Below, piece after piece: positions 1 through 64,000 of a DNA stretch of 64,000 nt. Under the pieces are notes generated by a model that ran no database searches, was not told where the DNA came from, and saw nothing but the letters and a program-made list of their open reading frames with translations. A program made the position numbers and the translations under genes. This stretch comes from Nocardia vinacea (GTDB taxonomy: Bacteria > Actinomycetota > Actinomycetes > Mycobacteriales > Mycobacteriaceae): NCBI RefSeq assembly GCF_035920345.1, contig NZ_CP109149.1:1240001-1304000 (forward strand). The letters run 5' to 3'. Numbering within the stretch: position 1 is the stretch's first letter; every line of letters starts with the position of its first letter.

Positions 1-50
1 TGCACGGCATCAGCCTGAATCCCCCCGGACGTTTGGACGGTGCGTCATGA
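1..50 (+). CDS. ureB: Urease beta subunit, C-terminal end only
   Basis: The first 50 bases hold the last 15 codons of an open frame that ends with TGA at 48-50. The visible tail contains SLNPPGRLD, which matches the conserved C-terminus of mycobacterial UreB (LNPPGRLD). Its stop overlaps the ATG of ureC (ATGA), the coupling usual between ureB and ureC. The rest of the gene, and presumably ureA, lies outside the window. Confidence 0.85.
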
Positions 51-1768
51 GTGAGCTGAGCCGCGCGCGCTACGCCGAGCTGTTCGGTCCGACCACCGGC
101 GACCGAATTCGCCTGGCGGATACCGATCTGCTGATCGAGATCACCGAAGACCGCAGCGGCGGACCGGGTCTCGCGGGCGATGAGGCCGTCTTCGGCGGCG
201 GCAAGGTGCTGCGCGAATCCATGGGCCAGGCCCGCGCGACCCGCGCCGACGGCACCCCCGACACTGTGATAACCGGCGTGGTCATCATCGACCACTGGGG
301 AATCATCAAGGCCGACGTGGGAATTCGCGACGGCCGCATCGGTGCGATCGGCAAGGCGGGCAATCCGGACACCATGAACGGCGTGCATCCGGATCTGGTG
401 GTCGGCCCGAATACCGAGATCATCGCGGGCAACGGCCGCATCCTCACCGCGGGCGCCATCGACTGTCATGTGCACTTCATCTGTCCGCAGCTGATGGACG
501 AGGCGCTGGGCGGCGGCATCACCACATTGATCGGCGGCGGCACCGGCCCGGCCGAGGGCAGCAAGGCGACCACCGTGACGCCCGGATCCTGGCATCTGGC
601 CCGGATGTTGGAGGCCACCGACGCCTGGCCGATGAATATCGTGTTGCTGGGCAAGGGCAATACCGTCAGTGCCGAATCCATGTGGGAGCAATTGCGCGGA
701 GGCGCGGCGGGGTTCAAGCTGCACGAGGATTGGGGTTCCACCCCGGCCGCCATCGATGCCTGTCTCACCGTCGCTGATGCGGCGGGTGTGCAGGTGGCGC
801 TGCACTCGGACACCTTGAACGAAGCCGGATTCGTCGAGGACACGCTCGGCGCCATCGCGGGCCGCGGCATCCACGCGTATCACACCGAGGGCGCGGGCGG
901 CGGGCACGCACCCGACATCATCACCGTCGCTGCACATCTCAATGTGCTACCCAGCTCGACCAACCCGACCCGTCCGCATACCGTCAATACCCTGGACGAG
1001 CACCTGGACATGCTCATGGTGTGCCACCACCTCAGCGCGTCCATCCCGGAGGATCTCGCCTTCGCGGAGAGTCGAATTCGGCCCTCCACCATCGCCGCCG
1101 AGGATCTGCTGCACGATCTCGGCGCGATTTCCATGATCGGCAGCGACTCCCAGGCCATGGGCCGCATCGGCGAGGTCGTCATGCGCACCTGGCAGACCGC
1201 GCACGTCATGAAGCGCCGCCGCGGCGCGCTGGCCGGCGACGGCGCCGCCGATAACGCCCGCGTGCGGCGCTATATCGCGAAATACACCATCTGCCCGGCC
1301 ATTGCGCACGGACTCGACCACGAAATCGGTTCGGTCGAGGTCGGCAAGCTCGCCGACCTCGTGCTGTGGGATCCGGCGTTCTTCGGTGTCCGCCCGCATG
1401 CCGTCCTCAAGGGCGGCGCGATCGCCTGGGCTGCCATGGGCGACGCCAACGCCTCCATCCCCACCCCGCAGCCGGTGCTGCCGCGACCCATGTTCGGTGC
1501 CGCACCACTGGCCGCCGCCGCGACCTCGTTGCACTTCGTATCCGAACAAGCCGTCGAGGACGGACTCGCCGACCGTTTGGGCCTGCGCCGAAAACTGGCT
1601 CCCGTCAAGAACGTTCGTCGCGTTACCAAGGCGGATATGCCGAACAATGACGCCATGCCACGGATCGAAGTAGATCCGGATACCTTCACCGTGCGCATCG
1701 ACGGCGAGGTCTGGACCGAGCAGCCCGCCACCGAATTGCCCATGGCCCAGCGCTACTTCCTGTTCTGA
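47..1768 (+). CDS. ureC: Urease alpha (catalytic) subunit UreC
   Basis: This is the nickel-containing catalytic subunit that hydrolyses urea to ammonia and carbamate in the cytoplasm. At 573 aa it has the family's normal length. The active-site residues are all present: the first His pair in CHVH (His141, His143), the Lys224 carbamylated to bridge the nickels (in GFKLHEDWG), His253 and His279, the mobile-flap Cys326-His327 (MVCHHLS) and Asp367 (IGSDSQ). The start ATG overlaps the ureB stop. The accessory genes ureF, ureG and ureD do not follow directly as they do in mycobacteria; they resume about 9.2 kb downstream at 10953. No ureE is seen, which is normal for this group. Confidence 0.98.
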
Positions 1769-1785
1769 TCGGCGGTGCGGGCAAC

Positions 1786-2097
1786 ATGTCCTGCATGCGG
1801 CGTGCGCAGGCGAAACTCCGCAATCAGGTCACGGACATGGTGCACGACGCGGTCGGCGACGACGACGCCGGTGCGGCGATCATCGGCCAGTACGCCGATC
1901 GCTTTCCAGACGTCGATCCCGTCGATCCGGTTCCTACCTGGGTACCCGAGCCGCCGATTTACAGCCCACCGCCCACCAGCTTCCAGCCCGAGCCGCCGCC
2001 ATCGGGAACGCGCAAGCCCAATCGCGATGACGTCGTCGTGCCCGACGAACCGACCGAAGAGGATCTGTACTACCAGCGCAAGTCCTGGCTGGAGTAG
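1786..2097 (+). CDS. Hypothetical proline-rich acidic protein, possibly a C-terminal remnant
   Basis: This 103-aa frame starts 18 bases after ureC. It has a short basic and helical start (about residues 1-40), a proline-rich middle (PEPPIYSPPPTS) and an acidic tail ending YYQRKSWLE. I recall similar acidic, aromatic tails on large ESX-associated or WXG-type proteins of Nocardia and relatives, but this is only a resemblance. With the broken EspC-like gene just downstream, the ORF may be what is left of a larger gene. The last 21 bases, including the stop, are the first copy of a 39-bp tandem duplication. No known domain is recognised, and it could also be non-coding. Confidence 0.4.
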   Translation: MSCMRRAQAKLRNQVTDMVHDAVGDDDAGAAIIGQYADRFPDVDPVDPVPTWVPEPPIYSPPPTSFQPEPPPSGTRKPNRDDVVVPDEPTEEDLYYQRKSWLE

Positions 2098-2154
2098 GGC
2101 GCCCGGGCCGAGCGACGCAAGTCCTGGCTGGAGTAGGGCGCCCGGGCCGAGCGA
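2077..2154 (+). repeat. 39-bp perfect tandem duplication spanning a stop codon
   Basis: Bases 2077-2115 and 2116-2154 are identical 39-bp units. Each begins CGCAAGTCCTGG and ends CCGGGCCGAGCGA. The unit carries the last codons and TAG stop of the upstream ORF, so a second copy of the C-terminal codons sits in the downstream non-coding DNA. A perfect repeat implies a recent duplication, for instance by replication slippage. Confidence 0.95.
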
Positions 2155-2253
2155 CCTGGTTCCATTCGAATCGGATGGAACCGGATGTGCGGTGGGAGCG
2201 TCCTAGTCAGAGGCCGTCATTCGACGGCGCGAGGTACGGCGAGTGAGGACGAT

Positions 2254-2506
2254 ATGGGCAATTCAGATGCGGTGAACGTCGACCCGGATCAGTTGCGCGA
2301 TCATGCGCAGAAGGTGGAGCAGGCGATCGAGGGGGTGCCGTTGTCCCGCGAGGCCGCCGACTAGCTGGCTCAGGCGGATGACGGATACGGGTTGTTTGCT
2401 GCTCAAACTGACCATTGCGCTGATCAGCCTGGGCGCATTGCTCCGTGAAATGATCAAAATTGTCACCGCGGTCACTCAGATCGAGGTCGAGGCGGCGAAA
2501 GCGTAA
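2254..2506 (+). pseudogene. Broken EspC-like (ESX-associated) small helical protein gene
   Basis: The ATG at 2254 opens a frame whose start, VDPDQLRDHAQKVEQ, has the style of EspC-family (DUF2580) proteins linked to type VII secretion. It is interrupted by TAG at 2362-2364. Readthrough in the same frame gives LAQADDGYGLFAAQ, again like the family's mid-region, and then stops at 2446. The expected helical C-terminus (LREMIKIVTAVTQIEVEAA) appears in another frame and ends with TAA at 2504-2506. One nonsense mutation and one frameshift near 2400 would explain this. A sequencing error could account for one of the lesions but less easily for both. Confidence 0.6.
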
Positions 2507-2530
2507 AACCCCGAGCAGTTTCGTATCGAT

Positions 2531-3385
2531 TCAGTGCAGAACTCCCGATGACCGGATGGCCTGGGTGATGATATCGGCGACGCCGCGCATGCCTTCGAGG
2601 GTGGGGTGGTAGGGAACCAGGGTTTCGGTGGCGATGATGGGGTCGAACCAGCGGATTCCGGCGGGCGCGCACATGTCATGGCCTATGGATTGAGGGCGGG
2701 TGTCGATATAGGTCGCACCCGCGGCGGCGGCTTCGCGGGCGACGATGCTGTTCAGGCGGTCGAAGGCGGCCTGGATGGTGGCGGCGTCGGCGGGGCGCAG
2801 GCCGATCAGGTCGGGGCAGCCGCCGTCGCGGACGTAGGTCGGCCAGCCGTCGACGAAGATCCTCGCATTCGGGGCGAGCGCCGAGATCCGGTGCAGAGCA
2901 GTCGAATATGCGGCGGCGATGCTGTCGATATCGGTGTCCCACGCCGGGTCGGCGCAGGGCTTCGCTCCGGCCAGGTGACAGGTGAGGATGTATTTGGTCA
3001 TATGGGCGTCGTTGGCGCCGATATGGACCGTCACGAGTTGGGTTTTCGGTCCGAGGGCGTCGAATTGCGGGTTGATGCCAGGCCCTTGGGATGCGGTGAG
3101 GTCCGGAATCTTGGCGGAGCTGCAGGTTCGGTCGTCCAGTTTCAGGCTGAGGTCGGCGGCGACCAATTTCGGGGTGTTGGCAGTGGAGCGGGCGCACTGC
3201 AGCGGTGCCCCGGTATCGAATTTCTGGACACCGGTGGTCGCGGCGCCGGAATCGCCGAGGGCGACGTAGGCGGGGCCGCCGTCCGCCGGCGCGGATGATG
3301 CGGGTGCAGCCAGGAAAGCGGAGGTGAGGGTCAGCAAGCTGATCGCGAGTGCGCCTGCGCGCCAACCAGTTCGGCGGGTCTTCAT
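2531..3385 (-). CDS. Secreted SGNH/GDSL-family hydrolase
   Basis: This 284-aa protein begins with a basic n-region and a hydrophobic stretch ending near AAPASSA (about residue 32), so it is probably exported by Sec. SGNH blocks are visible: the nucleophile Ser in ALGDSG (about residue 45), IGAND (block III Asn, about 123) and a C-terminal PYHPT carrying the likely catalytic His. Several cysteines suggest extracytoplasmic disulphides. The family includes lipases and esterases of actinobacteria, and the substrate here is unknown. It stands alone, converging on the ESX-like remnant and diverging from the methyltransferase gene. Confidence 0.85.
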   Translation of the reverse strand: MKTRRTGWRAGALAISLLTLTSAFLAAPASSAPADGGPAYVALGDSGAATTGVQKFDTGAPLQCARSTANTPKLVAADLSLKLDDRTCSSAKIPDLTASQGPGINPQFDALGPKTQLVTVHIGANDAHMTKYILTCHLAGAKPCADPAWDTDIDSIAAAYSTALHRISALAPNARIFVDGWPTYVRDGGCPDLIGLRPADAATIQAAFDRLNSIVAREAAAAGATYIDTRPQSIGHDMCAPAGIRWFDPIIATETLVPYHPTLEGMRGVADIITQAIRSSGVLH

Positions 3386-3541
3386 GGATCGCTCCCTCGT
3401 CAGCAGTGAAAGTGATACGGCTTGGTCTCAGTTCTGGGCACGCTACTGGGCGAGCGGTGTGGCCCGCAAGGTTTCCGGGAACACGGGTGTCGGCTCTTCA
3501 GTTTCGGCGGTATCCGGGCACCCGGTGGCAGACTTCATGGC

Positions 3542-4222
3542 ATGACGACGTTCGAGTGGGCCGACGTGGACAGCTACATCGTGGACTCTCTGATGGGAGG
3601 CGAGGATTCGACGGCGACGGCATTGGCCGCGAATGCGGCGGCCGGACTGCCCGCCATCGACGTATCGCCGGCGCAAGGGAAGTTCCTGCATTTGATAGCG
3701 CGGTCGATCGGGGCGCGGAGGGTGCTCGAGATCGGCACGCTCGGCGGCTACAGCACGATTTGGTTGGCGCGGGCGGTGGGTAAGGACGGCCAGGTCATCA
3801 CCCTGGAATTCGAGCCGCGGCACGCACGGGTGGCGCGGGAGAATCTGGATCGGGCCGAGGTCGGGGACCGGGTCGAGATCCGAGTGGGTGCGGCGCTGGA
3901 CAGTCTGCCCGTACTGGCGGAGGAGGATCCGGATCCGTTCGATCTCGTGTTCATCGACGCCGACAAGGTCAACAATTCGAACTACGTGCTCTGGGCGCTG
4001 CGCCTGACGCGGCCCGGCTCGGTGATCATCGTCGACAATGTCGTGCGCGATGGCGCTGTCGCCGACGACCATTCGGACGATCCGGCGGTCCAGGCCAGCC
4101 GCGATCTGGTGGACCTGCTCGCCGCCGAACCCAGCCTCGACGCCACCATTGTGCAAACCGTCGGCAGCAAGGGCTGGGACGGTTTTGCCTACGCCGTGGT
4201 CAACGGTGAGTTCACCGACTGA
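3542..4222 (+). CDS. Class I SAM-dependent O-methyltransferase (family 3 type)
   Basis: This is a 226-aa protein resembling catechol/caffeoyl-CoA-type O-methyltransferases and mycobacterial homologues such as Rv0187. Motif I is VLEIGTLGGYSTIWLA (about residues 60-75), followed by an acidic ligand in ITLEFEP and a metal-binding FIDADK (about 140). The frame is open 40 codons further upstream, but the family-like sequence begins at the ATG at 3542 (MTTFEW), so that start was chosen. The methyl acceptor cannot be deduced. The gene is monocistronic. Confidence 0.88.
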   Translation: MTTFEWADVDSYIVDSLMGGEDSTATALAANAAAGLPAIDVSPAQGKFLHLIARSIGARRVLEIGTLGGYSTIWLARAVGKDGQVITLEFEPRHARVARENLDRAEVGDRVEIRVGAALDSLPVLAEEDPDPFDLVFIDADKVNNSNYVLWALRLTRPGSVIIVDNVVRDGAVADDHSDDPAVQASRDLVDLLAAEPSLDATIVQTVGSKGWDGFAYAVVNGEFTD

Positions 4223-4277
4223 GCGTCGCTGACGGCCGGGCGCCCCGGGGCGGCGGCATCCTGTGCGGCACGGACGC

Positions 4278-4454
4278 ATGATGGGGGCGAACGAGGCTAC
4301 GGCGGTTGAACATTCGGTGTTCGGAGTTAGGGGCACCATCAGCGCCGTCCCCGCGGACGCGCTGGTCATCACGGACAACCTCGACCGAGCGATGCACGCA
4401 ACGGTCGAGGGGTTCCGCGAGGAGGACGATTCGGGCTACCGCTCCTACGCCTGA
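4278..4454 (+). CDS. Small hypothetical protein
   Basis: A 58-aa frame begins at ATG 4278 (a GTG at 4263 is also possible) and ends inside the last 10 bases of the convergent oxidoreductase gene. The protein is acidic, with a beta-rich middle (FGVRGTISAVPADALVITD), and matches nothing I recognise. It fills the gap after the O-methyltransferase and could be real, but codon evidence over so short a stretch is weak. Confidence 0.35.
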   Translation: MMGANEATAVEHSVFGVRGTISAVPADALVITDNLDRAMHATVEGFREEDDSGYRSYA

Positions 4455-5425
4455 AGCACCACCTTCCCGACGGTGCCGCGCGACTCGAGCGCGCGGTGCG
4501 CGTCGGCAGCATCGGCAAGCGCGAAACGCTGGACCGCGGGCCGCAGCCGACCGGCTGCAGCCTCGGCCATGGCCTTATCCTCTAGCGGGCGTAGGTCGCC
4601 GCCGACACGCTGGAGCATGCGCGGTCCGACGACCATCTCGGAGATGATGCCGCGCGTGGCCAACTCCTCCTCCGAAAGCGATAGCGGAGCACTGTCGGCC
4701 GCGCCGTAGATCAGATGCTGACCGCCCTTGCCGAGCAGATCGATTGCGGTGCGGCTTATTTCGCCGCCGACACCGTCGAACAGCACAGTGGCCCTGCGGT
4801 CGCCGAGTTGGGCACGCACCTGCTCGGGCCAGTCGGGGCGTAGGTAGTCGATCGCGATATCCGCGCCATTTCGCTGCACCAGTTCGACTTTCGCGGGTCC
4901 ACCGGCCAGCCCGACGACCGTCGCCCCAACATTCTTCGCATGCTGAACAAGCAGTGTCCCGATGCCGCCCGCGGCGGCGGTAATCACCACAACACTGTCG
5001 GGGCCGAGTTCGGTGAACAACAGAATCCCCATGGTCGTTCGCCCGGTGCCGACGATCGCGACCGCCTCCGCCGGATCGAGATCGGCCGGAATCTCGTGCA
5101 GCCGAGCTGTTTCCGTCACGGCCAACTCGGCGTAGCCACCGGGCCCCTGGCCGAGATGCGCGACGACCCGCTTACCAAGCCAGGACGCATCGACGTCGGG
5201 TCCGATCTGGTCCACGGTCCCGGCGACTTCGCGCCCCGGGATCGTCGGCAACGTGGGCGGCGGATAGGGACCGGCCGCACCGCGACGCAACGCCGTATCG
5301 ATGAAATGCACGCCCGCCGCCGCGACCCGGATGAGCACCTGACCTGGTCCGGCCACCGGATCGGGAACCGTTTCGTAGCGCAGATTTTCGGCTGGTCCGA
5401 AGGTGTGAAGGCGGATGGCGTGCAC
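4445..5425 (-). CDS. Quinone oxidoreductase-like MDR protein
   Basis: This NADPH:quinone reductase-like member of the medium-chain dehydrogenase/reductase superfamily has 326 aa. The N-terminal GroES-like fold carries PGREVAGTVDQIG. The Rossmann motif AAAGGIGTLLVQHAK (about residue 150) binds NADPH, and the catalytic zinc ligands of alcohol dehydrogenases are absent. The start is GTG 5425 because AGGAG lies five bases upstream; the longer reading adds 13 residues without support. The TetR/MFS pair lies upstream on the same side, but there is no clear operon. Confidence 0.88.
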   Translation of the reverse strand: MHAIRLHTFGPAENLRYETVPDPVAGPGQVLIRVAAAGVHFIDTALRRGAAGPYPPPTLPTIPGREVAGTVDQIGPDVDASWLGKRVVAHLGQGPGGYAELAVTETARLHEIPADLDPAEAVAIVGTGRTTMGILLFTELGPDSVVVITAAAGGIGTLLVQHAKNVGATVVGLAGGPAKVELVQRNGADIAIDYLRPDWPEQVRAQLGDRRATVLFDGVGGEISRTAIDLLGKGGQHLIYGAADSAPLSLSEEELATRGIISEMVVGPRMLQRVGGDLRPLEDKAMAEAAAGRLRPAVQRFALADAADAHRALESRGTVGKVVLQA

Positions 5426-5482
5426 GGTGGCTCCTATTCGTCGGCGAACCAGCCCACCCTGCAACCTGAAGTGCCGTTCAGG

Positions 5483-6160
5483 TCAAGCGGTGGCGGACCT
5501 CGAGCACCGTGTCTCGAATCCGTCGCAGAGCGCGGACAATCCGATATACAGCAGATCCTCCGAGGTCAGGTCGCTGACGCCACTGCCGTTCAGATCGGCG
5601 AGCGCGGGCGGGATCGGCAGTTGTGATGTTCCTTCCAGCAACGCCCGCAGTCCGTTCGAGCCCTCCGGGTTCATGCCCTTGCGCGCGACCAGCGCACCGC
5701 TGATATGCGGCAGCGTGGCCCCGGAGATGTAGTTCCACACCGCGAAGGCCATGGTGGACGCCTCGCGGGTCGAGACATTGAGCTCGCGCAGCCCCTCGAC
5801 CAGCCATGCGAAACAGGCCAGACCCTGCGGGCCGAAGCTGTAGCGGGGCATCGCGAAGGTGAGCAGCACCCACGGATGCTTCTGGTAGAGCGCCCAATCG
5901 ATTTCGGCGGCAATGCGGACTCGGTCGCGCCAGGTCCAGTTCTTGCCCTCCGGCGACGGATACGGGTTGCGGGCAGAGATCTCGTCGGTCATCAGTGCGA
6001 GCAGTTCGTCCTTGTTCGCGACGTGCCGGTATAGCGACATGGCTCCGACACCCAGTTGTTCGGCGATATGTCGCATGGACAATCCGTCGAGCCCCGCCTC
6101 GTCGGCAAGGGTGATCGCGGTGTCGACAATGGCCGCTCGGGTGAGCTTCGGCTCGGTCAT
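5483..6160 (-). CDS. TetR-family regulator, probable repressor of the adjacent MFS pump
   Basis: This is a 225-aa protein. The N-terminal helix-turn-helix spans about residues 8-55 (LGVGAMSLYRHVANKDELL) and a ligand-binding domain of TetR_C type follows. It is transcribed away from a DHA2-type MFS efflux gene, with 98 bp between the start codons. That gap holds repeated GTAC-centred boxes that fit an operator. This is the usual layout of a drug-sensing repressor and its pump. The effector is unknown. Confidence 0.88.
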   Translation of the reverse strand: MTEPKLTRAAIVDTAITLADEAGLDGLSMRHIAEQLGVGAMSLYRHVANKDELLALMTDEISARNPYPSPEGKNWTWRDRVRIAAEIDWALYQKHPWVLLTFAMPRYSFGPQGLACFAWLVEGLRELNVSTREASTMAFAVWNYISGATLPHISGALVARKGMNPEGSNGLRALLEGTSQLPIPPALADLNGSGVSDLTSEDLLYIGLSALCDGFETRCSRSATA

Positions 6161-6191
6161 CCCATGACTCGCTTCCAGTTTTGGGACCGCA

Positions 6192-6237
6192 TGCGTACAC
6201 TGTACCCGGATTGGTGCGTACGCCGTACGCCGTACGC
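6192..6237. promoter_or_regulatory. Probable TetR operator with three tandem CGTACGC boxes
   Basis: CGTACGC occurs three times without spacing at 6217-6223, 6224-6230 and 6231-6237. A further pair of GTAC motifs lies at 6192-6204 (GCGTACACTGTAC). Each box is nearly self-complementary, so several overlapping dyads exist. The array lies between the divergent tetR and MFS starts, 21 bp before the MFS start codon, where a bound repressor would block transcription. Confidence 0.6.
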
Positions 6238-6258
6238 GACACGGGAGAGGAAATCGAC

Positions 6259-7719
6259 ATGACTCAGGTGGAGGTCGCGCAGGCGGCGCCGACCGGTTCG
6301 CGGCGTGCTCGGCTCGGTCTCGCGGTACTGCTGTTGCCGGTGCTGCTGGTGTCGATGGACATCTCGGTGCTGTTCCTGGCTATGCCGACGCTCACCCTCG
6401 ATCTCGACCCCTCGGCCGCGCAGCAGCTGTGGATTCTCGATATCTACGGCTTCCTCATCGCGGGCCTGCTGATCACTATGGGCAATCTCGGCGACCGGAT
6501 CGGGCGGCGCAATATTCTGCTCGCCGGTGCGTCGATCTTCGGTATCGCCTCGATCATGGCGGCCTTCGCGCCGAGCGCCGCGGTGTTGATCATCGCGCGT
6601 GCGCTGATGGGTATGGGCGGCGCGACCCTGCTGCCCTCGAGTCTGGCGCTGATTTCCAGCCTGTTCCCGAACGCCCGCGAACGCGCCGCCGCGATCGGAG
6701 TGTGGACGGCGTTCTTCGCGGGCGGATCCGCGGTCGGCCCGATCCTCGGTGGCCTGTTGCTGCACCACTTCTGGTGGGGATCGGTATTCCTCATCAATAT
6801 TCCGGTGCTGCTGATCCTGCTCGCCTTCGGTCCGTTCGTGCTGCCGGAACATCGCGCCGGTGTGGTCGGTCCGCTCGATATTCCGAGTGTGCTGCTGTCG
6901 ATCGGCGGCATTCTGCCGGTGGTGTACGGGGTGAAACAGATCGCCGCGGAAGGGTTCGATGTCGAACCGCTCGTAATCGGACTTATCGGTGCGGTGCTGC
7001 TCGCGATCTTCGTGCGGCGGCAGCGGCAGCTGGCCGAACCGCTGCTGGATCTGCGACTGTTCCGGCGGGCGCAGTTCTCGGTCGCCATCGGCTCCAGCTT
7101 GGTCGGCATGATGTCACTGGCCGCGATGAGCTATCTGACCAGTGTCTACCTGCAATCGGTGACCGGACGTGACCCGCTCGCGGCCGCGCTGCTCGGGATT
7201 CCGATGGCGATCGCGGTATTCGTGTGCTCGATGGGTGGTGCGCGGGTCGGACACAAGCTCGGGGTGCGTCCCACCTTCGTGCTGGCGCTGCTGGCCTCGG
7301 CCATCGGCAACCTGATGCTGATCGGTGTCGGCGTGGACGGCGGAATCGCCTGGTACCTTGCGGGATCCACGATCGCGGGCATCGGTTACGGCCTGGCGTT
7401 CACCCTGGTGTCGGATGTGGCAGTGTCCTCGGTGCCACCCGAGCGGGCCGGATCCGCGGTCGGGATCTCCGAGACCAGTTTCGAATTGGGCAACGCGCTC
7501 GGCCTCGCGCTGCTGGGTTCGGTTGCGGCACTGGTCTTCCGGTCCGGTGGCGGCTATGCGGACACGCTCGGTGAGACCATCCAGCATGCAGGCGACAATT
7601 CCGCACTGATCGATTCCGCACGCGAATCCTTTGTCTCCGGAATGCATGTCGCGACCTCGGTCGGTGCGCTGCTGTTGGTGGTGATGGCGGCGGTCGCCGC
7701 ATTCGCACCCCGGCGCTGA
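6259..7719 (+). CDS. MFS multidrug efflux transporter, DHA2 (14-TM, SmvA/QacA) type
   Basis: This 486-aa integral membrane protein probably exports cationic or lipophilic drugs using the proton gradient. The first helix contains MDISVLFLAMPTL, equivalent to motif D1 of SmvA and QacA with its membrane Asp. Motif A is LGDRIGRR (about residue 77), and a FLINIPV segment follows at helix 6. Length and hydrophobicity fit 14 transmembrane helices. The start at ATG 6259 has AGAGGA upstream; a longer in-frame start at 6181 would run through the operator boxes and was rejected. Confidence 0.92.
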   Translation: MTQVEVAQAAPTGSRRARLGLAVLLLPVLLVSMDISVLFLAMPTLTLDLDPSAAQQLWILDIYGFLIAGLLITMGNLGDRIGRRNILLAGASIFGIASIMAAFAPSAAVLIIARALMGMGGATLLPSSLALISSLFPNARERAAAIGVWTAFFAGGSAVGPILGGLLLHHFWWGSVFLINIPVLLILLAFGPFVLPEHRAGVVGPLDIPSVLLSIGGILPVVYGVKQIAAEGFDVEPLVIGLIGAVLLAIFVRRQRQLAEPLLDLRLFRRAQFSVAIGSSLVGMMSLAAMSYLTSVYLQSVTGRDPLAAALLGIPMAIAVFVCSMGGARVGHKLGVRPTFVLALLASAIGNLMLIGVGVDGGIAWYLAGSTIAGIGYGLAFTLVSDVAVSSVPPERAGSAVGISETSFELGNALGLALLGSVAALVFRSGGGYADTLGETIQHAGDNSALIDSARESFVSGMHVATSVGALLLVVMAAVAAFAPRR

Positions 7720-7755
7720 CCGGCGCGCCTCCCGGGATTCTGCCGCGATTCGCGA

Positions 7756-7761
7756 TATAAT
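7756..7761 (+). promoter_or_regulatory. Consensus -10 box TATAAT for a probable leaderless mRNA
   Basis: A perfect TATAAT lies nine bases before the ATG at 7770, so transcription would start at or very near the start codon. No ribosome binding site is visible before this gene, which supports leaderless translation, common in actinobacteria. No convincing -35 box is seen. Confidence 0.55.
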
Positions 7762-7769
7762 CAGATGTC

Positions 7770-8189
7770 ATGATTTCGCATGACATCACCTCGATCGAGG
7801 GTTTCATCCGCAGCTACGACGAGATCGTCGCGGCATCGGATTTCGCCGCACTGGCAAGCCTTTTCGATCCGGCGATTCTGGTAACCACCCCGACATCGAG
7901 TCGTTGTGTGAGCCGGGAGGAGTTCGTGGCCGCCGCCCGAGCGCGGGCCGACCAGTTCGATGCTGGGTCGACGCCGCGCACTCGGCTGGTCGAGCAAACC
8001 ACCTTCGAACTGGGCGGACACTGCTGGCTGAGCTCGGCCCGGTGGGCGCTGTCGCTCGGCGAACGGTCCCTCGACGTCTACAGCGACTTCCTGGTGCGCC
8101 GTGCCGAAGACGGGTTGCGGATCGTGGCCTACCTGCCCCGACAGGATCTGCCCGAGCTCCTGAGTACCTCGGCAAATGAGCGCGAATAG
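7770..8189 (+). CDS. NTF2/SnoaL-like protein
   Basis: This 139-aa protein begins with a helix pair (SIEGFIRSYDEIVAASDFAALASLF), followed by alternating strands (TTFELGGHCWLSSARWALSL and VYSDFLVRRAEDGLRIVAYL). That is the pattern of the NTF2-like/DUF4440 cone fold. Such proteins are small ligand-binding enzymes or isomerases of varied function, and nothing here fixes the substrate. It is read in the same direction as the SDR gene that begins 27 bp downstream. Confidence 0.7.
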   Translation: MISHDITSIEGFIRSYDEIVAASDFAALASLFDPAILVTTPTSSRCVSREEFVAAARARADQFDAGSTPRTRLVEQTTFELGGHCWLSSARWALSLGERSLDVYSDFLVRRAEDGLRIVAYLPRQDLPELLSTSANERE

Positions 8190-8216
8190 GGCAGGTCGGC
8201 GCATACAGTCGAGAGG

Positions 8217-9128
8217 GTGAACGACACTCCCGAATCGAGCAATGGCCGCCCGCTCGCCGAGCGAGTGGCGTCCTGGCTGCTGTACCCGACCTCCCGACCG
8301 CGCGAGAAATCCCTGCGCGAGGAGGTCGCGGGCCGGACCGTGCTGGTGACCGGCGCATCGCACGGCATCGGCAAGGCGAGCGCACGCAAACTGGCCGCAG
8401 CCGGTGGGATCGTGCTGCTGGTTGCGCGCTCGGTCGACGCTCTGGAGCAGGTGGCGGCCGAGATCACTGCCGAGGGCGGTACCGCGCACGTGTACCCGAC
8501 GGATATGACCGATATGGACGCCGTCGAAAAACTCGGGCGCGATCTACTCGCGGAGCACGGTCATATCGATGTGCTGATCAATAACGCGGGCAAGTCGATT
8601 CGCCGTTCGATCGACGAATCCTACGACCGCTTCCACGATTTCACGCGCACCATCGATGTGAACTATCTCGGGCCGGTCCGGCTGCTGCTCACCTTGCTGC
8701 CGAGTATGCGCGAACGCAAACAGGGCCATATCGTCAATATCTCCACCTGGGGCGTGCTCATGCCGCCCGCCCCGCGGTGGGCCGCCTACGGTGCTTCCAA
8801 ATCCGCCTTCGATGTCTGGTTACGCAGTGCCGCAGCGGAAATCGCCGCCGACAAGGTGACGACGACCTGCATCTACATGCCGCTCGTGCACACCAGGATG
8901 AGCGCGCCGACCGACTTCAGCCGCGTTCCCGGGCTTACCGTCGACGAAGCCTCCGATCTGGTCTGTCACGCCGTGGCCGCCAAGCCACGCAAGATCGCGC
9001 CCTGGTGGTCGACAGGGGTCCAGGCCTGGTCCGATCTGACCCGAGGACGGGCGCAGCGCTTCATGGAACATGCGTTCCTCGCTGATCGCTATACGCCACG
9101 TGTCCGGCGCGGACGCGGGCCGATCTGA
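8217..9128 (+). CDS. Short-chain dehydrogenase/reductase
   Basis: This is a 303-aa SDR. The dinucleotide motif TGASHGIG lies near residue 45, INNAG near 122, and the catalytic pair in YGASK near 190. The 40-residue N-terminal extension (WLLYPTSRPREKSL) resembles SDRs related to fatty acyl-CoA or aldehyde reductases of mycobacteria. The start is GTG 8217 with a -10-like TACAGT at 8204-8209 and no ribosome binding site, so a leaderless mRNA is possible. The 3' end overlaps the convergent Fe-S gene by 40 bp. Confidence 0.87.
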   Translation: MNDTPESSNGRPLAERVASWLLYPTSRPREKSLREEVAGRTVLVTGASHGIGKASARKLAAAGGIVLLVARSVDALEQVAAEITAEGGTAHVYPTDMTDMDAVEKLGRDLLAEHGHIDVLINNAGKSIRRSIDESYDRFHDFTRTIDVNYLGPVRLLLTLLPSMRERKQGHIVNISTWGVLMPPAPRWAAYGASKSAFDVWLRSAAAEIAADKVTTTCIYMPLVHTRMSAPTDFSRVPGLTVDEASDLVCHAVAAKPRKIAPWWSTGVQAWSDLTRGRAQRFMEHAFLADRYTPRVRRGRGPI

Positions 9129-10183
9129 TCGAGCAGCACATTGACCTCGTCCGGGAAGCCATTGGTCACCGCCTTCGGCGTCTTGTTCGGGAATCGGCGC
9201 ACGTGCTCCTCCGCGGCCGATCCGGGCAGGACGTAGACGGGTTCGGCCTTGTTCTGCAGCGGACGCACGACATCGTCGAGGTGGGTTTTGCGATCGTCGA
9301 GGTAGGCGCCGATCACATCCTCGCCGGCCGGGCAGACGGCCATGCAGTACCCGGCCTTGTAGTTGGGTTTGAACGACAGGCTCTGCCACATCGAGAACGA
9401 TTCGCCGGTGGTGACGCGCTCGCGGTACTCGGCGGCGCTGTCGCTGTCGGCGACGGTTTCGGCCCAATCGGTGAAGCCGCCCATGAACTCTCGGTAGTTG
9501 TGGGTATAGCAGGCCTGGAAATCGAAGCCGCCGTCATTGGCAATCGCGCCGACCGGACAGGCCGATACGCACAGCTTGCATTCCAGGCACGGATTGAAAT
9601 CCAATGCGGCGCTCGGCTCGTCGATCACCGCATCGGTGACCACCGTGCCCAGCAGGATGAAATTGCCGAACTTCGGGTGAATCACGTTGCGGTGGATACC
9701 CATAACGCCCAATCCGGCCGCCTCGGCCACCACCTTGTGTGCGATCACCCAGATCCGACCCGGGAACTTGTCGACCTCCATCGGATATCCGGGCGCGGGG
9801 TAGACGGCGCGGTACCCGGCATCCTGCAGGGCCCTGGTAATGCGGCGTGACACCTCGTTGGTCTCGTCGTCGGCGTGGTTGAATTCGGTGTTGGCCAGGC
9901 TGCGCATGGTGCTGCGCAGGTTGTCCCGGTTCATCCGGACACAGAAGGTCACGAATGTGCGTGCGGAGGGCAGGATTTCGCGCGCATGCTCGAGTTCGAC
10001 CGCCACCCTGGGATCGTCGACCGGTACGAAGCCCACATCGTCGGCTCCGGCCGCGAGGCAGAGCTCGCGCAGCCGCGCCGCATTCAGCACCGGATCCGGT
10101 GTCGTGCGCGCTATTTCGCTCATCCGCTTGACGGTCGGATGCTCCGCGAATCGTCGCTGTCCCGTTGGTTCCTTATCCGACAT
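9089..10183 (-). CDS. Epoxyqueuosine reductase-like iron-sulfur protein
   Basis: This 364-aa protein has a ferredoxin-type CLECKLCVSACP motif (about residues 212-223) that would bind a [4Fe-4S] cluster. A later CMAVCP (about 297) plus an isolated Cys in FQACYTH may form a second site. The layout recalls QueG and the related reductive dehalogenases, whose N-terminal part binds cobalamin. The second motif is short: QueG has CxxCxxxCP, here only CxxxCP. True epoxyqueuosine reductase activity is therefore uncertain. GGAGG precedes the ATG. A PAP2 gene lies 67 bp upstream on the same strand. Confidence 0.7.
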   Translation of the reverse strand: MSDKEPTGQRRFAEHPTVKRMSEIARTTPDPVLNAARLRELCLAAGADDVGFVPVDDPRVAVELEHAREILPSARTFVTFCVRMNRDNLRSTMRSLANTEFNHADDETNEVSRRITRALQDAGYRAVYPAPGYPMEVDKFPGRIWVIAHKVVAEAAGLGVMGIHRNVIHPKFGNFILLGTVVTDAVIDEPSAALDFNPCLECKLCVSACPVGAIANDGGFDFQACYTHNYREFMGGFTDWAETVADSDSAAEYRERVTTGESFSMWQSLSFKPNYKAGYCMAVCPAGEDVIGAYLDDRKTHLDDVVRPLQNKAEPVYVLPGSAAEEHVRRFPNKTPKAVTNGFPDEVNVLLDQIGPRPRRTRGV

Positions 10184-10250
10184 CGGCCCTCCTCAAAAAC
10201 CGCGAGACCGAACCGGCCTCAGGAAGATAGACCGCGCAGGCCCCCGAAAC

Positions 10251-10838
10251 TCATCGCACTCCGGGCGTGTCGGATGGTAAGTGGTTGGCGGTCTTGCGGT
10301 TCGAGCGCAACTTGTCGGCCGTCCACGCGACGGCAGCGCCGACGCCCGCGCCGAGCAGCCAACCGGCCAGTACATCGGTCGGCCAGTGCGCACCGAGATA
10401 CACCATGCACCCGCCGACGAACACCACCGCCACAACGAGCGCGGTGCCGGCCGCACTGCGCATACGGGGCGAGCGCCACTCCACCGCGAGGAATATGCCC
10501 GTCGCCAGTGCAGAGGTGGCCGCAGCATGAGTGGAAGGCATTGCCCAGCTGTGGATTTCGGGCCACAAGGTCAGATCTCCAGCCGGACGCGGGCGCCTGA
10601 CCACCTGCTTCAACCAATGCGCGATGAAATCGCCCAGCAACAGACTCGCCGCCGCGACACCGCCGACCCGCCAGCTCCGCGTCGCGACCACGGCTAATAC
10701 CCCGGCCAGCGCGACGATCTCGAGCACCTCGATGCGCATTCCGGCATTGCCGATGCCCTGAATCACCTGCGTCACCGCGTCGGCGCGCCGGACCGAGATG
10801 ACGCGCATGATGCTCTCATCGAACCCCATCGCGCCCAT
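10251..10838 (-). CDS. Membrane PAP2-family phosphatase
   Basis: This 195-aa protein has several hydrophobic helices and the three phosphatase motifs: KQVVRRPRP (about residue 78), PSTH (about 101) and a third motif with HWPTDVLAG (about 151). PAP2 membrane enzymes dephosphorylate lipid phosphates such as undecaprenyl diphosphate or phosphatidate. The start is taken at ATG 10838; ATG 10829 is an alternative. It is divergent from ureF, with a 114-bp gap. Confidence 0.87.
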   Translation of the reverse strand: MGAMGFDESIMRVISVRRADAVTQVIQGIGNAGMRIEVLEIVALAGVLAVVATRSWRVGGVAAASLLLGDFIAHWLKQVVRRPRPAGDLTLWPEIHSWAMPSTHAAATSALATGIFLAVEWRSPRMRSAAGTALVVAVVFVGGCMVYLGAHWPTDVLAGWLLGAGVGAAVAWTADKLRSNRKTANHLPSDTPGVR

Positions 10839-10870
10839 GTTTCCAGACCCCCAGCGGTGGCAGGAGACAT

Positions 10871-10886
10871 CCTGAGCCCGCTCAGG
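10871..10886. promoter_or_regulatory. Palindrome CCTGAG-N4-CTCAGG between divergent genes
   Basis: A perfect inverted repeat with 6-bp arms and a 4-base centre lies in the gap between the PAP2 gene and ureF. It could be an operator or a small hairpin. No regulator is identifiable. Confidence 0.3.
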
Positions 10887-10940
10887 TTCGAAGATCATGT
10901 GTGGCCCGGTCGGGGTGAGGGAGCCCGGCCGTGTCACGCA

Positions 10941-10946
10941 TAGGAT
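10941..10946 (+). promoter_or_regulatory. Putative -10 box TAGGAT for ureFGD
   Basis: TAGGAT ends six bases before the GTG start of ureF at 10953, placing the predicted transcription start on or next to the start codon. No Shine-Dalgarno sequence precedes the GTG. This fits an independent, leaderless promoter for ureFGD, needed because the genes are no longer joined to ureABC. No clear -35 is visible. Confidence 0.4.
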
Positions 10947-10952
10947 CGACGG

Positions 10953-11609
10953 GTGCATGGATCGGACGCGGGGACCACGGGGTTGGCGACTTTGTTCGCG
11001 TTGGCGGATTCGCGGCTGCCGATCGGGGGGCATGTGCATTCCGGCGGTGTGGAGGAGGCGGTCGCGTCCGGCGTGGTGCGCGATGTCGCGACGGTGGAGC
11101 TGTATTTGCGGCGGCGGATCCGCACGTCCGGACTGGTGGCGGCCTCGTTGGCGGCGGCGGTGTGTGCGGGGAAGTCGACCGCCGAGCGGGCGGAAGCGGA
11201 GGCCGATGCGCGGACACCGGCTCCGGCTGCGCGGGCGGCGTCGCGGGCACAGGGGCGTGGTTTGGTGCGGTTGGCGAAACAGGTTTGGCCGGGGGCGGAT
11301 TGGACGGTTCTCGGTGTGCGGCCGCATCTGTCGACGGCCTTCGGTGTGGTGGGGCAGATCTGCGGTGCGACTCCGGAGCAGGCCGCTGCGGTCGTCGTCT
11401 ACACGACCATGACCGGCGCGGCGACGGCGGCACAGCGGTTACTGGCGCTTGATCCCGCCGCGGTCGCCGCCTGCACGATCCGGCTCGGCGAACTCTGCGA
11501 CCGGACCGCCGTCGCGGCCGCGACCGAACTCGCCGCGCTCTCGGATCCGCTACAGGACGTACTCGCACAGCGACACCTCGTACGCGATATGCCCCTGTTC
11601 GCGTCCTAG
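10953..11609 (+). CDS. ureF: Urease accessory protein UreF
   Basis: UreF acts with UreG and UreD to deliver nickel and carbon dioxide to the urease apoenzyme. The 218-aa product starts with [19 protein letters not shown], which closely matches mycobacterial UreF, including the family's S-R-L-P core. The rest is an alanine-rich all-helical protein, as expected. The start GTG 10953 gives the right N-terminus. ureG follows after 40 bp. The gene is separated from ureC by roughly 9.2 kb of unrelated genes. Confidence 0.95.
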
Positions 11610-11649
11610 GCGCGCAATCCGCAAGGATGGAAGCGGAAAGGAGCACGAT

Positions 11650-12366
11650 ATGCCACCCCATCTGATCGACGGCGAGCCGCACGATCACTCGCACGACCGG
11701 CCCAAGCGCGAGCGCACGCCCGGCGAGGCGCTGCGCATCGGTATCGGCGGACCGGTCGGTTCGGGCAAGACCGCCCTGGTGGCCGCCCTGTGCCGACAGC
11801 TGCGTGACAAACTCTCGCTCGCGGTGCTGACCAACGACATCTACACCACCGAGGACGCCGACTTCCTGCGCAGGCACGCGGTGCTACCCGATGAGCGGAT
11901 CACCGCCGTGCAGACCGGTGGCTGCCCGCATACCGCCATTCGCGATGACATCACCGCGAATCTCGATGCCATCGACGATCTGATCGCGGCCAATCCGCCC
12001 CTGGATCTGATCCTGGTCGAATCCGGTGGCGACAACCTCACCGCCACGTTCTCCTCCGGCCTGATCGACGTACAGATCTTCGTCATCGATGTCGCGGGTG
12101 GCGACAAGGTGCCGCGCAAGGGCGGTCCCGGCGTGACGTTCTCGGATCTGCTGGTGATCAATAAGACCGATCTGGCCCCGCTGGTCGGCGCCGACCTGGA
12201 CGTTATGGAGCGCGATGCCGCGAAGGTGCGCGAGGGCCGCCGCACGGCGATGATCTCGCTGACCGAGGATCCGGCCGCCACCGCGGTGCTCGCCTGGGTG
12301 CGCGAACAGCTGCGGGCCATTGCCGAACAGGACAAACCGGCCACCGAATCCGCTGTTGCGCACTGA
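11650..12366 (+). CDS. ureG: Urease accessory GTPase UreG
   Basis: UreG is the GTPase that drives nickel insertion. The 238-aa protein has a His-rich leader (HDHSHD), the P-loop [14 protein letters not shown] (about residues 32-45), the metal-binding Cys-Pro-His in GGCPHTAIR (about 98), ESGGDN, and the guanine-specificity NKTD (about 176). AAAGGAG lies eight bases before ATG 11650. The stop overlaps the start region of ureD, so the two are translationally coupled. Confidence 0.97.
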
Positions 12367-13006
12367 GGTTCGCATTGTCGCGGCCGTCGGCACGCTGCCC
12401 GAGATCCACGCGAGCGGTGGGTTGGCGGCCCGGCGCACGGGTCCGGACACCGTCCACCTGATCGGCACCGCGGCCACTCCGCTCGGCGGCGATGAACTCG
12501 ATATCGAGATCGTGGTCGGTGCGGGCGCACGCCTGGTGGTGCGCTCGGTCGCGGCCACCATCGCGCTACCGAGCACGCGCACGCCATTGTCGTTGGCGCA
12601 CTGGCATTTCGACGTCGCGGGCGAGCTGGATTTCGATCCGGAGCCGACGATCGTGGCGGGCGGCGCGCACCACCACACGGTGACCGAGGTGCGATTGACC
12701 CCCGACGCCCGGCTACGGCTGCGCGAACGCGTACAGATCGGGCGCATCGGCGAGGACGACGGCGGTTGGCGCGGCGACCTGATCGCCGATATCGGCGCCC
12801 TGCCGCTGCTGCGGCATCGACTCGAACTTGGTGCGGGTAGTGCCACCGATGACAATCTCGCCGCACCAAGGGCATTGGACAGCGAACTCGTGTATCCGGA
12901 CGACCGCCCCGTGGAAACCGACGGCCTGGTCGCGGCCCGCCTCCCGCTCGCTTTGGGCGGGACTCTGTCCACCCGAACGGGACCGCTGCTCGTCAGTACG
13001 CGATAG
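12356..13006 (+). CDS. ureD: Urease accessory protein UreD (UreH)
   Basis: UreD is the scaffold that binds urease and recruits UreF and UreG. The sequence [20 protein letters not shown] near the start, then TPLGGD and [10 protein letters not shown], matches mycobacterial UreD. By alignment with those proteins the best start is TTG 12356, giving 216 aa and an 11-bp overlap with ureG; another TTG at 12320 is possible. In Mycobacterium the next gene is the convergent ndh. Here one exported-protein gene intervenes before ndh. Confidence 0.92.
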
Positions 13007-13099
13007 CTCTCGATTCGCCGCGGAATGTGTCATCCATCACAGCGGGGCTTTGCCCGGACCGACACGGTGTGGCGATGCGCCGGGCGGGGGAATGAAAGA

Positions 13100-13133
13100 G
13101 GTGGGAACCCGACAACGTCGTCAGGTTCCCACC
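13100..13133. terminator. Bidirectional stem-loop between ureD and the exported-protein gene
   Basis: GGTGGGAACC at 13100-13109 pairs perfectly with GGTTCCCACC at 13124-13133, and the 14-base loop can pair further (CGAC with GTCG). The hairpin lies between two convergent genes, so it can terminate both. There is no strong U-tract, as is common in actinobacterial terminators. Confidence 0.7.
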
Positions 13134-13149
13134 CCGGTTCGGCGCTCGA

Positions 13150-13920
13150 TCAGTCGCCGACGACCCGTGAGGGCGCGTTGAACGCGTTGACCGCGCCGAC
13201 GGCCGCACCGGCGGCCGCCCCGATGGCGGCCGCGGGGAACGTGATCACGGCCGCACCGACCGCCGCCCCGAGTACCGGACCCGCGACGAGCCCGACAGGC
13301 ACGAGCGGTAGTCCGATGACCAGACCCAGCGCACCGCCGACCATCGCGGAGCTTGCCGTGACAGGGACCGCTGCCCCCGCCCCCGCCAGCGCACCCATTG
13401 CGGCGGTGCCGATGGTTTGTCCGGCGATCCGGTCCGAGCGGCTGCGCTCCATACCGATCGAATCGAGGAATGTCGCCAGATTGGCCTCGGCCATTGCGGA
13501 GTTGTCGTTGATCTGGATCGCCTGCTCCTGGTTGATCCAATCCGGTGCATCGACGGTGACGTCACCGAACCGGAACTTGCCAGGCGGCGGCGCGATCGGC
13601 GGCACCGGAGCCACGGGGCCGGGCGGGTGCAGCACACCGACGGGCGCGAGGTACTTCTTATCCGGCGCGGGCCGCGACCACTGCAGCGAGCTCTTGGTGC
13701 TGTCCGGGATGTGCAGACCCTCGTACGGCATCGCGTTGGGGGCGTCGGCCGCGGGCCACTGCGGCTTCTGGTCCTGAGTGACCGTATTCGATTGTGCGGG
13801 ATCGGCATTCGCGGTGCCGGTGCCCACCAGCGCCAGAACGAGCGGTACTGCTCCCGCCGCGACCATCGTCCCCATCTTCTGCCGCTGCGGGTTAGGAGCT
13901 CTGTGCTTGCCTGTCCCCAT
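13150..13920 (-). CDS. Exported protein with Gly/Ala-rich hydrophobic C-terminus
   Basis: A 256-aa protein of unknown function. After a basic start comes a signal-peptide-like stretch ending near TGTANA (about residue 37). A proline-rich middle follows (PPGPVAPVPPIAPPPG, about 100-115), then a soluble segment and a long Gly/Ala/Val-rich region (about 165-250) that could form transmembrane hairpins or insert in the mycomembrane. Similar proteins are frequent in Nocardia. The start is ATG 13920, with AAAGG seven bases upstream; an upstream in-frame ATG at 13971 has less support. Two palindromes lie upstream. Confidence 0.7.
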   Translation of the reverse strand: MGTGKHRAPNPQRQKMGTMVAAGAVPLVLALVGTGTANADPAQSNTVTQDQKPQWPAADAPNAMPYEGLHIPDSTKSSLQWSRPAPDKKYLAPVGVLHPPGPVAPVPPIAPPPGKFRFGDVTVDAPDWINQEQAIQINDNSAMAEANLATFLDSIGMERSRSDRIAGQTIGTAAMGALAGAGAAVPVTASSAMVGGALGLVIGLPLVPVGLVAGPVLGAAVGAAVITFPAAAIGAAAGAAVGAVNAFNAPSRVVGD

Positions 13921-13982
13921 ACATCGCCTTTCATCCGGAGAAATGTCATCCGGCATTCGGATTGGCGGCACTCTCGGATGGG

Positions 13983-14020
13983 TGCAAATTTGCAGGGCGG
14001 CGATGTTGCTAATGATTAGC
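13983..14020. promoter_or_regulatory. Two palindromes upstream of the exported-protein gene, one metal-box-like
   Basis: TGCAAATTTGCA at 13983-13994 is a perfect 12-bp palindrome. GCTAATGATTAGC at 14008-14020 has 5-bp arms around TGA and contains AATGATT, the core of many Zur/Fur-type boxes. Both sit 60-100 bp upstream of the minus-strand start at 13920. A link to metal regulation is only a suggestion from sequence resemblance. Confidence 0.4.
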
Positions 14021-14032
14021 TAACTGGAGTGG

Positions 14033-15472
14033 CTAGCCCACCTTGCGGTCGGCTGCCTTCTCGGAGCGCGCGGCCTTCCCATTCTCTGCGGGCGGCGCCC
14101 CCAGCGCGGCCGCGAGTTCGTCGGCGTCCTGCTGATCGGCCTGCACCGCCTCCACCGCGAGCCGGGCGAAGACCCACTGCTCGGTAGCTGCCATCTGCCC
14201 GCGAGTGCGGCCGAGGAAGGTCACGAACCACTGGATGACGGTGATGATCCGGCTGCGGTAGCCGACCAGGTAGTACAGGTGCAGCGCGAGCCAGGCGAGC
14301 CAGGCGATGAATCCACCGAACTCGAGCTTGCCGACCTGGCAGACGGCGCTGAACCGCGACACCGTCGCCATGCTGCCCTTGTTGAAGTACTTGAACGGCT
14401 TGCGGTCCTGCGGCGCTTGGCCTTTGAGTCCGGCCTTGATCTGCTTGGCCGCATACGTCGCGCCCTGGATCGCGCCCTGAGCCTGACCGGGCACATTCGG
14501 CACCGACATCAGGTCGCCGACCACGAAGACATTCGGGTGGCCCTTGATGGTCAGATCGGGTTCGACGATCACGCGTCCGGCGCGGTCGGTCTCGGTGCCG
14601 TCGGAGCGTTCGGCGAGCATCTTGCCCAGTGGGCTGGCCTGCACACCGGCCGACCACACCTTGCATGAGGATTCGATCCGGCGCACCGTCCCGTCGGCAT
14701 CCTTCACCGTGACCCCGTGCGCGTCGACATTGGTGACCATGGCGTTGAGCTGGATCTCCACACCCATCTTCTCCAGCCGCCGCTTGGCCTTACCGCCTAG
14801 CTTCGGACCCATCGGGCCCAGTACCGCACCCGCGCCCTCGACCAGGATCACCCTGGCATCGCGCGGATCGATGTTGTGGAAGGTGCCCTCCAGGGTGCGA
14901 TCGGCCAGTTCGGCGATCTGACCGGCCAATTCGACACCGGTGGGTCCGGCGCCGATCACCACGAAGGTGAGCAGTCGGTCCCGCACTTCCTGCGTGGTGG
15001 CCAGTTCGGCGCCTTCGAATGAGCCAAGGATGCGCGCGCGTAGCTCCAGCGCGTCGTCGATGGTCTTCATGCCGGGCGCGTAGGTGGCGAACTTGTCATT
15101 CCCGAAGTAGGACTGCTGCGCGCCGGTCGCCACGATCAGACTGTCGAAGGGGGTGATGGTGTTCTGGTTGAGCAGCTGCGAGGTGACCGTTTTGTGCTCG
15201 AGGTCGATATCGATGACATCGCCGAGCAGCACCTGGGCGTTCTCCTGCTTGCGTAGCACCAGCCGGGTCGCGGGGGCGATCTCACCGACCGACAGGATGC
15301 CGGTGGCCACCTGGTAGAGCAGCGGCTGGAACAGGTGGGTCGAGGTCTTGGAGATCAAGGTGACGTCGACGTCGGCATGTTTGAGGTGCTTGGTACCGAA
15401 CAAGCCGCCGAATCCGGAGCCGATCACCACCACCCGGTGGCGATGGTTCTCCTGGACAGACTGAGTGCTCAT
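14033..15472 (-). CDS. ndh: Type II NADH dehydrogenase
   Basis: This is a single-subunit, non-proton-pumping NADH:menaquinone oxidoreductase bound to the inner face of the membrane. The 479-aa product has an FAD-binding GxGxxG (VVVIGSGFGGLFG, about residues 14-26), an NADH-binding GxGxxG (VVIGAGPTGVELAG, about 172-185), and the late FAD motif VFVVGDL. A hydrophobic C-terminal stretch (WLAWLALHLYYLVGY, about 392-406) gives membrane contact. It corresponds to Rv1854c of M. tuberculosis, which also sits beside the urease genes. It diverges from the P450. Confidence 0.95.
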   Translation of the reverse strand: MSTQSVQENHRHRVVVIGSGFGGLFGTKHLKHADVDVTLISKTSTHLFQPLLYQVATGILSVGEIAPATRLVLRKQENAQVLLGDVIDIDLEHKTVTSQLLNQNTITPFDSLIVATGAQQSYFGNDKFATYAPGMKTIDDALELRARILGSFEGAELATTQEVRDRLLTFVVIGAGPTGVELAGQIAELADRTLEGTFHNIDPRDARVILVEGAGAVLGPMGPKLGGKAKRRLEKMGVEIQLNAMVTNVDAHGVTVKDADGTVRRIESSCKVWSAGVQASPLGKMLAERSDGTETDRAGRVIVEPDLTIKGHPNVFVVGDLMSVPNVPGQAQGAIQGATYAAKQIKAGLKGQAPQDRKPFKYFNKGSMATVSRFSAVCQVGKLEFGGFIAWLAWLALHLYYLVGYRSRIITVIQWFVTFLGRTRGQMAATEQWVFARLAVEAVQADQQDADELAAALGAPPAENGKAARSEKAADRKVG

Positions 15473-15520
15473 CGTCGGTGCTCCTCAAACCTGGGGTGCG
15501 GCCCCTCGAACGGTGTTGAC

Positions 15521-15538
15521 CCGACTTACGGTAGTCGG
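15521..15538. promoter_or_regulatory. Palindrome CCGACT-N6-AGTCGG in the ndh/P450 divergent region
   Basis: A perfect inverted repeat with 6-bp arms lies 49 bp upstream of ndh and 113 bp upstream of the P450 gene. Position and form suit an operator for a dimeric regulator. No adjacent regulator gene is present. Confidence 0.35.
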
Positions 15539-15650
15539 CGCTCGGCTGGCCGTCGCGGCGAGATCCCGGTTGTTGATGTGCCGATTCTTTTCGAGCGAAT
15601 GAATGTGAAAAAGAGAATACGATAGATCCTGTCGTTCAGGGAGGTTTGTC

Positions 15651-17165
15651 ATGGTCGTCGGTGGCCGTGTCGCCCACATCCGCAGCGGGATTGGAAAGCC
15701 CAGCGTGCGGCACCAATCCGAGAATGCGTCGCTCATCGACATCCCGGACGACCACCTGATCGATCGACTGCTGCGCCGGGTTCCCGAGCGTCCCCATGTG
15801 CTGGCCTCACCGCCACGCGGCAGCACCGCGACCGCGGTCACAGGAGATGCCGGACTTCCATATTTCGGCCGGGGCCTGCACTACCTGCGCTGGGGTCCGG
15901 CGGAAATGATGCAGCGGTATCGCCGCTACGGTCCGGTATCGCTGAATTCGTCGCTGGGCTTGGATCGGGTGCTGGTCTGCGGTCCGGAGGCGATCGATGA
16001 GGTGCTCGGTAAGCGGCGTCGCGATTTCGGCCAGGGCTGGGACTACTTCATCGGTCCGTTCTTCCGGCGCGGGCTGCTGCTGCTGGAATTCGACGAGCAC
16101 ATGTTCCATCGCCGGATCATGCAGCAGGCCTTCACCAGGGAGCGGCTGGAGGCGCATCTCGCGACGTTGACGCCGGTGGCGCGGGCCGCCGTCGCTCGGT
16201 GGGTGCCGCGGACCGGCGGCACCGTCCGGCTCTATCCGACGATCAAGGAATTGACGCTGGAGATCGCGGGCGAGACCTTCATGGCCGTCGATGTCGGGGT
16301 GCGGCGCCGCAAGCTCATCGATGCGTTCATCGACTGCACCCATGCCGGACTATCGGTTATTCGACATCCGGTGCCCGGCGGCAATTGGCGTGCCGGGCTG
16401 CACGGGCGCAAGGTACTCGAGCAGTACTTCACCGACATGCTGCCGAGCAAGCGACGGACCGAGTCGACGGATTTCTTCTCCGGACTGTGCCATGCGCGCA
16501 CCGAGGACGGCGCCGAATTCAGCGATGCGGATGTGGTCAACCACATGATCTTCCTGATCATGGCCGCGCACGACACCACGACGACCACCGCCACCGCCGT
16601 GGCCTACTACCTCGGCAAACATCCCGAATGGCAGCGGCGGGTGCGCGCCGAGGTGTGCGCGGTCGATGCCGAAATCGGCGGCGCCGCACCGACAGTCGGC
16701 GATCTGGACCGGATGCGCGAACTGGATCTGGTGATCAAGGAGAGTTTGCGATTGATGCCGCCGGTGCCCGGACTGCCGCGACGGGCGGTGCGCGACACCG
16801 AAATTCTCGGGCACTACATTCCGGCGGGCACACCGATCGATTGCGCGTATACGGTCAACCACTTCCTGCCGGAACTGTGGACCCGGCCGGAGGTGTTCGA
16901 TCCGGAACGCTTCGGCGACGCGCGCCGCGAGGACAAATCGCATCGACTCGCCTGGGTGCCCTTCGGTGCGGGTGCGCACAAGTGCATCGGGATGCACTTC
17001 GGGACATTCGAGGTGAAGACGATCATTGCCGCGCTGGTGCGGGATTACGAATGGGAGCTCCCGGGGGATTACCGAATGCCGTGGGGATTCACGACGATTC
17101 CGTTCCCCCGGGATGGTGCGCCTGTGTCTTTGCGCCGTAGCGATCGCTTGCGGGTCGCTCGATAG
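15651..17165 (+). CDS. Cytochrome P450
   Basis: This 504-aa monooxygenase has the oxygen-binding I-helix segment MAAHDTTTTT (about residues 303-312), the K-helix ExxR in KESLRL, and the heme-thiolate loop FGAGAHKCIG with Cys445. The style (AHDTT rather than AGxDT, long N-terminus) recalls mycobacterial CYP136 or the CYP51-like class, though substrate assignment is not possible. GGGAGG precedes ATG 15651. No ferredoxin gene is adjacent, so electrons must come from elsewhere. It ends 6 bp from the convergent beta-lactamase-like gene. Confidence 0.92.
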   Translation: MVVGGRVAHIRSGIGKPSVRHQSENASLIDIPDDHLIDRLLRRVPERPHVLASPPRGSTATAVTGDAGLPYFGRGLHYLRWGPAEMMQRYRRYGPVSLNSSLGLDRVLVCGPEAIDEVLGKRRRDFGQGWDYFIGPFFRRGLLLLEFDEHMFHRRIMQQAFTRERLEAHLATLTPVARAAVARWVPRTGGTVRLYPTIKELTLEIAGETFMAVDVGVRRRKLIDAFIDCTHAGLSVIRHPVPGGNWRAGLHGRKVLEQYFTDMLPSKRRTESTDFFSGLCHARTEDGAEFSDADVVNHMIFLIMAAHDTTTTTATAVAYYLGKHPEWQRRVRAEVCAVDAEIGGAAPTVGDLDRMRELDLVIKESLRLMPPVPGLPRRAVRDTEILGHYIPAGTPIDCAYTVNHFLPELWTRPEVFDPERFGDARREDKSHRLAWVPFGAGAHKCIGMHFGTFEVKTIIAALVRDYEWELPGDYRMPWGFTTIPFPRDGAPVSLRRSDRLRVAR

Positions 17166-17171
17166 GTCAGC

Positions 17172-18038
17172 TCATCGTCCGCTGAACAGGAGCTCGGCGA
17201 CCTTGGTATCGGTCGCGGCTCCTTCGGTGTAGCCGCCGTCGCCGCCGAGCGAACTCATGATGGCTAGGGTGTAGCGCTCGCCGGGTCCGGCGAAGCCGAC
17301 CGAGTTCACCACCCAACCGCCTTGCTCCTCGGACCAGCCGTTCTTGAGGCCGGGCCGCATCGCGGCGCCCGCGCCCCACACACCCCAGTGCTGGTTGCTG
17401 TCGACCGCGCGCATACGGTCGAACAGGTAGTTCCGGTCGTCCGGGTGCATATTGTTGAAGATCGAATCCATCAGCCGATCCAGGTCGGCGGGGGTGCACT
17501 TCTGGAACGACCAGTCCGGGAACATCGCGGTATTCGTCGGCTGCGGAACCAGGTTCACCATGCCGCTGGCGCGGAAGGCATTGTTATAGGCCATCCGATC
17601 GAGGCCGGCGTACTTGTTCCAGAGGATGTCGGCGGCCTGGTCATTGGAGGTGGCGAGCATCGATTCCATCAGGCCGCGGTCCTCGGGACCGAGACCGATC
17701 ACGCCCGCCCGCGCGCGGTTGAGCAGATCGGCGGCGATCGCCAGTTTGATGGTGGAGGCGGTCCAGACCGAGTTCTCCGCGTTCTCGTTCGCGTACACCC
17801 CACCACTCACTCGGTCGCGGACCACATAGCCGGTCACGCCGGGCCGATTCTTCAAATACGCGTCGACAGCGGCGATTCGGCTGCTCATATGGCAATCGAA
17901 ACCGGCCATGCAACCCTGCGTATGGGCCGGAGGCGCCGCGTAGGCCGACGGAATCAGCGCGGTAGTAGTAGGGACCAGGATCGCCGCAGCGGCGAGGACA
18001 GAGACGGAGGCGTGACGCACGAGGCAACACGATCGCAC
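17172..18038 (-). CDS. Exported class A beta-lactamase-like serine hydrolase
   Basis: A 288-aa protein with a signal peptide ending near SAYAAPP (residue about 36). The serine-penicillin-recognising motifs are SxxK in ASTIKLA (about residue 95), a Ser-Asn-Asp triad in TSNDQA (about 131), and KNG in place of the usual KTG near residue 232. Four or more cysteines are present. It may be a beta-lactamase, a D,D-peptidase-like enzyme, or an inactive LppW-like cell-wall protein. The KNG change argues against an efficient classical beta-lactamase. Confidence 0.8.
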   Translation of the reverse strand: MRSCCLVRHASVSVLAAAAILVPTTTALIPSAYAAPPAHTQGCMAGFDCHMSSRIAAVDAYLKNRPGVTGYVVRDRVSGGVYANENAENSVWTASTIKLAIAADLLNRARAGVIGLGPEDRGLMESMLATSNDQAADILWNKYAGLDRMAYNNAFRASGMVNLVPQPTNTAMFPDWSFQKCTPADLDRLMDSIFNNMHPDDRNYLFDRMRAVDSNQHWGVWGAGAAMRPGLKNGWSEEQGGWVVNSVGFAGPGERYTLAIMSSLGGDGGYTEGAATDTKVAELLFSGR

Positions 18039-18122
18039 ATCGGCGGGCCGGACGCACGTCTTGAGCTCTGCGCGATGCTGTGGTAGGTGGCGTTGCGTGC
18101 TTGTACCGCAGCGTCTTTCGCG

Positions 18123-18329
18123 CTAGCGGAATGCGGCGTGCAATTCCTCGACGGTGCGACCGTTGAGGCGGTAGCAGTGGGCGAAGGCCTCGGCATGCCG
18201 ATCGCGCGGCCAGGAGTGTAGGACGACGGTGCGACCATAGCAGCGCGAGTTGACCAGCTCCCATCTGTCACCGACCCGGCGGACCGTGAATCCGCCTCTC
18301 GGCATCAGGGGAATCACCATCGCCATCAT
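18123..18329 (-). CDS. Small conserved-looking hypothetical protein
   Basis: A 68-aa frame starts at ATG 18329 (second ATG at 18326). After a short hydrophobic start (MMAMVIPLMP) come beta-like segments GGFTVRRVGDRWELVNS and GRTVVLHSWPRDRHAEAFAHCYRLNG, then a helical end. Composition looks coding rather than random, but no family is recognised. It lies alone between the beta-lactamase-like gene and recC. Confidence 0.45.
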   Translation of the reverse strand: MMAMVIPLMPRGGFTVRRVGDRWELVNSRCYGRTVVLHSWPRDRHAEAFAHCYRLNGRTVEELHAAFR

Positions 18330-18583
18330 GAACGCGAACCAGCCTTTCGTGCAGCTATCCCGTTCCTCCCCGGTTGAGCACTGTTGCACATCGCCGCCCG
18401 CGATCCGACATGACACGACGAAGTAAATCGTTCGCGTGTGGCATATTTCACTCCCGCGGGAATGGGGCCGGGAGGTTGCGTGCTGGTCGCTGGGCGTATA
18501 AACGTGCGGAAGCGCCGAGGCGTACGGATAGGCAACTTGACGCGCAGTGTGGACATACCGGACCAACCGACGAGAGGGCGCAG

Positions 18584-21500
18584 ATGCCGCTGCACATACA
18601 TCGTGCCGAGCGCGCCGATGCGTTGGCGGAGGCGTTGGCCGCGCTGCTTGCGGAACCGTTGCCGGATGCCTTCGCGGCCGAGGTGGTTGCGGTGCCCGCG
18701 AAGGGTGTCGAGCGGTGGTTGACGCAGCGGCTGTCGACGGTGCTCGGCGTGTCCGGTCGCTCCGACGGTATTGCCGCGAATATCGAATTCCCGTCTCCCG
18801 GTGCGTTGGTCGCCGAAATATCGGCGGCGGCGAGTGGCGTGCCTGCAGAGGCGGATCCGTGGGCGTCGGAGCAGGTCGTGTGGACGTTACTGCGGGTGAT
18901 CGATGCGTCGCTGGGCGAACCGTGGAGTGCGGTACTCGCGCGACATCTCGGGGTCGGGGAACCCGCCGGACATCGGGTCGGTCGGCGGTATGCGACCGCT
19001 GCGCATCTGGTGGCGCTGTTCGACAGCTATGCGGCGCAGCGGCCGGGACTCATCAAGGAGTGGTCGGCTGGTTCGGATACCGACGGTGCCGGCCATGCGG
19101 TGCCGGATGATCTGCGGTGGCAACCGGAATTGTGGCGGCGGTTGCGGGCCGAGGTCGGGGTGCCGAGTCCGGCCGAGCGGTTGGGCGCGGCCTGTGCGCG
19201 GTTGCGGGACGAGCCGGATCTGGTGGATCTGCCTGGGCGTTTGTCGCTGTTCGGGGTGACGCGGCTGCCGAGCGATCAACTCGCGGTGTTATCCGCGCTG
19301 GGGGAGCGGCGGGATGTGCACCTGTGGCTCGCGCATCCGAGTCCGGCGATGTGGGCGCAGTTGAGTGGACTGCCCCCCGCTGTGGCACGGGCCGATGATG
19401 TCAGTGCGACGGTGGTGCGGCATCCGTTGCTCGCGGGGCTCGGCAGGGATGTACGGGAGCTCCAGCAGCGGTTGGTCGGTGCCATGGATCAGCACCATGC
19501 GGCTGTCGGCTCGAATCAGGATGGCCGTCAGGAAGATTCGGGTCGGACACTGTTGAGCGCCCTGCAATCCGGGATTCGCGACGATGTGTGGCCGCCCGAA
19601 CCCGCGAGCTTTCCCGACCGCACCGTGCAGGTGCATTCGTGTCATGGATCGGCGCGACAGGTCGAGGTGTTGCGCGAATGCCTGCTCGGCTTGTTCGCGG
19701 CCGATCACACGCTGGAACCGCGTGATGTGTTGATCATGTGTCCCGAGGTGGAGGCGTATGCGCCGCTGGTGCGGGCGGCGTTCGGGCAGAAGATGGTGGG
19801 ATCGGTCGAGTCGGTGGGGGATTCGGCGCATCCCGCGCATCTGCTGCGGGTCCGGCTCGCTGATCGGGGGCGTGGGGTGACCAATCCTATGCTCGCGGTG
19901 ATCGCGGTAATGCTCGAGCTCGCCGACGGGCGGGTGACGGTGACACAGGTCCTGGATCTCGCGGCGTCCGAAACCGTCCGTCGCCGTTGCGGTTTCGATG
20001 ACGATGATATCGAGCGGTTGCGCGAGTGGGCAGCCGAATCCGGCGCGCGGTGGGGTATCGGGCAGCGCCAGCGGCAGGCGTTCGGGCTGGCCGACTTCGC
20101 CCAGAACACGCTCAATAGTGCGGTGGACCGCATCCTGCTCGGTGTCACCGCGGACGAATCTTCCGAGGACTGGCTGGATCTCGCGCTGCCACTGGATGAT
20201 GTGGACAGCAATGATGTGGATCTGGCCGGCCGGTTCGCGGAATTCATCGACCGGCTCGCGGTCTGCCTGCGCGACCTGCGCGGACCCCGTCCGGCGCACG
20301 AGTGGGCGGCGGTGCTCGGGCGTTGCCTCGAACTGCTCACCGATGTGCCCGACAGTCAGGCGTGGGTGCGCACCGAGGCCCGCCGTGAGCTGGCCGCCGC
20401 CACCGAGCATGCGGGTGATGTGCCGTTGCGGTTGGCGGATGTCGGTGTGCTGCTGTCGAGTCGGCTCGCGGCACAACCGACCAGGGCGAATTTCCGGACC
20501 GGCGAACTGACGGTGTGCACGATGGTGCCGATGCGTTCGGTGCCGCATCGAGTGGTGGTGTTGCTCGGCCTCGACGACGAGATCTTCCCGCGCACCAGCG
20601 GCGTGGACGGCGACGATGTGCTCGCCCGCAATCCACTGCTGGGCGAACGGGATGCGCGCAGCGAGGATCGCCAGCTGTTGCTGGATGCCGTGCTCGCGGC
20701 CACGGAGCAGCTGCTGGTCTTCCACACCGGCGCAGACCCGGTGACCGGTGCGCATCGCCCGCCCGCCATCCCGGTTGCCGAACTGCTCGATGCACTGCGC
20801 GCACACGTCGGCGCGGCAGGTATGGACGCGGTGGTGACCCGACATCCGTTGCAGGGCTTCGACCGTCGCAATTTCGCGGCCGAGCGCCCGTTCAGCTTCG
20901 ATACCGTCGCCCTCGCCGGCGCGCAGGCCGCCGGACAACCCGCACAGCCGCGTCCCGCCTTCCTGCCCGAACCGCTGCCCGCACTCGAACCCGCGGATGT
21001 CGCACTGGCCGACCTGATTTCGTTCGTCGAGCACCCGGTGCGGGCATTTCTGTGGCAGCGCCTCGGACTGCGCGTCCCCGAACACGAAGACGACATTGCC
21101 GACCGGCTGCCCATCGAACTCGACGGCCTCGCGAAATGGGAGCTGGGCGAGCGACTGCTGTCCGCACGGCTCACCGGTGCGGATCCATCGACGCAGCGCG
21201 CGGCGGAGTGGCGGCGCGGGACCCTGCCGCCGTTCGGTTTCGGTGGTGCGGTGCTCGACGAGGTCGAGTCGACGGTGGACAAGCTGGTCCGGGCGGCGAT
21301 GCCGGAGTACGAGGGTGCGCCGCGCGCAGTCGATATCGCGGTGGATCTCGGTAATGGCCGTCGGCTCACCGGCACGGTGCCCGAGGTGCGCGGTGAATCC
21401 CTGGTCCGCACCACGTTCTCCCGGCTCGCCCCGAAACACCGCATCGCGGCTTGGGTTTCGTTGCTGGCCTTGGCTGTTACCGAGGACCGATCGTGGCGCG

Positions 21501-21931
21501 CGGTCACGACAGGTCGCGGCCAATTCGGCCGTCCCGCATGGCGTTCCGAGCTCACGGCTCCGGAACCGCCTGCCGCGCTGGTGATTTTGCGTGAACTGGT
21601 GCGACTGCGTGATGCCGGTTTGATCGAACCGCTGCCGATCGCCCCTTCCGCAACCGCCGTTTACGCCGAACGTCGCTTCCGCGGCTCGAACGCCGACGAA
21701 GCGGTGAGCGCGGCCGAACGCGAATTCAATGGCGGGCCCAATGGTCCCGGGCCGTTCGGTGACCACACCGACCGTCACCTGCGCTACATCTGGGGGCCTG
21801 CTCCTCGCCTGGATCACCTCTTGGCTGCCTCCGCGCCCGCGGGCGAGCCCGGCGAAACCACCCGCTTCGGGTCCCTGGCTCGTCGCATGTGGGCACCGCT
21901 GTTGGCCGCCGAGAGTCAGGGCCAGCCATGA
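18584..21931 (+). CDS. recC: Exodeoxyribonuclease V gamma subunit RecC
   Basis: RecC is the 1115-aa scaffold of RecBCD that splits DNA strands and scans for regulatory sequences during double-strand break processing. The N-terminus LHIHRAERADALAEALAALL and the following AVPAKGVERWL match mycobacterial RecC. Helicase-like motifs are degenerate, and the C-terminal nuclease-like fold lacks catalytic residues, as in the family. The start ATG 18584 has GAGAGGG upstream; the frame is open 70 codons earlier without similarity. recB follows after a 121-bp spacer. Confidence 0.96.
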   Translation: MPLHIHRAERADALAEALAALLAEPLPDAFAAEVVAVPAKGVERWLTQRLSTVLGVSGRSDGIAANIEFPSPGALVAEISAAASGVPAEADPWASEQVVWTLLRVIDASLGEPWSAVLARHLGVGEPAGHRVGRRYATAAHLVALFDSYAAQRPGLIKEWSAGSDTDGAGHAVPDDLRWQPELWRRLRAEVGVPSPAERLGAACARLRDEPDLVDLPGRLSLFGVTRLPSDQLAVLSALGERRDVHLWLAHPSPAMWAQLSGLPPAVARADDVSATVVRHPLLAGLGRDVRELQQRLVGAMDQHHAAVGSNQDGRQEDSGRTLLSALQSGIRDDVWPPEPASFPDRTVQVHSCHGSARQVEVLRECLLGLFAADHTLEPRDVLIMCPEVEAYAPLVRAAFGQKMVGSVESVGDSAHPAHLLRVRLADRGRGVTNPMLAVIAVMLELADGRVTVTQVLDLAASETVRRRCGFDDDDIERLREWAAESGARWGIGQRQRQAFGLADFAQNTLNSAVDRILLGVTADESSEDWLDLALPLDDVDSNDVDLAGRFAEFIDRLAVCLRDLRGPRPAHEWAAVLGRCLELLTDVPDSQAWVRTEARRELAAATEHAGDVPLRLADVGVLLSSRLAAQPTRANFRTGELTVCTMVPMRSVPHRVVVLLGLDDEIFPRTSGVDGDDVLARNPLLGERDARSEDRQLLLDAVLAATEQLLVFHTGADPVTGAHRPPAIPVAELLDALRAHVGAAGMDAVVTRHPLQGFDRRNFAAERPFSFDTVALAGAQAAGQPAQPRPAFLPEPLPALEPADVALADLISFVEHPVRAFLWQRLGLRVPEHEDDIADRLPIELDGLAKWELGERLLSARLTGADPSTQRAAEWRRGTLPPFGFGGAVLDEVESTVDKLVRAAMPEYEGAPRAVDIAVDLGNGRRLTGTVPEVRGESLVRTTFSRLAPKHRIAAWVSLLALAVTEDRSWRAVTTGRGQFGRPAWRSELTAPEPPAALVILRELVRLRDAGLIEPLPIAPSATAVYAERRFRGSNADEAVSAAEREFNGGPNGPGPFGDHTDRHLRYIWGPAPRLDHLLAASAPAGEPGETTRFGSLARRMWAPLLAAESQGQP

Positions 21932-22052
21932 GTCGGCGTACTGGTCGAATGGGACGGCACCTCGTCCGGCGCGCCTCCCGGATACGGGCGGGCGTCGGGT
22001 GGACGGTGGAGGCGAGCACCGGATTTGCCAGGCACGGGAAGGGGCGGCGGCG

Positions 22053-25000
22053 ATGACCATCGAGGACACCGCATTCGCAGCGCCCTCGCTGGACGCCGAC
22101 CGATTCGATCCCACCGGGCCGCTCCCTACCGGAACCACCGTGCTCGAGGCGAGTGCCGGTACCGGTAAGACGCATGCGATCGTCGGGTTGGCGGTGCGGT
22201 ATGTCGCCGAGATCGGGATCGATATTTCGCAGCTATTGCTGGTGACATTCAGTCGGGCCGCCACCCAGGAACTGCGGGAACGGACCCGAGACCGGTTCGT
22301 CGCGGTGGCAGCGGCACTGGCTGATCCGGAGACGGCTCGGGCCCATGCCGATGAGCTGATTCGGCTACTGGCGCAGGTGGATTCGGCCGAGGTACTGCTG
22401 CGGCGTCGGCGATTGCTCACCGCGCTTTCGGATTTCGATGCCGGGACGATTGCGACGACGCACAGTTTCTGCCAGCGAATGCTCGATGAGCTCGGCTTGG
22501 CGGGCGAACATGATCCCGGGTCGCGGTTGGTCGAGACGATCGATGATCTGATCGGCACGGTCGCCGATGACCTGTACCTGAACCGTTATGCCCGTGCGGA
22601 GCCGCCGTTTTCGCTGAAGGAGGCGCATACGCTGGCGCTGGCGGCGGTGCAGGATCGCCACGCCGTATTGGTGCCGAAGGGGGAGGGACCGGCGGGGGAG
22701 CGGGTCGCCTTCGCCGCCGCGGTGCGCGCGGAAACCGAGCGCCGCAAACGCCTCGCCGGACTGCGCGATTTCGACGATCTGCTGGTGCTGTTGCACGATG
22801 TGCTCGTCGATCCGGCGCACGGGCCGCGGGCCTGTCGCCGCATCCGCGACCGGTATCGGGTCGCCCTGGTCGACGAATTCCAGGACACCGATCCGCTGCA
22901 GTGGGACATCTTGCGGTTGGCGTTCCACGAGCATTCGACCTTGGTGCTCGTCGGTGATCCGAAGCAGGCCATCTACGCGTTCCGCGGCGCGGAGGTGCTC
23001 AGCTATCTCGACGCTGTCGCCCACGCTGATACCCGCAAGGAGCTCACCGACAACTGGCGCAGCGATGCGGGTCTGCTCGCCGCACTGGATCATCTGCAGG
23101 GCGGTGCGGCATTGGGGCACAAGGAGATCACGGTCTACCCGGTCACCGCGACCCGCGGCTGGTCGCGACTGTCCGGCCCCGAGGAACTGACGACGCCGCT
23201 GCGGATGCGGTGTCTGCCGCGCACGGGTGCGGGGCCGTTGAACAAGTCTGGATTCCCTGCGGTCGGGCGCATGCGGGCGAAGGTCGCCGAGGATCTCGCG
23301 GCGGATATCGTGCGGCTGCTCGAGTCCGGTGCGCTGTTCCAGGCTAAGACCGGACCGCGGCCGATCGGGCCCGGCGATATCGCGGTACTGGTGCGGACTC
23401 GATCTCAAATCGATGTGGTGCGAACCGCTTTGGACCGTGTCGGGGTTGCCTCCGTGCTTGCCGGTGGCACCAGCGTCTTCGCCACCAGCAGTGCGACGGA
23501 CTGGCTCTGGCTGCTGCGCGCGCTCGAACAGCCCCATCGCTCCGACCGTGTCCGCCTTGCCGCCTGCACACCGCTGCTCGGCGTGACGGCGGTTGAAATC
23601 GACAGCGGTGGTGCTGATCTCGTCGGTCGTATTTCCGCCCAACTGCGGGAGGCGGCCCGGCTGTTCGCGCGCGCGGGTTTCGCGGCGGTCTTCGAAAAGA
23701 TCTCCGCCGAAGCGAATCTGGCCCAGCGACTGCTCTCGGTCGAGAACGGCGAACGGGAGCTGACCGATCTGCGGCATATCGCGCAGCTGCTGGATCAGGT
23801 CGCGCTGAGCGAAGGTCTCGGCCTCACCGCGCTGACCCGCTGGCTGGCCGACCGCGTGCGCGATCCCGCCTCCGGATCGGTCGCCGACCGCAGCCGTCGC
23901 CTCGATCGCGATGCCGCCGCCGTGCAGATCGCCACCGTGCATGCCAGCAAGGGCCTCGAATTCCCCATCGTCTACCTGCCTTTCGCCTGGGACAATGCGA
24001 AGAACCCGTATCCGCAGACCCTGCTGTTCCACACCGACGACGGCGCTCGTGTACTCGATGTCGGCGGCCAGGATGCGTCCGGCTATGGCGAGCGCAAGCT
24101 GCGCAGTGAAACCGAGGAGGCGGGTGAGGAACTGCGGTTGCTGTATGTCGCGCTCACCCGCGCGATGTGCCAAATCGTCGCCTGGTGGGCACCCGCGATC
24201 ACCACCGCCAATTCGCCGCTGCATCGGATGGTCCTCGGCCGCCCGGACGGTGGGGATCTCGTGCCGAGTAAGGCGGCGGTGCCCGCGGATGCCGTTGCGG
24301 TGTCGATGCTTTCGGCCTGGGCCGCCGGTGCGCCGGAGGCCATTTCGGTGGAAGGCGTCGAGCACACCGATACGGTCGAGATCCGTCGCGTGCGTAGCGA
24401 ACTCCCGACCGGAGCCGTCGCCGCCGCGCACTTCGCCCGCACCATGGACCTGCAGTGGCGTCGCACCTCCTATTCGGCACTGACGGCAGGTGCGCACGAT
24501 GCCGCCATTCCCGAGGCCGAACCCGAGGACGACCGCGGCCCGTCCGACGAACCCGGCACGCCCCTTCTCGCCGAAACCGAGCCCGCGATCGCCGGTGCGG
24601 CCCCGTCCCTGATGAATGCGCTGCCCTACGGCGCCGAATTCGGCACCTTGGTGCACGGTGTGCTCGAGCGAATCGATACCGACGCACCGGATCTCGCCAC
24701 TGAGGTGCACACCCGCTGCCGTGCGGCCACCGACGAGCTGATGGCCGAGGCCGATCCGGTGGTACTCGGCAATGCCCTACTCGCGGTGCTGCATACCCCG
24801 CTCGGATTCGGTTGTCTCGCCGACATTTCCACCCGAGACCGGCTCAACGAACTCGACTTCGAGCTCCCGCTCGCAGGCGGTGACATTCCGGGTGCGCATA
24901 CGGTCACGCTGCGCCGGATCGCCGATCTGCTGCGAACCCATCTCCCGGCCGACGATTCCTTGTCCAGCTATGCGGACCAACTCGCGTCCCTGGACGACAC

Positions 25001-25400
25001 CCCGCTGCGCGGCTACCTCACCGGCAGTATCGACGCGGTACTGCGCATCATCGAAAACCCGGGCGCGCAACCACGATTCGTTATCGTCGACTACAAAACC
25101 AACCGCCTCGGCACCGGCGATCTCACCGTCGACCACTACACCCACGACCGCATGGCCGCCGAAATGCTGCGCTCGCACTACCCGCTGCAGGCCCTGCTCT
25201 ACGCGGTCGCCCTGCACCGCTATCTGCGGTGGCGGCTGCCCGGTTACGATCCGACGCGCCATCTCGGTGGTGCCCGCTACCTCTTCGTCCGTGGCATGAT
25301 CGGTCCCGAAACTCCGTCGGGCTGTGGTGTTTTCGACTGGAATCCGCCGGCCGCGCTGATCGTTGCCCTGTCCGATCTTCTGGCGGGGGAGGCTGCCTGA
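22053..25400 (+). CDS. recB: Exodeoxyribonuclease V beta subunit RecB
   Basis: RecB is the 3'-5' helicase and nuclease of RecBCD (1115 aa). Walker A is EASAGTGKTHAIVG (about residues 30-43), motif II VDEFQDTDP (about 273) and motif III GDPKQAIYAFRGA (about 307). Helicase motif V is HASKGLEFP and motif VI YVALTRA. The C-terminal nuclease has LVHGVLERID, an Asp in GSIDAVLRI, and the DYKTNR signature (about 1014). The start was placed at ATG 22053 by similarity; the long upstream open stretch overlaps the recC end and is not conserved. Confidence 0.97.
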   Translation: MTIEDTAFAAPSLDADRFDPTGPLPTGTTVLEASAGTGKTHAIVGLAVRYVAEIGIDISQLLLVTFSRAATQELRERTRDRFVAVAAALADPETARAHADELIRLLAQVDSAEVLLRRRRLLTALSDFDAGTIATTHSFCQRMLDELGLAGEHDPGSRLVETIDDLIGTVADDLYLNRYARAEPPFSLKEAHTLALAAVQDRHAVLVPKGEGPAGERVAFAAAVRAETERRKRLAGLRDFDDLLVLLHDVLVDPAHGPRACRRIRDRYRVALVDEFQDTDPLQWDILRLAFHEHSTLVLVGDPKQAIYAFRGAEVLSYLDAVAHADTRKELTDNWRSDAGLLAALDHLQGGAALGHKEITVYPVTATRGWSRLSGPEELTTPLRMRCLPRTGAGPLNKSGFPAVGRMRAKVAEDLAADIVRLLESGALFQAKTGPRPIGPGDIAVLVRTRSQIDVVRTALDRVGVASVLAGGTSVFATSSATDWLWLLRALEQPHRSDRVRLAACTPLLGVTAVEIDSGGADLVGRISAQLREAARLFARAGFAAVFEKISAEANLAQRLLSVENGERELTDLRHIAQLLDQVALSEGLGLTALTRWLADRVRDPASGSVADRSRRLDRDAAAVQIATVHASKGLEFPIVYLPFAWDNAKNPYPQTLLFHTDDGARVLDVGGQDASGYGERKLRSETEEAGEELRLLYVALTRAMCQIVAWWAPAITTANSPLHRMVLGRPDGGDLVPSKAAVPADAVAVSMLSAWAAGAPEAISVEGVEHTDTVEIRRVRSELPTGAVAAAHFARTMDLQWRRTSYSALTAGAHDAAIPEAEPEDDRGPSDEPGTPLLAETEPAIAGAAPSLMNALPYGAEFGTLVHGVLERIDTDAPDLATEVHTRCRAATDELMAEADPVVLGNALLAVLHTPLGFGCLADISTRDRLNELDFELPLAGGDIPGAHTVTLRRIADLLRTHLPADDSLSSYADQLASLDDTPLRGYLTGSIDAVLRIIENPGAQPRFVIVDYKTNRLGTGDLTVDHYTHDRMAAEMLRSHYPLQALLYAVALHRYLRWRLPGYDPTRHLGGARYLFVRGMIGPETPSGCGVFDWNPPAALIVALSDLLAGEAA

Positions 25401-27280
25401 TGACGTCGATCCAGTTGGCGCAGCGGGGAACCGGGCTGCTGCGCATATTCAACGAGGCCGGTGTGCTCTCCGCCGCCGACGTGCACGTCGCTCTCCGATT
25501 GGGCCGGATGGGCCGGGAAACCTCGGAAGAGGTGCTGTTCGCGGCCGCGCTCGCGGTGCGGGCGGTGCGTTCGGGTTCGGTCTGTCTGGAACTGCAGCGG
25601 ATGCGCGAGATCGGCGTCGATGCCGATGAAACCTGGGATGCGGGTGCGGGAATCGATCCGGCGACGTTGCCGTGGCCGGATATCGATTCGGTGGTCGCCG
25701 CGCTGCGGGTCAGTCCACTGGTGTGTGGGGGACCGGCTGGTCCGTTGCAGCCGTTGCGGCTGGTCGCGGGGCCATTGCTCTATCTGGACCGCTATTACCA
25801 GCAGGAGCAGACGATCCGTCGCGTGCTCACCGAGCGTTCCGGACATCATCCGAAGGTGGATCCGGCTATCGTGCGCCGCGAACTCGACCGGCTCTTCGAT
25901 GCCCCGGTCGGTGCGGCCCCGGACCGCCAGCGGATCGCCGCCGCACTTGCCGCGACGCACTGGACCACGGTGGTGGCGGGCGGGCCGGGTACCGGCAAGA
26001 CCCACACCATCGCCCGCATCCTGGCTCTGCTCGACGCGCATCAGCAGGCGCATCCGAAGTTGCCCGCACTGCGCATCGCCATGGCCGCGCCCACCGGCAA
26101 GGCGGCCGCGCGACTGCAGGAAGCGGTACGCGAACAGGCTGAATCGCTCGCACTGCCGGAGCTGACCGCCGCAACCTTGCATCGTCTGCTCGGTTGGCAG
26201 CGCGGCCGGGCGACCCGGTTCCGGTACCACGAATTCAACCGGCTGCCCTATGACGTGATCGTGGTCGACGAGACCTCCATGGTGTCGCTGACCATGATGA
26301 GCAGTCTGCTGGCCGCACTGCGCCCGGATACCCGCCTGGTGCTCGTCGGTGACCCGGATCAGCTCGCCTCGGTCGACGCGGGCGCGGTACTCGCCGATCT
26401 CGTCGCCGGACCCGTTGTCGGCGAACCGAATCCGGTTCTGGAACAGGTGCTCGGTGCGGAATCCATTGCAGTCGACGGTAATCCGGAGGCGCTGACCGAT
26501 CTGGAGCGAATCCGGCTGCGCGGCGGCATCGTCCGGCTGACCCGTGGCCGCCGCTTCGGGGGCAAGATCGCCGAACTCGCCGTCGCGGTCCGCGCGGGTG
26601 ATGTCGAGACCGCACTCGCACTGCTGCGGGCGGGCGGTGAAGAACTCTCACTCTGTACTCCCGAGGACACCCCAGCCGTCCGCGCCGATGTGGTGCGCGC
26701 CGCCCGCGAGGTCACCGCGGCCGCCCTGGACGGCGATGCCGCGGCCGCACTGACCGCCCTCGAATCCCACCGCCTCCTGTGCGCGCACCGCCAAGGTCCC
26801 TTCGGCGTCGAACGCTGGGACCGCATGGCCGGCGAATGGGCCGCGGCCGGTGGCGCGGGGCCGGACTCGCACCAGGCACCGTGGTATCCGGGTCAACCCC
26901 TGCTGGTCACCGCCAACGACCACGAGGCGCGCATCTACAACGGCGATACCGGCGTCATTGTGCGTATGCCCGACGGTTCGTTGCGTGCGGCCCTGCAGCG
27001 CGGCAGCGAACCCTATCTGGTGCACCCGACGCAATTTCCGGCCGTGGTCACGGTCTTCGCCATGACCATCCACCGCAGCCAGGGCAGCCAGTACGACACC
27101 GTCTCGGTCGTCCTGCCCGAACCCGAATCCACCCTGCTCACCAGGGAACTGCTGTACACGGCCATTACCCGCGCCCGCCGCCACGTGCGCATCATCGGCA
27201 CCGACGACTCCATCCGCGCCGCCATCGACCGCCGCGTCCTGCGTGCCAGCGGCCTGTCGCGCACCCCGGAGCCGCAGTGA
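25400..27280 (+). CDS. recD: Exodeoxyribonuclease V alpha subunit RecD
   Basis: RecD is the 5'-3' helicase of RecBCD (626 aa). The N-terminal helical region is followed by Walker A GGPGTGKTHTIARIL (about residues 195-209), a second GKAAARL motif, Walker B VVDETSMVS (about 290), and the C-terminal MTIHRSQGSQ and YTAITRAR motifs of superfamily 1. Its ATG shares one base with the recB stop (TGATG), so translation is coupled. The order recC-recB-recD is as in mycobacteria. Confidence 0.97.
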   Translation: MTSIQLAQRGTGLLRIFNEAGVLSAADVHVALRLGRMGRETSEEVLFAAALAVRAVRSGSVCLELQRMREIGVDADETWDAGAGIDPATLPWPDIDSVVAALRVSPLVCGGPAGPLQPLRLVAGPLLYLDRYYQQEQTIRRVLTERSGHHPKVDPAIVRRELDRLFDAPVGAAPDRQRIAAALAATHWTTVVAGGPGTGKTHTIARILALLDAHQQAHPKLPALRIAMAAPTGKAAARLQEAVREQAESLALPELTAATLHRLLGWQRGRATRFRYHEFNRLPYDVIVVDETSMVSLTMMSSLLAALRPDTRLVLVGDPDQLASVDAGAVLADLVAGPVVGEPNPVLEQVLGAESIAVDGNPEALTDLERIRLRGGIVRLTRGRRFGGKIAELAVAVRAGDVETALALLRAGGEELSLCTPEDTPAVRADVVRAAREVTAAALDGDAAAALTALESHRLLCAHRQGPFGVERWDRMAGEWAAAGGAGPDSHQAPWYPGQPLLVTANDHEARIYNGDTGVIVRMPDGSLRAALQRGSEPYLVHPTQFPAVVTVFAMTIHRSQGSQYDTVSVVLPEPESTLLTRELLYTAITRARRHVRIIGTDDSIRAAIDRRVLRASGLSRTPEPQ

Positions 27281-27294
27281 GCCTGACCTGGGAA

Positions 27295-27324
27295 TCTCAC
27301 GTTTTCCGCGCCACCGACGTCTAC
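27295..27324 (+). promoter_or_regulatory. Putative ECF-type promoter of the sigma/ogt operon
   Basis: TCTCACGTTT (27295-27304), 13 bases, then CGTCTAC (27318-27324). Taking TCTCAC as the -35 and CGTCTA as the -10, the spacer is 17 bases, typical for ECF sigma factors whose -10 often contains CGTC. The same two blocks with identical spacing recur at 29411-29440 before the second methyltransferase gene. The predicted start falls at about the GTG at 27330, so the mRNA may be leaderless. A perfect dyad AATCTCACG/CGTGAGATT (27293-27301 and 27329-27337) brackets the element. Confidence 0.6.
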
Positions 27325-27329
27325 CCAGC

Positions 27330-27809
27330 GTGAGATTGCCTCCGTTCGAGGAAGTGGTGGCCGAATACGGCCCGATGGTGCTGCGCGTGTGCCGGGCCGT
27401 GCTCGGTCCGACGGATGCGGCCGATGCCTGGTCGGAGACTTTTCTGTCGGCCCTGCGGGCCTATCCGGACCTCGACCCGAAGACGAATATCGAGGCGTGG
27501 CTGGTCACCATCGCGCACCGGCGCGCGATCGATGTGGGGCGCGCACTGACCCGCGCACCCGTTCCCGCCGAAACCCTGCCCGAACGCACCGCACGCGATG
27601 CCGACCCGGCCGATTACGACCCCGATCTGTGGGATGCGCTCGCGTCGCTGCCGACCAAACAGCGCCAAGCGGTGGCCTACCACTACCTGGCGGGACTACC
27701 ACACGCCGAGATCGCTCAACTGCTGGGCAATTCGACCGACGCTGCCCGCCGCGCCGCCGCCGACGGCCTCAAAACATTGCGCAAGCTCTACCCAAAGGAT
27801 CGAACATGA
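27330..27809 (+). CDS. ECF-type RNA polymerase sigma factor of the alkylation-repair operon
   Basis: This 159-aa protein has a sigma region 2 (FEEVVAEYGPMVLRVCRAVL through WLVTIAHRRAIDVGR, about residues 5-70) and a region 4 helix-turn-helix (LPTKQRQAVAYHYLAGLPHAEIAQLLG, about 108-135). No anti-sigma gene is adjacent. Its stop overlaps the ATG of the first ogt gene, so the two are co-translated. The start was placed at GTG 27330, just after the predicted -10 box. By position and by the repeated promoter motif it probably controls the repair genes; that is inference. Confidence 0.8.
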   Translation: MRLPPFEEVVAEYGPMVLRVCRAVLGPTDAADAWSETFLSALRAYPDLDPKTNIEAWLVTIAHRRAIDVGRALTRAPVPAETLPERTARDADPADYDPDLWDALASLPTKQRQAVAYHYLAGLPHAEIAQLLGNSTDAARRAAADGLKTLRKLYPKDRT

Positions 27810-28423
27810 TGGCCACTATCGACCGGGATCCGGACGGCCTCTTCGACGGCCTGAACCCGAACTCCGCCGAGATCCTGTCCCGATTGCGTCGACGGCTCGC
27901 CGCCGACGCCCAGGCCGCGGGCCTGCTCGACGTCGCCTACCGCACACTGGACACCCCCGTTGGTACCTTGCTGCTCGCGGCCACCCCTGTGGGCCTGGTG
28001 CGGGTCGCCTACCCCAACGAAAATCACGACACCGTGCTCGCTACACTCGCCGAGCGCATCAGCCCGCGCGTCCTGGCCGCCCCGGCGCGTCTAGATACCG
28101 CGGCACGTGAGATCGACGAGTACTTCACCGGTGCACGAACACAATTCGATCTGCCACTCGATCTGCGTTTGACCGTCGGATTCCGGCGCCAGGTGATCGA
28201 GCACCTGAGCGATATCGGCTACGGGCATCGCGAGAGCTACGCCGATGTCGCGGCGGCCGTTGGTAATCCGCGTGCGGTTCGCGCGGTCGGCTCGGCCTGT
28301 GCGCACAACCCGCTGCCGTTGGTCATCCCGTGCCATCGCGTGGTGCGCAGCGACGGGTCGATCGGCCAGTACGTCGGCGGCGTCACTGCCAAGACCACCC
28401 TGCTCACGCTCGAAGCGGCGTGA
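27806..28423 (+). CDS. ogt: Methylated-DNA-protein cysteine methyltransferase
   Basis: This suicide enzyme removes alkyl groups from O6-alkylguanine onto its own cysteine. The 205-aa protein has the N-terminal Ogt fold (DVAYRTLDTPVGTLLLAATP), the helix-turn-helix segment GYGHRESYADVAAAVGNPRAVRAVGSA with its arginine finger, and the acceptor motif IPCHRVV (Cys near residue 174). The ATG overlaps the sigma factor stop (ATGA), and the next gene starts 11 bp downstream. A 35-residue N-terminal extension precedes the standard domain. Confidence 0.93.
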   Translation: MMATIDRDPDGLFDGLNPNSAEILSRLRRRLAADAQAAGLLDVAYRTLDTPVGTLLLAATPVGLVRVAYPNENHDTVLATLAERISPRVLAAPARLDTAAREIDEYFTGARTQFDLPLDLRLTVGFRRQVIEHLSDIGYGHRESYADVAAAVGNPRAVRAVGSACAHNPLPLVIPCHRVVRSDGSIGQYVGGVTAKTTLLTLEAA

Positions 28424-28434
28424 AAGGAGATATT

Positions 28435-29154
28435 ATGAAAACCCTTGCCGCACTGGAGGAACGAGTCGAAGCGCAACAGTGGCACGATCTGATCGAGGAG
28501 ATCGACGCCTACGGCTGCGCCCAGACCGGCCCGCTGCTGAGCCCGGACGAGTGCGCCGAATTCGCCGCCATGTGGGCGGATCTGGACCGCTTCCGGTCGA
28601 CGATCGATATGGCCCGCTATCGATTCGGTCAGGGCACCTACCGGTACTTCGCCGATCCGGTCCCCACACCGATCATGCGGCTGCGCAGGGCTTTCTACCG
28701 CAAATTACTGCCCATCGCCCGCACCTGGGCCGACCGACTCGGCGACCCTACGCCATGGCCCGACGATTTCGACGATTGGCTCGCCGCCTGCCATGCCGCC
28801 GGGCAGGCAAAGCCGACGCCGATTCTGCTGCGCTACACCGAAGGTGACTGGAACGCGCTGCACCGGGACCTCTACGGCGAGCTCGTCTTCCCGCTGCAAG
28901 TCGTGATCGGCCTGGACCGCCCCGGCATCGACCACACCGGCGGTGAATTCCTCCTGGTCGAACAACGCCCCCGCGCGCAATCCAAGCCGACGGTCACCAT
29001 CCTGGAACAGGGCCACGCACTCGTCTTCACCACCCGAGATCGGCCGACCCCATCGTCGCGCGGTTGGTCCCGTGCTCCGATTCGCCACGGCGTCAGTCGA
29101 ATTCGCAGCGGCCACCGACACACCCTGGGCCTGGTCCTGCACGACGCCGTATGA
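28435..29154 (+). CDS. 2-oxoglutarate/Fe(II) oxygenase, DNA-damage associated
   Basis: This 239-aa protein has the iron-binding HxD in LHRDLYGE (about residue 143), a distal RHGVSR His (about 222) and an Arg in HRHTLGL for 2-oxoglutarate, the dioxygenase triad. It matches the family annotated as oxygenases acting on damaged DNA (PF09859, functionally AlkB-like), which is often found beside Ada or Ogt genes. AAGGAG precedes ATG 28435. It lies between two methyltransferase genes in one transcription unit, so oxidative dealkylation of DNA is likely but not proven. Confidence 0.85.
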   Translation: MKTLAALEERVEAQQWHDLIEEIDAYGCAQTGPLLSPDECAEFAAMWADLDRFRSTIDMARYRFGQGTYRYFADPVPTPIMRLRRAFYRKLLPIARTWADRLGDPTPWPDDFDDWLAACHAAGQAKPTPILLRYTEGDWNALHRDLYGELVFPLQVVIGLDRPGIDHTGGEFLLVEQRPRAQSKPTVTILEQGHALVFTTRDRPTPSSRGWSRAPIRHGVSRIRSGHRHTLGLVLHDAV

Positions 29155-29155
29155 G

Positions 29156-29410
29156 ATGTACACCCTGACCGGCGCCGACGGCCGCCCGTATCCCAGCCCC
29201 ACCCCGGGCCGATACGGCGGTCACCGGCGCGGGAAGCTGTACGGCCGCCTCGACTGCCCCTCGGCCGTGCGGGCCTTGGCGCGCGGCCACTACCGCGCCC
29301 ACCGTGTCTTCTTTGCCGACGAACAAACCGCTATCGCCGCCGGTTACCGACCGTGCGCGATCTGCCTGCCCGCCGCGTATGCGGCATGGAAAGCCCGCTC
29401 CGGCAGATGA
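29156..29410 (+). CDS. Free-standing Ada-type metal-binding domain protein
   Basis: This 84-aa protein resembles the N-terminal zinc domain of Ada, which in E. coli accepts methyl groups from phosphotriesters. The segment VFFADEQTAIAAGYRPCAICLP matches Ada's conserved end of the domain with its CxxC pair (about residues 64-67). One further Cys is in LDCPSA (about 33). Ada has four zinc cysteines, but only three are seen here, so a His may replace one or the site may be non-zinc. It begins 1 bp after the oxygenase stop. It has no AraC domain and no methyltransferase domain. Confidence 0.8.
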   Translation: MYTLTGADGRPYPSPTPGRYGGHRRGKLYGRLDCPSAVRALARGHYRAHRVFFADEQTAIAAGYRPCAICLPAAYAAWKARSGR

Positions 29411-29440
29411 TCTCACGTTTCGGTGCTGGAGAGCGTCTAC
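29411..29440 (+). promoter_or_regulatory. Second copy of the putative ECF-type promoter
   Basis: TCTCACGTTT at 29411-29420, 13 bases, then CGTCTAC at 29434-29440: the same blocks and spacing as at 27295-27324, with an unrelated spacer sequence. It lies 29 bp before the start of the second methyltransferase gene, leaving room for a short leader that includes AGAGGAG. Conservation of the two blocks but not the spacer is what a shared sigma factor would produce. Confidence 0.6.
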
Positions 29441-29469
29441 CTGATGAAGGCTCGATAGAGAGGAGCGAC

Positions 29470-29985
29470 ATGATGTCCGATACCGCCATCGCACGACTGG
29501 TGCACGGCTCGACACTGGGCAATCTGTTGATCGAAGCGAACCAGGTCGGCGTCACCCTGGTTGCGTTCACCGATGAGTTGCCGACCGAATCAACCGGCGA
29601 GAATTCCACGGCGCGTGAGCATCTGGAGACCGCCGCAGACCAAATCGACGAATACCTCACCGGCGAACGCCGGCAGTTCACAGTGCCGATGGATCTGACG
29701 GATATGAGCGCGTTCGATCGAGAGGTTCTGCATATGCTCGAGGCGACCACGGGATACGGCCGGACAACCACCTACGGTGCCCTGACCCGGCAACTCGGCC
29801 GCACCCCCGCCGACGCCCGCAAGATCGGCGCCGCGCTGGCACGCAACCGCCTGCTGCTCCTGCTCCCGTGCCACCGCGTGCTCGGGGCCGATGGATCCCT
29901 GACCGGGTATGCGGGTGGGCTGCCCGCCAAACGAGCCCTGATCGACCTCGAATCGGCCGACCTCGTGCTGCCGCTGGGCGGATAA
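29470..29985 (+). CDS. Second methylated-DNA cysteine methyltransferase-like protein
   Basis: This 171-aa paralogue of Ogt has the acceptor motif LPCHRVL (Cys about residue 138) and a DNA-binding region GYGRTTTYGALTRQLGR. The loop before the active site reads RNRLLLLLPCHRV, where most family members have N-P-x-P before PCHRV, and the N-terminal domain is short. It may repair a different alkyl adduct or act as an alkyltransferase-like sensor. AGAGGAG precedes ATG 29470 (ATG 29473 is an alternative). A copy of the operon's promoter motif lies just upstream. Confidence 0.85.
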   Translation: MMSDTAIARLVHGSTLGNLLIEANQVGVTLVAFTDELPTESTGENSTAREHLETAADQIDEYLTGERRQFTVPMDLTDMSAFDREVLHMLEATTGYGRTTTYGALTRQLGRTPADARKIGAALARNRLLLLLPCHRVLGADGSLTGYAGGLPAKRALIDLESADLVLPLGG

Positions 29986-30032
29986 GGGCGCGATCGGGAA
30001 TATCGGCGGCGACTCTGTGCTTGCATGAGGTC

Positions 30033-30545
30033 ATGACGAGCGCTGAGTTGTTGGCCGATGCCTTCGGACGGGTGCGGGAGAATGTGCGCGGCGCGGTCGA
30101 GGGACTCGGACAGGACGAGCTGGCGGCGCTGATCGATCCGGACGCCAACTCCATCGCCTGGCTGATCTGGCATCTGACACGGGTGCAGGACGACCACGTC
30201 GCGGACGTGGCGGGGCTGGAACAGGTGTGGACGGCGGCGGGCTGGGCCAAACGGTTCGACCTGCCGTTCGCCGATGAGGCGACCGGCTATGGGCACCGCG
30301 CCGGGGAGGTCGCCGAACTCGGCGGTATCTCCGCCGAGCTGCTGTTGGGCTACTACGACGCCGTGCACACGCAGACGATCGACTACGTAACCGGACTCAC
30401 CGATGCCGACCTGCCCCGCATCGTCGACATCCGCTGGGATCCGCCGGTCACCCTGGGTGTGCGGCTGATCAGCGTTGTGGACGACGATATCCAGCACGCA
30501 GGCCAGGCCGCCTTCATTCGCGGAGTTCTGCTGCGCCGCAGGTAG
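30033..30545 (+). CDS. DinB/DUF664-family protein (mycothiol transferase-like)
   Basis: A 170-aa four-helix-bundle protein. The metal-binding histidines of the DinB fold fit IWHLTRVQDDH (about residues 47-57) and the late DIQHAGQAAFIRG (about 155). In actinobacteria such proteins are often mycothiol-dependent transferases used in detoxification, though the substrate is unknown here. It follows the methyltransferase gene by 47 bp and ends 2 bp from the convergent TetR gene. Co-transcription with the repair genes is possible. Confidence 0.8.
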   Translation: MTSAELLADAFGRVRENVRGAVEGLGQDELAALIDPDANSIAWLIWHLTRVQDDHVADVAGLEQVWTAAGWAKRFDLPFADEATGYGHRAGEVAELGGISAELLLGYYDAVHTQTIDYVTGLTDADLPRIVDIRWDPPVTLGVRLISVVDDDIQHAGQAAFIRGVLLRRR

Positions 30546-30547
30546 TT

Positions 30548-31111
30548 TCAGTGCTCCGGCACATCACCGAACAGTAGGTCCGCGGCGCGCACGACCACCT
30601 CGAGCCGGGTGCGCTCGTTGTGGTCGGCGGCGAGGAAGTGTTTGCCGACCGCCAAACAGAATGCGAGCAACGCGCGGGCCTCGATTTCGTCCGGATCCGA
30701 GCAGATCTTGCCGAACAGCTCGCGCGCGTACTCCATCCGGTGGTTGTCCACCCGACGTAGCCGTTCGGCGACCGCCGGATCGCGGCGGGCCCAGTCGCGC
30801 ACGGCGAGGTCGATGGGCAGGCGCTCGTCGGAGAAGGTGAGCAGGCCCGCGCGCCGGATCTTGGTCCGTGGGTCGCCGCCCTCGCTCTCTACCTGCGCAC
30901 GAACCTCATCGGTGCTCTCGCGCTCCCACGTATCGAGCATTTCCGCCAGCAATGCGTTGCGGTCGGCGAAGTGCCCATAGAAGCCCCCCTTGGTGACACC
31001 GAGCGCCTGCGCGAGGCTCTCGATGCGGACAGCATCGGGACCGCCGGTCGACAGCGCCAGCAGACCCTGCTCGATCCAGCTGCTTCGTGGGGTGCGAGTG
31101 ACGGCAACCAT
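30548..31111 (-). CDS. TetR-family regulator
   Basis: This 187-aa protein has the TetR helix-turn-helix LGVTKGGFYGHFADRNALLAE (about residues 38-58) followed by an all-helical effector domain. It is divergent from a monooxygenase/DUF2867 gene pair. A perfect dyad in the shared region overlaps a consensus-like promoter pointing at that pair, so it probably represses them. The inducer is unknown. Confidence 0.87.
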   Translation of the reverse strand: MVAVTRTPRSSWIEQGLLALSTGGPDAVRIESLAQALGVTKGGFYGHFADRNALLAEMLDTWERESTDEVRAQVESEGGDPRTKIRRAGLLTFSDERLPIDLAVRDWARRDPAVAERLRRVDNHRMEYARELFGKICSDPDEIEARALLAFCLAVGKHFLAADHNERTRLEVVVRAADLLFGDVPEH

Positions 31112-31133
31112 ACCTTCAGTATCGCGGACGGTG

Positions 31134-31161
31134 TTGACACCGGCGCAGCGCTGGCTACGAT
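31134..31161 (+). promoter_or_regulatory. Promoter TTGACA-N16-TACGAT
   Basis: A perfect -35 TTGACA (31134-31139), a 16-base spacer and TACGAT (31156-31161) make the best housekeeping-type promoter in the window. It reads toward the monooxygenase gene at 31252. The predicted start near 31168 falls in the TetR-type palindrome. Confidence 0.7.
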
Positions 31162-31166
31162 CGAAG

Positions 31167-31182
31167 TATACGGCACCGTATA
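31167..31182. promoter_or_regulatory. TetR operator candidate TATACGG-CA-CCGTATA
   Basis: A perfect 7-bp dyad with a 2-base centre is located 6 bp downstream of the -10 box and over the predicted transcription start. It is 55 bp upstream of the divergent TetR gene's start. Position and symmetry strongly suggest steric repression by the adjacent regulator. Confidence 0.7.
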
Positions 31183-31251
31183 TTTGAAAGCCGTTGGTAC
31201 ATCCGCGAATTGCGAGGGCAACGCTGTCCTCACCAACGAGAGGGGACCGTC

Positions 31252-31542
31252 ATGACGGTCGGATTCGTCGCATTCCACTACCCACGACCCGAGGATTTCG
31301 ACGACTTCGTCGCCCGGGTCCACAAGGTCGGCGCGGTGCTGCGATCGGTGCCCGGATGCCTGTCCGCGGACTGCTGGGTTACCACCGACGGTGATGATGA
31401 TGCGGTCGTCTCCACCGGACAGTGGGAATCCGACGAGGCATTCGCGGCGTCCTTCGCGGCCGTCGCGGCGGCTGATGTGGACGTCGCCTTCGACGAGCGC
31501 GAACACCGGCCGCGCCAGATCTTCGAGCTCGCGTCCCGGTGA
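31252..31542 (+). CDS. Antibiotic biosynthesis monooxygenase (ABM)-like protein
   Basis: This 96-aa protein fits the dimeric alpha-beta barrel of ABM/ferredoxin-like monooxygenases: a first strand GFVAFHYPRP, a helix FDDFVARVHKVGAVL, the strand-turn PGCLSADCWVTTDG, then VVSTGQWESDEAFAASF. Some members oxidise quinols or degrade haem, others have no known reaction. AGAGGGG precedes ATG 31252. Its stop overlaps the next gene's GTG start. Confidence 0.75.
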   Translation: MTVGFVAFHYPRPEDFDDFVARVHKVGAVLRSVPGCLSADCWVTTDGDDDAVVSTGQWESDEAFAASFAAVAAADVDVAFDEREHRPRQIFELASR

Positions 31543-32156
31543 CGGCCTCGGATATGGATGGGGCAATGCGACTACTGAATTCCGCGCACACGTCTCGGCC
31601 ATGGCGGATCCATGACATAGCGCCCGATTTCCGGGTCGAGGATGTCTGGGCATTGCCGACGCCGGGCGGTCCGGACGACTTTCCGCGGCTGGTTCGGCAG
31701 GTGACCTCGGGTAACAACTCGAGTGAATTCTCCGTCGTCTACCGACTGCTGTTCGCGATCCGCTGGAAGCTCGGTGCGCTCCTCGGCTGGGATAAGGCCG
31801 ATGCGGGTATCGAGGCGCGCGTACCGTCGCTGCGTGACCGGTTGCCCGCTGATCTCCGCGATGTGCGTGGACCAGCGTTCGAGGGTGCGCCGTTCCGTTC
31901 GGTCTACCTGACCGACACCGAATGGGCCGCCGAGATCGCCAACCGAACCATGCACGGCCTAATGCATATCGGATGGGTCCGCGACGAAATCGGCGGCTAC
32001 CGCGGACAGATGGCCGTGCTGGTCAAACCGAACGGCGCACTCGGCAAGCTCTATATGGCCGGAATCCTGCCGTTCCGCCATCTGCTGGTATATCCGGCGC
32101 TGATGCGCGGTATCGAACGCGGGTGGCGAGCTTCGGGCGATCCGGTTGCGGGATAA
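31539..32156 (+). CDS. DUF2867-family protein
   Basis: A 205-aa protein with the pattern of DUF2867: an N-terminal RPWRIHDIAPDF segment, a hydrophobic VVYRLLFAIRWKLGALLGW stretch (about residues 66-84) and the C-terminal YMAGILPFRHLLVYPALMR. Family function is unknown. The GTG at 31539 overlaps the preceding stop (GTGA), so the two are coupled; ATG 31554 is an alternative start. It is probably under the same TetR control. Confidence 0.75.
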   Translation: MTASDMDGAMRLLNSAHTSRPWRIHDIAPDFRVEDVWALPTPGGPDDFPRLVRQVTSGNNSSEFSVVYRLLFAIRWKLGALLGWDKADAGIEARVPSLRDRLPADLRDVRGPAFEGAPFRSVYLTDTEWAAEIANRTMHGLMHIGWVRDEIGGYRGQMAVLVKPNGALGKLYMAGILPFRHLLVYPALMRGIERGWRASGDPVAG

Positions 32157-32183
32157 CCGGATTCGCCCCGGAGTAATAACCTG

Positions 32184-32765
32184 TCAGCTGCCTTGGGGGA
32201 GCAGTGGGACGACGGATTCGGCGATCTCGGTGACGTTATCGCAAGGGGAGAGTTTGCGGGGATGTAGGCCGCGGGGGTCGTCTACGAGGATGTAGAGGGA
32301 GCCGGATTTCATATCGATATTGACGGTGCAACCGCCGGGGACGTCGGGGCGGGCCTCGTAGCGCAGGGCCTTGCGGCCGTCGATGGTGAGTTCGGTTGCG
32401 GCGGGGAACTTTTCGCGTACCTGGGCGAGGGTTCCGTTGGTCGTCTGGACGCCGAAGGTGTAACGCGCCTGTGCCAGGTAGGCACAACCTTTCCAGGTGA
32501 ACGCACCGGTGGTGGTTTGCTTGTGCTCTGGAGCTCGGGCATCCCATTGATGCTGAGCCAGAAATTGCGGCGTCAACGCGGTGCAGGGATCGAACGCGGT
32601 CGCGGCCGCGCTGGTCGATCCGGCCGCTGAGGACGAGGCGGCCGGGGTGGTGCTCTCGGGGGTCGCTGAACCCTTGTCGCTGGTGCATGCGGTGACAAGT
32701 GCCAGCACTGCTACCGGCACCGCCGCACCGGCCAACCGCCGATGACGTGGCGATCGCTCGCTCAT
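32184..32765 (-). CDS. DUF3558-family lipoprotein
   Basis: This 193-aa protein has a type II signal peptide with the lipobox LVTAC (Cys about residue 27). A Ser/Thr/Ala-rich linker is followed by a DUF3558-like domain: DPCTALTPQFLAQHQWD, then paired cysteines in KGCAYL, GGCTV and SPCDN. It would sit on the outer face of the membrane. Its ATG overlaps the stop of the upstream partner gene. DUF3558 genes commonly pair with such a partner in Nocardia. Their role is not established. Confidence 0.85.
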   Translation of the reverse strand: MSERSPRHRRLAGAAVPVAVLALVTACTSDKGSATPESTTPAASSSAAGSTSAAATAFDPCTALTPQFLAQHQWDARAPEHKQTTTGAFTWKGCAYLAQARYTFGVQTTNGTLAQVREKFPAATELTIDGRKALRYEARPDVPGGCTVNIDMKSGSLYILVDDPRGLHPRKLSPCDNVTEIAESVVPLLPQGS

Positions 32766-33151
32766 ACGCGGATCTCGCGCAGCTGACGAGCGAACTCGGC
32801 GTCGGTCTGCTCGTAGGCGTCGCGGATGGTTTTGAACAGGTTCTGGATCTCGGTGGCGACCGTTATATAGTCACCGACGGTGTCATAGGCGTTGTTCGGG
32901 CCGCCGAAGGCCTTCTCCCGGAACAACTTCACCAGCTCGATGGCGGAAGTGAGTCGGGGATTGTTCTCGCCGAGTCCCCAGGACTCTTTCTCGCCGAGCG
33001 ACCGGGCATCGTATTGCGCGACCGTAAGCTCGTCGATCAAGTTCTGGCAGGCCGCGTCGATATCCAGAAACGCCTGCGGTTCCATCCGCACCTTCAGCGC
33101 CCCGGTCTTCGCATCCTCGATATACCCGCCGAACGGGCTGTCAACAGCCAT
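32762..33151 (-). CDS. Small partner protein of the DUF3558 lipoprotein
   Basis: A 129-aa helical protein with no signal peptide. It has GALKVRMEPQAFLDIDAAC near residue 20, ESWGLGE near 60, and amphipathic helices to the end (IQNLFKTIRDAYEQTDAEF). Length and helical makeup recall WXG100/ESX-like proteins, but there is no WXG turn. It overlaps the lipoprotein start by 4 bp, so the two work together or are co-regulated. The start is ATG 33151 by similarity to proteins of this type; the longer frame is unsupported. Confidence 0.7.
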   Translation of the reverse strand: MAVDSPFGGYIEDAKTGALKVRMEPQAFLDIDAACQNLIDELTVAQYDARSLGEKESWGLGENNPRLTSAIELVKLFREKAFGGPNNAYDTVGDYITVATEIQNLFKTIRDAYEQTDAEFARQLREIRV

Positions 33152-33345
33152 AGCGGCCCCTTCCACTAGTCCCGTCTGATCATAGAGACGCACGCGCCGA
33201 CGAAACGGTTCCATCGAAACACAGATCCGCGAAACCGGGCGTTTTCGCCGACTCCGGCTGCACGGTCCTCGACCAAACCGCAACGGATAGGCTGGAGGGT
33301 GAAGTCGGTGCGAATCGCGCCGTCGAATATCGGAGGACGAGATCG

Positions 33346-34839
33346 ATGAGGATCGCTGGCGAGCACGTCGATGTGCTCATTGTCGGTGCCGGACTGTCCG
33401 GCATAGGCGCGGCGTATCACCTGCGGCGAGCCTTCCCGGAGAAGAGCTACACGATTCTGGAGAGCCGCGACGCGATCGGCGGCACCTGGGATCTGTTCCG
33501 CTATCCGGGAATTCGCTCCGATTCCGATATGTACACCCTCGGCTACCGCTTCCGTCCGTGGCTGGGGGAGTATTCGATCGCCGACGGCGCGGACATCCTC
33601 GACTATGTGCGTGCCACGGCCGCCGAGAGCGGGATCGACCGCCATATCCGCTTCCATCATCGGGTCGTCGGCGCCGAATGGTCATCGGAGGAAAACCGGT
33701 GGACGGTGCGCGCCGAACGCACCGATACCGGCGAAACCGTCACTCTCACAGCCGGATTCCTGTTGTGCTGCTCCGGTTACTACCGCTATGACGAGGGCTA
33801 CACCCCGGAATTCGCGGGTACCGAGCGTTTCGCCGGGCCGATCATCCACCCGCAGCACTGGCCGCGCGATCTGGATGTCGCGGGCAAGCGTGTGGTGCTG
33901 ATCGGCAGCGGCGCGACCGCGGTCACGCTGGGACCGGCACTGACCGACCAGGGCGCGCACGTGACGATGCTGCAACGCTCACCGAGCTACATCATCTCCG
34001 CACCAGCCCGCGACGACCTCGCCGTCAAGGCGCGCAAATTCCTGCCGACCCGCGCCGCCTACGCGGTGGCCAGGGCCGAAAATGTGGCGCTGGCAACCGT
34101 GATCTACCAACTGAGCCAACGGTATCCGCAATACATGCGCAAGCGGATCAAGGGCTGGCAGCGGCGCTGGCTGCCCGAGGGCTACGACATCGATACCCAT
34201 TTCACCCCGACCTACAACCCCTGGGATCAGCGACTGTGCTTGGCCCCCAATGGCGATTTCTTCCGCGCGATCCGCAAGGGGCGATTGGATGTCGTGACCG
34301 ATAAGGTCGAGACATTCACCGAGACGGGCTTGGCCCTCGCCTCCGGTGCGACCCTCGATGCCGACATCGTCATCACCGCAACGGGTTTGAATCTGCTCGC
34401 CTTCGGTGGCATCGAACTCACCGTCGACGGACAGGCGGTGCACCTCGCGCAACATATGGCCTACAAGGCCATGATGCTGTCGGATGTGCCGAATTTCGCG
34501 TACATCATCGGATACACCAACGCCTCCTGGACACTGAAGGCGGATCTGGTGTGCGAGTATGTCGTTCGGCTACTACGCCACATGTACGGCAACGGATATG
34601 CCCGCTGCACGCCGGTGCGCGATCCGTCCGTCGGCGCGGCGTCGCTATTCCTGAATTTCAATCCGGGTTATGTCCAGCGCGCCGCCAGCCAATTCCCGAT
34701 CCAGGGCACCAAGGCGCCGTGGCGCCTACGCATGAATTACCTACGTGATCTGGTCACGCTGCGCCACGGCAAGATCACCGATCGCGCGATGGTGTTCGAA
34801 CGGACGCGGGATCGGGATCCGGTATCCACACAGGGCTAA
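33346..34839 (+). CDS. EthA-like Baeyer-Villiger flavin monooxygenase
   Basis: This 497-aa class B monooxygenase converts ketones to esters with FAD, NADPH and O2. The FAD motif is VLIVGAGLSGIGAAYHL (about residues 10-26). The fingerprint FAGPIIHPQHW (about 163-173) matches the FxGxxxHxxxW signature. A second Rossmann motif VVLIGSGATAVTLGPAL follows. It is very similar in sequence to M. tuberculosis EthA (Rv3854c), e.g. GGTWDLFRYPGIRSDSDMYT. EthA activates thioamide prodrugs. The EthR regulator seen beside ethA in Mycobacterium is not adjacent in the same way; the nearest TetR gene is convergent. Confidence 0.93.
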   Translation: MRIAGEHVDVLIVGAGLSGIGAAYHLRRAFPEKSYTILESRDAIGGTWDLFRYPGIRSDSDMYTLGYRFRPWLGEYSIADGADILDYVRATAAESGIDRHIRFHHRVVGAEWSSEENRWTVRAERTDTGETVTLTAGFLLCCSGYYRYDEGYTPEFAGTERFAGPIIHPQHWPRDLDVAGKRVVLIGSGATAVTLGPALTDQGAHVTMLQRSPSYIISAPARDDLAVKARKFLPTRAAYAVARAENVALATVIYQLSQRYPQYMRKRIKGWQRRWLPEGYDIDTHFTPTYNPWDQRLCLAPNGDFFRAIRKGRLDVVTDKVETFTETGLALASGATLDADIVITATGLNLLAFGGIELTVDGQAVHLAQHMAYKAMMLSDVPNFAYIIGYTNASWTLKADLVCEYVVRLLRHMYGNGYARCTPVRDPSVGAASLFLNFNPGYVQRAASQFPIQGTKAPWRLRMNYLRDLVTLRHGKITDRAMVFERTRDRDPVSTQG

Positions 34840-35522
34840 CGGCTGCTCAGTGCACCTGCGGGCGGCTCGGACGACCGCGCGGCCGAGATATTGCGCAACA
34901 CGCTGGTCGCGTGGTCGTCGAACCGTTCGCGTGGAATATCGATGGTGCCGTCCAGCCACGGGCGGTACATATACGCCATCGCGCCGAAAATGGCGTTCGA
35001 GTTGAGGCTGTTCTCGTACTGGTCCGGTGGGGTCTGTGGACTGTCGGCAGCCAACCCGATCGTGAGCGCGATCGGGGCGGTGAACAGTTCGATGAGCTCA
35101 TTGCCTCGGTCGCCGAGTACCCGGGTGGCCTGTGATTCCACGAACATGATCTGGCCGCGGCGGCGATCCTCGACCAGATAATCGGTGAATGCCGAAATGG
35201 CATGGCGAAATAGTTTTTGCGGTTCGGGTGGTGCGGTGGCCAGTGCCGCGAGCAGGCGTTCCTGCGCGCCGAGAACGACCGCTTCCAATGCCGCGGTGAG
35301 CAGTTTGTCCAGACTCGGGAAGCTCTCGTAGAAGTAGCGCTCGGTGAGTCCGGCCTGCCTGCAGACCCCGCGCATGGAGATGTCGGAGGCTCCGATCGTG
35401 GCCATCAACTCGATGGCGGCCTCGATGAGCTGTTCGCGGCGCGCGGCGATTCGGTCGGCCGGGGGCGTGCCGCGCCAGCGGCGCATACCCGGTATCGATC
35501 CATCGGAAACGGCGTCGTTCAT
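34836..35522 (-). CDS. TetR-family regulator
   Basis: This 228-aa protein has the helix-turn-helix SMRGVCRQAGLTERYFYESFPSLDKLL interrupted only by family variation (about residues 48-75) and a helical C-terminal domain. The start is ATG 35522, with GGGAGG upstream; a longer frame begins at 35558. Its 3' end overlaps the BVMO stop by 4 bp, and its 5' end diverges from the di-iron protein gene, whose promoter carries a palindrome. It probably controls that operon and perhaps the monooxygenase. Confidence 0.87.
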   Translation of the reverse strand: MNDAVSDGSIPGMRRWRGTPPADRIAARREQLIEAAIELMATIGASDISMRGVCRQAGLTERYFYESFPSLDKLLTAALEAVVLGAQERLLAALATAPPEPQKLFRHAISAFTDYLVEDRRRGQIMFVESQATRVLGDRGNELIELFTAPIALTIGLAADSPQTPPDQYENSLNSNAIFGAMAYMYRPWLDGTIDIPRERFDDHATSVLRNISAARSSEPPAGALSSR

Positions 35523-35548
35523 GGCCCGATCCTCCCATAGTCGGGAAG

Positions 35549-35593
35549 TTGACATCATGTGATGTTGACAGCATTTGATGTCGGCAATACATT
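35549..35593. promoter_or_regulatory. Promoter with overlapping TetR-type palindromes
   Basis: TTGACA at 35565-35570 with a 17-base spacer to TACATT at 35588-35593 reads toward the gene at 35627. The palindrome ACATCA-TG-TGATGT (35552-35565) abuts this -35. A third TGATGT, part of TTTGATGTCGG, follows inside the spacer. A second TTGACA lies at 35549-35554. The arrangement suits a TetR repressor shared by the divergent genes. Confidence 0.6.
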
Positions 35594-35626
35594 GATTGTC
35601 CAGGGACCAGACGTGAGGACCATCAG

Positions 35627-36571
35627 ATGGGCACTGCTTACGCCGATCAGGCTCATGCCATCAACGCGCGGGACGTCAGCTTCGATTTCGATTCGGTGCC
35701 GATGCACTACATCCCCGGCGAAGTCATGGCCACCCACATCATCAATGTGATGCACCTGGTGCTCCCTGAAGGCGAGCGGGCCATGGCGCAGGCGCTGGCC
35801 GAGGCCTTACCGCAGATCGACGATGAGCGATTGCGGGAAGAGGTCCGTGGCTTCATCGGTCAGGAGACGATGCACGCCGGTTCTCACGAAAAGGCCCGCC
35901 GGCAATTGGAAAGCCTCGGACTCGAGGTCGGCCCGATGGTGGATCGCGTCGCCTGGCTGATCGATCGGCTGCTCGGCGACCACGGACTGTCCGGCCGGGC
36001 CAGACACGAATGGCTGTGCGAGCGACTGGCCCTGTTCGCGGGGATGGAGCACTACACCGCCGTCATCGGCGAATGGCTGCTCACCAATGACAAATTGGCG
36101 GCCAAGGGGATGCATCCGGCAATGCTGGATCTCGTTCGCTGGCACGGCGCCGAGGAGGTCGAACATCGCAGCGTGGTCTACGACGCGTACATGCATCTCG
36201 ACGGTGGCTATGCCCGCAAGGCGCGTCAGGCGTTGATCGCCAGTTCGGGATTGCTCGCGCTGTTCGTGATTTCGAGTGCCTACCTCTTCCAGCGGGACCC
36301 ATCGCCGAATAAGGGCCGATGGTGGCCGCTACAGATGGCCAGCGCCTCGCTGCGCGGTGTGGTCCCGAACTTCACCACCTTCTTGACCGAGATTCCGCGG
36401 TACCTGCGGCCGGGATTCCATCCCTCCCAACTCGGTCCGATGGATAACGCACTGCGCTACCTCGCGCAGTCGCCGGCGGCACGCGCAGTGACCGAGCGCA
36501 GCGAGGGAACCATGAACACAGTCGCCCAGGCGGGCGTGACGGAGCCGAGCGCCAGCGAGGCGGAGTCATGA
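35627..36571 (+). CDS. PF10118-type ferritin-like metal protein, possible di-iron oxygenase
   Basis: A 314-aa protein of the family annotated as predicted metal-dependent hydrolase (PF10118). Metal-ligand motifs of a ferritin-like four-helix bundle are visible: GQETMHAGSHE (ExxH, about residue 84), GMEHYTAVIGEW (about 138) and HGAEEVEHRSV (EExEH, about 174). A hydrophobic stretch (LLALFVISSAYLF, about 208) suggests membrane contact. The stop overlaps the start of a flavin/2Fe-2S reductase gene. That coupling makes an oxygenase fed by that reductase more plausible than a hydrolase. This is inference. Confidence 0.8.
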   Translation: MGTAYADQAHAINARDVSFDFDSVPMHYIPGEVMATHIINVMHLVLPEGERAMAQALAEALPQIDDERLREEVRGFIGQETMHAGSHEKARRQLESLGLEVGPMVDRVAWLIDRLLGDHGLSGRARHEWLCERLALFAGMEHYTAVIGEWLLTNDKLAAKGMHPAMLDLVRWHGAEEVEHRSVVYDAYMHLDGGYARKARQALIASSGLLALFVISSAYLFQRDPSPNKGRWWPLQMASASLRGVVPNFTTFLTEIPRYLRPGFHPSQLGPMDNALRYLAQSPAARAVTERSEGTMNTVAQAGVTEPSASEAES

Positions 36572-37638
36572 CCGCCGTGGAGGAGCAGTTCCGGCCGGGA
36601 GCCGGGCTGCGGATGATCGCGTCGGCGGTGGACACCTACAAGCGGGTATTCACCGAAGGGAAAGCGGCGCAGCTGCTTTCGCGGCCGCAGCCGGTGCGGC
36701 GCACCGGTTTCGATTTCGAGCTGGCGATCATCGGAATCGAGGTCGAGGCCGACGAGGTGGTCAGCCTGACCCTGTGCGATCCAGGCGGCGCGGATCTGCC
36801 CGCCTGGACGCCAGGCGCCCATATCGATGTATTCCTGCCCTCGGGTCGGCAGCGGCAGTATTCGCTGAACAGCGACCCGGAGGATCGCAGCTGCTACCGA
36901 ATCGCGGTGCGGTACATCGCCGATGGCGACGGTTGTTCCCGCGAGATCCACGAGCAGCTGCGCGTCGGCGACCGACTGTGGGTGCGGGGCCCGCGCAATG
37001 CGTTCCCGCTCATCGACGCACCGGAGTATTTCTTCGTGGCGGGCGGTATCGGGATCACGCCGATTCTGCCGATGGTCACCGCCACCGAACGTGCCGGAAT
37101 ACCGTGGCGGCTCATGTATTTCGGGCGCTCGCGGGCGCGGATGCCGTTCCTGTACGAGCTCGCCCACTTCACCGGTGGTGATGTGGTGGTACGACCCGAT
37201 GACGAGTTCGGGGTGCCGGATCCGCGGATGATCTTCGAACAGACGCCGACCGGTGCCGCGGTATATGTCTGCGGACCACCGGCATTGGCGGAAGCCGCGC
37301 GCAAAGTGCTGCTGTTGCACGATCCGACGGCTTCACTGCATACCGAGCGCTTCTCGGCGGTACCGGTCAGCAACGGCGCGCCGTTCCGTATTCGATTGCG
37401 CCGCAGCGAAACCGAGGTCGATGTCGCGGCCGACGAATCCGCGCTGACCGCGATCCGGCGGGCGGTACCGGGCGTCGCCTACTCGTGCCAGCAGGGCTTC
37501 TGCGGGACGTGCCGGGCGAGTGTGCTCGCCGGTGAGGTCGAGCACCGGGACCGGGCGCTACTACCCGGCGATCGAAACAGTGCGATGCTCACCTGCGTAT
37601 CACGTTCTCGCGGTGGCGAACTCGAACTCGATCTGTAG
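36568..37638 (+). CDS. Flavin and [2Fe-2S] oxidoreductase (PDR/vanillate demethylase reductase type)
   Basis: This 356-aa electron-transfer protein has a flavin-binding barrel (GAHIDVFLPSGRQRQYSLNS, about residues 77-96), an NAD-binding domain (AGGIGITPILPM, about 158-169; YVCGPPAL, about 232) and a C-terminal plant-type ferredoxin with cysteines in YSCQQGFCGTCR (about 308-319) and a later LTCVS. It moves electrons from NAD(P)H through flavin and iron-sulfur to an oxygenase. The ATG overlaps the stop of the di-iron protein gene, its likely partner. Confidence 0.92.
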   Translation: MTAVEEQFRPGAGLRMIASAVDTYKRVFTEGKAAQLLSRPQPVRRTGFDFELAIIGIEVEADEVVSLTLCDPGGADLPAWTPGAHIDVFLPSGRQRQYSLNSDPEDRSCYRIAVRYIADGDGCSREIHEQLRVGDRLWVRGPRNAFPLIDAPEYFFVAGGIGITPILPMVTATERAGIPWRLMYFGRSRARMPFLYELAHFTGGDVVVRPDDEFGVPDPRMIFEQTPTGAAVYVCGPPALAEAARKVLLLHDPTASLHTERFSAVPVSNGAPFRIRLRRSETEVDVAADESALTAIRRAVPGVAYSCQQGFCGTCRASVLAGEVEHRDRALLPGDRNSAMLTCVSRSRGGELELDL

Positions 37639-37640
37639 AT

Positions 37641-38336
37641 TCACTCCGCGGCCGGGAAGATACCCGGCAGCGTCATCGCGTATTCGAGATCGGCGCGGGT
37701 GCCGAGCGTGGTGAGCAGCACGCGGATCATGGTAAGCCGTCCAGCGGCAACGGTTTCCGCGTCCGGCTCGGCGCCGGGCGCGGTACCCGCCGAAATGCGA
37801 TAGACCACATACTCGCAAACATGCAGGGCCGCATCGAGATCCAGCGGTGAGGGGACCGGGCGGCCCAATTCCGTGAACGTTTCGCGCACCAGCGCGCGGA
37901 TATCGTCCAGTGCCCGTTCGCGATAGGCCGATACCGGTGAGGCCGGATCGTGCAGTTCGGCGAACAGTGGGCGCAGCATCGCACCGTGCCCGCGGGCCCA
38001 GCCGAGGTAGGCGTCGATGAGACGAATGCCGAGCTCGACCGGCTCGTCCGGACCGGTCAGTGCCGTGCGGATGCCGTCGACGAGGCCGTCGTTGGATGCC
38101 TCCAGTACGACGTGCAGCGGTTCGGTGGCATTGCCGAAGTAACGGTAGAAGGTGGGTCGGGCCAGTCCGGCCTGTTCGATGATCTGGGCGACGCTGAGTC
38201 CGCGCGAGCCGCCGCGGGTGAATACCGCCGCGGTGGCGAGCACGATGCGGGCGCGGACCTCCTCGGCCTGCTCCTGGGTCTGCGGTGGTCGGCCCCGGCG
38301 GGCCGCGCCATTCGTCTGGGAAGTGTCAGCGGACAT
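37641..38336 (-). CDS. TetR-family regulator
   Basis: A 231-aa TetR protein. The helix-turn-helix SVAQIIEQAGLARPTFYRYF lies at about residues 48-67, after a basic N-terminal tail (RRGRPP). It is convergent with the reductase gene and divergent from the aldehyde dehydrogenase gene. The intergenic region carries two palindromes around a TTGACA element, so it probably controls the aldehyde dehydrogenase/SDR pair. Confidence 0.87.
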   Translation of the reverse strand: MSADTSQTNGAARRGRPPQTQEQAEEVRARIVLATAAVFTRGGSRGLSVAQIIEQAGLARPTFYRYFGNATEPLHVVLEASNDGLVDGIRTALTGPDEPVELGIRLIDAYLGWARGHGAMLRPLFAELHDPASPVSAYRERALDDIRALVRETFTELGRPVPSPLDLDAALHVCEYVVYRISAGTAPGAEPDAETVAAGRLTMIRVLLTTLGTRADLEYAMTLPGIFPAAE

Positions 38337-38389
38337 GGTGATGCCTCACAACTCGAAGCCTGACCTGTCTGTGTGCCACACCCGACAGC

Positions 38390-38432
38390 TTGACACGAGG
38401 TGTGACACCGGCATTAATCTAACACCAGTGTT
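38390..38432. promoter_or_regulatory. Promoter region with two dyads before the aldehyde dehydrogenase gene
   Basis: TTGACA lies at 38390-38395 with an A/T-rich -10-like ATTAATCT near 38413-38420. GGTGT-G-ACACC (38399-38409) lies in the spacer and AACAC-CA-GTGTT (38421-38432) over the likely transcription start. Both have perfect arms. They are candidate operators for the divergent TetR protein. Confidence 0.55.
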
Positions 38433-38500
38433 CAGGAAATAGCTGAACCCGGCTTACCGCCTCGTCCAGCGCAGGCGCCCGACCCAGGAGAGGGCCGACA

Positions 38501-40072
38501 ATGACGACCGCCCGCCAGCTGACCGAACCGACGGCCCTGCCCGCGGCCCTGGTACAACCACTGCTAGATCGCGCGATCGCGGGCGGCGCCCCCGCGGTCG
38601 AGGTCTTCGCACCCGCGACCGGGCACAAGATCGCGGACCTGCCGCAGTCCTCGACCGGCGATATCGAGACCGCCTTCGCGAGCGCGCGCGCCGCGCAGCA
38701 GGAGTGGGCGCGGTGCTCGGTGCGCGAGCGGGTCGCGGTGCTGCGGAAATTCCACGACATCGTGCTGGCCGAACAGGACGCCATCCTCGATATCGTGCAG
38801 ACCGAGACCGGTAAGTCCCGGGCGCACGCCTTCGACGAGGTCGGGGATGTCGCGGTCAATGCCAGGTACTACGCGGCGGTCGCGAACAAGCTGTTGGCCA
38901 CCCGCAAACCGCGTGGTGTGCTGCCGGTATTGACCCAGGTCGATGTGCGGCATCGGCCCAAGGGCGTGGTCGCGGTGATCTCGCCGTGGAACTATCCGCT
39001 GGCCCTGGCCGTCTCCGACGCCCTGCCCGCACTGGTTGCCGGAAACGCCGTCGTCGCGCGACCGGATAACCAGACCGCGCTGACCGCGCTATGGGCCATC
39101 GATGCCGCCGAGCGCGCCGGGCTGCCGCGCGGACTCTGGCAGGCGGTGCTCGGCCGTGGTTCGGTGATCGGCGGTGAGGTGATCGCGCGCGCCGACTATG
39201 TCGACTACACCGGGTCCAGTGCGACCGGCCGGACCATCGCGCAGCAGGCCGGAGAGCGGCTCATCGGATATTCGCTCGAACTCGGCGGCAAGAACCCGCT
39301 GCTGGTGCTGGCCGATGCGGATGTGTCCAGGGCGGCCAAGATCGCGATTCGGGCCTGCTTCGCCTCGGCGGGGCAGCTGTGCGAGTCGATGGAGCGAATC
39401 TATGTGCACGACAAGGTCTATGACCAGTTTGTCGGCGAATTCATCGAGCATGTGCGGGCGATCGAATTGGGCGGTGCGCTCGATTACGCCAGTGATATGG
39501 GGTCTTTGACGTTCCAGCGCCAATTGGACACCGTCAGTGCACATGTCGACGATGCCGTCGCGAAGGGCGCGACGGTGCTGGCAGGCGGTAAGGCGCGTCC
39601 CGATCTCGGACCGTACTTCTACGAGCCGACCGTGCTGACCGGGGTGCGGCCCGGCATGACGGTGTATCGCGAGGAGACCTTCGGGCCGGTGGTATCGATC
39701 TATCGAGTCGGCAGCGACGGCGAGGCGGTCGAACAGGCCAATGACACCGCGTACGGGCTCAATGCGAGTGTCTGGACCAAGGATGTCGATCGAGGTCGTC
39801 AGGTAGCCGCGCGCATCAATGCGGGTTCGGTGAATGTGAACGAGGGCTTCATCGCGGCCTGGGGTAGCGCGGACGCGCCATCGGGCGGGCTCGGCATTTC
39901 GGGCACCGGGCGTCGGCACGGTCCAGAGGGCTTGTTGAAGTACATCGACACCCAGACGATCGCGGTGCAGCGGATGCTCCCGATCGCACCGCTGCCCGGC
40001 ATGTCCGAGGAACTGTGGGCGAAGACCATGACGCTGTATTTCGGCGTCATGAAGGCGCTGCGCCAAAAGTAG
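38501..40072 (+). CDS. Aldehyde dehydrogenase, succinate-semialdehyde dehydrogenase-like
   Basis: This 523-aa NAD(P)-dependent enzyme oxidises an aldehyde to an acid. The cofactor segment SPWNYPLALAVSDALPAL is near residue 160, the general base Glu in LELGGKNP near 262, and the catalytic Cys in SAGQLCES near 297. It resembles mycobacterial GabD2 (Rv1731). The preferred aldehyde is not certain. AGGAGAGGG precedes the ATG. The next gene is an SDR 42 bp downstream, suggesting alcohol-aldehyde-acid conversion in one operon. Confidence 0.93.
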   Translation: MTTARQLTEPTALPAALVQPLLDRAIAGGAPAVEVFAPATGHKIADLPQSSTGDIETAFASARAAQQEWARCSVRERVAVLRKFHDIVLAEQDAILDIVQTETGKSRAHAFDEVGDVAVNARYYAAVANKLLATRKPRGVLPVLTQVDVRHRPKGVVAVISPWNYPLALAVSDALPALVAGNAVVARPDNQTALTALWAIDAAERAGLPRGLWQAVLGRGSVIGGEVIARADYVDYTGSSATGRTIAQQAGERLIGYSLELGGKNPLLVLADADVSRAAKIAIRACFASAGQLCESMERIYVHDKVYDQFVGEFIEHVRAIELGGALDYASDMGSLTFQRQLDTVSAHVDDAVAKGATVLAGGKARPDLGPYFYEPTVLTGVRPGMTVYREETFGPVVSIYRVGSDGEAVEQANDTAYGLNASVWTKDVDRGRQVAARINAGSVNVNEGFIAAWGSADAPSGGLGISGTGRRHGPEGLLKYIDTQTIAVQRMLPIAPLPGMSEELWAKTMTLYFGVMKALRQK

Positions 40073-40084
40073 TTGCGCCAAAAG
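40059..40084 (+). repeat. Short direct repeat across the aldehyde dehydrogenase stop codon
   Basis: TGCGCCAAAAG occurs at 40059-40069 and 40074-40084, so the last codons before the stop are repeated 15 bp later. It looks like a small slippage duplication that has started to diverge. Confidence 0.7.
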
Positions 40085-40114
40085 CTATTCACGACGAAAT
40101 CAGGATGAGGACGA

Positions 40115-40945
40115 ATGAAACTGGACACGGTAGCCGATAAGAAGGTCCTGGTCACGGGCGCGGCAATGGGCCTGGGCAAGCTGTTCGCCGAGCGTGCGGT
40201 GCGTGAGGGTGCGGCCGCGGTGGTGCTGTGGGATATCAACGAAACCGCGCTGAAGGAGACCGCGGTCGAGTTGTCCGGTCGCGGCGTCGCCATCCATCAC
40301 TATGTGGTCGACGTGTCCGCGCAGGACGCCATCAGCGAGGCCGCGGCGGCGGTGCGTGCCGATGTCGGCGATATCGACATCCTGATCAACAATGCGGGCA
40401 TCGTACGCGGCAACAGCTACTTCTGGGAGACCACCGATCGTGCCGATATCGATAAGACGATGGCGATCAATTCCCTTGCGCCGATGTACATTACGCTCGA
40501 ATTCCTGCCCGCGATGGTGCGCGGCACGGGTACAGCGCGGGTCATGACCATCGCGTCCTCGGCGGGTCTGGTTTCCAATCCGCGCATGAGCGTGTACGCG
40601 GCCTCGAAGTGGGCGGCGCTGGGCTGGTCGGATTCGGTGCGCATCGAGCTGGAACAGGCGGGCCACGACCATGTGCAGATCACCACGGTCTGTCCGACCT
40701 ACATCAATACCGGAATGTTCAATGGCGCAAAGGGTTTCCTGTTCACACCGATTCTCGAACAGGACGATGTCGTCGACGCCTCGTGGCGCGAAATGAAAGC
40801 GGGCACTGCCTTGGTGATCCTGCCGTGGACATCCCGGCTCAACAAGGCGCTCTCCGGTCTGCTGCCGATCAAACTGCGCGATCTGTTCCTGAATTCGGTT
40901 GGCGTGTACCACTCGATGGACGAGTTCACCGGTCGCAAGAAGTAG
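40115..40945 (+). CDS. Short-chain dehydrogenase/reductase
   Basis: A classical 276-aa SDR: TGAAMGLG cofactor motif (about residues 14-21), INNAG (about 91), catalytic YAASK (about 160) and an N-S-LAPMYIT region between. The C-terminal extension (LPIKLRDLFLNSVGVYH) resembles retinol dehydrogenase-like SDRs. It follows the aldehyde dehydrogenase in the same direction, so oxidation of an alcohol or hydroxy-lipid to the aldehyde is a reasonable guess. Confidence 0.9.
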   Translation: MKLDTVADKKVLVTGAAMGLGKLFAERAVREGAAAVVLWDINETALKETAVELSGRGVAIHHYVVDVSAQDAISEAAAAVRADVGDIDILINNAGIVRGNSYFWETTDRADIDKTMAINSLAPMYITLEFLPAMVRGTGTARVMTIASSAGLVSNPRMSVYAASKWAALGWSDSVRIELEQAGHDHVQITTVCPTYINTGMFNGAKGFLFTPILEQDDVVDASWREMKAGTALVILPWTSRLNKALSGLLPIKLRDLFLNSVGVYHSMDEFTGRKK

Positions 40946-40988
40946 CGGCCTCCATGTCGATTTCATCGGCGTCGGGTGGTGATCGGAA

Positions 40989-41789
40989 TCAAATGTCTGG
41001 CTTGGTGCCGATGACGACGGTTGAGTAGAGCTCGTCGGATTCGGCGATGCGGCCGGTCAAACCGTGCGCGGTGAGAACGGTGATCGAGGGCAGGGCCTGG
41101 GCTTCGGTGGATTCGACCAGCAGGTGGCCGCCCGGCGCGAGCCAGGTGCGGGCGGCGGCTACGACGCGGCGGAAGATATCCAGGCCGTCGGGTCCGCCGT
41201 CGAGGGCAGTGCGCGGTTCGTAATCGCGTGCCTCCGGAGGCATCTTGGCGATCATCTCGGATGGCACGTACGGGGTGTTGGCGAGCAGGATATTGATTCG
41301 GCCGCACAATTCACGGGGGAGCGGCTCGAAAAGGTCGCCTGCGTAGACGGGCGCGCCGATCGGGGTGAGGTTGCGACGGGCGCATTCGACCGCCGCGGGT
41401 TCGATATCGGTGGCGGCGAGTTCTATCGGGCGGCCTTCGGTGGCAAGAGTGTGTGCCAGCGCGAGACCCAATGCGCCTGAGCCGCAACATATATCGACGA
41501 CAACCGGGTGCTGAGGCATGGCGCGGGCGAGTTCGGCGGCCTCGTTGACGAGGAAGGCGGTGCGCTGGCGCGGTACGAAGACGCCCGGCGCGACCGCGAC
41601 GCGGATGCCGTGGAATTCGGTCCAGCCCAGCAGGTATTCCAGCGGTGTTCCGGAAACGCGTTGTGCGACCAAGTCGCTGAGATCGGCACCGGTCTCCGCC
41701 GCCGCGGCGATGAGCAACCGCGCCTCGTCCTCGGCGAATACACAGCCTGCCGCGCGCAGTTGCGCGACCACTTCTCCGGTTGGTGTCAT
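40989..41789 (-). CDS. PrmC/HemK-related N5-glutamine methyltransferase-like protein
   Basis: A 266-aa SAM methyltransferase with the HemK-type N-terminal helices and GTPLEYLLGWTEFHGIRVAVAPGVFVPR cut into its usual blocks (about residues 47-75), motif I VVDICCGSGALGLALA (about 97-112) and, in place of the catalytic NPPY, NTPY (about 171). Actinobacteria carry a second, PrmC-related family with this change. The housekeeping PrmC methylates release factors; the target of this paralogue is not established. Confidence 0.83.
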   Translation of the reverse strand: MTPTGEVVAQLRAAGCVFAEDEARLLIAAAAETGADLSDLVAQRVSGTPLEYLLGWTEFHGIRVAVAPGVFVPRQRTAFLVNEAAELARAMPQHPVVVDICCGSGALGLALAHTLATEGRPIELAATDIEPAAVECARRNLTPIGAPVYAGDLFEPLPRELCGRINILLANTPYVPSEMIAKMPPEARDYEPRTALDGGPDGLDIFRRVVAAARTWLAPGGHLLVESTEAQALPSITVLTAHGLTGRIAESDELYSTVVIGTKPDI

Positions 41790-41892
41790 CGGGATATCGT
41801 GCCGTGTGGACGGGGTGCGGTGGGTCTGAGCGTGCAGATTTGCGCGATTTATGTCATTTCAGACGGAAAGCGCACGCTCAGACCCATTCCGC

Positions 41893-42777
41893 TCAGCGTG
41901 CGGTGGCGAGCTGGAATGTCCGCGTCGCGTCGAGGTAGATGCCGCGCTGCGCCTGCCTGGCAGGCGGCGGCAACTGCGATACCAACTGCTCGAGTGAGGT
42001 GGTCGCCCCGACCACCTGAGTGCCCGCGACAATGAAATCGGCGACCGCGCGCCGGATGTGGTTCGGCGAGGTCACCACGACCGCGCTGTTCGCGCCGATA
42101 TCGCGCAGCATCCTGGTGCTGAACAACGCGTTCTGCACCGTCGATCCGGCTCGGCTCTCGACATTGATCCGGGACTCCGGCAGCCCCTTGCCGACCAGCC
42201 AGGCCCGCATGGCCTCGGCCTCGGTGATCCCGTTCTGCGGGTTTCCGCCGGTGACGACGATCGGTGAAAGTGGCGAGGCGACCGCCTGCAACCACGCCGC
42301 GGTCAGCCGGTTCACCAACTCGGGGCGCAGCGAACCGTCCGGGAGCAGGCCGTAGCCGAGCACCACGATTCCGGTCTGCGGCCCGACGATCGATGGCAGC
42401 GGATTCGGCAGGGTACCGATCGCGGCGCCGATCGCGCCGAGCACATTAGTGGTGCCCTGGGCCATTGCCGGGTCGACGGCGGTGAGCCGGGCCAGTGCAT
42501 CGGCCATGGCGGGCAGGTCATAGGCGTAATTCGACCAGATCGCCTGCAGCGAAAGGGCCTCGGCATCGGCCGGGTCGGCGGCGATCAGCTGTCGGAGTTC
42601 GGCGCGGCCGGCGGCATCGTCGCCGTCGGTGAAGGCGCGCTGGGCGGAGTTGTAGAGGGCGTCGGTTTCCGGGGCCGCGATGGCGGGTGCGCCGGATAGT
42701 CCGGTGATGGTCGCGGCCGCGAACGCGGTCGCGACCCATAGTTTCCAATGCCTCGAGATCTTCACTACAGTCGACAC
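41893..42777 (-). CDS. Exported YdcF/DUF218-family protein
   Basis: This 294-aa protein has a signal peptide ending near APAIAAPE (about residue 35), a helical region of TPR-like character (ADPADAEALSLQAIWSNYAYDL, about 68-89) and the DUF218 domain starting GIVVLGYGLLPDGSLRPEL (about 136), with VTGG and a late VVTSPNHIRRA. DUF218 proteins such as YdcF and SanA are of uncertain enzymatic role, and some affect cell-envelope integrity. It stands alone, divergent from folD. Confidence 0.82.
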   Translation of the reverse strand: MSTVVKISRHWKLWVATAFAAATITGLSGAPAIAAPETDALYNSAQRAFTDGDDAAGRAELRQLIAADPADAEALSLQAIWSNYAYDLPAMADALARLTAVDPAMAQGTTNVLGAIGAAIGTLPNPLPSIVGPQTGIVVLGYGLLPDGSLRPELVNRLTAAWLQAVASPLSPIVVTGGNPQNGITEAEAMRAWLVGKGLPESRINVESRAGSTVQNALFSTRMLRDIGANSAVVVTSPNHIRRAVADFIVAGTQVVGATTSLEQLVSQLPPPARQAQRGIYLDATRTFQLATAR

Positions 42778-42970
42778 CTTTCCACGCGTGAAACGGGGCT
42801 TCGGTAGGTCTGCTGACAGTTAGCCATTGGCAATCACAGCAACGATACGGCTGGTAACTGCCATAACCGGGTAATTGCCAGGCGTTGTTTCCGGCATTCG
42901 GGCAAACCGGGCGGCGCGCGGGGTGCCCGCCGAAACCCGCCGCGCAGTGCAGCCGATAAGGTGTGACAAC

Positions 42971-43825
42971 GTGGATACCGTTTCGCTGTCCGGCAAGGAA
43001 CTCGCCGCCGCCATCAACGCCGACACCAAGCAGCGTGCCGCCGCGCTCACCGCGAGCGGAACCGCGCCGCGCCTGGCCCTGATCGTGGCAAATGACGATC
43101 CGGCCAGCGCGTGGTACGTGAACTCACTGCGCAAGGCCGCCGAACGCCTCGGAATCGCCTGCGACACCATCGAACTCGGCGCCGACGCGAGTACCGAGCG
43201 GATCCGCGACGAACTCACCGCCCGCAGCGCGGACTCCGCGGTCGACGCGATCATGCTGCAGACCCCGCTGCCCGCCGGTGTCACCCTCGACGATGTCAGC
43301 TCCGCCATCGCCGCCGGCAAGGACGTCGACGGCGTCAGCCCGCTCTCGCTCGGCCTGCTCGCCTCCGGCCTCGACGGCTTCGTCCCCGCCACCTCCGAGG
43401 CCGTCGTCGAACTACTGAAGCATCACGAAATCCAGCTGGCCGGACGGCATGTCGCCGTCGTCGGCCGCTCCAATATCGTCGGTAAGCCCCTGGCCCAACT
43501 CCTGCTCGCCGAAAACGCCACCGTCACCATCTGCCATTCCCGCACCACCGACCTCCCCGCCGTCACCTCCGCCGCCGATATCGTCGTAGCCGCCGCCGGC
43601 CGCATCGGCCTGGTCACCGGCAAACACATCCGCGAGGGCGCCACCGTCATCGACGTGGGCACCAACGAAGCCCCCGACGGCAAAATCGTCGGCGACGTAG
43701 CCGCGGAAACGGTCCGCGGCAAGGCCGCCGCCCTCAGCCCCGTCCCCGGCGGCGTCGGCCCCGTAACCACCGCCCTGCTCATGCGCCATGTAGTAACCGC
43801 CGCCGAAAATTCCCGCTCCGCCTAA
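42971..43825 (+). CDS. folD: Bifunctional methylenetetrahydrofolate dehydrogenase/cyclohydrolase
   Basis: FolD interconverts 5,10-methylene-, 5,10-methenyl- and 10-formyl-tetrahydrofolate using NADP. The 284-aa product has the YVNSLRKAAE segment with the catalytic Lys (about residues 48-57), LQTPLP (about 98), KDVDG (about 120) and the NADP motif VVGRSNIVGKPLAQLLL (about 162-178), then PVPGGVGPVT (about 258). GTG 42971 is the best start; the frame is open further upstream without similarity. Confidence 0.95.
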   Translation: MDTVSLSGKELAAAINADTKQRAAALTASGTAPRLALIVANDDPASAWYVNSLRKAAERLGIACDTIELGADASTERIRDELTARSADSAVDAIMLQTPLPAGVTLDDVSSAIAAGKDVDGVSPLSLGLLASGLDGFVPATSEAVVELLKHHEIQLAGRHVAVVGRSNIVGKPLAQLLLAENATVTICHSRTTDLPAVTSAADIVVAAAGRIGLVTGKHIREGATVIDVGTNEAPDGKIVGDVAAETVRGKAAALSPVPGGVGPVTTALLMRHVVTAAENSRSA

Positions 43826-43915
43826 CACGCACCGCCCCAAGGGCTTCGGCACGCGCAACATGAACCGCGCGACGCGCCGATCCGCTGCAACATTCCCCCG
43901 CACTGCACCGATGCG

Positions 43916-44743
43916 TTGCTCATGCAGGGGAATGCGATGGTCCACCGTTCACCGTTCGATCCTGGATTCGGGTCGTTCGCCGCCGACGCCCGACTACAAG
44001 CTGGGCACTCTCGCGGCGCACTATGGCGTTCGACAAGCACACGCGCACAATGCACTCGACGATGCCCGAGTGCTGGCCGCAGTGCTGCGCGCGCTGATCG
44101 CCGACGCGGCCGGGCTGGGAATCGCACCGCCGCTGTTGGCCTGCCCGCCGAAGGAGAACTATCAGAGTCGCCAGGCGTTGCCGCAGTCGCGTAGCGGACC
44201 CAAGATGCCGTGTGCCTTCGCATATCCCGGTCGGCTCGAGACCGGCGGGCGACTGGTGCAGCGGATGAAGATCGCGATCACCGGTGATACCTCGACCGAT
44301 CGAATCGAGCTGGTGAGTCGGGCCGAAGCGGCAGGGTTGGATGTGACCGGTGCCGTGAGCCGACGGATGAGGACTTCATTTTCTACAACCAGCCCGAAGC
44401 CTCCGGTGCCCGCCTGGCCGCGGACGGCCCGAACGAGCAATCCTTTGCGCTGTCCCTCGACAGCCTTCCGCACCACTGCTGCCGCATTGTCGTCGCGGCG
44501 GTGCTCGACGGCGATGGAATAACTTTCGGCGATGTCGGTGCCATCGAGATCGAGGCAACAACCGGCACCGAGGGTGCAATTGTCGCCCGAGCCACCCTGG
44601 ACGCCGCGACCGAGGAACGAACCCTGCTGCTGGCCGAGATCTATTTACGCGGCGAGGTCTGGCGACTGCGTGCCGTAGGTCAGGGCTACGTCACCGACCT
44701 GGCTGCCTTGGCTCGCGGCTACGGCGTGGATGTCGCGGGGTGA
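43916..44743 (+). pseudogene. Degraded exonuclease-BRCT-TerD fusion gene
   Basis: Three family-like pieces lie in three different frames. The first (about 43916-44015) reads GNAMVHRSPFDPGF, like the PFD block of DEDDh exonucleases. The second (about 43994-44365) gives YKLGTLAAHYGVRQAHAHN and ALDDARVLAAVLR, exonuclease-like, then LLACPPKE and a BRCT-like start KIAITGDTSTDRIELVSRAEAAG. The third (about 44366-44743) gives EDFIFYNQPEASG and a TerD-like tail VWRLRAVGQGYVTDLAALARGYG. Actinobacteria carry intact fusions of these domains several hundred residues long. Here the start, most of the BRCT domain and the TerD front are missing, with at least two frameshifts. Confidence 0.75.
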
Positions 44744-44875
44744 CGCCAGCCGCGGCGGGCCTTGCGGGTGGTGCGTTGCATGCGGACGAGGTAGGTGGAA
44801 AGCAGGCCGGAGATTCGGCGATGGCCTCGGGGGTCCAGTAGATGGTTTACGACGTGAAGTCCAGCATGCCCCGAT

Positions 44876-45349
44876 TCAGCTGCGGGGCGGCGGTGCAGTC
44901 GACGAGATGTTCGTTGGGCCGACCGGCGCCTCCGAATCGAGTGCGGCAAGCAAATCGCGAAGCGTTGTGCGCTGCTCTTCGCTCAGGCCGGCGAAGACCT
45001 CTTCAGCGGCCGCACGGCGGGCCGCGGCCATCTGGGAGAGCGCGGCCCTGCCGGAGTCGGTCAGCGTCACCAAGGTCGAGCGGCGGCTGGTCGGGTCGGG
45101 CGAGCGCGAGACCAGGCCTGCGGCTTCGAGCGCATCGACGACGGTGGTCGCGGATCGCGGAACGATGCCGAGGTGGTCGGCGATTGCCGCCATCCGCAGG
45201 GGCTCGTCGTGGTGGCCGAAAATGCGGAGAGCGCGGGCCTGACCTGGGGTAATGCCCAGGGGAGTGAGTCGCGCGACCTGGTTGCGGCGGATGCGTTTCG
45301 CGGTGCGCAGGAACAGCTCGGGGAGATCGGGATCGAGCGCGGTATCCAT
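44876..45349 (-). CDS. MarR-family regulator
   Basis: A 157-aa winged helix-turn-helix protein: helix-turn-helix PLRMAAIADHLGIVPRSATTVVDALEAAG in overlapping blocks (about residues 51-79), and a wing with DPTSRRSTLVTLT (about 88-100). It is divergent from an ABC exporter gene. An inverted repeat of MarR-operator type sits between them, so it probably represses the exporter. ATG 45349 was chosen because the earlier ATG at 45367 lies inside that repeat; the longer start cannot be excluded. Confidence 0.87.
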   Translation of the reverse strand: MDTALDPDLPELFLRTAKRIRRNQVARLTPLGITPGQARALRIFGHHDEPLRMAAIADHLGIVPRSATTVVDALEAAGLVSRSPDPTSRRSTLVTLTDSGRAALSQMAAARRAAAEEVFAGLSEEQRTTLRDLLAALDSEAPVGPTNISSTAPPPRS

Positions 45350-45361
45350 TTGTTGAGCATA

Positions 45362-45389
45362 ACTCATTGTTTTGGGAACAATTATGAGT
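45362..45389. promoter_or_regulatory. MarR operator candidate with nested inverted repeats
   Basis: ATTGTT-TTGGG-AACAAT (45366-45382) has perfect 6-bp arms, and a wider dyad ACTCAT/ATGAGT (45362-45367 and 45384-45389) surrounds it. The site is AT-rich in GC-rich surroundings and lies between the marR and ABC exporter genes. Confidence 0.65.
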
Positions 45390-45430
45390 CATGCTCAGTT
45401 TCATGACGTAGTCCTCGGAAGGAGGCGCCT

Positions 45431-47191
45431 ATGCAGCCCCCACATCAACTTCGCCGGATCGTCCGGCTGTTTCGTCCGTATCGCGCGCGCTTGGCGCTGG
45501 TCGCCGCGCTCGTCGGTTTGTCGTCACTGGTCGCGCTGGCATCACCGTTCATGCTGCGCGGAATCCTCGATGACGCCCTGCCACACGGCCGCACCGGTCT
45601 GCTGACCGCACTCGCGGCAGGTATGGTCGCGGTCGCCACACTCACGAGCGTCTTCGGCGTGCTCCAGACCTACATCTCCACCGCGGTCGGTCAGGAAGTC
45701 ATGCACGATCTGCGCTCCGCGGTGTATGCGCAGTTGCAGCGAATGCCGTTGTCGTTCTTCACGACCACCCGCACCGGCGAAGTGCAGTCGCGGATCGCCA
45801 ACGATATCGGCGGCATGCAATCGACGGTCACCTCGACCGCGACCTCACTGGTGTCGAACTTCACAACCGTAATCGCCTCGGTGATCGCCATGATCGCCCT
45901 CGACTGGCGGCTCACCTTGGTCTCACTGATCATGCTGCCGTTCTTCGTCTGGATCAGCAGGCGCGTCGGCGACGAACGCAGGAAGATCACTGCGCAGCGG
46001 CAGCAGAAATTGGCGGGCATGTCGGCGATTGTGGAGGAATCGCTGTCGGTGAGTGGCATTCTGCTCGGGCGCACGATGGGCCGCGCACCCGCGCTGGTCG
46101 ACGATTTCGCGAAGGAATCGCGTGGGCTGGTGGATCTGGAGATCAGGTCCGGAATGGCTGGCCGGTGGCGGCAGTCGACGATTCAGATCGTCATGGCGGC
46201 CATGCCCGCGATCGTCTACTGGGCGGCGGGATCGACCGTGGCAGCGGGACATCCGCTGGTCTCGATCGGCACCTTGGTCGCCTTCACGACCTTGCAGACG
46301 AGCCTGCTGCGGCCGATGGTGCAGTTGCTGAATACCGGTGTGGAGGTGCAGAGTTCCATGTCGCTGTTCGGTCGGATCTTCGAATACCTGGACCTGAAGC
46401 CGGATATCGAGGAACCGATAGTGCCGGTGCCGGTGCCGGATTCGGGTGTCAAGGGCGAGGTCCGCTTCGAGCATGTCGGCTTCACCTATGGATCCGGGAC
46501 ACGGGATGTGTTGCAGGACATCGATATCACTGTGCCCGCCGGGTCCAGTCTGGCCATTGTCGGCGAAACCGGTTCGGGCAAAACCACACTCGGCTACCTG
46601 GTGGCGCGACTCTACGATGTGACATCCGGACGGGTCGAGATCGACGGAATCGATGTGCGGGACTTGTCCTTCGCCGATCTCGCCGCCGCCGTCGGTGTGG
46701 TCTCGCAGGAGACCTACCTGTTCCACGCCTCGGTCGCGGACAATCTGCGCTTCGCCAAACCCGATGCGACCGACGAGGAGATGTACGCCGCGGCGCGGGC
46801 CGCGCAGATCCACGACCATATCGCGAGCCTGCCGGACGGCTACGACACGCTGGTCGGCGAACGCGGCTATCGGTTCTCCGGCGGTGAGAAGCAGCGCTTG
46901 GCGGTGGCACGGGTGATCCTGCGCAATCCGCCGATCCTGGTGCTCGACGAGGCCACCAGCGCGCTGGATAACCGGACCGAGCAGGAGGTGCAGGCCGCCA
47001 TCGACGCGCTGTCCGAAGGCCGAACCACCATCACCATCGCGCACCGGCTCTCCACCATCCGCGACGCCGACCAGATCGTCGTACTCGACCGCGGCCAGAT
47101 CATCGAACGCGGCACCCACCGCGAGCTCATGGACTCCGACGGCCGCTACGCCGCCCTGGCCTCCGGCGGCGACCTCCTCCAAGCCGCCTGA
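45431..47191 (+). CDS. ABC exporter, fused membrane and ATPase domains
   Basis: This 586-aa half-transporter should act as a homodimer. Six membrane helices (about residues 15-300) precede the ATPase: Walker A GETGSGKTTLG (about 377), Q-loop region VSQETYLFH, signature FSGGEKQRLAVAR (about 481-493), Walker B ILVLDEAT and the H-loop IAHRLST. It is of the MsbA/LmrA multidrug or lipid exporter type. GAAGGAGG precedes ATG 45431. The divergent MarR gene suggests induction by an exported compound. Confidence 0.93.
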   Translation: MQPPHQLRRIVRLFRPYRARLALVAALVGLSSLVALASPFMLRGILDDALPHGRTGLLTALAAGMVAVATLTSVFGVLQTYISTAVGQEVMHDLRSAVYAQLQRMPLSFFTTTRTGEVQSRIANDIGGMQSTVTSTATSLVSNFTTVIASVIAMIALDWRLTLVSLIMLPFFVWISRRVGDERRKITAQRQQKLAGMSAIVEESLSVSGILLGRTMGRAPALVDDFAKESRGLVDLEIRSGMAGRWRQSTIQIVMAAMPAIVYWAAGSTVAAGHPLVSIGTLVAFTTLQTSLLRPMVQLLNTGVEVQSSMSLFGRIFEYLDLKPDIEEPIVPVPVPDSGVKGEVRFEHVGFTYGSGTRDVLQDIDITVPAGSSLAIVGETGSGKTTLGYLVARLYDVTSGRVEIDGIDVRDLSFADLAAAVGVVSQETYLFHASVADNLRFAKPDATDEEMYAAARAAQIHDHIASLPDGYDTLVGERGYRFSGGEKQRLAVARVILRNPPILVLDEATSALDNRTEQEVQAAIDALSEGRTTITIAHRLSTIRDADQIVVLDRGQIIERGTHRELMDSDGRYAALASGGDLLQAA

Positions 47192-47196
47192 AGCGT

Positions 47197-47631
47197 TCAG
47201 ACGGGTTCCGGGTCGGTTGCGGCGCGTGTGTCGAATTCGTCACGCGCGGTAAGGATTTCGCTGTGGTGCTGCACCGACCAGACCCCCATCGCGTGGCTGA
47301 GTTCGCCGAGGCTGGCCCCCAGATCGGTCAGCGAGTACTCGACGCGCGGCGGAACGGTGGGGTAGACCGCGCGGCGGACCAGTCCGTCGCGCTCCAGGTT
47401 GCGCAGTGTGCGGGTGAGCATCTTCTGGGTGATGCCGTCGAGCCGACGGCGCAGATCGTTGAAGCGCACCGGCCCGCCCGCCATGCGCAGCACGCCGAGG
47501 ACCAGCAGCACCCATTTGTCGGCGAGCACCGTCAGCACTTCGCGCGCCGGGCAGTTGGTCAGATAGCTCTTGACCAGGTTGTCGGAGCCGGACCAGTCGG
47601 CAATGGTATCCATCGGGTACCTCGGGATCAT
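47197..47631 (-). CDS. HxlR-family regulator
   Basis: A 144-aa winged helix protein with the HxlR pattern: CPAREVLTVLADKWVLLVL with an early Cys (about residue 26), RFNDLRRRLDGITQKMLTRTL in the recognition region, and the wing VRRAVYPTVPPRVEYSLT. HxlR proteins often sense thiol-reactive electrophiles through the conserved Cys. It diverges from an MDR-type oxidoreductase gene. Two starts are possible, ATG 47631 (GAAGG seven bases upstream) and ATG 47613. Confidence 0.87.
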   Translation of the reverse strand: MIPRYPMDTIADWSGSDNLVKSYLTNCPAREVLTVLADKWVLLVLGVLRMAGGPVRFNDLRRRLDGITQKMLTRTLRNLERDGLVRRAVYPTVPPRVEYSLTDLGASLGELSHAMGVWSVQHHSEILTARDEFDTRAATDPEPV

Positions 47632-47645
47632 TGAAGTGCCTTCTT

Positions 47646-47664
47646 TCCCTTGGATACTAAGGGA
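47646..47664. promoter_or_regulatory. Palindrome TCCCTT-N7-AAGGGA in the HxlR/oxidoreductase gap
   Basis: Perfect 6-bp arms around GGATACT lie in the 49-bp gap between the two divergent start codons. The minus-strand Shine-Dalgarno of hxlR overlaps its edge. A bound dimer could control both genes. Confidence 0.5.
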
Positions 47665-47680
47665 CCGCAGAATCGGTGGC

Positions 47681-48589
47681 ATGCTCGCAATCACGCAACA
47701 AACATTCGGTGGTCCCGAGGTCCTGGAAATCGTCGAGGTCGATCGGCCGAGCGCTGGACCGGGCGAGGTGGTGGTGCGGGTCGCCGCCACCGGTATGAAT
47801 GCGGCGGACTGGAAGCTGCGGTCCGGGCTGGTGCGCAAACTCGGGGATCCGCCGTTCACCCTGGGCTTCGATGTGTCCGGGATGGTCGATGCGGTCGGCG
47901 CCGGTGTCGAGCGATTCCGGGTCGGCGACGAGGTCTACGGCATGGTGCTCAGCCGGTCCGGCGGGTATGCGGAATACGTTGTGGCGCAGGCGGATATCCT
48001 CGCACCGAAACCGGCGGTCCTTGATCACATCCACGCGGCCGCCGTGCCGACTGCGGTGCTGACCGCCTGGCAGGGGCTGACCGAAGTCGTTGCCGGACAA
48101 CGCGTGCTGGTACATGCGGCGGCCGGTGGGGTCGGACATTTCGCGGTGCAGATCGCCAAGGACCGCGGCGCGTATGTGATCGGCACGGCTCGCGCCGCCA
48201 ACCACGAATTCCTGCGGGAGATCGGCGCGGATGAGGTGATCGATTACACGACAACCGATTTCGCGAAGGCGGTGCGTGATGTCGATGTCGTTTTCGATCT
48301 CGTCGGCGGTGACTACGGATCGCGGTCGCTGCCGGTGCTCACCGCGGACGGTCGCCTGATCGACGCGCAGGGCAATGATGCCGAGGACGATCCGCGGTAC
48401 GAGCGGCTGTATGTCGATCCGTCCGGCCGCGATCTAGGCGAGTTGGCCGCCCTGTTCGAGGCGGGCCGGTTGCATGTGGAGATCGATCAGGTGCTGCCGA
48501 TGGCCGAGGTGGTCAAGGCCCATCACCTGAGCGAATCCGGGCGCGTCCGCGGGAAAATCGTGCTGGTGCCGTGGAATTCGCCGGTGTGA
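47681..48589 (+). CDS. NADP-dependent MDR oxidoreductase, quinone reductase-like
   Basis: This 302-aa medium-chain dehydrogenase lacks the zinc ligands. The GroES-like domain has GFDVSGMVDAVGAGV (about residues 64-78), and the cofactor motif is HAAAGGVGHFAVQIAK (about 145-160). Such enzymes reduce quinones or reactive enals. With the divergent HxlR regulator, a role in electrophile or quinone detoxification is a reasonable inference. The ATG at 47681 follows GGTGG only weakly. Confidence 0.88.
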   Translation: MLAITQQTFGGPEVLEIVEVDRPSAGPGEVVVRVAATGMNAADWKLRSGLVRKLGDPPFTLGFDVSGMVDAVGAGVERFRVGDEVYGMVLSRSGGYAEYVVAQADILAPKPAVLDHIHAAAVPTAVLTAWQGLTEVVAGQRVLVHAAAGGVGHFAVQIAKDRGAYVIGTARAANHEFLREIGADEVIDYTTTDFAKAVRDVDVVFDLVGGDYGSRSLPVLTADGRLIDAQGNDAEDDPRYERLYVDPSGRDLGELAALFEAGRLHVEIDQVLPMAEVVKAHHLSESGRVRGKIVLVPWNSPV

Positions 48590-48592
48590 CGG

Positions 48593-50014
48593 TCAGGCCG
48601 CGCCGATTCCGGTGATAAGGGTCTGGTTGCCCACCCGCGCCGTCGTGACGACCTGGGGTTTGTAGGTGATCGATGTCGAATCGGGTCGATGCTCGGTCAC
48701 CTGCACCAGGTACTGGCCGACGAAAGCTCCCGGCGTAACACTGATGCAGTGGGTGGTGCCGGCCGGAATGCCATCGATGCCCTGTTGAATCGTACCGGCG
48801 GGCGAGACGGATGCGTTGGGCGCCACGAACTCTCGGGTCGCAACACCGGATCGGGTGACGTAATAGGCGTACTGGAACGCGAATATGACACCCGGTCCGG
48901 AATCCAGCCCGCCCGCGCCGTTGCCGGTAATGGTGTCCCCGACCCGCTCGGGCGGGCACTGCGCCGCGGAAGTGGATCCGGAGACCGCGACCTGGCTGGG
49001 CGTGGAGGAGGCCACTGTCGCCGGTTGCGGCTCCGGCCGAATTTGCACGAACGCCACCACGAGTAGTCCGGCCGCCGCGACCGACCCGACCAGCACCGGC
49101 ATCCACCGGCGCTTCGACCGATTCCGACCGGACCGATCGATCATGGCAGCCAAGGCCTCCTCATGCCGGAAGTAGTCCGGCGCAAGCGGTTTCGGCTCCG
49201 CAGGAAGTTCCTCGACCCATTCGGACCAGTCGCCTCCATAGTCGAGCTCATGCGGCGCGGATTCCCCATCCGCTGCCTGAATCGGGTTGTGCCGCACCAG
49301 AGCCTGCTCGTATGGGTCCGGCGCGTGGTGGTTCGGATCGTGCCGAGTGGGGTCTGTGTCGAAAGCCCCTGGGTGAATCGGGTTCTGGCGCATCGGATCT
49401 CGCTGAACCGGTCCGCGTTGGTTCGGGTACTGGGGAACAGGCGCATGCCAATCTTGTGGAGCAGGCGGACGCGGCACGACAGGCGCAGGAGGACCCGGGT
49501 TCCGGTTGACGGGCACCTGACGGATCGGTTCCGGCAACGTCAGCGACCCCTGCTCGCTGTCCTGCACAGTCGGCGCTCGACGCATCGAGACGTGCGGAAC
49601 CGGGGGCTGACGCGGGGGGCCTTCCTGGATCGGAATCCGCGGTATCGGCCCGGTTTGCCTCGGGCTCTGGGGATTCGGAGCCTGGCCGCCGGAAACTTGT
49701 TGACCGCGAATGCGCCGGAACGGGTCCGTATTCGTCGGCGCACGGTCGACGGGAACTCGGGGCAGCGGTCCGGATTGTGTTGCGGCGCGGTCGATCGGCA
49801 CGCGGCGTAGTGGACCAGTGTCGATGGGTGCGCCGTCGATCGGGATCCGCGGAATCGGCCCGGTCGGCGCGTTGTCCTCCGTGAAGCCGATCCGGTGGAA
49901 CGGGTTCGGCGGTGTCGGAGTCTGGTATGCCCTCGGCGCACCGAGCGGCTGTTGTGGCGCAGCGCCCGGCTGCGGGCCGGAATTCGCCCGCGAGGTCATA
50001 TCCGGTCGATCCAT
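48593..50014 (-). CDS. Proline-rich membrane protein with 15-residue repeats
   Basis: A 473-aa protein of unknown function. The cytoplasmic N-terminal 280 residues are proline-rich and include degenerate 15-residue repeats (TGPIPRIPIDGAPID, TGPLRRVPIDRAATQ, SGPLPRVPVDRAPTN, about 52-96, and a later TGPIPRIPIQEG). One transmembrane helix (MPVLVGSVAAAGLLVVAFV, about 306-324) leads to an outside domain (about 350-473) with two cysteines and a regular beta pattern. The layout resembles other actinobacterial envelope proteins, but no enzyme motif is visible. Confidence 0.75.
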   Translation of the reverse strand: MDRPDMTSRANSGPQPGAAPQQPLGAPRAYQTPTPPNPFHRIGFTEDNAPTGPIPRIPIDGAPIDTGPLRRVPIDRAATQSGPLPRVPVDRAPTNTDPFRRIRGQQVSGGQAPNPQSPRQTGPIPRIPIQEGPPRQPPVPHVSMRRAPTVQDSEQGSLTLPEPIRQVPVNRNPGPPAPVVPRPPAPQDWHAPVPQYPNQRGPVQRDPMRQNPIHPGAFDTDPTRHDPNHHAPDPYEQALVRHNPIQAADGESAPHELDYGGDWSEWVEELPAEPKPLAPDYFRHEEALAAMIDRSGRNRSKRRWMPVLVGSVAAAGLLVVAFVQIRPEPQPATVASSTPSQVAVSGSTSAAQCPPERVGDTITGNGAGGLDSGPGVIFAFQYAYYVTRSGVATREFVAPNASVSPAGTIQQGIDGIPAGTTHCISVTPGAFVGQYLVQVTEHRPDSTSITYKPQVVTTARVGNQTLITGIGAA

Positions 50015-50147
50015 CGCCCTACCTTCATCAGGTCATACGATCACGTGTGTCCCGCAGTTGTATCAACCTCGGCAGGATACCGCCAGGTTTGCTGCGCGTG
50101 ACGAAATTGAGGGGAGGTGTCGCGAAGGAAAACGGATTGTTTACGGC

Positions 50148-50900
50148 TCACCAGTGCACGGTGACCGGATCGCCGACGCCGACGGTCTCGTAGTACCAGG
50201 CGGCGTCATCGGGAGCCAGGTTGATGCAGCCGTGGCTGACATTGGCATTGCCCTGCGAATCCACCGACCACGGTGCGGAGTGCACGAAAACGCCACCCCA
50301 CGTTAGGCGTTCGGCGTACTCGCCATTGATGACGTAGCCCTCGGGCGAGCTCAGCGGGATCCCGATGGTGCGCGAGTCGAAGACGACCGAACGGAACTTT
50401 TCCAGCACCGGGAAGGTACCTGTCGGTGTCTCGTAGCCAGGCTTGCCCATGGATGCGGGCACCGACCGCGCGAGCGCACCGCCGATGCTCACGGTGAAGG
50501 TATGCGCCGACATATCGGCGTCGGCCACCACGCCCGCATTGGTGCGGAACTCCGTGCGCGCGTTACCGACCTGCACCGAGATCGGCGCCCGGGCTGGCAG
50601 GAAACTCGTTGGCGTCCAAGTCAATTCACGATCACTCGACCAGGAGAAAGCACCCGGCAGCGGCTCGGTGGCTCGGATATCGACCAGTCGTTCGGCTCTG
50701 TCGCGGTCGGCGACCGGATTGGCGAATCGAATCGTCACCGGTGCCGCGATACCGACTTCCTGGCCTGCCGACGGGGTAATCGTTGCGACCGCGTCGACGT
50801 TGGGTTTCAGAATCGTTGTGGCGATTGCCGCTCCGGACCCGAACGCCGCCAAGGCGACGACCGTGGTCGCGAGGAACAGGTATCTGAGTGCGTTCCGCAT
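50148..50900 (-). CDS. L,D-transpeptidase
   Basis: This enzyme makes 3-3 cross-links in peptidoglycan outside the membrane and is the target of carbapenems. The 250-aa product has an N-terminal membrane or signal segment (YLFLATTVVALAAFGSGAAI, about residues 6-25), an Ig-like domain (about 40-125) and a YkuD domain ending with the catalytic SHGCINL (Cys about 230), preceded by VFVHSAPW. ATG 50900 with AAGGGG upstream is preferred over GTG 50915. The domain order is that of mycobacterial Ldt proteins. Confidence 0.93.
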   Translation of the reverse strand: MRNALRYLFLATTVVALAAFGSGAAIATTILKPNVDAVATITPSAGQEVGIAAPVTIRFANPVADRDRAERLVDIRATEPLPGAFSWSSDRELTWTPTSFLPARAPISVQVGNARTEFRTNAGVVADADMSAHTFTVSIGGALARSVPASMGKPGYETPTGTFPVLEKFRSVVFDSRTIGIPLSSPEGYVINGEYAERLTWGGVFVHSAPWSVDSQGNANVSHGCINLAPDDAAWYYETVGVGDPVTVHW

Positions 50901-51063
50901 GGTCCACCCCTTCACGCTGGTGTGGGGACGCAGAAATCCATTCTAGGACTTCATGATCAACTCGACGTACCGGTTCTGTAACGGCCGTCCAAGTCCACAG
51001 TTTCGTATAGGGGCGTCATACCCGGCATCACACCGAACAAACGATCCGACCGTTCGTTCGGAT

Positions 51064-51696
51064 TCAGCCGCGCACGGCGTGCAATACGTCGGCGTGCAGT
51101 GCGTCCGCGCGGGCGGTGATCTCGTCGATGCGGATCAGCACCGCCGCGAACTTATCGCCCTGTTCGGCGCTGAGTGAGCGGACATTGATTTCGATATTGA
51201 GCTGCGAACTGGTGGCCGCGGCCCGCGCCGCATCGGCGGCGGCGCCGATATCGGTGACCACATTGGGATTGCCGATCGGCAGCAGTTCGGTGGCGAGTGA
51301 GAGCACCTCGTCGGCCTCGTCGACGACCGCGGCGGGCACCCGGGCGGCCTCGAGCAGCGCGGCGGTAATGGCATCGCTGCGCGCGGCGGCCTGCGTCGGA
51401 GAATCCTTCGGCAACTTGTAGGCGTTGCCGACGGCGGTGAACGCCGCCGCATCGGCGTCGGCCAGGGCCAGCGCGCGCTCGCGGGCCGCATCCGCCGCCT
51501 CGATGATCCGGTCGATGACCGGTCGGTGGTCGGCGTCCTTGGCCCGGGTGGTGTAGCGCGCCACCATCGCGACCAGTGCGGCACCCTGTGCGGCGTGCAG
51601 CGCTGCGACGGCGCCGCCACCTGGTGCGGGCACCTTCGCGGCCAGGTCGGTCAGATACTGCGCGAGGGTAGCCTCAGCGAAGGCGGGCTGCGACAC
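51064..51696 (-). CDS. Cyclodeaminase/cyclohydrolase-family (FTCD_C-like) protein
   Basis: This 210-aa helical protein resembles the C-terminal domain of formiminotransferase-cyclodeaminase. The folate-site-like APGGGAVAALHAAQGAALV lies at about residues 24-42, followed by long helices and IGNPNVVTDIGAAADAARAA (about 141-160). Free-standing members may act on formimino- or methenyl-tetrahydrofolate. The histidine-degradation partner is absent nearby. It is divergent from the LLM oxidoreductase. Confidence 0.83.
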   Translation of the reverse strand: MSQPAFAEATLAQYLTDLAAKVPAPGGGAVAALHAAQGAALVAMVARYTTRAKDADHRPVIDRIIEAADAARERALALADADAAAFTAVGNAYKLPKDSPTQAAARSDAITAALLEAARVPAAVVDEADEVLSLATELLPIGNPNVVTDIGAAADAARAAATSSQLNIEINVRSLSAEQGDKFAAVLIRIDEITARADALHADVLHAVRG

Positions 51697-51813
51697 GGCG
51701 GGTGGCCTTTCGTTTTCCTGCGACGACAGTGGAGAACTACGGCGAATACGCTACCGCTCGCGCCAGGGTGGCCGGTGCGCGGCCGGTACGTAGCTGCGGT
51801 TAGGTTGAGTGCT

Positions 51814-52854
51814 ATGCGGATCGGATTGAGCATCAACTACTCGGGCGGCTTCAAAGAGGCGGCCGCCGAAGTGGCCGACCTCGAAAAGGCTGGACTCGAC
51901 ATCGTGTTCGTGCCGGAGGCCTACTCGTTCGACGCGGTGAGCGCGCTCGGATATCTGGCGGCCAAGACTACTCGGCTGCAGCTGGCCTCGGGCATCCTGC
52001 AGATCTACACCCGCACGCCCAGCCTGACCGCCATGACCGCCGCGGGCCTGGACTTTGTCTCCGACGGTCGATATGTACTCGGCCTCGGCGCATCGGGCCC
52101 GCAGGTGATCGAGGGCTTCCACGGCGTTCCCTACGACGCACCCATCGGACGCACCAGGGAACTGGTGGAGATCTGCCGCAAGGTATGGCGTCGCGAGCGG
52201 CTGGAGTACCAGGGCAAGTACTACCAGATCCCGCTGCCCGCCGACCGGGGCACCGGCCTCGGCAAGCCGCTCAAGCTGATCAATCATCCGGTGCGTGAAC
52301 GCATTCCGGTGCTGCTGGCCGCGCTTGGCCCGAAGAATGTGGAGCTGGCCGCGGAGATCGCCGAGGGCTGGCAGCCGATCTTCTTCGTACCGGAGAAGGC
52401 CAAGGAAATCTGGGGCGAATCGCTGGATGCCGGTCTGGCCAAGCGTGATCCGATCCTCGGCGAGCTGGACGTCTACGCTGGGCCCGCGCTGGCCATCGGC
52501 GAGAATGTCACGCCGCTACTGGAATTTGTGAAACCGCATCTGGCGCTCTACATCGGCGGCATGGGCGCCAAGGGCAAGAATTTCTATCACACGCTGGCCA
52601 CGAAGTACGGCTATGGCGCCGAGGCGGACCGGATCCAGGAGCTGTATCTGGCCGGCAAGAAGGAGGAGGCCGTCAAGGTGGTCCCGGACGATCTGGTTCG
52701 GGATATCTCGCTGGTCGGCCCGGCTGGATTCGTGAAGGAGCGGATCGCCGCATTCCGTGCGGCGGGTGTCACGGTACTGAATGTGGTGCCGATGGCGGCG
52801 ACCCGGGCCGAACGGGTCAAGCTGATCGAGCAACTGCGCGAACTCTGTGTCTGA
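51814..52854 (+). CDS. LLM-class F420-dependent oxidoreductase
   Basis: This 346-aa luciferase-like TIM-barrel enzyme begins IGLSINYSGGFKEAAAEVADLEKAG in its first barrel units (about residues 3-27), then FVPEAYSFD, LGLGASGPQVIEG (about 90-102) and a late VPMAATRAERV. The type is common in mycobacteria and nocardiae, where most members use F420 to reduce or oxidise organic substrates. ATG 51814 was chosen because the similarity starts there. It ends at an inverted repeat. Confidence 0.88.
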   Translation: MRIGLSINYSGGFKEAAAEVADLEKAGLDIVFVPEAYSFDAVSALGYLAAKTTRLQLASGILQIYTRTPSLTAMTAAGLDFVSDGRYVLGLGASGPQVIEGFHGVPYDAPIGRTRELVEICRKVWRRERLEYQGKYYQIPLPADRGTGLGKPLKLINHPVRERIPVLLAALGPKNVELAAEIAEGWQPIFFVPEKAKEIWGESLDAGLAKRDPILGELDVYAGPALAIGENVTPLLEFVKPHLALYIGGMGAKGKNFYHTLATKYGYGAEADRIQELYLAGKKEEAVKVVPDDLVRDISLVGPAGFVKERIAAFRAAGVTVLNVVPMAATRAERVKLIEQLRELCV

Positions 52855-52859
52855 TTTGT

Positions 52860-52965
52860 AGCGCCTGCGGCGCTGCATGTTCGCGGCCCCCTGGTGTCTG
52901 GCGGTCGAGACTTGCGACTTCGTCGCATGCGCTTCGACCGCTCGGCCGCCAGATGGGCCGCGAAC
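52860..52965. terminator. Complex inverted-repeat element between convergent genes
   Basis: AGCGCC-TGC-GGCGCT (52860-52874) is a tight hairpin 5 bp after the LLM stop. A larger imperfect hairpin follows: GTTCGCGGCCC (52879-52889) pairs with GGGCCGCGAAC (52955-52965), TCTGGCGG (52897-52904) with CCGCCAGA (52946-52953), and TGCGA with TCGCA nearer the tip. It lies between convergent genes, so it may terminate both, but its size and nested arms also resemble a REP-like mobile palindrome. Confidence 0.6.
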
Positions 52966-53033
52966 GTCGCTCGTAAGACTCGCTCCGTGGTGGGTCAGAT
53001 GATCGGAAAAGCTCCGGTTGAAATCAGGCCGCG

Positions 53034-53426
53034 CTACCGGAGTGCGGCCAGCGCCTCGGCCAGGGTGGTGTGCAGTGCGAACACCTGATCCAGACTCGTC
53101 ATCTTGAGCTGCCGGCTGGTGGCCGGACCGTCCGCGACCAACACGATGGTGGTGGTGTCGCCTGCACGCTGATGCGCCGCGACCAGGGTCGCCATACCCG
53201 CCGAAGCAAGGAAGCTGACACCGGTCAGGTCGATGATCAGGACCGCCGGTTTGCCGGTGAGGATGGCCTCGATGGTGTTCTCCAGCGCTGGCGCGGTCGC
53301 CAGATCGACCTCGCCGGAAACCGTGAGCACGGTCGCGCCATCGTGTGCCTCGACTGTGGTGGTCATCGTGTCCGCCAGGGGATACGCGTCTCCGGAGTTG
53401 TTTGTCACATCATCACAATCTGCCAT
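53034..53426 (-). CDS. STAS-domain anti-sigma factor antagonist (RsbV-like)
   Basis: A 130-aa protein with a single STAS domain: VLTVSGEVDLATAPALEN (about residues 34-51) and LIIDLTGVSFLASAGM (about 65-80), with serines near the expected phosphorylation site. Unphosphorylated RsbV-type proteins bind the anti-sigma kinase and free the sigma factor. It is the last gene of the stressosome operon, 25 bp after the SpoIIE phosphatase that would dephosphorylate it. The start ATG 53426 removes an unsupported 18-residue extension. Confidence 0.88.
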   Translation of the reverse strand: MADCDDVTNNSGDAYPLADTMTTTVEAHDGATVLTVSGEVDLATAPALENTIEAILTGKPAVLIIDLTGVSFLASAGMATLVAAHQRAGDTTTIVLVADGPATSRQLKMTSLDQVFALHTTLAEALAALR

Positions 53427-53451
53427 GAACCCGCCTTTCGCGCTGCATTCC

Positions 53452-55791
53452 TCAGCCAGAAAACTGGCGGTTCGTGCCACGCAGTGGGTTCGCTACGGGG
53501 GATTTGATCGCGGGCAACGTTACCGACATGCGGACGCGGGTGCCCAGCCCGCTGTGGTCTATCTCCAATTCTTCCGTCAAAGCCCGCATCATGTCGATGC
53601 CGCGTCCGCGCGGCCCCGGATCGGCGGAGCGTGGTTTCCACGTTCCGGTGTCGGCGACCAGAATGACGACCTTTTGGGTATCACATTCGGCGGTCAATTC
53701 GACGAGTCCAGGATCGGTGGTGGCGGCCGCGGCGCTGGTGGCACGGCCGAGCAGTTCGGCCGTGGAGCTGATCGCGCGGGTGACCGGCCCGCCGCCGTTG
53801 CGGTAGGCGTGTTCGATGCTGTTACTACAGGCCTCGTTTGCCGCGGCGACGAGGTCGGAGGCGAGATCGTGCGGTACCGCGGTGGCGGCGAGCCAAGCCT
53901 TGAGCCGCTTGCGCATAGCCGAGAGCTGATCCGGATTGGCCGGAATCTCGAGCCGCAACGGTGCCGGGGGTTGCCGGTACACGACCATGGCGACGTCATC
54001 GTCGTAGCCCGCGGCCGGACGCAGTCGGGAGAGCACGGCATCGGCGACCTCGCGCGGCAGCTTGCCCGCGGTATCGGCGAGCACTCCCGAGATCTTCGCG
54101 AAACTGTCATCGATATCGATGCCGCGCTGTTCGACCAGGCCGTCGGTGAACAGCACCAGCGTCGAACCCGGCGTGAGCGCCGTGGTGGCCTCGGGGCGCC
54201 GTGGCGTATCGAAAGTAGCCAGCGGTACCGCGCGGCCGCCCTCGAGCAATCGGCCCGGCTGGCCGACATCGGCCAGAATCGGCGGCATATGTCCGGCGCT
54301 GCTGTAGCGGACCAGTCCGCGCACCGGATCGAGGACGGCGGCGCAGACCGTCGTGCACATCGCGCCGGGAATCCGGCCCGCGACGGTATCGAGTTCCGCG
54401 AGCAGCTGCGCCGGGCCCGCGCCGCGCAGCAGGAGAGCCCGTGCGGCCGTACGCAATTGGCCCATTACGACGGCCGCGGACAGACCACGTCCGACGCAGT
54501 CGCCGACCACGACGCCGATGGTGCCGTCGCGCAGCGGAACCACGTCGTACCAGTCGCCGCCGATCTCCAGCGGCGGCAGCGCGGGCTCGTAATGCACCGA
54601 GAACCGCGGCGGCAGTTCGATCGGACCGAGCATGGCGCGCTGCAGCGTCAGCGAGGTCGAACGCGCCTGATCGAAGTTGCGCGCCCGCTGCACCGCCAGA
54701 CTCAGATGTCCGATGAGCAGCGAGAACAATGTCCAGTCGGCGGCGCTGATGGCGCGCGGCGCGGCGAAGCGCAGCCACAGTGCCGCATCACCTGTCTCGC
54801 CGAGCGGTGCGACGATGCCCTCGGAACTCTCGGTGCCCTCCGGAATCGCGAACAGGCTGCGTGCCGGACGACGCCGGGCCCGATCCAGTAGCGCCCGCGC
54901 GCGGGCGTCGAGCACGGAGCCCTCCGGAACCCCCTCGGCTCCCGAGACATACGTCTCCGGCCCGGTATTGCGGTTGGGCCACACCATCACCACCGCGGTT
55001 TTCGCGCCGACGGTGCGTCGCAGTTCGTCCAGTCCGACGGCGAGCACCTCGACCACACTCGTCGCCGCGCCGACCGCGGTGGCCAGTCGTGACGCCGCCT
55101 GATCGCGGGCCTGCGCATCGTGTTCGGCGGTGACATCGCGGATGGTGCCGACGAAGATCTGCTCGTACTTCTCCGGTTCGACCATCGCACTGGTACTCAC
55201 CGCGAGCCAGACCGTGCGGCCGTCGCGATGCTTGACCGGAATCACGAAACGCTGTGCCTCGCTACCGAGATCGGGATAGCGCGGACCTTCCGGCGTCGAC
55301 CACGGATGCGGCAGTGGGAAAGGCAATTCCGATGCGCCGTAACCGGTCAGCGCGCCGAAGGCGGAGTTGACCTCGATGATGGTGCCGCGGGCGTCGGCCA
55401 CGAAGAAGCCGTCCTGCAGCGACTCCACCAGGGCGGTGCGGAAGGCGTCGCGCCCGGCGAGATCGTCGATGCGCGAACGCTGTTGTTCGGCGCGGCGGGT
55501 GCCGTCGATATATCCCCGGGTGGCGATGTCCAGGGCAGCGAGAGTCTGCAGCAGGAATTCCAGTGCGGTCTCGGCGTGTTTGGCGGATTCGTCGGCCTTC
55601 GCGGCGCCCGATTCCGCGGCTTGCACCACCCGGTAATGGTTTTCGGTGAGATCGAGCAGGCTGATGCCCTCGACGAGAGCGCGCCGGCCGAGTTCGTAAC
55701 CTTCCCCGAGGCCGGCCTGCGACGGTGAGTCCAAGTGCCGCCGTAGCGCATCTGCGTAGGCGTCGAGGAATGCGGCCAGCGCCGCGCTCAT
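53452..55791 (-). CDS. PP2C-type phosphatase with PAS, GAF, SpoIIE and HATPase domains
   Basis: A 779-aa signalling protein. A helical N-terminal region (about residues 1-110, RsbU-like) probably receives the upstream switch protein. A PAS domain (DGFFVADARGTIIEVNSAFG, about 124-143) and a GAF-like region (about 230-385) follow, then the SpoIIE/PP2C phosphatase with GGDWYDVV (about 409-416), VGDCVGRG and LVLFTDGL. The C-terminal histidine-kinase-like ATPase (about 620-755) has its N-box in EACSNSIEHAY (about 652) and ADTG. It combines RsbU-like phosphatase and RsbW-like kinase modules in one chain. Confidence 0.92.
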   Translation of the reverse strand: MSAALAAFLDAYADALRRHLDSPSQAGLGEGYELGRRALVEGISLLDLTENHYRVVQAAESGAAKADESAKHAETALEFLLQTLAALDIATRGYIDGTRRAEQQRSRIDDLAGRDAFRTALVESLQDGFFVADARGTIIEVNSAFGALTGYGASELPFPLPHPWSTPEGPRYPDLGSEAQRFVIPVKHRDGRTVWLAVSTSAMVEPEKYEQIFVGTIRDVTAEHDAQARDQAASRLATAVGAATSVVEVLAVGLDELRRTVGAKTAVVMVWPNRNTGPETYVSGAEGVPEGSVLDARARALLDRARRRPARSLFAIPEGTESSEGIVAPLGETGDAALWLRFAAPRAISAADWTLFSLLIGHLSLAVQRARNFDQARSTSLTLQRAMLGPIELPPRFSVHYEPALPPLEIGGDWYDVVPLRDGTIGVVVGDCVGRGLSAAVVMGQLRTAARALLLRGAGPAQLLAELDTVAGRIPGAMCTTVCAAVLDPVRGLVRYSSAGHMPPILADVGQPGRLLEGGRAVPLATFDTPRRPEATTALTPGSTLVLFTDGLVEQRGIDIDDSFAKISGVLADTAGKLPREVADAVLSRLRPAAGYDDDVAMVVYRQPPAPLRLEIPANPDQLSAMRKRLKAWLAATAVPHDLASDLVAAANEACSNSIEHAYRNGGGPVTRAISSTAELLGRATSAAAATTDPGLVELTAECDTQKVVILVADTGTWKPRSADPGPRGRGIDMMRALTEELEIDHSGLGTRVRMSVTLPAIKSPVANPLRGTNRQFSG

Positions 55792-55872
55792 GTCTCCGCC
55801 TCGCTGGCGTTCGGCGCGGTGGCGGCTGCGTCTTTTGTTCGCTCGCTGCGCTCGCTCATTGCATTCCGCCGT

Positions 55873-56511
55873 TCACGCTGGTGCCTCCAGTACGCCGCCC
55901 CGGTGGCGGGCCGCGAGCACCAGTGCGTCGTCGGTGTCCTTGGCATGCCTGGCCAGGATTTCGGCGGTGATCTCGGCAGTGGATTTGGAAGGATCGATGC
56001 CGCTGTCGGCGGATTCGGTGACGATGCCGTCGGTCGACATCAACAGCAGATCGCCCGGACGCACCGGAACGGTCTGCACCTGTAGGTTCTGGGGTAGCCG
56101 ATAGCCTACGATGCCACCGGTCATCAGGACCGTCGCGCGCATGGCGAGCCCGACCGGACCCGCGGTCAGAATCCGGGAATCGACATTGCCGACGCCGAGC
56201 CAGTGCACCGTATCGGATGCGCCGAACAGTGCCAAAGAGACTGCCGCACCGCGGGTGTCGGCCATGGCCCGATGACACAGCACCATCAGGACGTCCAGCG
56301 GTTCGGCGCGGTTCTCCGAGAGCACCTGCGCTGCGCGATCGGCGGCGTCCGCAGCCGCCGCGCCGTGGCCGAGTCCGTCGAGGACGGCGAAGAGCACCGA
56401 GCCGCCGCCTGCGTCGAGGACCACGCCGCGGTCACCGGAGACCCGCTGACCGGGCAGGGCACGGCCGGCCACCGCCCATTCGATCCGGCCGATGATCCCG
56501 TCCTCATGCAC
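55873..56511 (-). CDS. rsbX: RsbX-like PP2C phosphatase of the stressosome
   Basis: A 212-aa stand-alone PP2C/SpoIIE-type domain: SGDRGVVLDAGGGSVLFAV and LDGLGHGAAAADAA (about residues 25-58) carry the metal-binding aspartates, and a late LLMSTDGIV is the third motif. In Bacillus RsbX dephosphorylates RsbS and RsbR and resets the stressosome. The ATG overlaps the end of rsbT by 8 bp. The assignment rests on gene order together with domain type. Confidence 0.82.
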   Translation of the reverse strand: MHEDGIIGRIEWAVAGRALPGQRVSGDRGVVLDAGGGSVLFAVLDGLGHGAAAADAADRAAQVLSENRAEPLDVLMVLCHRAMADTRGAAVSLALFGASDTVHWLGVGNVDSRILTAGPVGLAMRATVLMTGGIVGYRLPQNLQVQTVPVRPGDLLLMSTDGIVTESADSGIDPSKSTAEITAEILARHAKDTDDALVLAARHRGGVLEAPA

Positions 56512-56929
56512 CGTTGGGTACCCACTTCCACATCTCCACCAACGTGCCGCGACCGGGTGCCGAATCGACGGTGAGCCGGTCCATCAGCCGGCGCGCGCCG
56601 GGCAGGCCGAGTCCGAGACCGCGGCCGGTGGAGTACCCGTCGTCGAGCGCGCGGGCGATATCGAGGATGCCGGGGCCCTGGTCCTCGGCCTGGACGACCA
56701 GCGCCTGTCGCCCCTCCCGGTCATCGACCAGCAAACGTATTTCACCACTGCCCGCGTAACTGGTTATGTTGCGGGCGATCTCGGAGATCGCCGTCGAGAT
56801 CATGGTCATATCTGTCAGTGAAAATCCGAGCTTGGCCGCCAGCTCACGTCCGGCTTGACGTGCGATCACGATGTCACCCGACACCCTGACCGCGATCACC
56901 AAGTTCTCAGCGGCCACTGTCACGACCAT
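56504..56929 (-). CDS. rsbT: Serine/threonine kinase RsbT
   Basis: A 141-aa GHKL-type switch kinase. The N-box is ISEIARNITSYA (about residues 48-59), G1 is EDQGPGI (about 82-88) and the G2 loop STGRGLGLGLPGARRL (about 100-115). In Bacillus, RsbT phosphorylates RsbR and RsbS, leaves the stressosome and activates the RsbU phosphatase through its N-terminal domain. Its start overlaps the rsbS end by 23 bp. The next gene is RsbX-like. Confidence 0.9.
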   Translation of the reverse strand: MVVTVAAENLVIAVRVSGDIVIARQAGRELAAKLGFSLTDMTMISTAISEIARNITSYAGSGEIRLLVDDREGRQALVVQAEDQGPGILDIARALDDGYSTGRGLGLGLPGARRLMDRLTVDSAPGRGTLVEMWKWVPNGA

Positions 56930-57296
56930 CTCGCTGGCGGCGAGCCGGAGCCATGCGGTTCAGCCACGCCAAGCCCTCTTCCAGGTCGAGGGCGGTGTGC
57001 ATGTCCTCGAAGGTGAGGCCCAACTGCACCATGGCGAACGCGACTTCGGGTTGCAATCCGACGATGACCGTTTCGGCACCGCGGAGCTGCGTCATGTGCG
57101 CGATGGTACGCAGCGATCTGGCCGCGAACGAATCCATGACATCGATCGCGGTGACGTCCACGATGATCCCGTGCGCCCGGTATCTACTGACCTGTTTCAT
57201 CAGGTCGTCCTGGAGACGTTCGGTATCCGCGTCGGTCAGGGCTGACTGGACCGACGCGATCAGATAGGTACCTTGTTTGAGGATCGGAACCGGCAT
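56907..57296 (-). CDS. rsbS: Stressosome scaffold protein RsbS
   Basis: A 129-aa single STAS domain. The key motif IDVMDSFAARSLRTIAH (about residues 50-66) contains the Ser equivalent to the phosphorylated Ser59 of Bacillus RsbS. In the stressosome RsbS captures the RsbT kinase until phosphorylated. The ATG lies 12 bp after the rsbR stop with no clear ribosome binding site, suggesting coupled translation. Confidence 0.9.
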   Translation of the reverse strand: MPVPILKQGTYLIASVQSALTDADTERLQDDLMKQVSRYRAHGIIVDVTAIDVMDSFAARSLRTIAHMTQLRGAETVIVGLQPEVAFAMVQLGLTFEDMHTALDLEEGLAWLNRMAPARRQRDGRDSGR

Positions 57297-57308
57297 AGGG
57301 GGGCCCGA

Positions 57309-58217
57309 TCAGCGCCCGTCGCGCTCGGTGAGCATTCGATCCGTGACGCGGGTCACCTCATAGCCGAGTAAGCGTTCCGCCTCTTCGATACCTCCCTGGA
57401 GGTCACCGACCGCGTTCATCTTGGACAGGTCGAGGCCGATGGTCACCAGTGTGAGGGCGATCTCGGAGGACAGGCCGGTGATGATCACATTGGCGCCCAT
57501 CAGGCCGGATGCGTCGACGGTCTGCACCAGGTGGTTGGCCACCGTGGAGTCGATCGCGGGCACACCGGTGATGTCGATGACGACCACCTTCGCGCGATTG
57601 GCGCGGATGGCGCGCAGTAGCTGTTCGGTGAGCTGGCGGGCGCGTTGCGAGTCGAGCACACCGATGATCGGCAGGATGAGCAGCTGCTCACGCACCTGGA
57701 GCACCGGGGTGGACAGCTCGCGAATGGCTTCCTGCTGCTGGCGGATGACGCGCTCGCGCTCCTGCACGAACGAGATGGCCACGGTGCTCGCGATGCGGTT
57801 CGCGGCGGGCTCGTACGCGTCCAGTACCGCGTTGAGCATTTCGAAGTCGGCCTGGTATTTCTCGAACAGCGAGCGGGCCAGCACGTCGCGCAGGAGCAGC
57901 ACGATGCCGAGGACCTCGTCGGTTTCGACGCCTCTCGGAATGATGCGCTCGGACAGATCGCGCGCGTAGGCCTGCAGCGCCTCGACGCTACCGGTTACGA
58001 GCACCTCGACGTAGTTGTCGTACATGGAGGTCGCCTCGGAGAAAATCTCCTCCGGGGTCATCGCGGTCAGCAGCTGGGCCTCGGTAATGCGCCTTGCCCA
58101 CTCTTCACGCAGCCCGGTTCGGTTCTGCCGCAGGTGTTCGACCAGCTGCGGAAGCAAGTTGTCGACCGGTCCTACGGGCAGGGAATCCGCCGAAAGGCTC
58201 ATGGACACCTCGGACAT
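57309..58217 (-). CDS. rsbR: Stressosome sensor protein RsbR
   Basis: A 302-aa protein. The N-terminal helical domain (about residues 20-160, NLLPQLVEHLRQNRTGLREEW onward in pieces) is the sensory part, of the non-haem globin type in Bacillus. A linker helix (RERVIRQQQEAIREL) leads to a STAS domain (about 180-290) with VVVIDITGVPAIDSTVANHL, holding the Ser/Thr site phosphorylated by RsbT. The start was set at ATG 58217; ATG 58202 is possible. It is the first gene of the operon. Confidence 0.9.
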   Translation of the reverse strand: MSEVSMSLSADSLPVGPVDNLLPQLVEHLRQNRTGLREEWARRITEAQLLTAMTPEEIFSEATSMYDNYVEVLVTGSVEALQAYARDLSERIIPRGVETDEVLGIVLLLRDVLARSLFEKYQADFEMLNAVLDAYEPAANRIASTVAISFVQERERVIRQQQEAIRELSTPVLQVREQLLILPIIGVLDSQRARQLTEQLLRAIRANRAKVVVIDITGVPAIDSTVANHLVQTVDASGLMGANVIITGLSSEIALTLVTIGLDLSKMNAVGDLQGGIEEAERLLGYEVTRVTDRMLTERDGR

Positions 58218-58326
58218 GGAAATTCCAGCCCCTTTCGAACGGGATTGTCGGGATAGTCGTGCATTCGGCTGCGTGCCGATACCGAGCCTAGTCATACCCC
58301 ATCCCGGTCGCCCGTGAAACCTGCCG

Positions 58327-58944
58327 TTAGCTCGATGGTAGATCCGGATCCTCGCTCGGCAGTGCGAATCCGCGTGCCAGCGCCGCGAGCGCCTCGTCGA
58401 GATAGACCGTGAGGTCGGCATCGGCGCGGGTCAGCCAGGCATCGAAGGCGGCGCGCGCCGCGGCCAGGGTGGTGCGGCCGACCGCCAGTGCGACCAGGTT
58501 GTCCTGCGGTACGCCGAGTCGGCGTGCGGCGAACGCGCTCACGGCCCGCTCCCAGGCGTCGTAGTGCGCGCCCGCGGTGGCGGCCAGTGCCGGATCGCCG
58601 CCGACGAGCTGCATGCGAACGCGTAGTTCGGGCACGTCTTCGGCGCGATATCGGTTGGCGTTCACCACAACTCGGCGTACGGCCGTCATCATCGGAACCT
58701 CGTCGGGCACGGTGGCGAAGGCCGCGCGCAACGCCTCGACTTCGGCGTCGAACTGGTACCAGAGCACCTCCGCCTTGGTGGGGAAGTAACGGAAGAAGGT
58801 GCGCCCGCTGATACCCGCGGCCGCGGCGATCTGCTCGACGGTGGTTTCGTCGAAGCCCTGTTCGGTGAACAGTCGCATGGCTATCAGTTCGAGTTCGCGC
58901 TTGGTTGTGCCGCGTGGACGGCCCCGCACCTTGGCATCGGTCAC
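58327..58944 (-). CDS. mftR: Mycofactocin-locus TetR regulator MftR
   Basis: This 205-aa protein has the helix-turn-helix TVEQIAAAAGISGRTFFRYF (about residues 35-54) and a helical domain with RVRMQLVGGDPALAA, resembling MftR of mycobacteria. It is divergent from mftE-mftD with only 66 bp between start codons, and that gap contains a near-perfect palindrome. In Mycobacterium, MftR represses the mft genes and responds to acyl-CoAs. The assignment rests on similarity and on the neighbouring mft genes. Confidence 0.8.
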   Translation of the reverse strand: MTDAKVRGRPRGTTKRELELIAMRLFTEQGFDETTVEQIAAAAGISGRTFFRYFPTKAEVLWYQFDAEVEALRAAFATVPDEVPMMTAVRRVVVNANRYRAEDVPELRVRMQLVGGDPALAATAGAHYDAWERAVSAFAARRLGVPQDNLVALAVGRTTLAAARAAFDAWLTRADADLTVYLDEALAALARGFALPSEDPDLPSS

Positions 58945-58978
58945 GGTTGTCGATTATGGCGCCGATCGCAGGTTCTTG

Positions 58979-59002
58979 ATTATGTCAGTGACTGACGATA
59001 AT
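58979..59002. promoter_or_regulatory. Probable MftR operator
   Basis: GTCAG-TGA-CTGAC (58984-58996) is a perfect dyad, and its flanks ATTAT and ATAAT extend the symmetry with one bulged base, giving about 24 bp. It ends 8 bp before the mftE start and lies 35 bp from the mftR start. Confidence 0.65.
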
Positions 59003-59010
59003 CTCGCGGC

Positions 59011-59739
59011 ATGGTGGAAAGTGTCGCGGAACACACCGTGGCCGCGCGACTGACCTGGCCGGAGGCCGGGTCGCGCGCGGCTGCGGGCGCGATCCTTGCC
59101 GTGCCGATCGGGGCGACCGAACAGCACGGACCGCATCTGCCGCTGTCCACCGACACCGATATCGCGGTGGCATTGTGCGCGCGGCTGGCCGAGTCGCGGT
59201 CGGATGTGCTCGTCGCACCGGCGATCCCGTATGGAGCCAGCGGTGAGCACGCGGGTTTCGCGGGCACGCTGTCGATCGGACAGGCCGCGCTGGAGTTGCT
59301 GATCATCGAGTTGTGCCGTTCGGCCACCGATACTTTCGACCGCATCGTGCTCGTCAACGGGCACGGCGGCAATCTCGAACCGCTGCGCAAGGCGGAGGCG
59401 TTGCTGCGTACCGAATCCCGGGACGTGCGGGTGTTCATGCCGCGCTATCCGGGTGATCCGCACGCGGGCCGCGCCGAGACCTCGATGCAGTTGGCGCTGC
59501 GCCCGGATGTGGTGCGGACCGAACTCGCCGTCGCCGGTGATACGAGGCCGCTCGCCGAGCTCTTGCCGCTGCTGCGCGCCGGGGGAGTGCGCGCGGTGAG
59601 CGCCAACGGGGTCCTCGGCGACCCGACGGGCGCGAATGCCGACGAAGGCACTGCACTGCTTACTCAACTGACCACTGACCTGCATGAACAGATCCGGCTG
59701 TGGTGGCCGGTGGCTTCCCCGAAAGGATCCCTCACATGA
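59011..59739 (+). CDS. mftE: Creatininase-family peptidase MftE (mycofactocin biosynthesis)
   Basis: MftE releases the C-terminal Val-Tyr-derived dipeptide from the modified MftA peptide. The 242-aa protein has creatininase metal ligands: GATEQHGPHLPLSTDTD (Glu, His and Asp, about residues 34-50), GEHAGFAGTLS (about 89), VNGHGGN (about 115) and AGRAETS with its Glu (about 151). The ATG overlaps nothing upstream and has no strong Shine-Dalgarno. Its stop overlaps the mftD start (ATGA). The genes for the precursor MftA, MftB and MftC are not next to it. Confidence 0.88.
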   Translation: MVESVAEHTVAARLTWPEAGSRAAAGAILAVPIGATEQHGPHLPLSTDTDIAVALCARLAESRSDVLVAPAIPYGASGEHAGFAGTLSIGQAALELLIIELCRSATDTFDRIVLVNGHGGNLEPLRKAEALLRTESRDVRVFMPRYPGDPHAGRAETSMQLALRPDVVRTELAVAGDTRPLAELLPLLRAGGVRAVSANGVLGDPTGANADEGTALLTQLTTDLHEQIRLWWPVASPKGSLT

Positions 59740-60929
59740 ACCGCTGGTTCGAAACCGTTGCCGAGGCGCAGCGGCGGGCAAAGAAACGACTGCCGAAGTC
59801 GGTGTACGGCGCACTGATCGCCGGATCCGAGCGCGGCCAGACCATCGACGAAAATCAGCAGGCCTTCACCCAACTCGGCTTCGCACCGCACTGCGCGGGC
59901 CCGATCGGCGATCGCGACCAGTCGACAACCGTACTGGGACAGCAGCTCTCGATGCCGGTGCTGATCTCGCCGACCGGCGTGCAGGCGGTGCATCCGGATG
60001 GTGAAGTGGCCGTGGCCCGTGCGGCGGCGGCGCGCGGCATCGCGATGGGGCTCAGTTCCTTCGCGAGCAAGCCCATCGAGGAGGTCATCGCGGCGAATCC
60101 GGCGACATTCTTCCAGCTGTACTGGTGCGGTTCGAAAGATGAGATCCTGCAGCGGATGTCGCGCGCCAAGGCGGCGGGCGCGGTCGGTCTGATCCTGACC
60201 CTGGACTGGTCCTTCTCGCACGGGCGCGACTGGGGCAGCCCGGTGATCCCGGAGAAGCTGGATTTCAAGACCATGCTGACCTTCGCGCCGCAGACCCTGG
60301 CGCGGCCGCGCTGGCTCGCCACTTATGTTCGCTCCGGCCGTATTCCGGATCTCACCGCACCGAATATGGCCGTTGGCGGCGGTCCGGCGCCCGGCTTCTT
60401 CGGCGCCTACGGCGAGTGGATGGGCACTCCCGCACCGGATTGGGCGGATGTTGCGTGGATCTGCGAACATTGGGACGGGCCCGTCATGCTCAAGGGCGTG
60501 ATGCGCGTCGACGATGCGCTGCGCGCGGTCGACGCCGGCGTCGCGGCCATCTCGGTGTCCAATCACGGCGGGAACAATCTGGACGGTACGCCTGCTGCGA
60601 TTCGGGCATTGCCCGTGGTGGCCGACGCAGTCGGATCGCAGATCGAGGTGGTGCTCGACGGTGGCATCCGACGCGGTAGCGATGTGGTGAAGGCGGCCGC
60701 GCTGGGCGCTCGCGCGGTCATGATCGGGCGGGCCTACCTGTGGGGCCTCGCCGCGAACGGGCAGGCCGGTGTCGAGAATGTGCTCGACGTCCTGCGTGGC
60801 GGCATTGATTCGGCGTTGCTGGGACTGCGCAAGACCAGCATCGGCGATCTCGATCGGGGCGATCTAGTGGTGCCGGACGGGTTCGAGCGGGCATTGGGAG
60901 TGCCGGACCCGGCCGTGCGGTCGGCTTGA
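59736..60929 (+). CDS. mftD: Pre-mycofactocin synthase MftD
   Basis: This 397-aa FMN enzyme of the lactate oxidase/dehydrogenase family oxidatively deaminates the MftE product to give the redox-active pre-mycofactocin. It begins NRWFETVAEAQRRAKKRLP, as MftD does. The motifs ISPTGVQAVHPDGEVAVARA (about residues 78-97), DWSFSHGRDWGSP (about 163) and ISVSNHGGNNLDGTP (about 269, with the active-site His) match MftD rather than LldD. LDGGIRRGSDVVKA binds FMN phosphate. It is coupled to mftE. mftF and mftC are not in the window. Confidence 0.92.
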   Translation: MNRWFETVAEAQRRAKKRLPKSVYGALIAGSERGQTIDENQQAFTQLGFAPHCAGPIGDRDQSTTVLGQQLSMPVLISPTGVQAVHPDGEVAVARAAAARGIAMGLSSFASKPIEEVIAANPATFFQLYWCGSKDEILQRMSRAKAAGAVGLILTLDWSFSHGRDWGSPVIPEKLDFKTMLTFAPQTLARPRWLATYVRSGRIPDLTAPNMAVGGGPAPGFFGAYGEWMGTPAPDWADVAWICEHWDGPVMLKGVMRVDDALRAVDAGVAAISVSNHGGNNLDGTPAAIRALPVVADAVGSQIEVVLDGGIRRGSDVVKAAALGARAVMIGRAYLWGLAANGQAGVENVLDVLRGGIDSALLGLRKTSIGDLDRGDLVVPDGFERALGVPDPAVRSA

Positions 60930-60938
60930 CCTGGCGGA

Positions 60939-61409
60939 TTATTCGGTAGCCGCGGCTCTTCGATGATGGGTGAGCAGCGTGTCGTAGATATCGGCGAGGG
61001 CGGCCAATTGCTGGCGGTCGAGTACGTCGACCATATGTCTGCGCACGCTCTGCACATGTGCGGGCGCGGCGGTGGCCAGCACGTCGGCGCCGCGCGGCGT
61101 GAGCCGCGCGGCGGTGCGGCGGGCGTCATCCGGAATCGGTTCCCTGGCGACCAGCGCACGTTTCTCCATGCGGGTGATCTGATGGGACAGCCTGCTCTGC
61201 GACCATTCGAGTTTGGCGGCGAGATCGGCGAAGGTGAGTCGATGATCCGGTGCGTCGGCCAGGTAGGCCAGCACCGAGTATTCGACGTAGGTGAGGTTCG
61301 ACTCGCGGGATGAGTCGCGTCCGACCGCGGCGGCGATGAGGTCCCTGGTGCGCACATATCCCACCCATGCGCGCATTTCGATGTCATCGAGCCAGTGGGG
61401 ATCGGTCAC
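60939..61409 (-). CDS. MarR-family regulator
   Basis: A 156-aa winged helix-turn-helix protein: TFADLAAKLEWSQSRLSHQI (about residues 59-78) is the recognition region, and IPDDARRTAARLTPRG (about 91-106) the wing. It converges on mftD with a 9-bp gap and lies 254 bp upstream of the fumarase gene in the divergent direction. Either side could be its target, and no clear operator was recognised. Confidence 0.85.
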   Translation of the reverse strand: MTDPHWLDDIEMRAWVGYVRTRDLIAAAVGRDSSRESNLTYVEYSVLAYLADAPDHRLTFADLAAKLEWSQSRLSHQITRMEKRALVAREPIPDDARRTAARLTPRGADVLATAAPAHVQSVRRHMVDVLDRQQLAALADIYDTLLTHHRRAAATE

Positions 61410-61663
61410 GAGAGCGCTCCAAACTCTGACATGTCATTGAATTGTCCTGCCGCATGATGCCGCGCGACAACTGCCAGAACTGAGAGGTAGCACTGCTGGG
61501 GTTGAACGTGCAACCTTTTGGTGGGATGCACCGAGTGAGGGTTGCCTAAGCACGGTCGGCCTCCTATTACTGGATACGCTCCTTGTGCTCGTGACCAGCC
61601 TGCCGAAGACCTGCCAAGGCCCCGGCGGTGCGTCAGCCCTGAGACCGAATAAGGAGTGCGTCC

Positions 61664-63340
<1,677 letters not shown>

Positions 63341-63476
63341 AATGTTCAGCCATCAGGGCACATGTCCGGACACCGAATTGTCACCCCGTTCGCCGGGGTA
63401 ACAATCCCGCCGAAGCGATGCACTCTTGATTAGGGGTACATCGCTGCACCGGTGTCGATGGAGGTCGAGGAGGGCA

Positions 63477-63878
63477 ATGAGTACGTCGTTTCGTATCTCG
63501 GAATCCGCCAGCCGTCGGTTGGCCGAACGCGCCGCTCGTGAGGGAACCAGTTCGACCGCACTACTCAACCGCCTGATCCGGGAGGGTTTCGATCAGCTCG
63601 ACCATCCCGGAATCGTTTTCCGCGGCCCCATCTCCGATCGCCGCGCGGCATTGGCTGCGGGCCCGGAGGTATGGGAAGTCGTTGCGCGCCTACAAGAACT
63701 GGACGGTCCGGAAGAACGCCGCATCGCTGTCCTGAGCCAGCAATCGGATCTGCACTCCCGCAGGATCAAGATCGCCATCGCCTACGCGCGGGCGCACGGC
63801 CCGGAGATCATCGAGCGCATCGACCGCAATCGTGAAGCGGCCGAAGCGATCCGCGGTTCGGACTCGGTGCGCCCCTGA
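63477..63878 (+). CDS. Ribbon-helix-helix protein, antitoxin-like
   Basis: A 133-aa protein. The first 45 residues (TSFRISESASRRLAERAAREG and SSTALLNRLIREG) fit a ribbon-helix-helix DNA-binding domain. The rest (RAALAAGPEVWEVVARLQEL, then IKIAIAYARAH) is helical and somewhat like DUF433 segments of antitoxins. GAGGAGG precedes ATG 63477. No toxin gene is seen downstream within the window (about 120 bp remain), and a terminator-like hairpin follows, so it appears to be an orphan. Confidence 0.7.
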   Translation: MSTSFRISESASRRLAERAAREGTSSTALLNRLIREGFDQLDHPGIVFRGPISDRRAALAAGPEVWEVVARLQELDGPEERRIAVLSQQSDLHSRRIKIAIAYARAHGPEIIERIDRNREAAEAIRGSDSVRP

Positions 63879-63902
63879 CCCCATAGCCGATCAACGCCAT
63901 AG

Positions 63903-63943
63903 CGGGTGGCTATCGCACTCATCCAGTGTGCGATAGCCGCCCG
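63903..63943 (+). terminator. Strong stem-loop after the ribbon-helix-helix gene
   Basis: GGCTATCGCAC (63908-63918) pairs perfectly with GTGCGATAGCC (63928-63938), and CGGG (63903-63906) pairs with CCCG (63940-63943) across a T-G position. The 9-base loop is followed by TTCTGTGT. It is 25 bp after the stop of the preceding gene and a likely transcription terminator. Confidence 0.75.
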
Positions 63944-64000
63944 TTCTGTGTCTGCAGAGCGCCCGTGTCGCATCGGAAAGGCTTGCGATGCAATAGGATT

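Follow-up and report, generated by a model that had tools for sequence, protein, structure and literature searches.

A putative self-activating alkylation-repair module in Nocardia vinacea, built on an ECF sigma factor and a coupled methyltransferase

What switches on an island of DNA-repair genes that carries a sigma factor of its own? The question is raised by a locus in Nocardia vinacea, which lies within the 64,000-nucleotide stretch of DNA that was analysed (the window). All of the features described here are on its plus strand and are numbered from its first letter. The explanation that we lean towards, with some reserve, is a self-activating alkylation-repair module, in which the methyltransferase Ogt1 restrains the sigma factor until Ogt1 itself becomes alkylated.

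The sigma gene (27330..27809) has a GTG start and encodes a protein of 159 amino acids, which is recognized by its homologues and by matches over cut-off to Pfam Sigma70_r2 (residues 10-72), Pfam Sigma70_r4_2 (residues 100-150), and TIGR02937. It consists of regions 2 and 4 only, the makeup of an ECF (group IV sigma-70) factor. In genome samples drawn at three ranks, which share members, a search at an E value of 1e-30 found the sigma factor in 39 of 396 for the phylum, 44 of 394 for the class, and 64 of 397 for the order. Among Nocardia genomes, 19 of 59 have it. A search of plasmids returned three relatives. In its account of the group ECF122, which stems from the classification of Casas-Pastor et al. 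2021 as cited there, a 2022 review (PMC8999054) describes sigma factors with no anti-sigma factor, a 6-O-methylguanine DNA methyltransferase as conserved neighbour, and an “unknown mechanism.” Of the 226 loci compared here (genome repeats included), 221 have ogt1 after the sigma gene; counted by distinct sigma sequence, 207 of 212 do. By gene context, then, the sigma factor fits ECF122, whose reference protein (WP_057211282.1 of Cellulomonas sp. Root930) is outside the comparison, and since that group is already catalogued, this is not a new kind of sigma factor. No Cellulomonas-named protein was among the 120 matches listed in a homology search from a further relative. The Pfam anti-sigma families had no match in the seven window proteins scanned, and inspection by eye of 29 recurring neighbour clusters found no anti-sigma gene. 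The statement in the preliminary description that no anti-sigma gene is adjacent thus holds as far as known anti-sigma families go. The best candidate for such a role is the neighbouring Ogt1, which has a conserved extra segment at the N terminus.

The first step of the answer is the promoter. Two boxes of the form TCTCAC-N17-CGTCTAC are present in the window: box 1 (27295..27324) ahead of the sigma gene and box 2 (29411..29440) ahead of the second methyltransferase gene, ogt2 (29470..29985). The preliminary description had pointed to these two block pairs, at 27295 and 29411 and with equal spacing, and both were located on the plus strand, the one before an ECF sigma gene that overlaps ogt1 by 4 bases and the other before ogt2. 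In 100 shuffles of the window, the mean count of paired boxes was 0.00. The search of the whole 10.36-Mb genome that the description had proposed returned exactly these two sites as exact matches to TCTCACGTT-N14-CGTCTAC. The same pattern had no match in the genome at one or two mismatches; at three mismatches, there were 26 matches, which is the background level (a reversed-pattern control gave 22 genome-wide at up to three mismatches). A third site in the genome, found with a looser pattern and a spacing of 16, was rejected because it lies inside a reading frame that resembles a xylulokinase (named by eye). The CGTCTA of box 1 is six bases from the GTG of the sigma gene, so the GTG, at 27330, is the predicted transcription start, and the sigma mRNA is predicted from this spacing to be leaderless, with the start codon as its first bases. 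The start predicted for box 2 is at about 29446.

The boxes are also found well beyond this genome. A scan of named genomes with the sigma alignment gave at least 80 loci in Nocardia, mycobacteria, Rhodococcus, Hoyosella, Saccharopolyspora, Streptosporangium, Streptomyces, and others; the nearest named relatives among the loci listed are from Nocardia anaemiae and N. vinacea. When the box was scored over 13 fixed positions with at most two mismatches, all 80 of the named loci listed had one ahead of the sigma gene, compared to 82 of 8,000 random draws of about 165 bases from the same loci, real sites included. The box was 20-38 bases (mostly 35) ahead of the aligned sigma start in 70 of these loci and farther upstream in the other 10; nine of the farther copies precede a second ogt gene located before the sigma gene, and the copy in locus L102 is 172 bases upstream. 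At the usual distance, transcription is predicted to begin at the start codon of sigma. Between Nocardia and mycobacteria, the upstream gene changes and the box remains. In the same 80 loci, 29 second ogt genes share the strand of sigma, and 27 of them carry the box; the two without it are in L068 and L072.

A looser pattern, [TC]CTCAC-N16-18-CGT, was applied to the 212 loci with distinct sigma sequences. It was found within 90 bases of the sigma gene in 145, with a spacing of 17 in 144 of these, and solely farther upstream, within 900 bases, in 36; as background, about 1% of 110-base stretches drawn at random from these loci carry the pattern, real sites included, a figure that covers stretches of that length only. 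Could the paired boxes be a product of chance, or a repressor operator, and no sigma-dependent promoter at all? The looser box is absent within 900 bases in 31 of the 212 loci (it is present in 181), as this reading might lead one to expect, and some of the 31 (L044, L056, and L058) have one core base changed. However, the shuffle mean was 0.00, the boxes are unique in the genome, and both the 17-base spacing and the position relative to the start codon are fixed, all of which makes the reading scarcely credible. Even among 14 distant relatives (L148-L161), whose sigma identity is 40-46%, 11 have TCTCAC or CCTCAC 34-50 bases upstream of the sigma start, in these cases with CGTT as the -10 core instead of CGTC. 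A conserved -35/-10 pair before both the sigma gene and its target genes is what is seen at an autoregulated ECF promoter. The search of related genomes for the boxes, which had also been proposed, thus found them conserved across many genera with fixed spacing, and it is very probable on this comparison of sequences that the sigma factor activates both its own operon and ogt2, as first suggested.

What do these promoters serve? Between the two boxes, beyond sigma and ogt1, are the gene for an Oxygenase-NA protein (PF09859; 28435..29154; 267.8 bits), a family that acts on damaged DNA according to Pfam, and the gene for a stand-alone Ada_Zn-like protein of 84 amino acids with three cysteines (29156..29410). 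The ogt2 product, recognized by Pfam and by sequence comparison, lacks the extension that is seen in Ogt1. A mycothiol transferase gene of the MST_Rv0443 family (30033..30545; NCBIfam NF047843, 244.7 bits against a cut-off of 170) begins 47 bases past ogt2 and has the same position in L025-L027; the two genes are possibly on one transcript. The cargo varies from locus to locus: of the 80 named loci listed, 33 have Oxygenase-NA, 25 have the Ada_Zn-like gene, and nine have AlkA. Judged from gene content alone, the inducer is in all likelihood DNA alkylation.

One could suppose that the Ada_Zn-like protein senses methyl phosphotriesters and passes the signal on to sigma. It is encoded in the same operon, and its match to PF02805 is above the cut-off (29.1 bits against 23). 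But it is present in only 25 of the 80 named loci listed, compared to the 221 of 226 in which Ogt1 follows sigma, and Ada_Zn matches of the same weak strength are found in Nocardia genomes that lack the sigma factor. The methyl acceptor of Ada, which we take to be Cys38 in a C-x3-C motif, has no counterpart in the 84-amino-acid protein: at the acceptor position, as assigned by eye, 54 of 57 copies have a glycine and the other three a gap. With a glycine at that position, the protein should not act like Ada; by its sequence, it is a poor sensor candidate, and a role as the sensor is most improbable.

Ogt1 is a different matter. Its gene (27806..28423) encodes an O6-methylguanine-DNA methyltransferase (Pfam PF01035 and PF02870) with an intact PCHR motif. 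The 4-base overlap with the sigma gene is seen in 198 of 221 loci, as counted by a script that favoured the overlapping start wherever one was available. Four of the five loci that have no Ogt1 after sigma are at contig ends; the other (L242) has sigma and the box and no ogt within 1,329 bases downstream. Across the 59 Nocardia genomes, sigma and Ogt1 (at least 59% identity) are each represented by 21 genes, all within the same 19 genomes; the remaining 40 have no Ogt1 at this identity, and their weaker Ogt matches reach 42% at most. One of these weak matches, in the sigma-less genome G019, aligned from residue 9; it was set aside since, by eye, its ATG is near the first strand and it has no extension pattern. 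As judged by eye, genome G006 has a further Ogt1 fragment, of 55% identity, in a decayed third cluster, in which an ogt2-like gene and the box survive along with the Ogt1 extension; sigma and Ogt1's catalytic half have both been lost. Sigma and Ogt can even be found in a single reading frame: six fusions (P0122, P0123, P0124, P0125, P0132, and P0138) appear clean by eye, with an internal start being possible, and the rest of the 20 candidate fusions or long relatives, which seem frameshifted, truncated, or unfused, were left uncounted.

The enzyme itself is predicted from its residues to be active. Cys176, Asn168, Arg159, and Tyr145 are present in all 206 of the Ogt1 sequences aligned, two of which have GCHR or ACHR in place of PCHR. 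Asn168, Arg159, and Tyr145 are presumably active-site residues, and with the catalytic cysteine in CHR, the sequence has what is required of an active O6-methylguanine methyltransferase. Since sigma and Ogt1 occur together through much of Actinomycetota, Ogt1 may itself be the damage sensor.

The most distinctive part of Ogt1 is an N-terminal extension of 42 residues (27806..27931), which is a candidate segment for binding sigma. In all 46 of the solved relatives reported, the match to Ogt1 begins at residue 41 or beyond. The extension is conserved: in 206 sequences, Ala35 is kept in 205, Asp42 in 199, Leu31 in 192, Leu27 in 181, and Arg30 and Leu41 in 167 each. The pattern was not seen in the three of the genome's four other methyltransferases that were inspected by eye (all except L174), and the extension has no Pfam match, anti-sigma or other, at an E value of 0.1. 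It may also simply pack on Ogt1 itself.

Direct-coupling analysis was applied to 206 of the 226 sigma-Ogt1 pairs (effective number 128), with 12 duplicates, five loci without Ogt1, two in which Ogt1 runs off the end of the stretch, and one excluded by length. The couplings between the two proteins exceeded those in six full shuffles, and the mean of the top 10 exceeded that in all eight within-clade shuffles, to be read with the shared ancestry of linked genes in mind. The strongest coupling (2.00) was not above those in fine-clade shuffles (1.94-2.07). The extension held 20 of the top 100 couplings against 17 expected, which is no enrichment, and no sigma domain was favoured.

In which direction might Ogt1 act on sigma? 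Methylated Ada brings RNA polymerase to the promoter, and alkylated Ogt1 could, somewhat in the same way, be a co-activator that carries to the promoter a sigma factor that is weak when alone. The evidence of sigma-Ogt1 pairing serves this reading as well as it does one of inhibition, the sigma-Ogt fusions would suit a joint complex, and Ogt1 has the C-terminal domain of E. coli Ada (1sfe) as one of its closest solved relatives. However, both sigma domains are present and region 2.2 has an ordinary acidic motif (by eye), so there is no hint that sigma is inactive alone, and a co-activator would set up positive feedback with no obvious off switch. Co-activation is therefore rather improbable, and the inhibitor form is the more likely of the two. 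That Ogt1 regulates sigma directly, in one sense or the other, is reasonably probable.

Two further proteins of this genome each combine an AraC-type HTH with Ada_Zn and AlkA_N domains; the first, of 542 amino acids, has a CRPSC acceptor motif, and its gene overlaps another ogt-like frame. Ada_Zn matches over cut-off are found in 58 of 59 Nocardia genomes. The idea in the preliminary description that a sigma factor runs the response instead of an AraC-type activator has to be given up: the two coexist, and the sigma module is thus an addition to the Ada system, not a substitute for it. It could also be that there is no dedicated protein sensor and that Ada, LexA, or a general stress sigma factor starts the locus, with sigma amplifying itself and Ogt1 as mere cargo. 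The two Ada-AraC proteins could feed into such a circuit, and ECF groups under transcriptional control are known, as described in PMC8999054. But this leaves unexplained why Ogt1, unlike the other cargo, is coupled to sigma and nearly inseparable from it, and why it has its extension. We consider such a circuit unlikely, though worth keeping in view.

The leading candidate for the regulator role is Ogt1, which is paired with sigma, has its catalytic residues intact, and has a conserved extension outside the part shared with solved relatives. In the inhibitor form of this mechanism, the ECF sigma factor would guide RNA polymerase to TCTCAC-N17-CGTCTAC and transcribe its own operon (sigma, ogt1, and the Oxygenase-NA and Ada_Zn-like genes) as well as the separate ogt2, a step that the comparison of loci strongly supports. 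Ogt1, made by translational coupling, would restrain sigma stoichiometrically through its extra N-terminal segment. On irreversibly accepting an alkyl group from damaged DNA on Cys176, Ogt1 would change its grip on sigma. The freed sigma would then bring about the production of fresh repair enzymes until unalkylated Ogt1 was again in excess. The specific proposal that the extension binds sigma, and that the self-alkylation of Ogt1 by damaged DNA switches the regulon on, is offered tentatively, as possible and somewhat short of probable.

How does the module compare to known systems? Like ECF122 as reviewed in PMC8999054, it has no anti-sigma factor and has a 6-O-methylguanine DNA methyltransferase as neighbour; unlike that account, which gives the group no promoter, regulon, or mechanism, the present analysis proposes a promoter and a regulon. 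For ECF122, this would supply a promoter and a minimal regulon, together with a candidate regulator and, judging by gene content, DNA alkylation as the likely inducer. The likeness to the Ada adaptive response, as in E. coli Ada or the Ada-AlkA proteins with Ogt, is that an activator of alkylation-repair genes is encoded in the locus and that a suicide methyltransferase is the likely sensor. Unlike in that response, the activator is a sigma factor and no AraC-type protein, and the Ada_Zn-like protein is without the acceptor cysteine. If the mechanism is true, there is a sigma-based counterpart of Ada across much of Actinomycetota, and the Ogt1 step is a further bacterial use of an irreversible repair reaction as a signal for transcription. 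Coupling and autoregulation are typical of pairs of sigma factors and their partners. The sigma-Ogt1 pair is likewise coupled, and partners in such pairs may respond by a conformational change, as PMC8999054 describes. It differs from the known pairs in that the partner has no known anti-sigma domain and would be a repair enzyme; if so, the same enzyme both removes the damage and counts it, which would define a class of sigma control.

The genes that accompany the ECF sigma factor and the methyltransferase gene ogt1 vary from locus to locus. Directly after the pair in the window lies a gene for an Oxygenase-NA protein (PF09859; 28435-29154), and this domain was found at 33 of the 80 sigma-ogt loci listed from the scan of named genomes. 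AlkA-like glycosylase genes were detected near the pair at nine of these 80 listed loci (L060, L062, L068, L069, L072, L085, L097, L100 and L101). Upstream of the sigma gene, two large reading frames occupy 21729-27280 on the forward strand; the first looks helicase-like when judged by eye, and in the second the domain search finds RecD-type domains. Among the 80 named loci listed, a RecD-like frame was found ahead of the sigma gene in Nocardia only.

The pair itself also differs in number and make-up. Two Nocardia genomes each carry two sigma-Ogt1 pairs, G047 at loci L007 and L023 and G006 at L021 and L024, and therefore cross-talk between two such systems is open to study there. At the related locus L242, the sigma gene and its box, the predicted sigma-dependent promoter, are present, yet no ogt was found in the 1,329 bases downstream. 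At another related locus, L161, a TCTCACGTT element starts at the sigma stop codon, 5' of ogt1, and it may be a separate promoter for ogt1. Relatives of the sigma factor also occur on three plasmid records (H1-H3 of the plasmid search), from Tsukamurella, Arthrobacter and Rhodococcus.

In a Nocardia cluster that lacks sigma (L273, contig C57 of genome G019), an ogt without the N-terminal extension of Ogt1 adjoins an Oxygenase-NA-like frame, with an Ada_Zn match close by; such cargo therefore exists without sigma too. A decayed third cluster in G006 (L274, on contig C43) retains an ogt2-like gene and an Ada_Zn-like gene, but neither sigma nor Ogt1's catalytic half remains there. Nocardia genomes without sigma also give weak Ada_Zn matches, equal in strength to that of the family represented in the window at 29156-29410. 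The members of this Ada_Zn-like family have the motifs GGHRR, YGRLDCPSA and YRPCAVC and lack the methyl acceptor cysteine of Ada (Cys38), the protein of the window having a glycine at that position, as assigned by eye.
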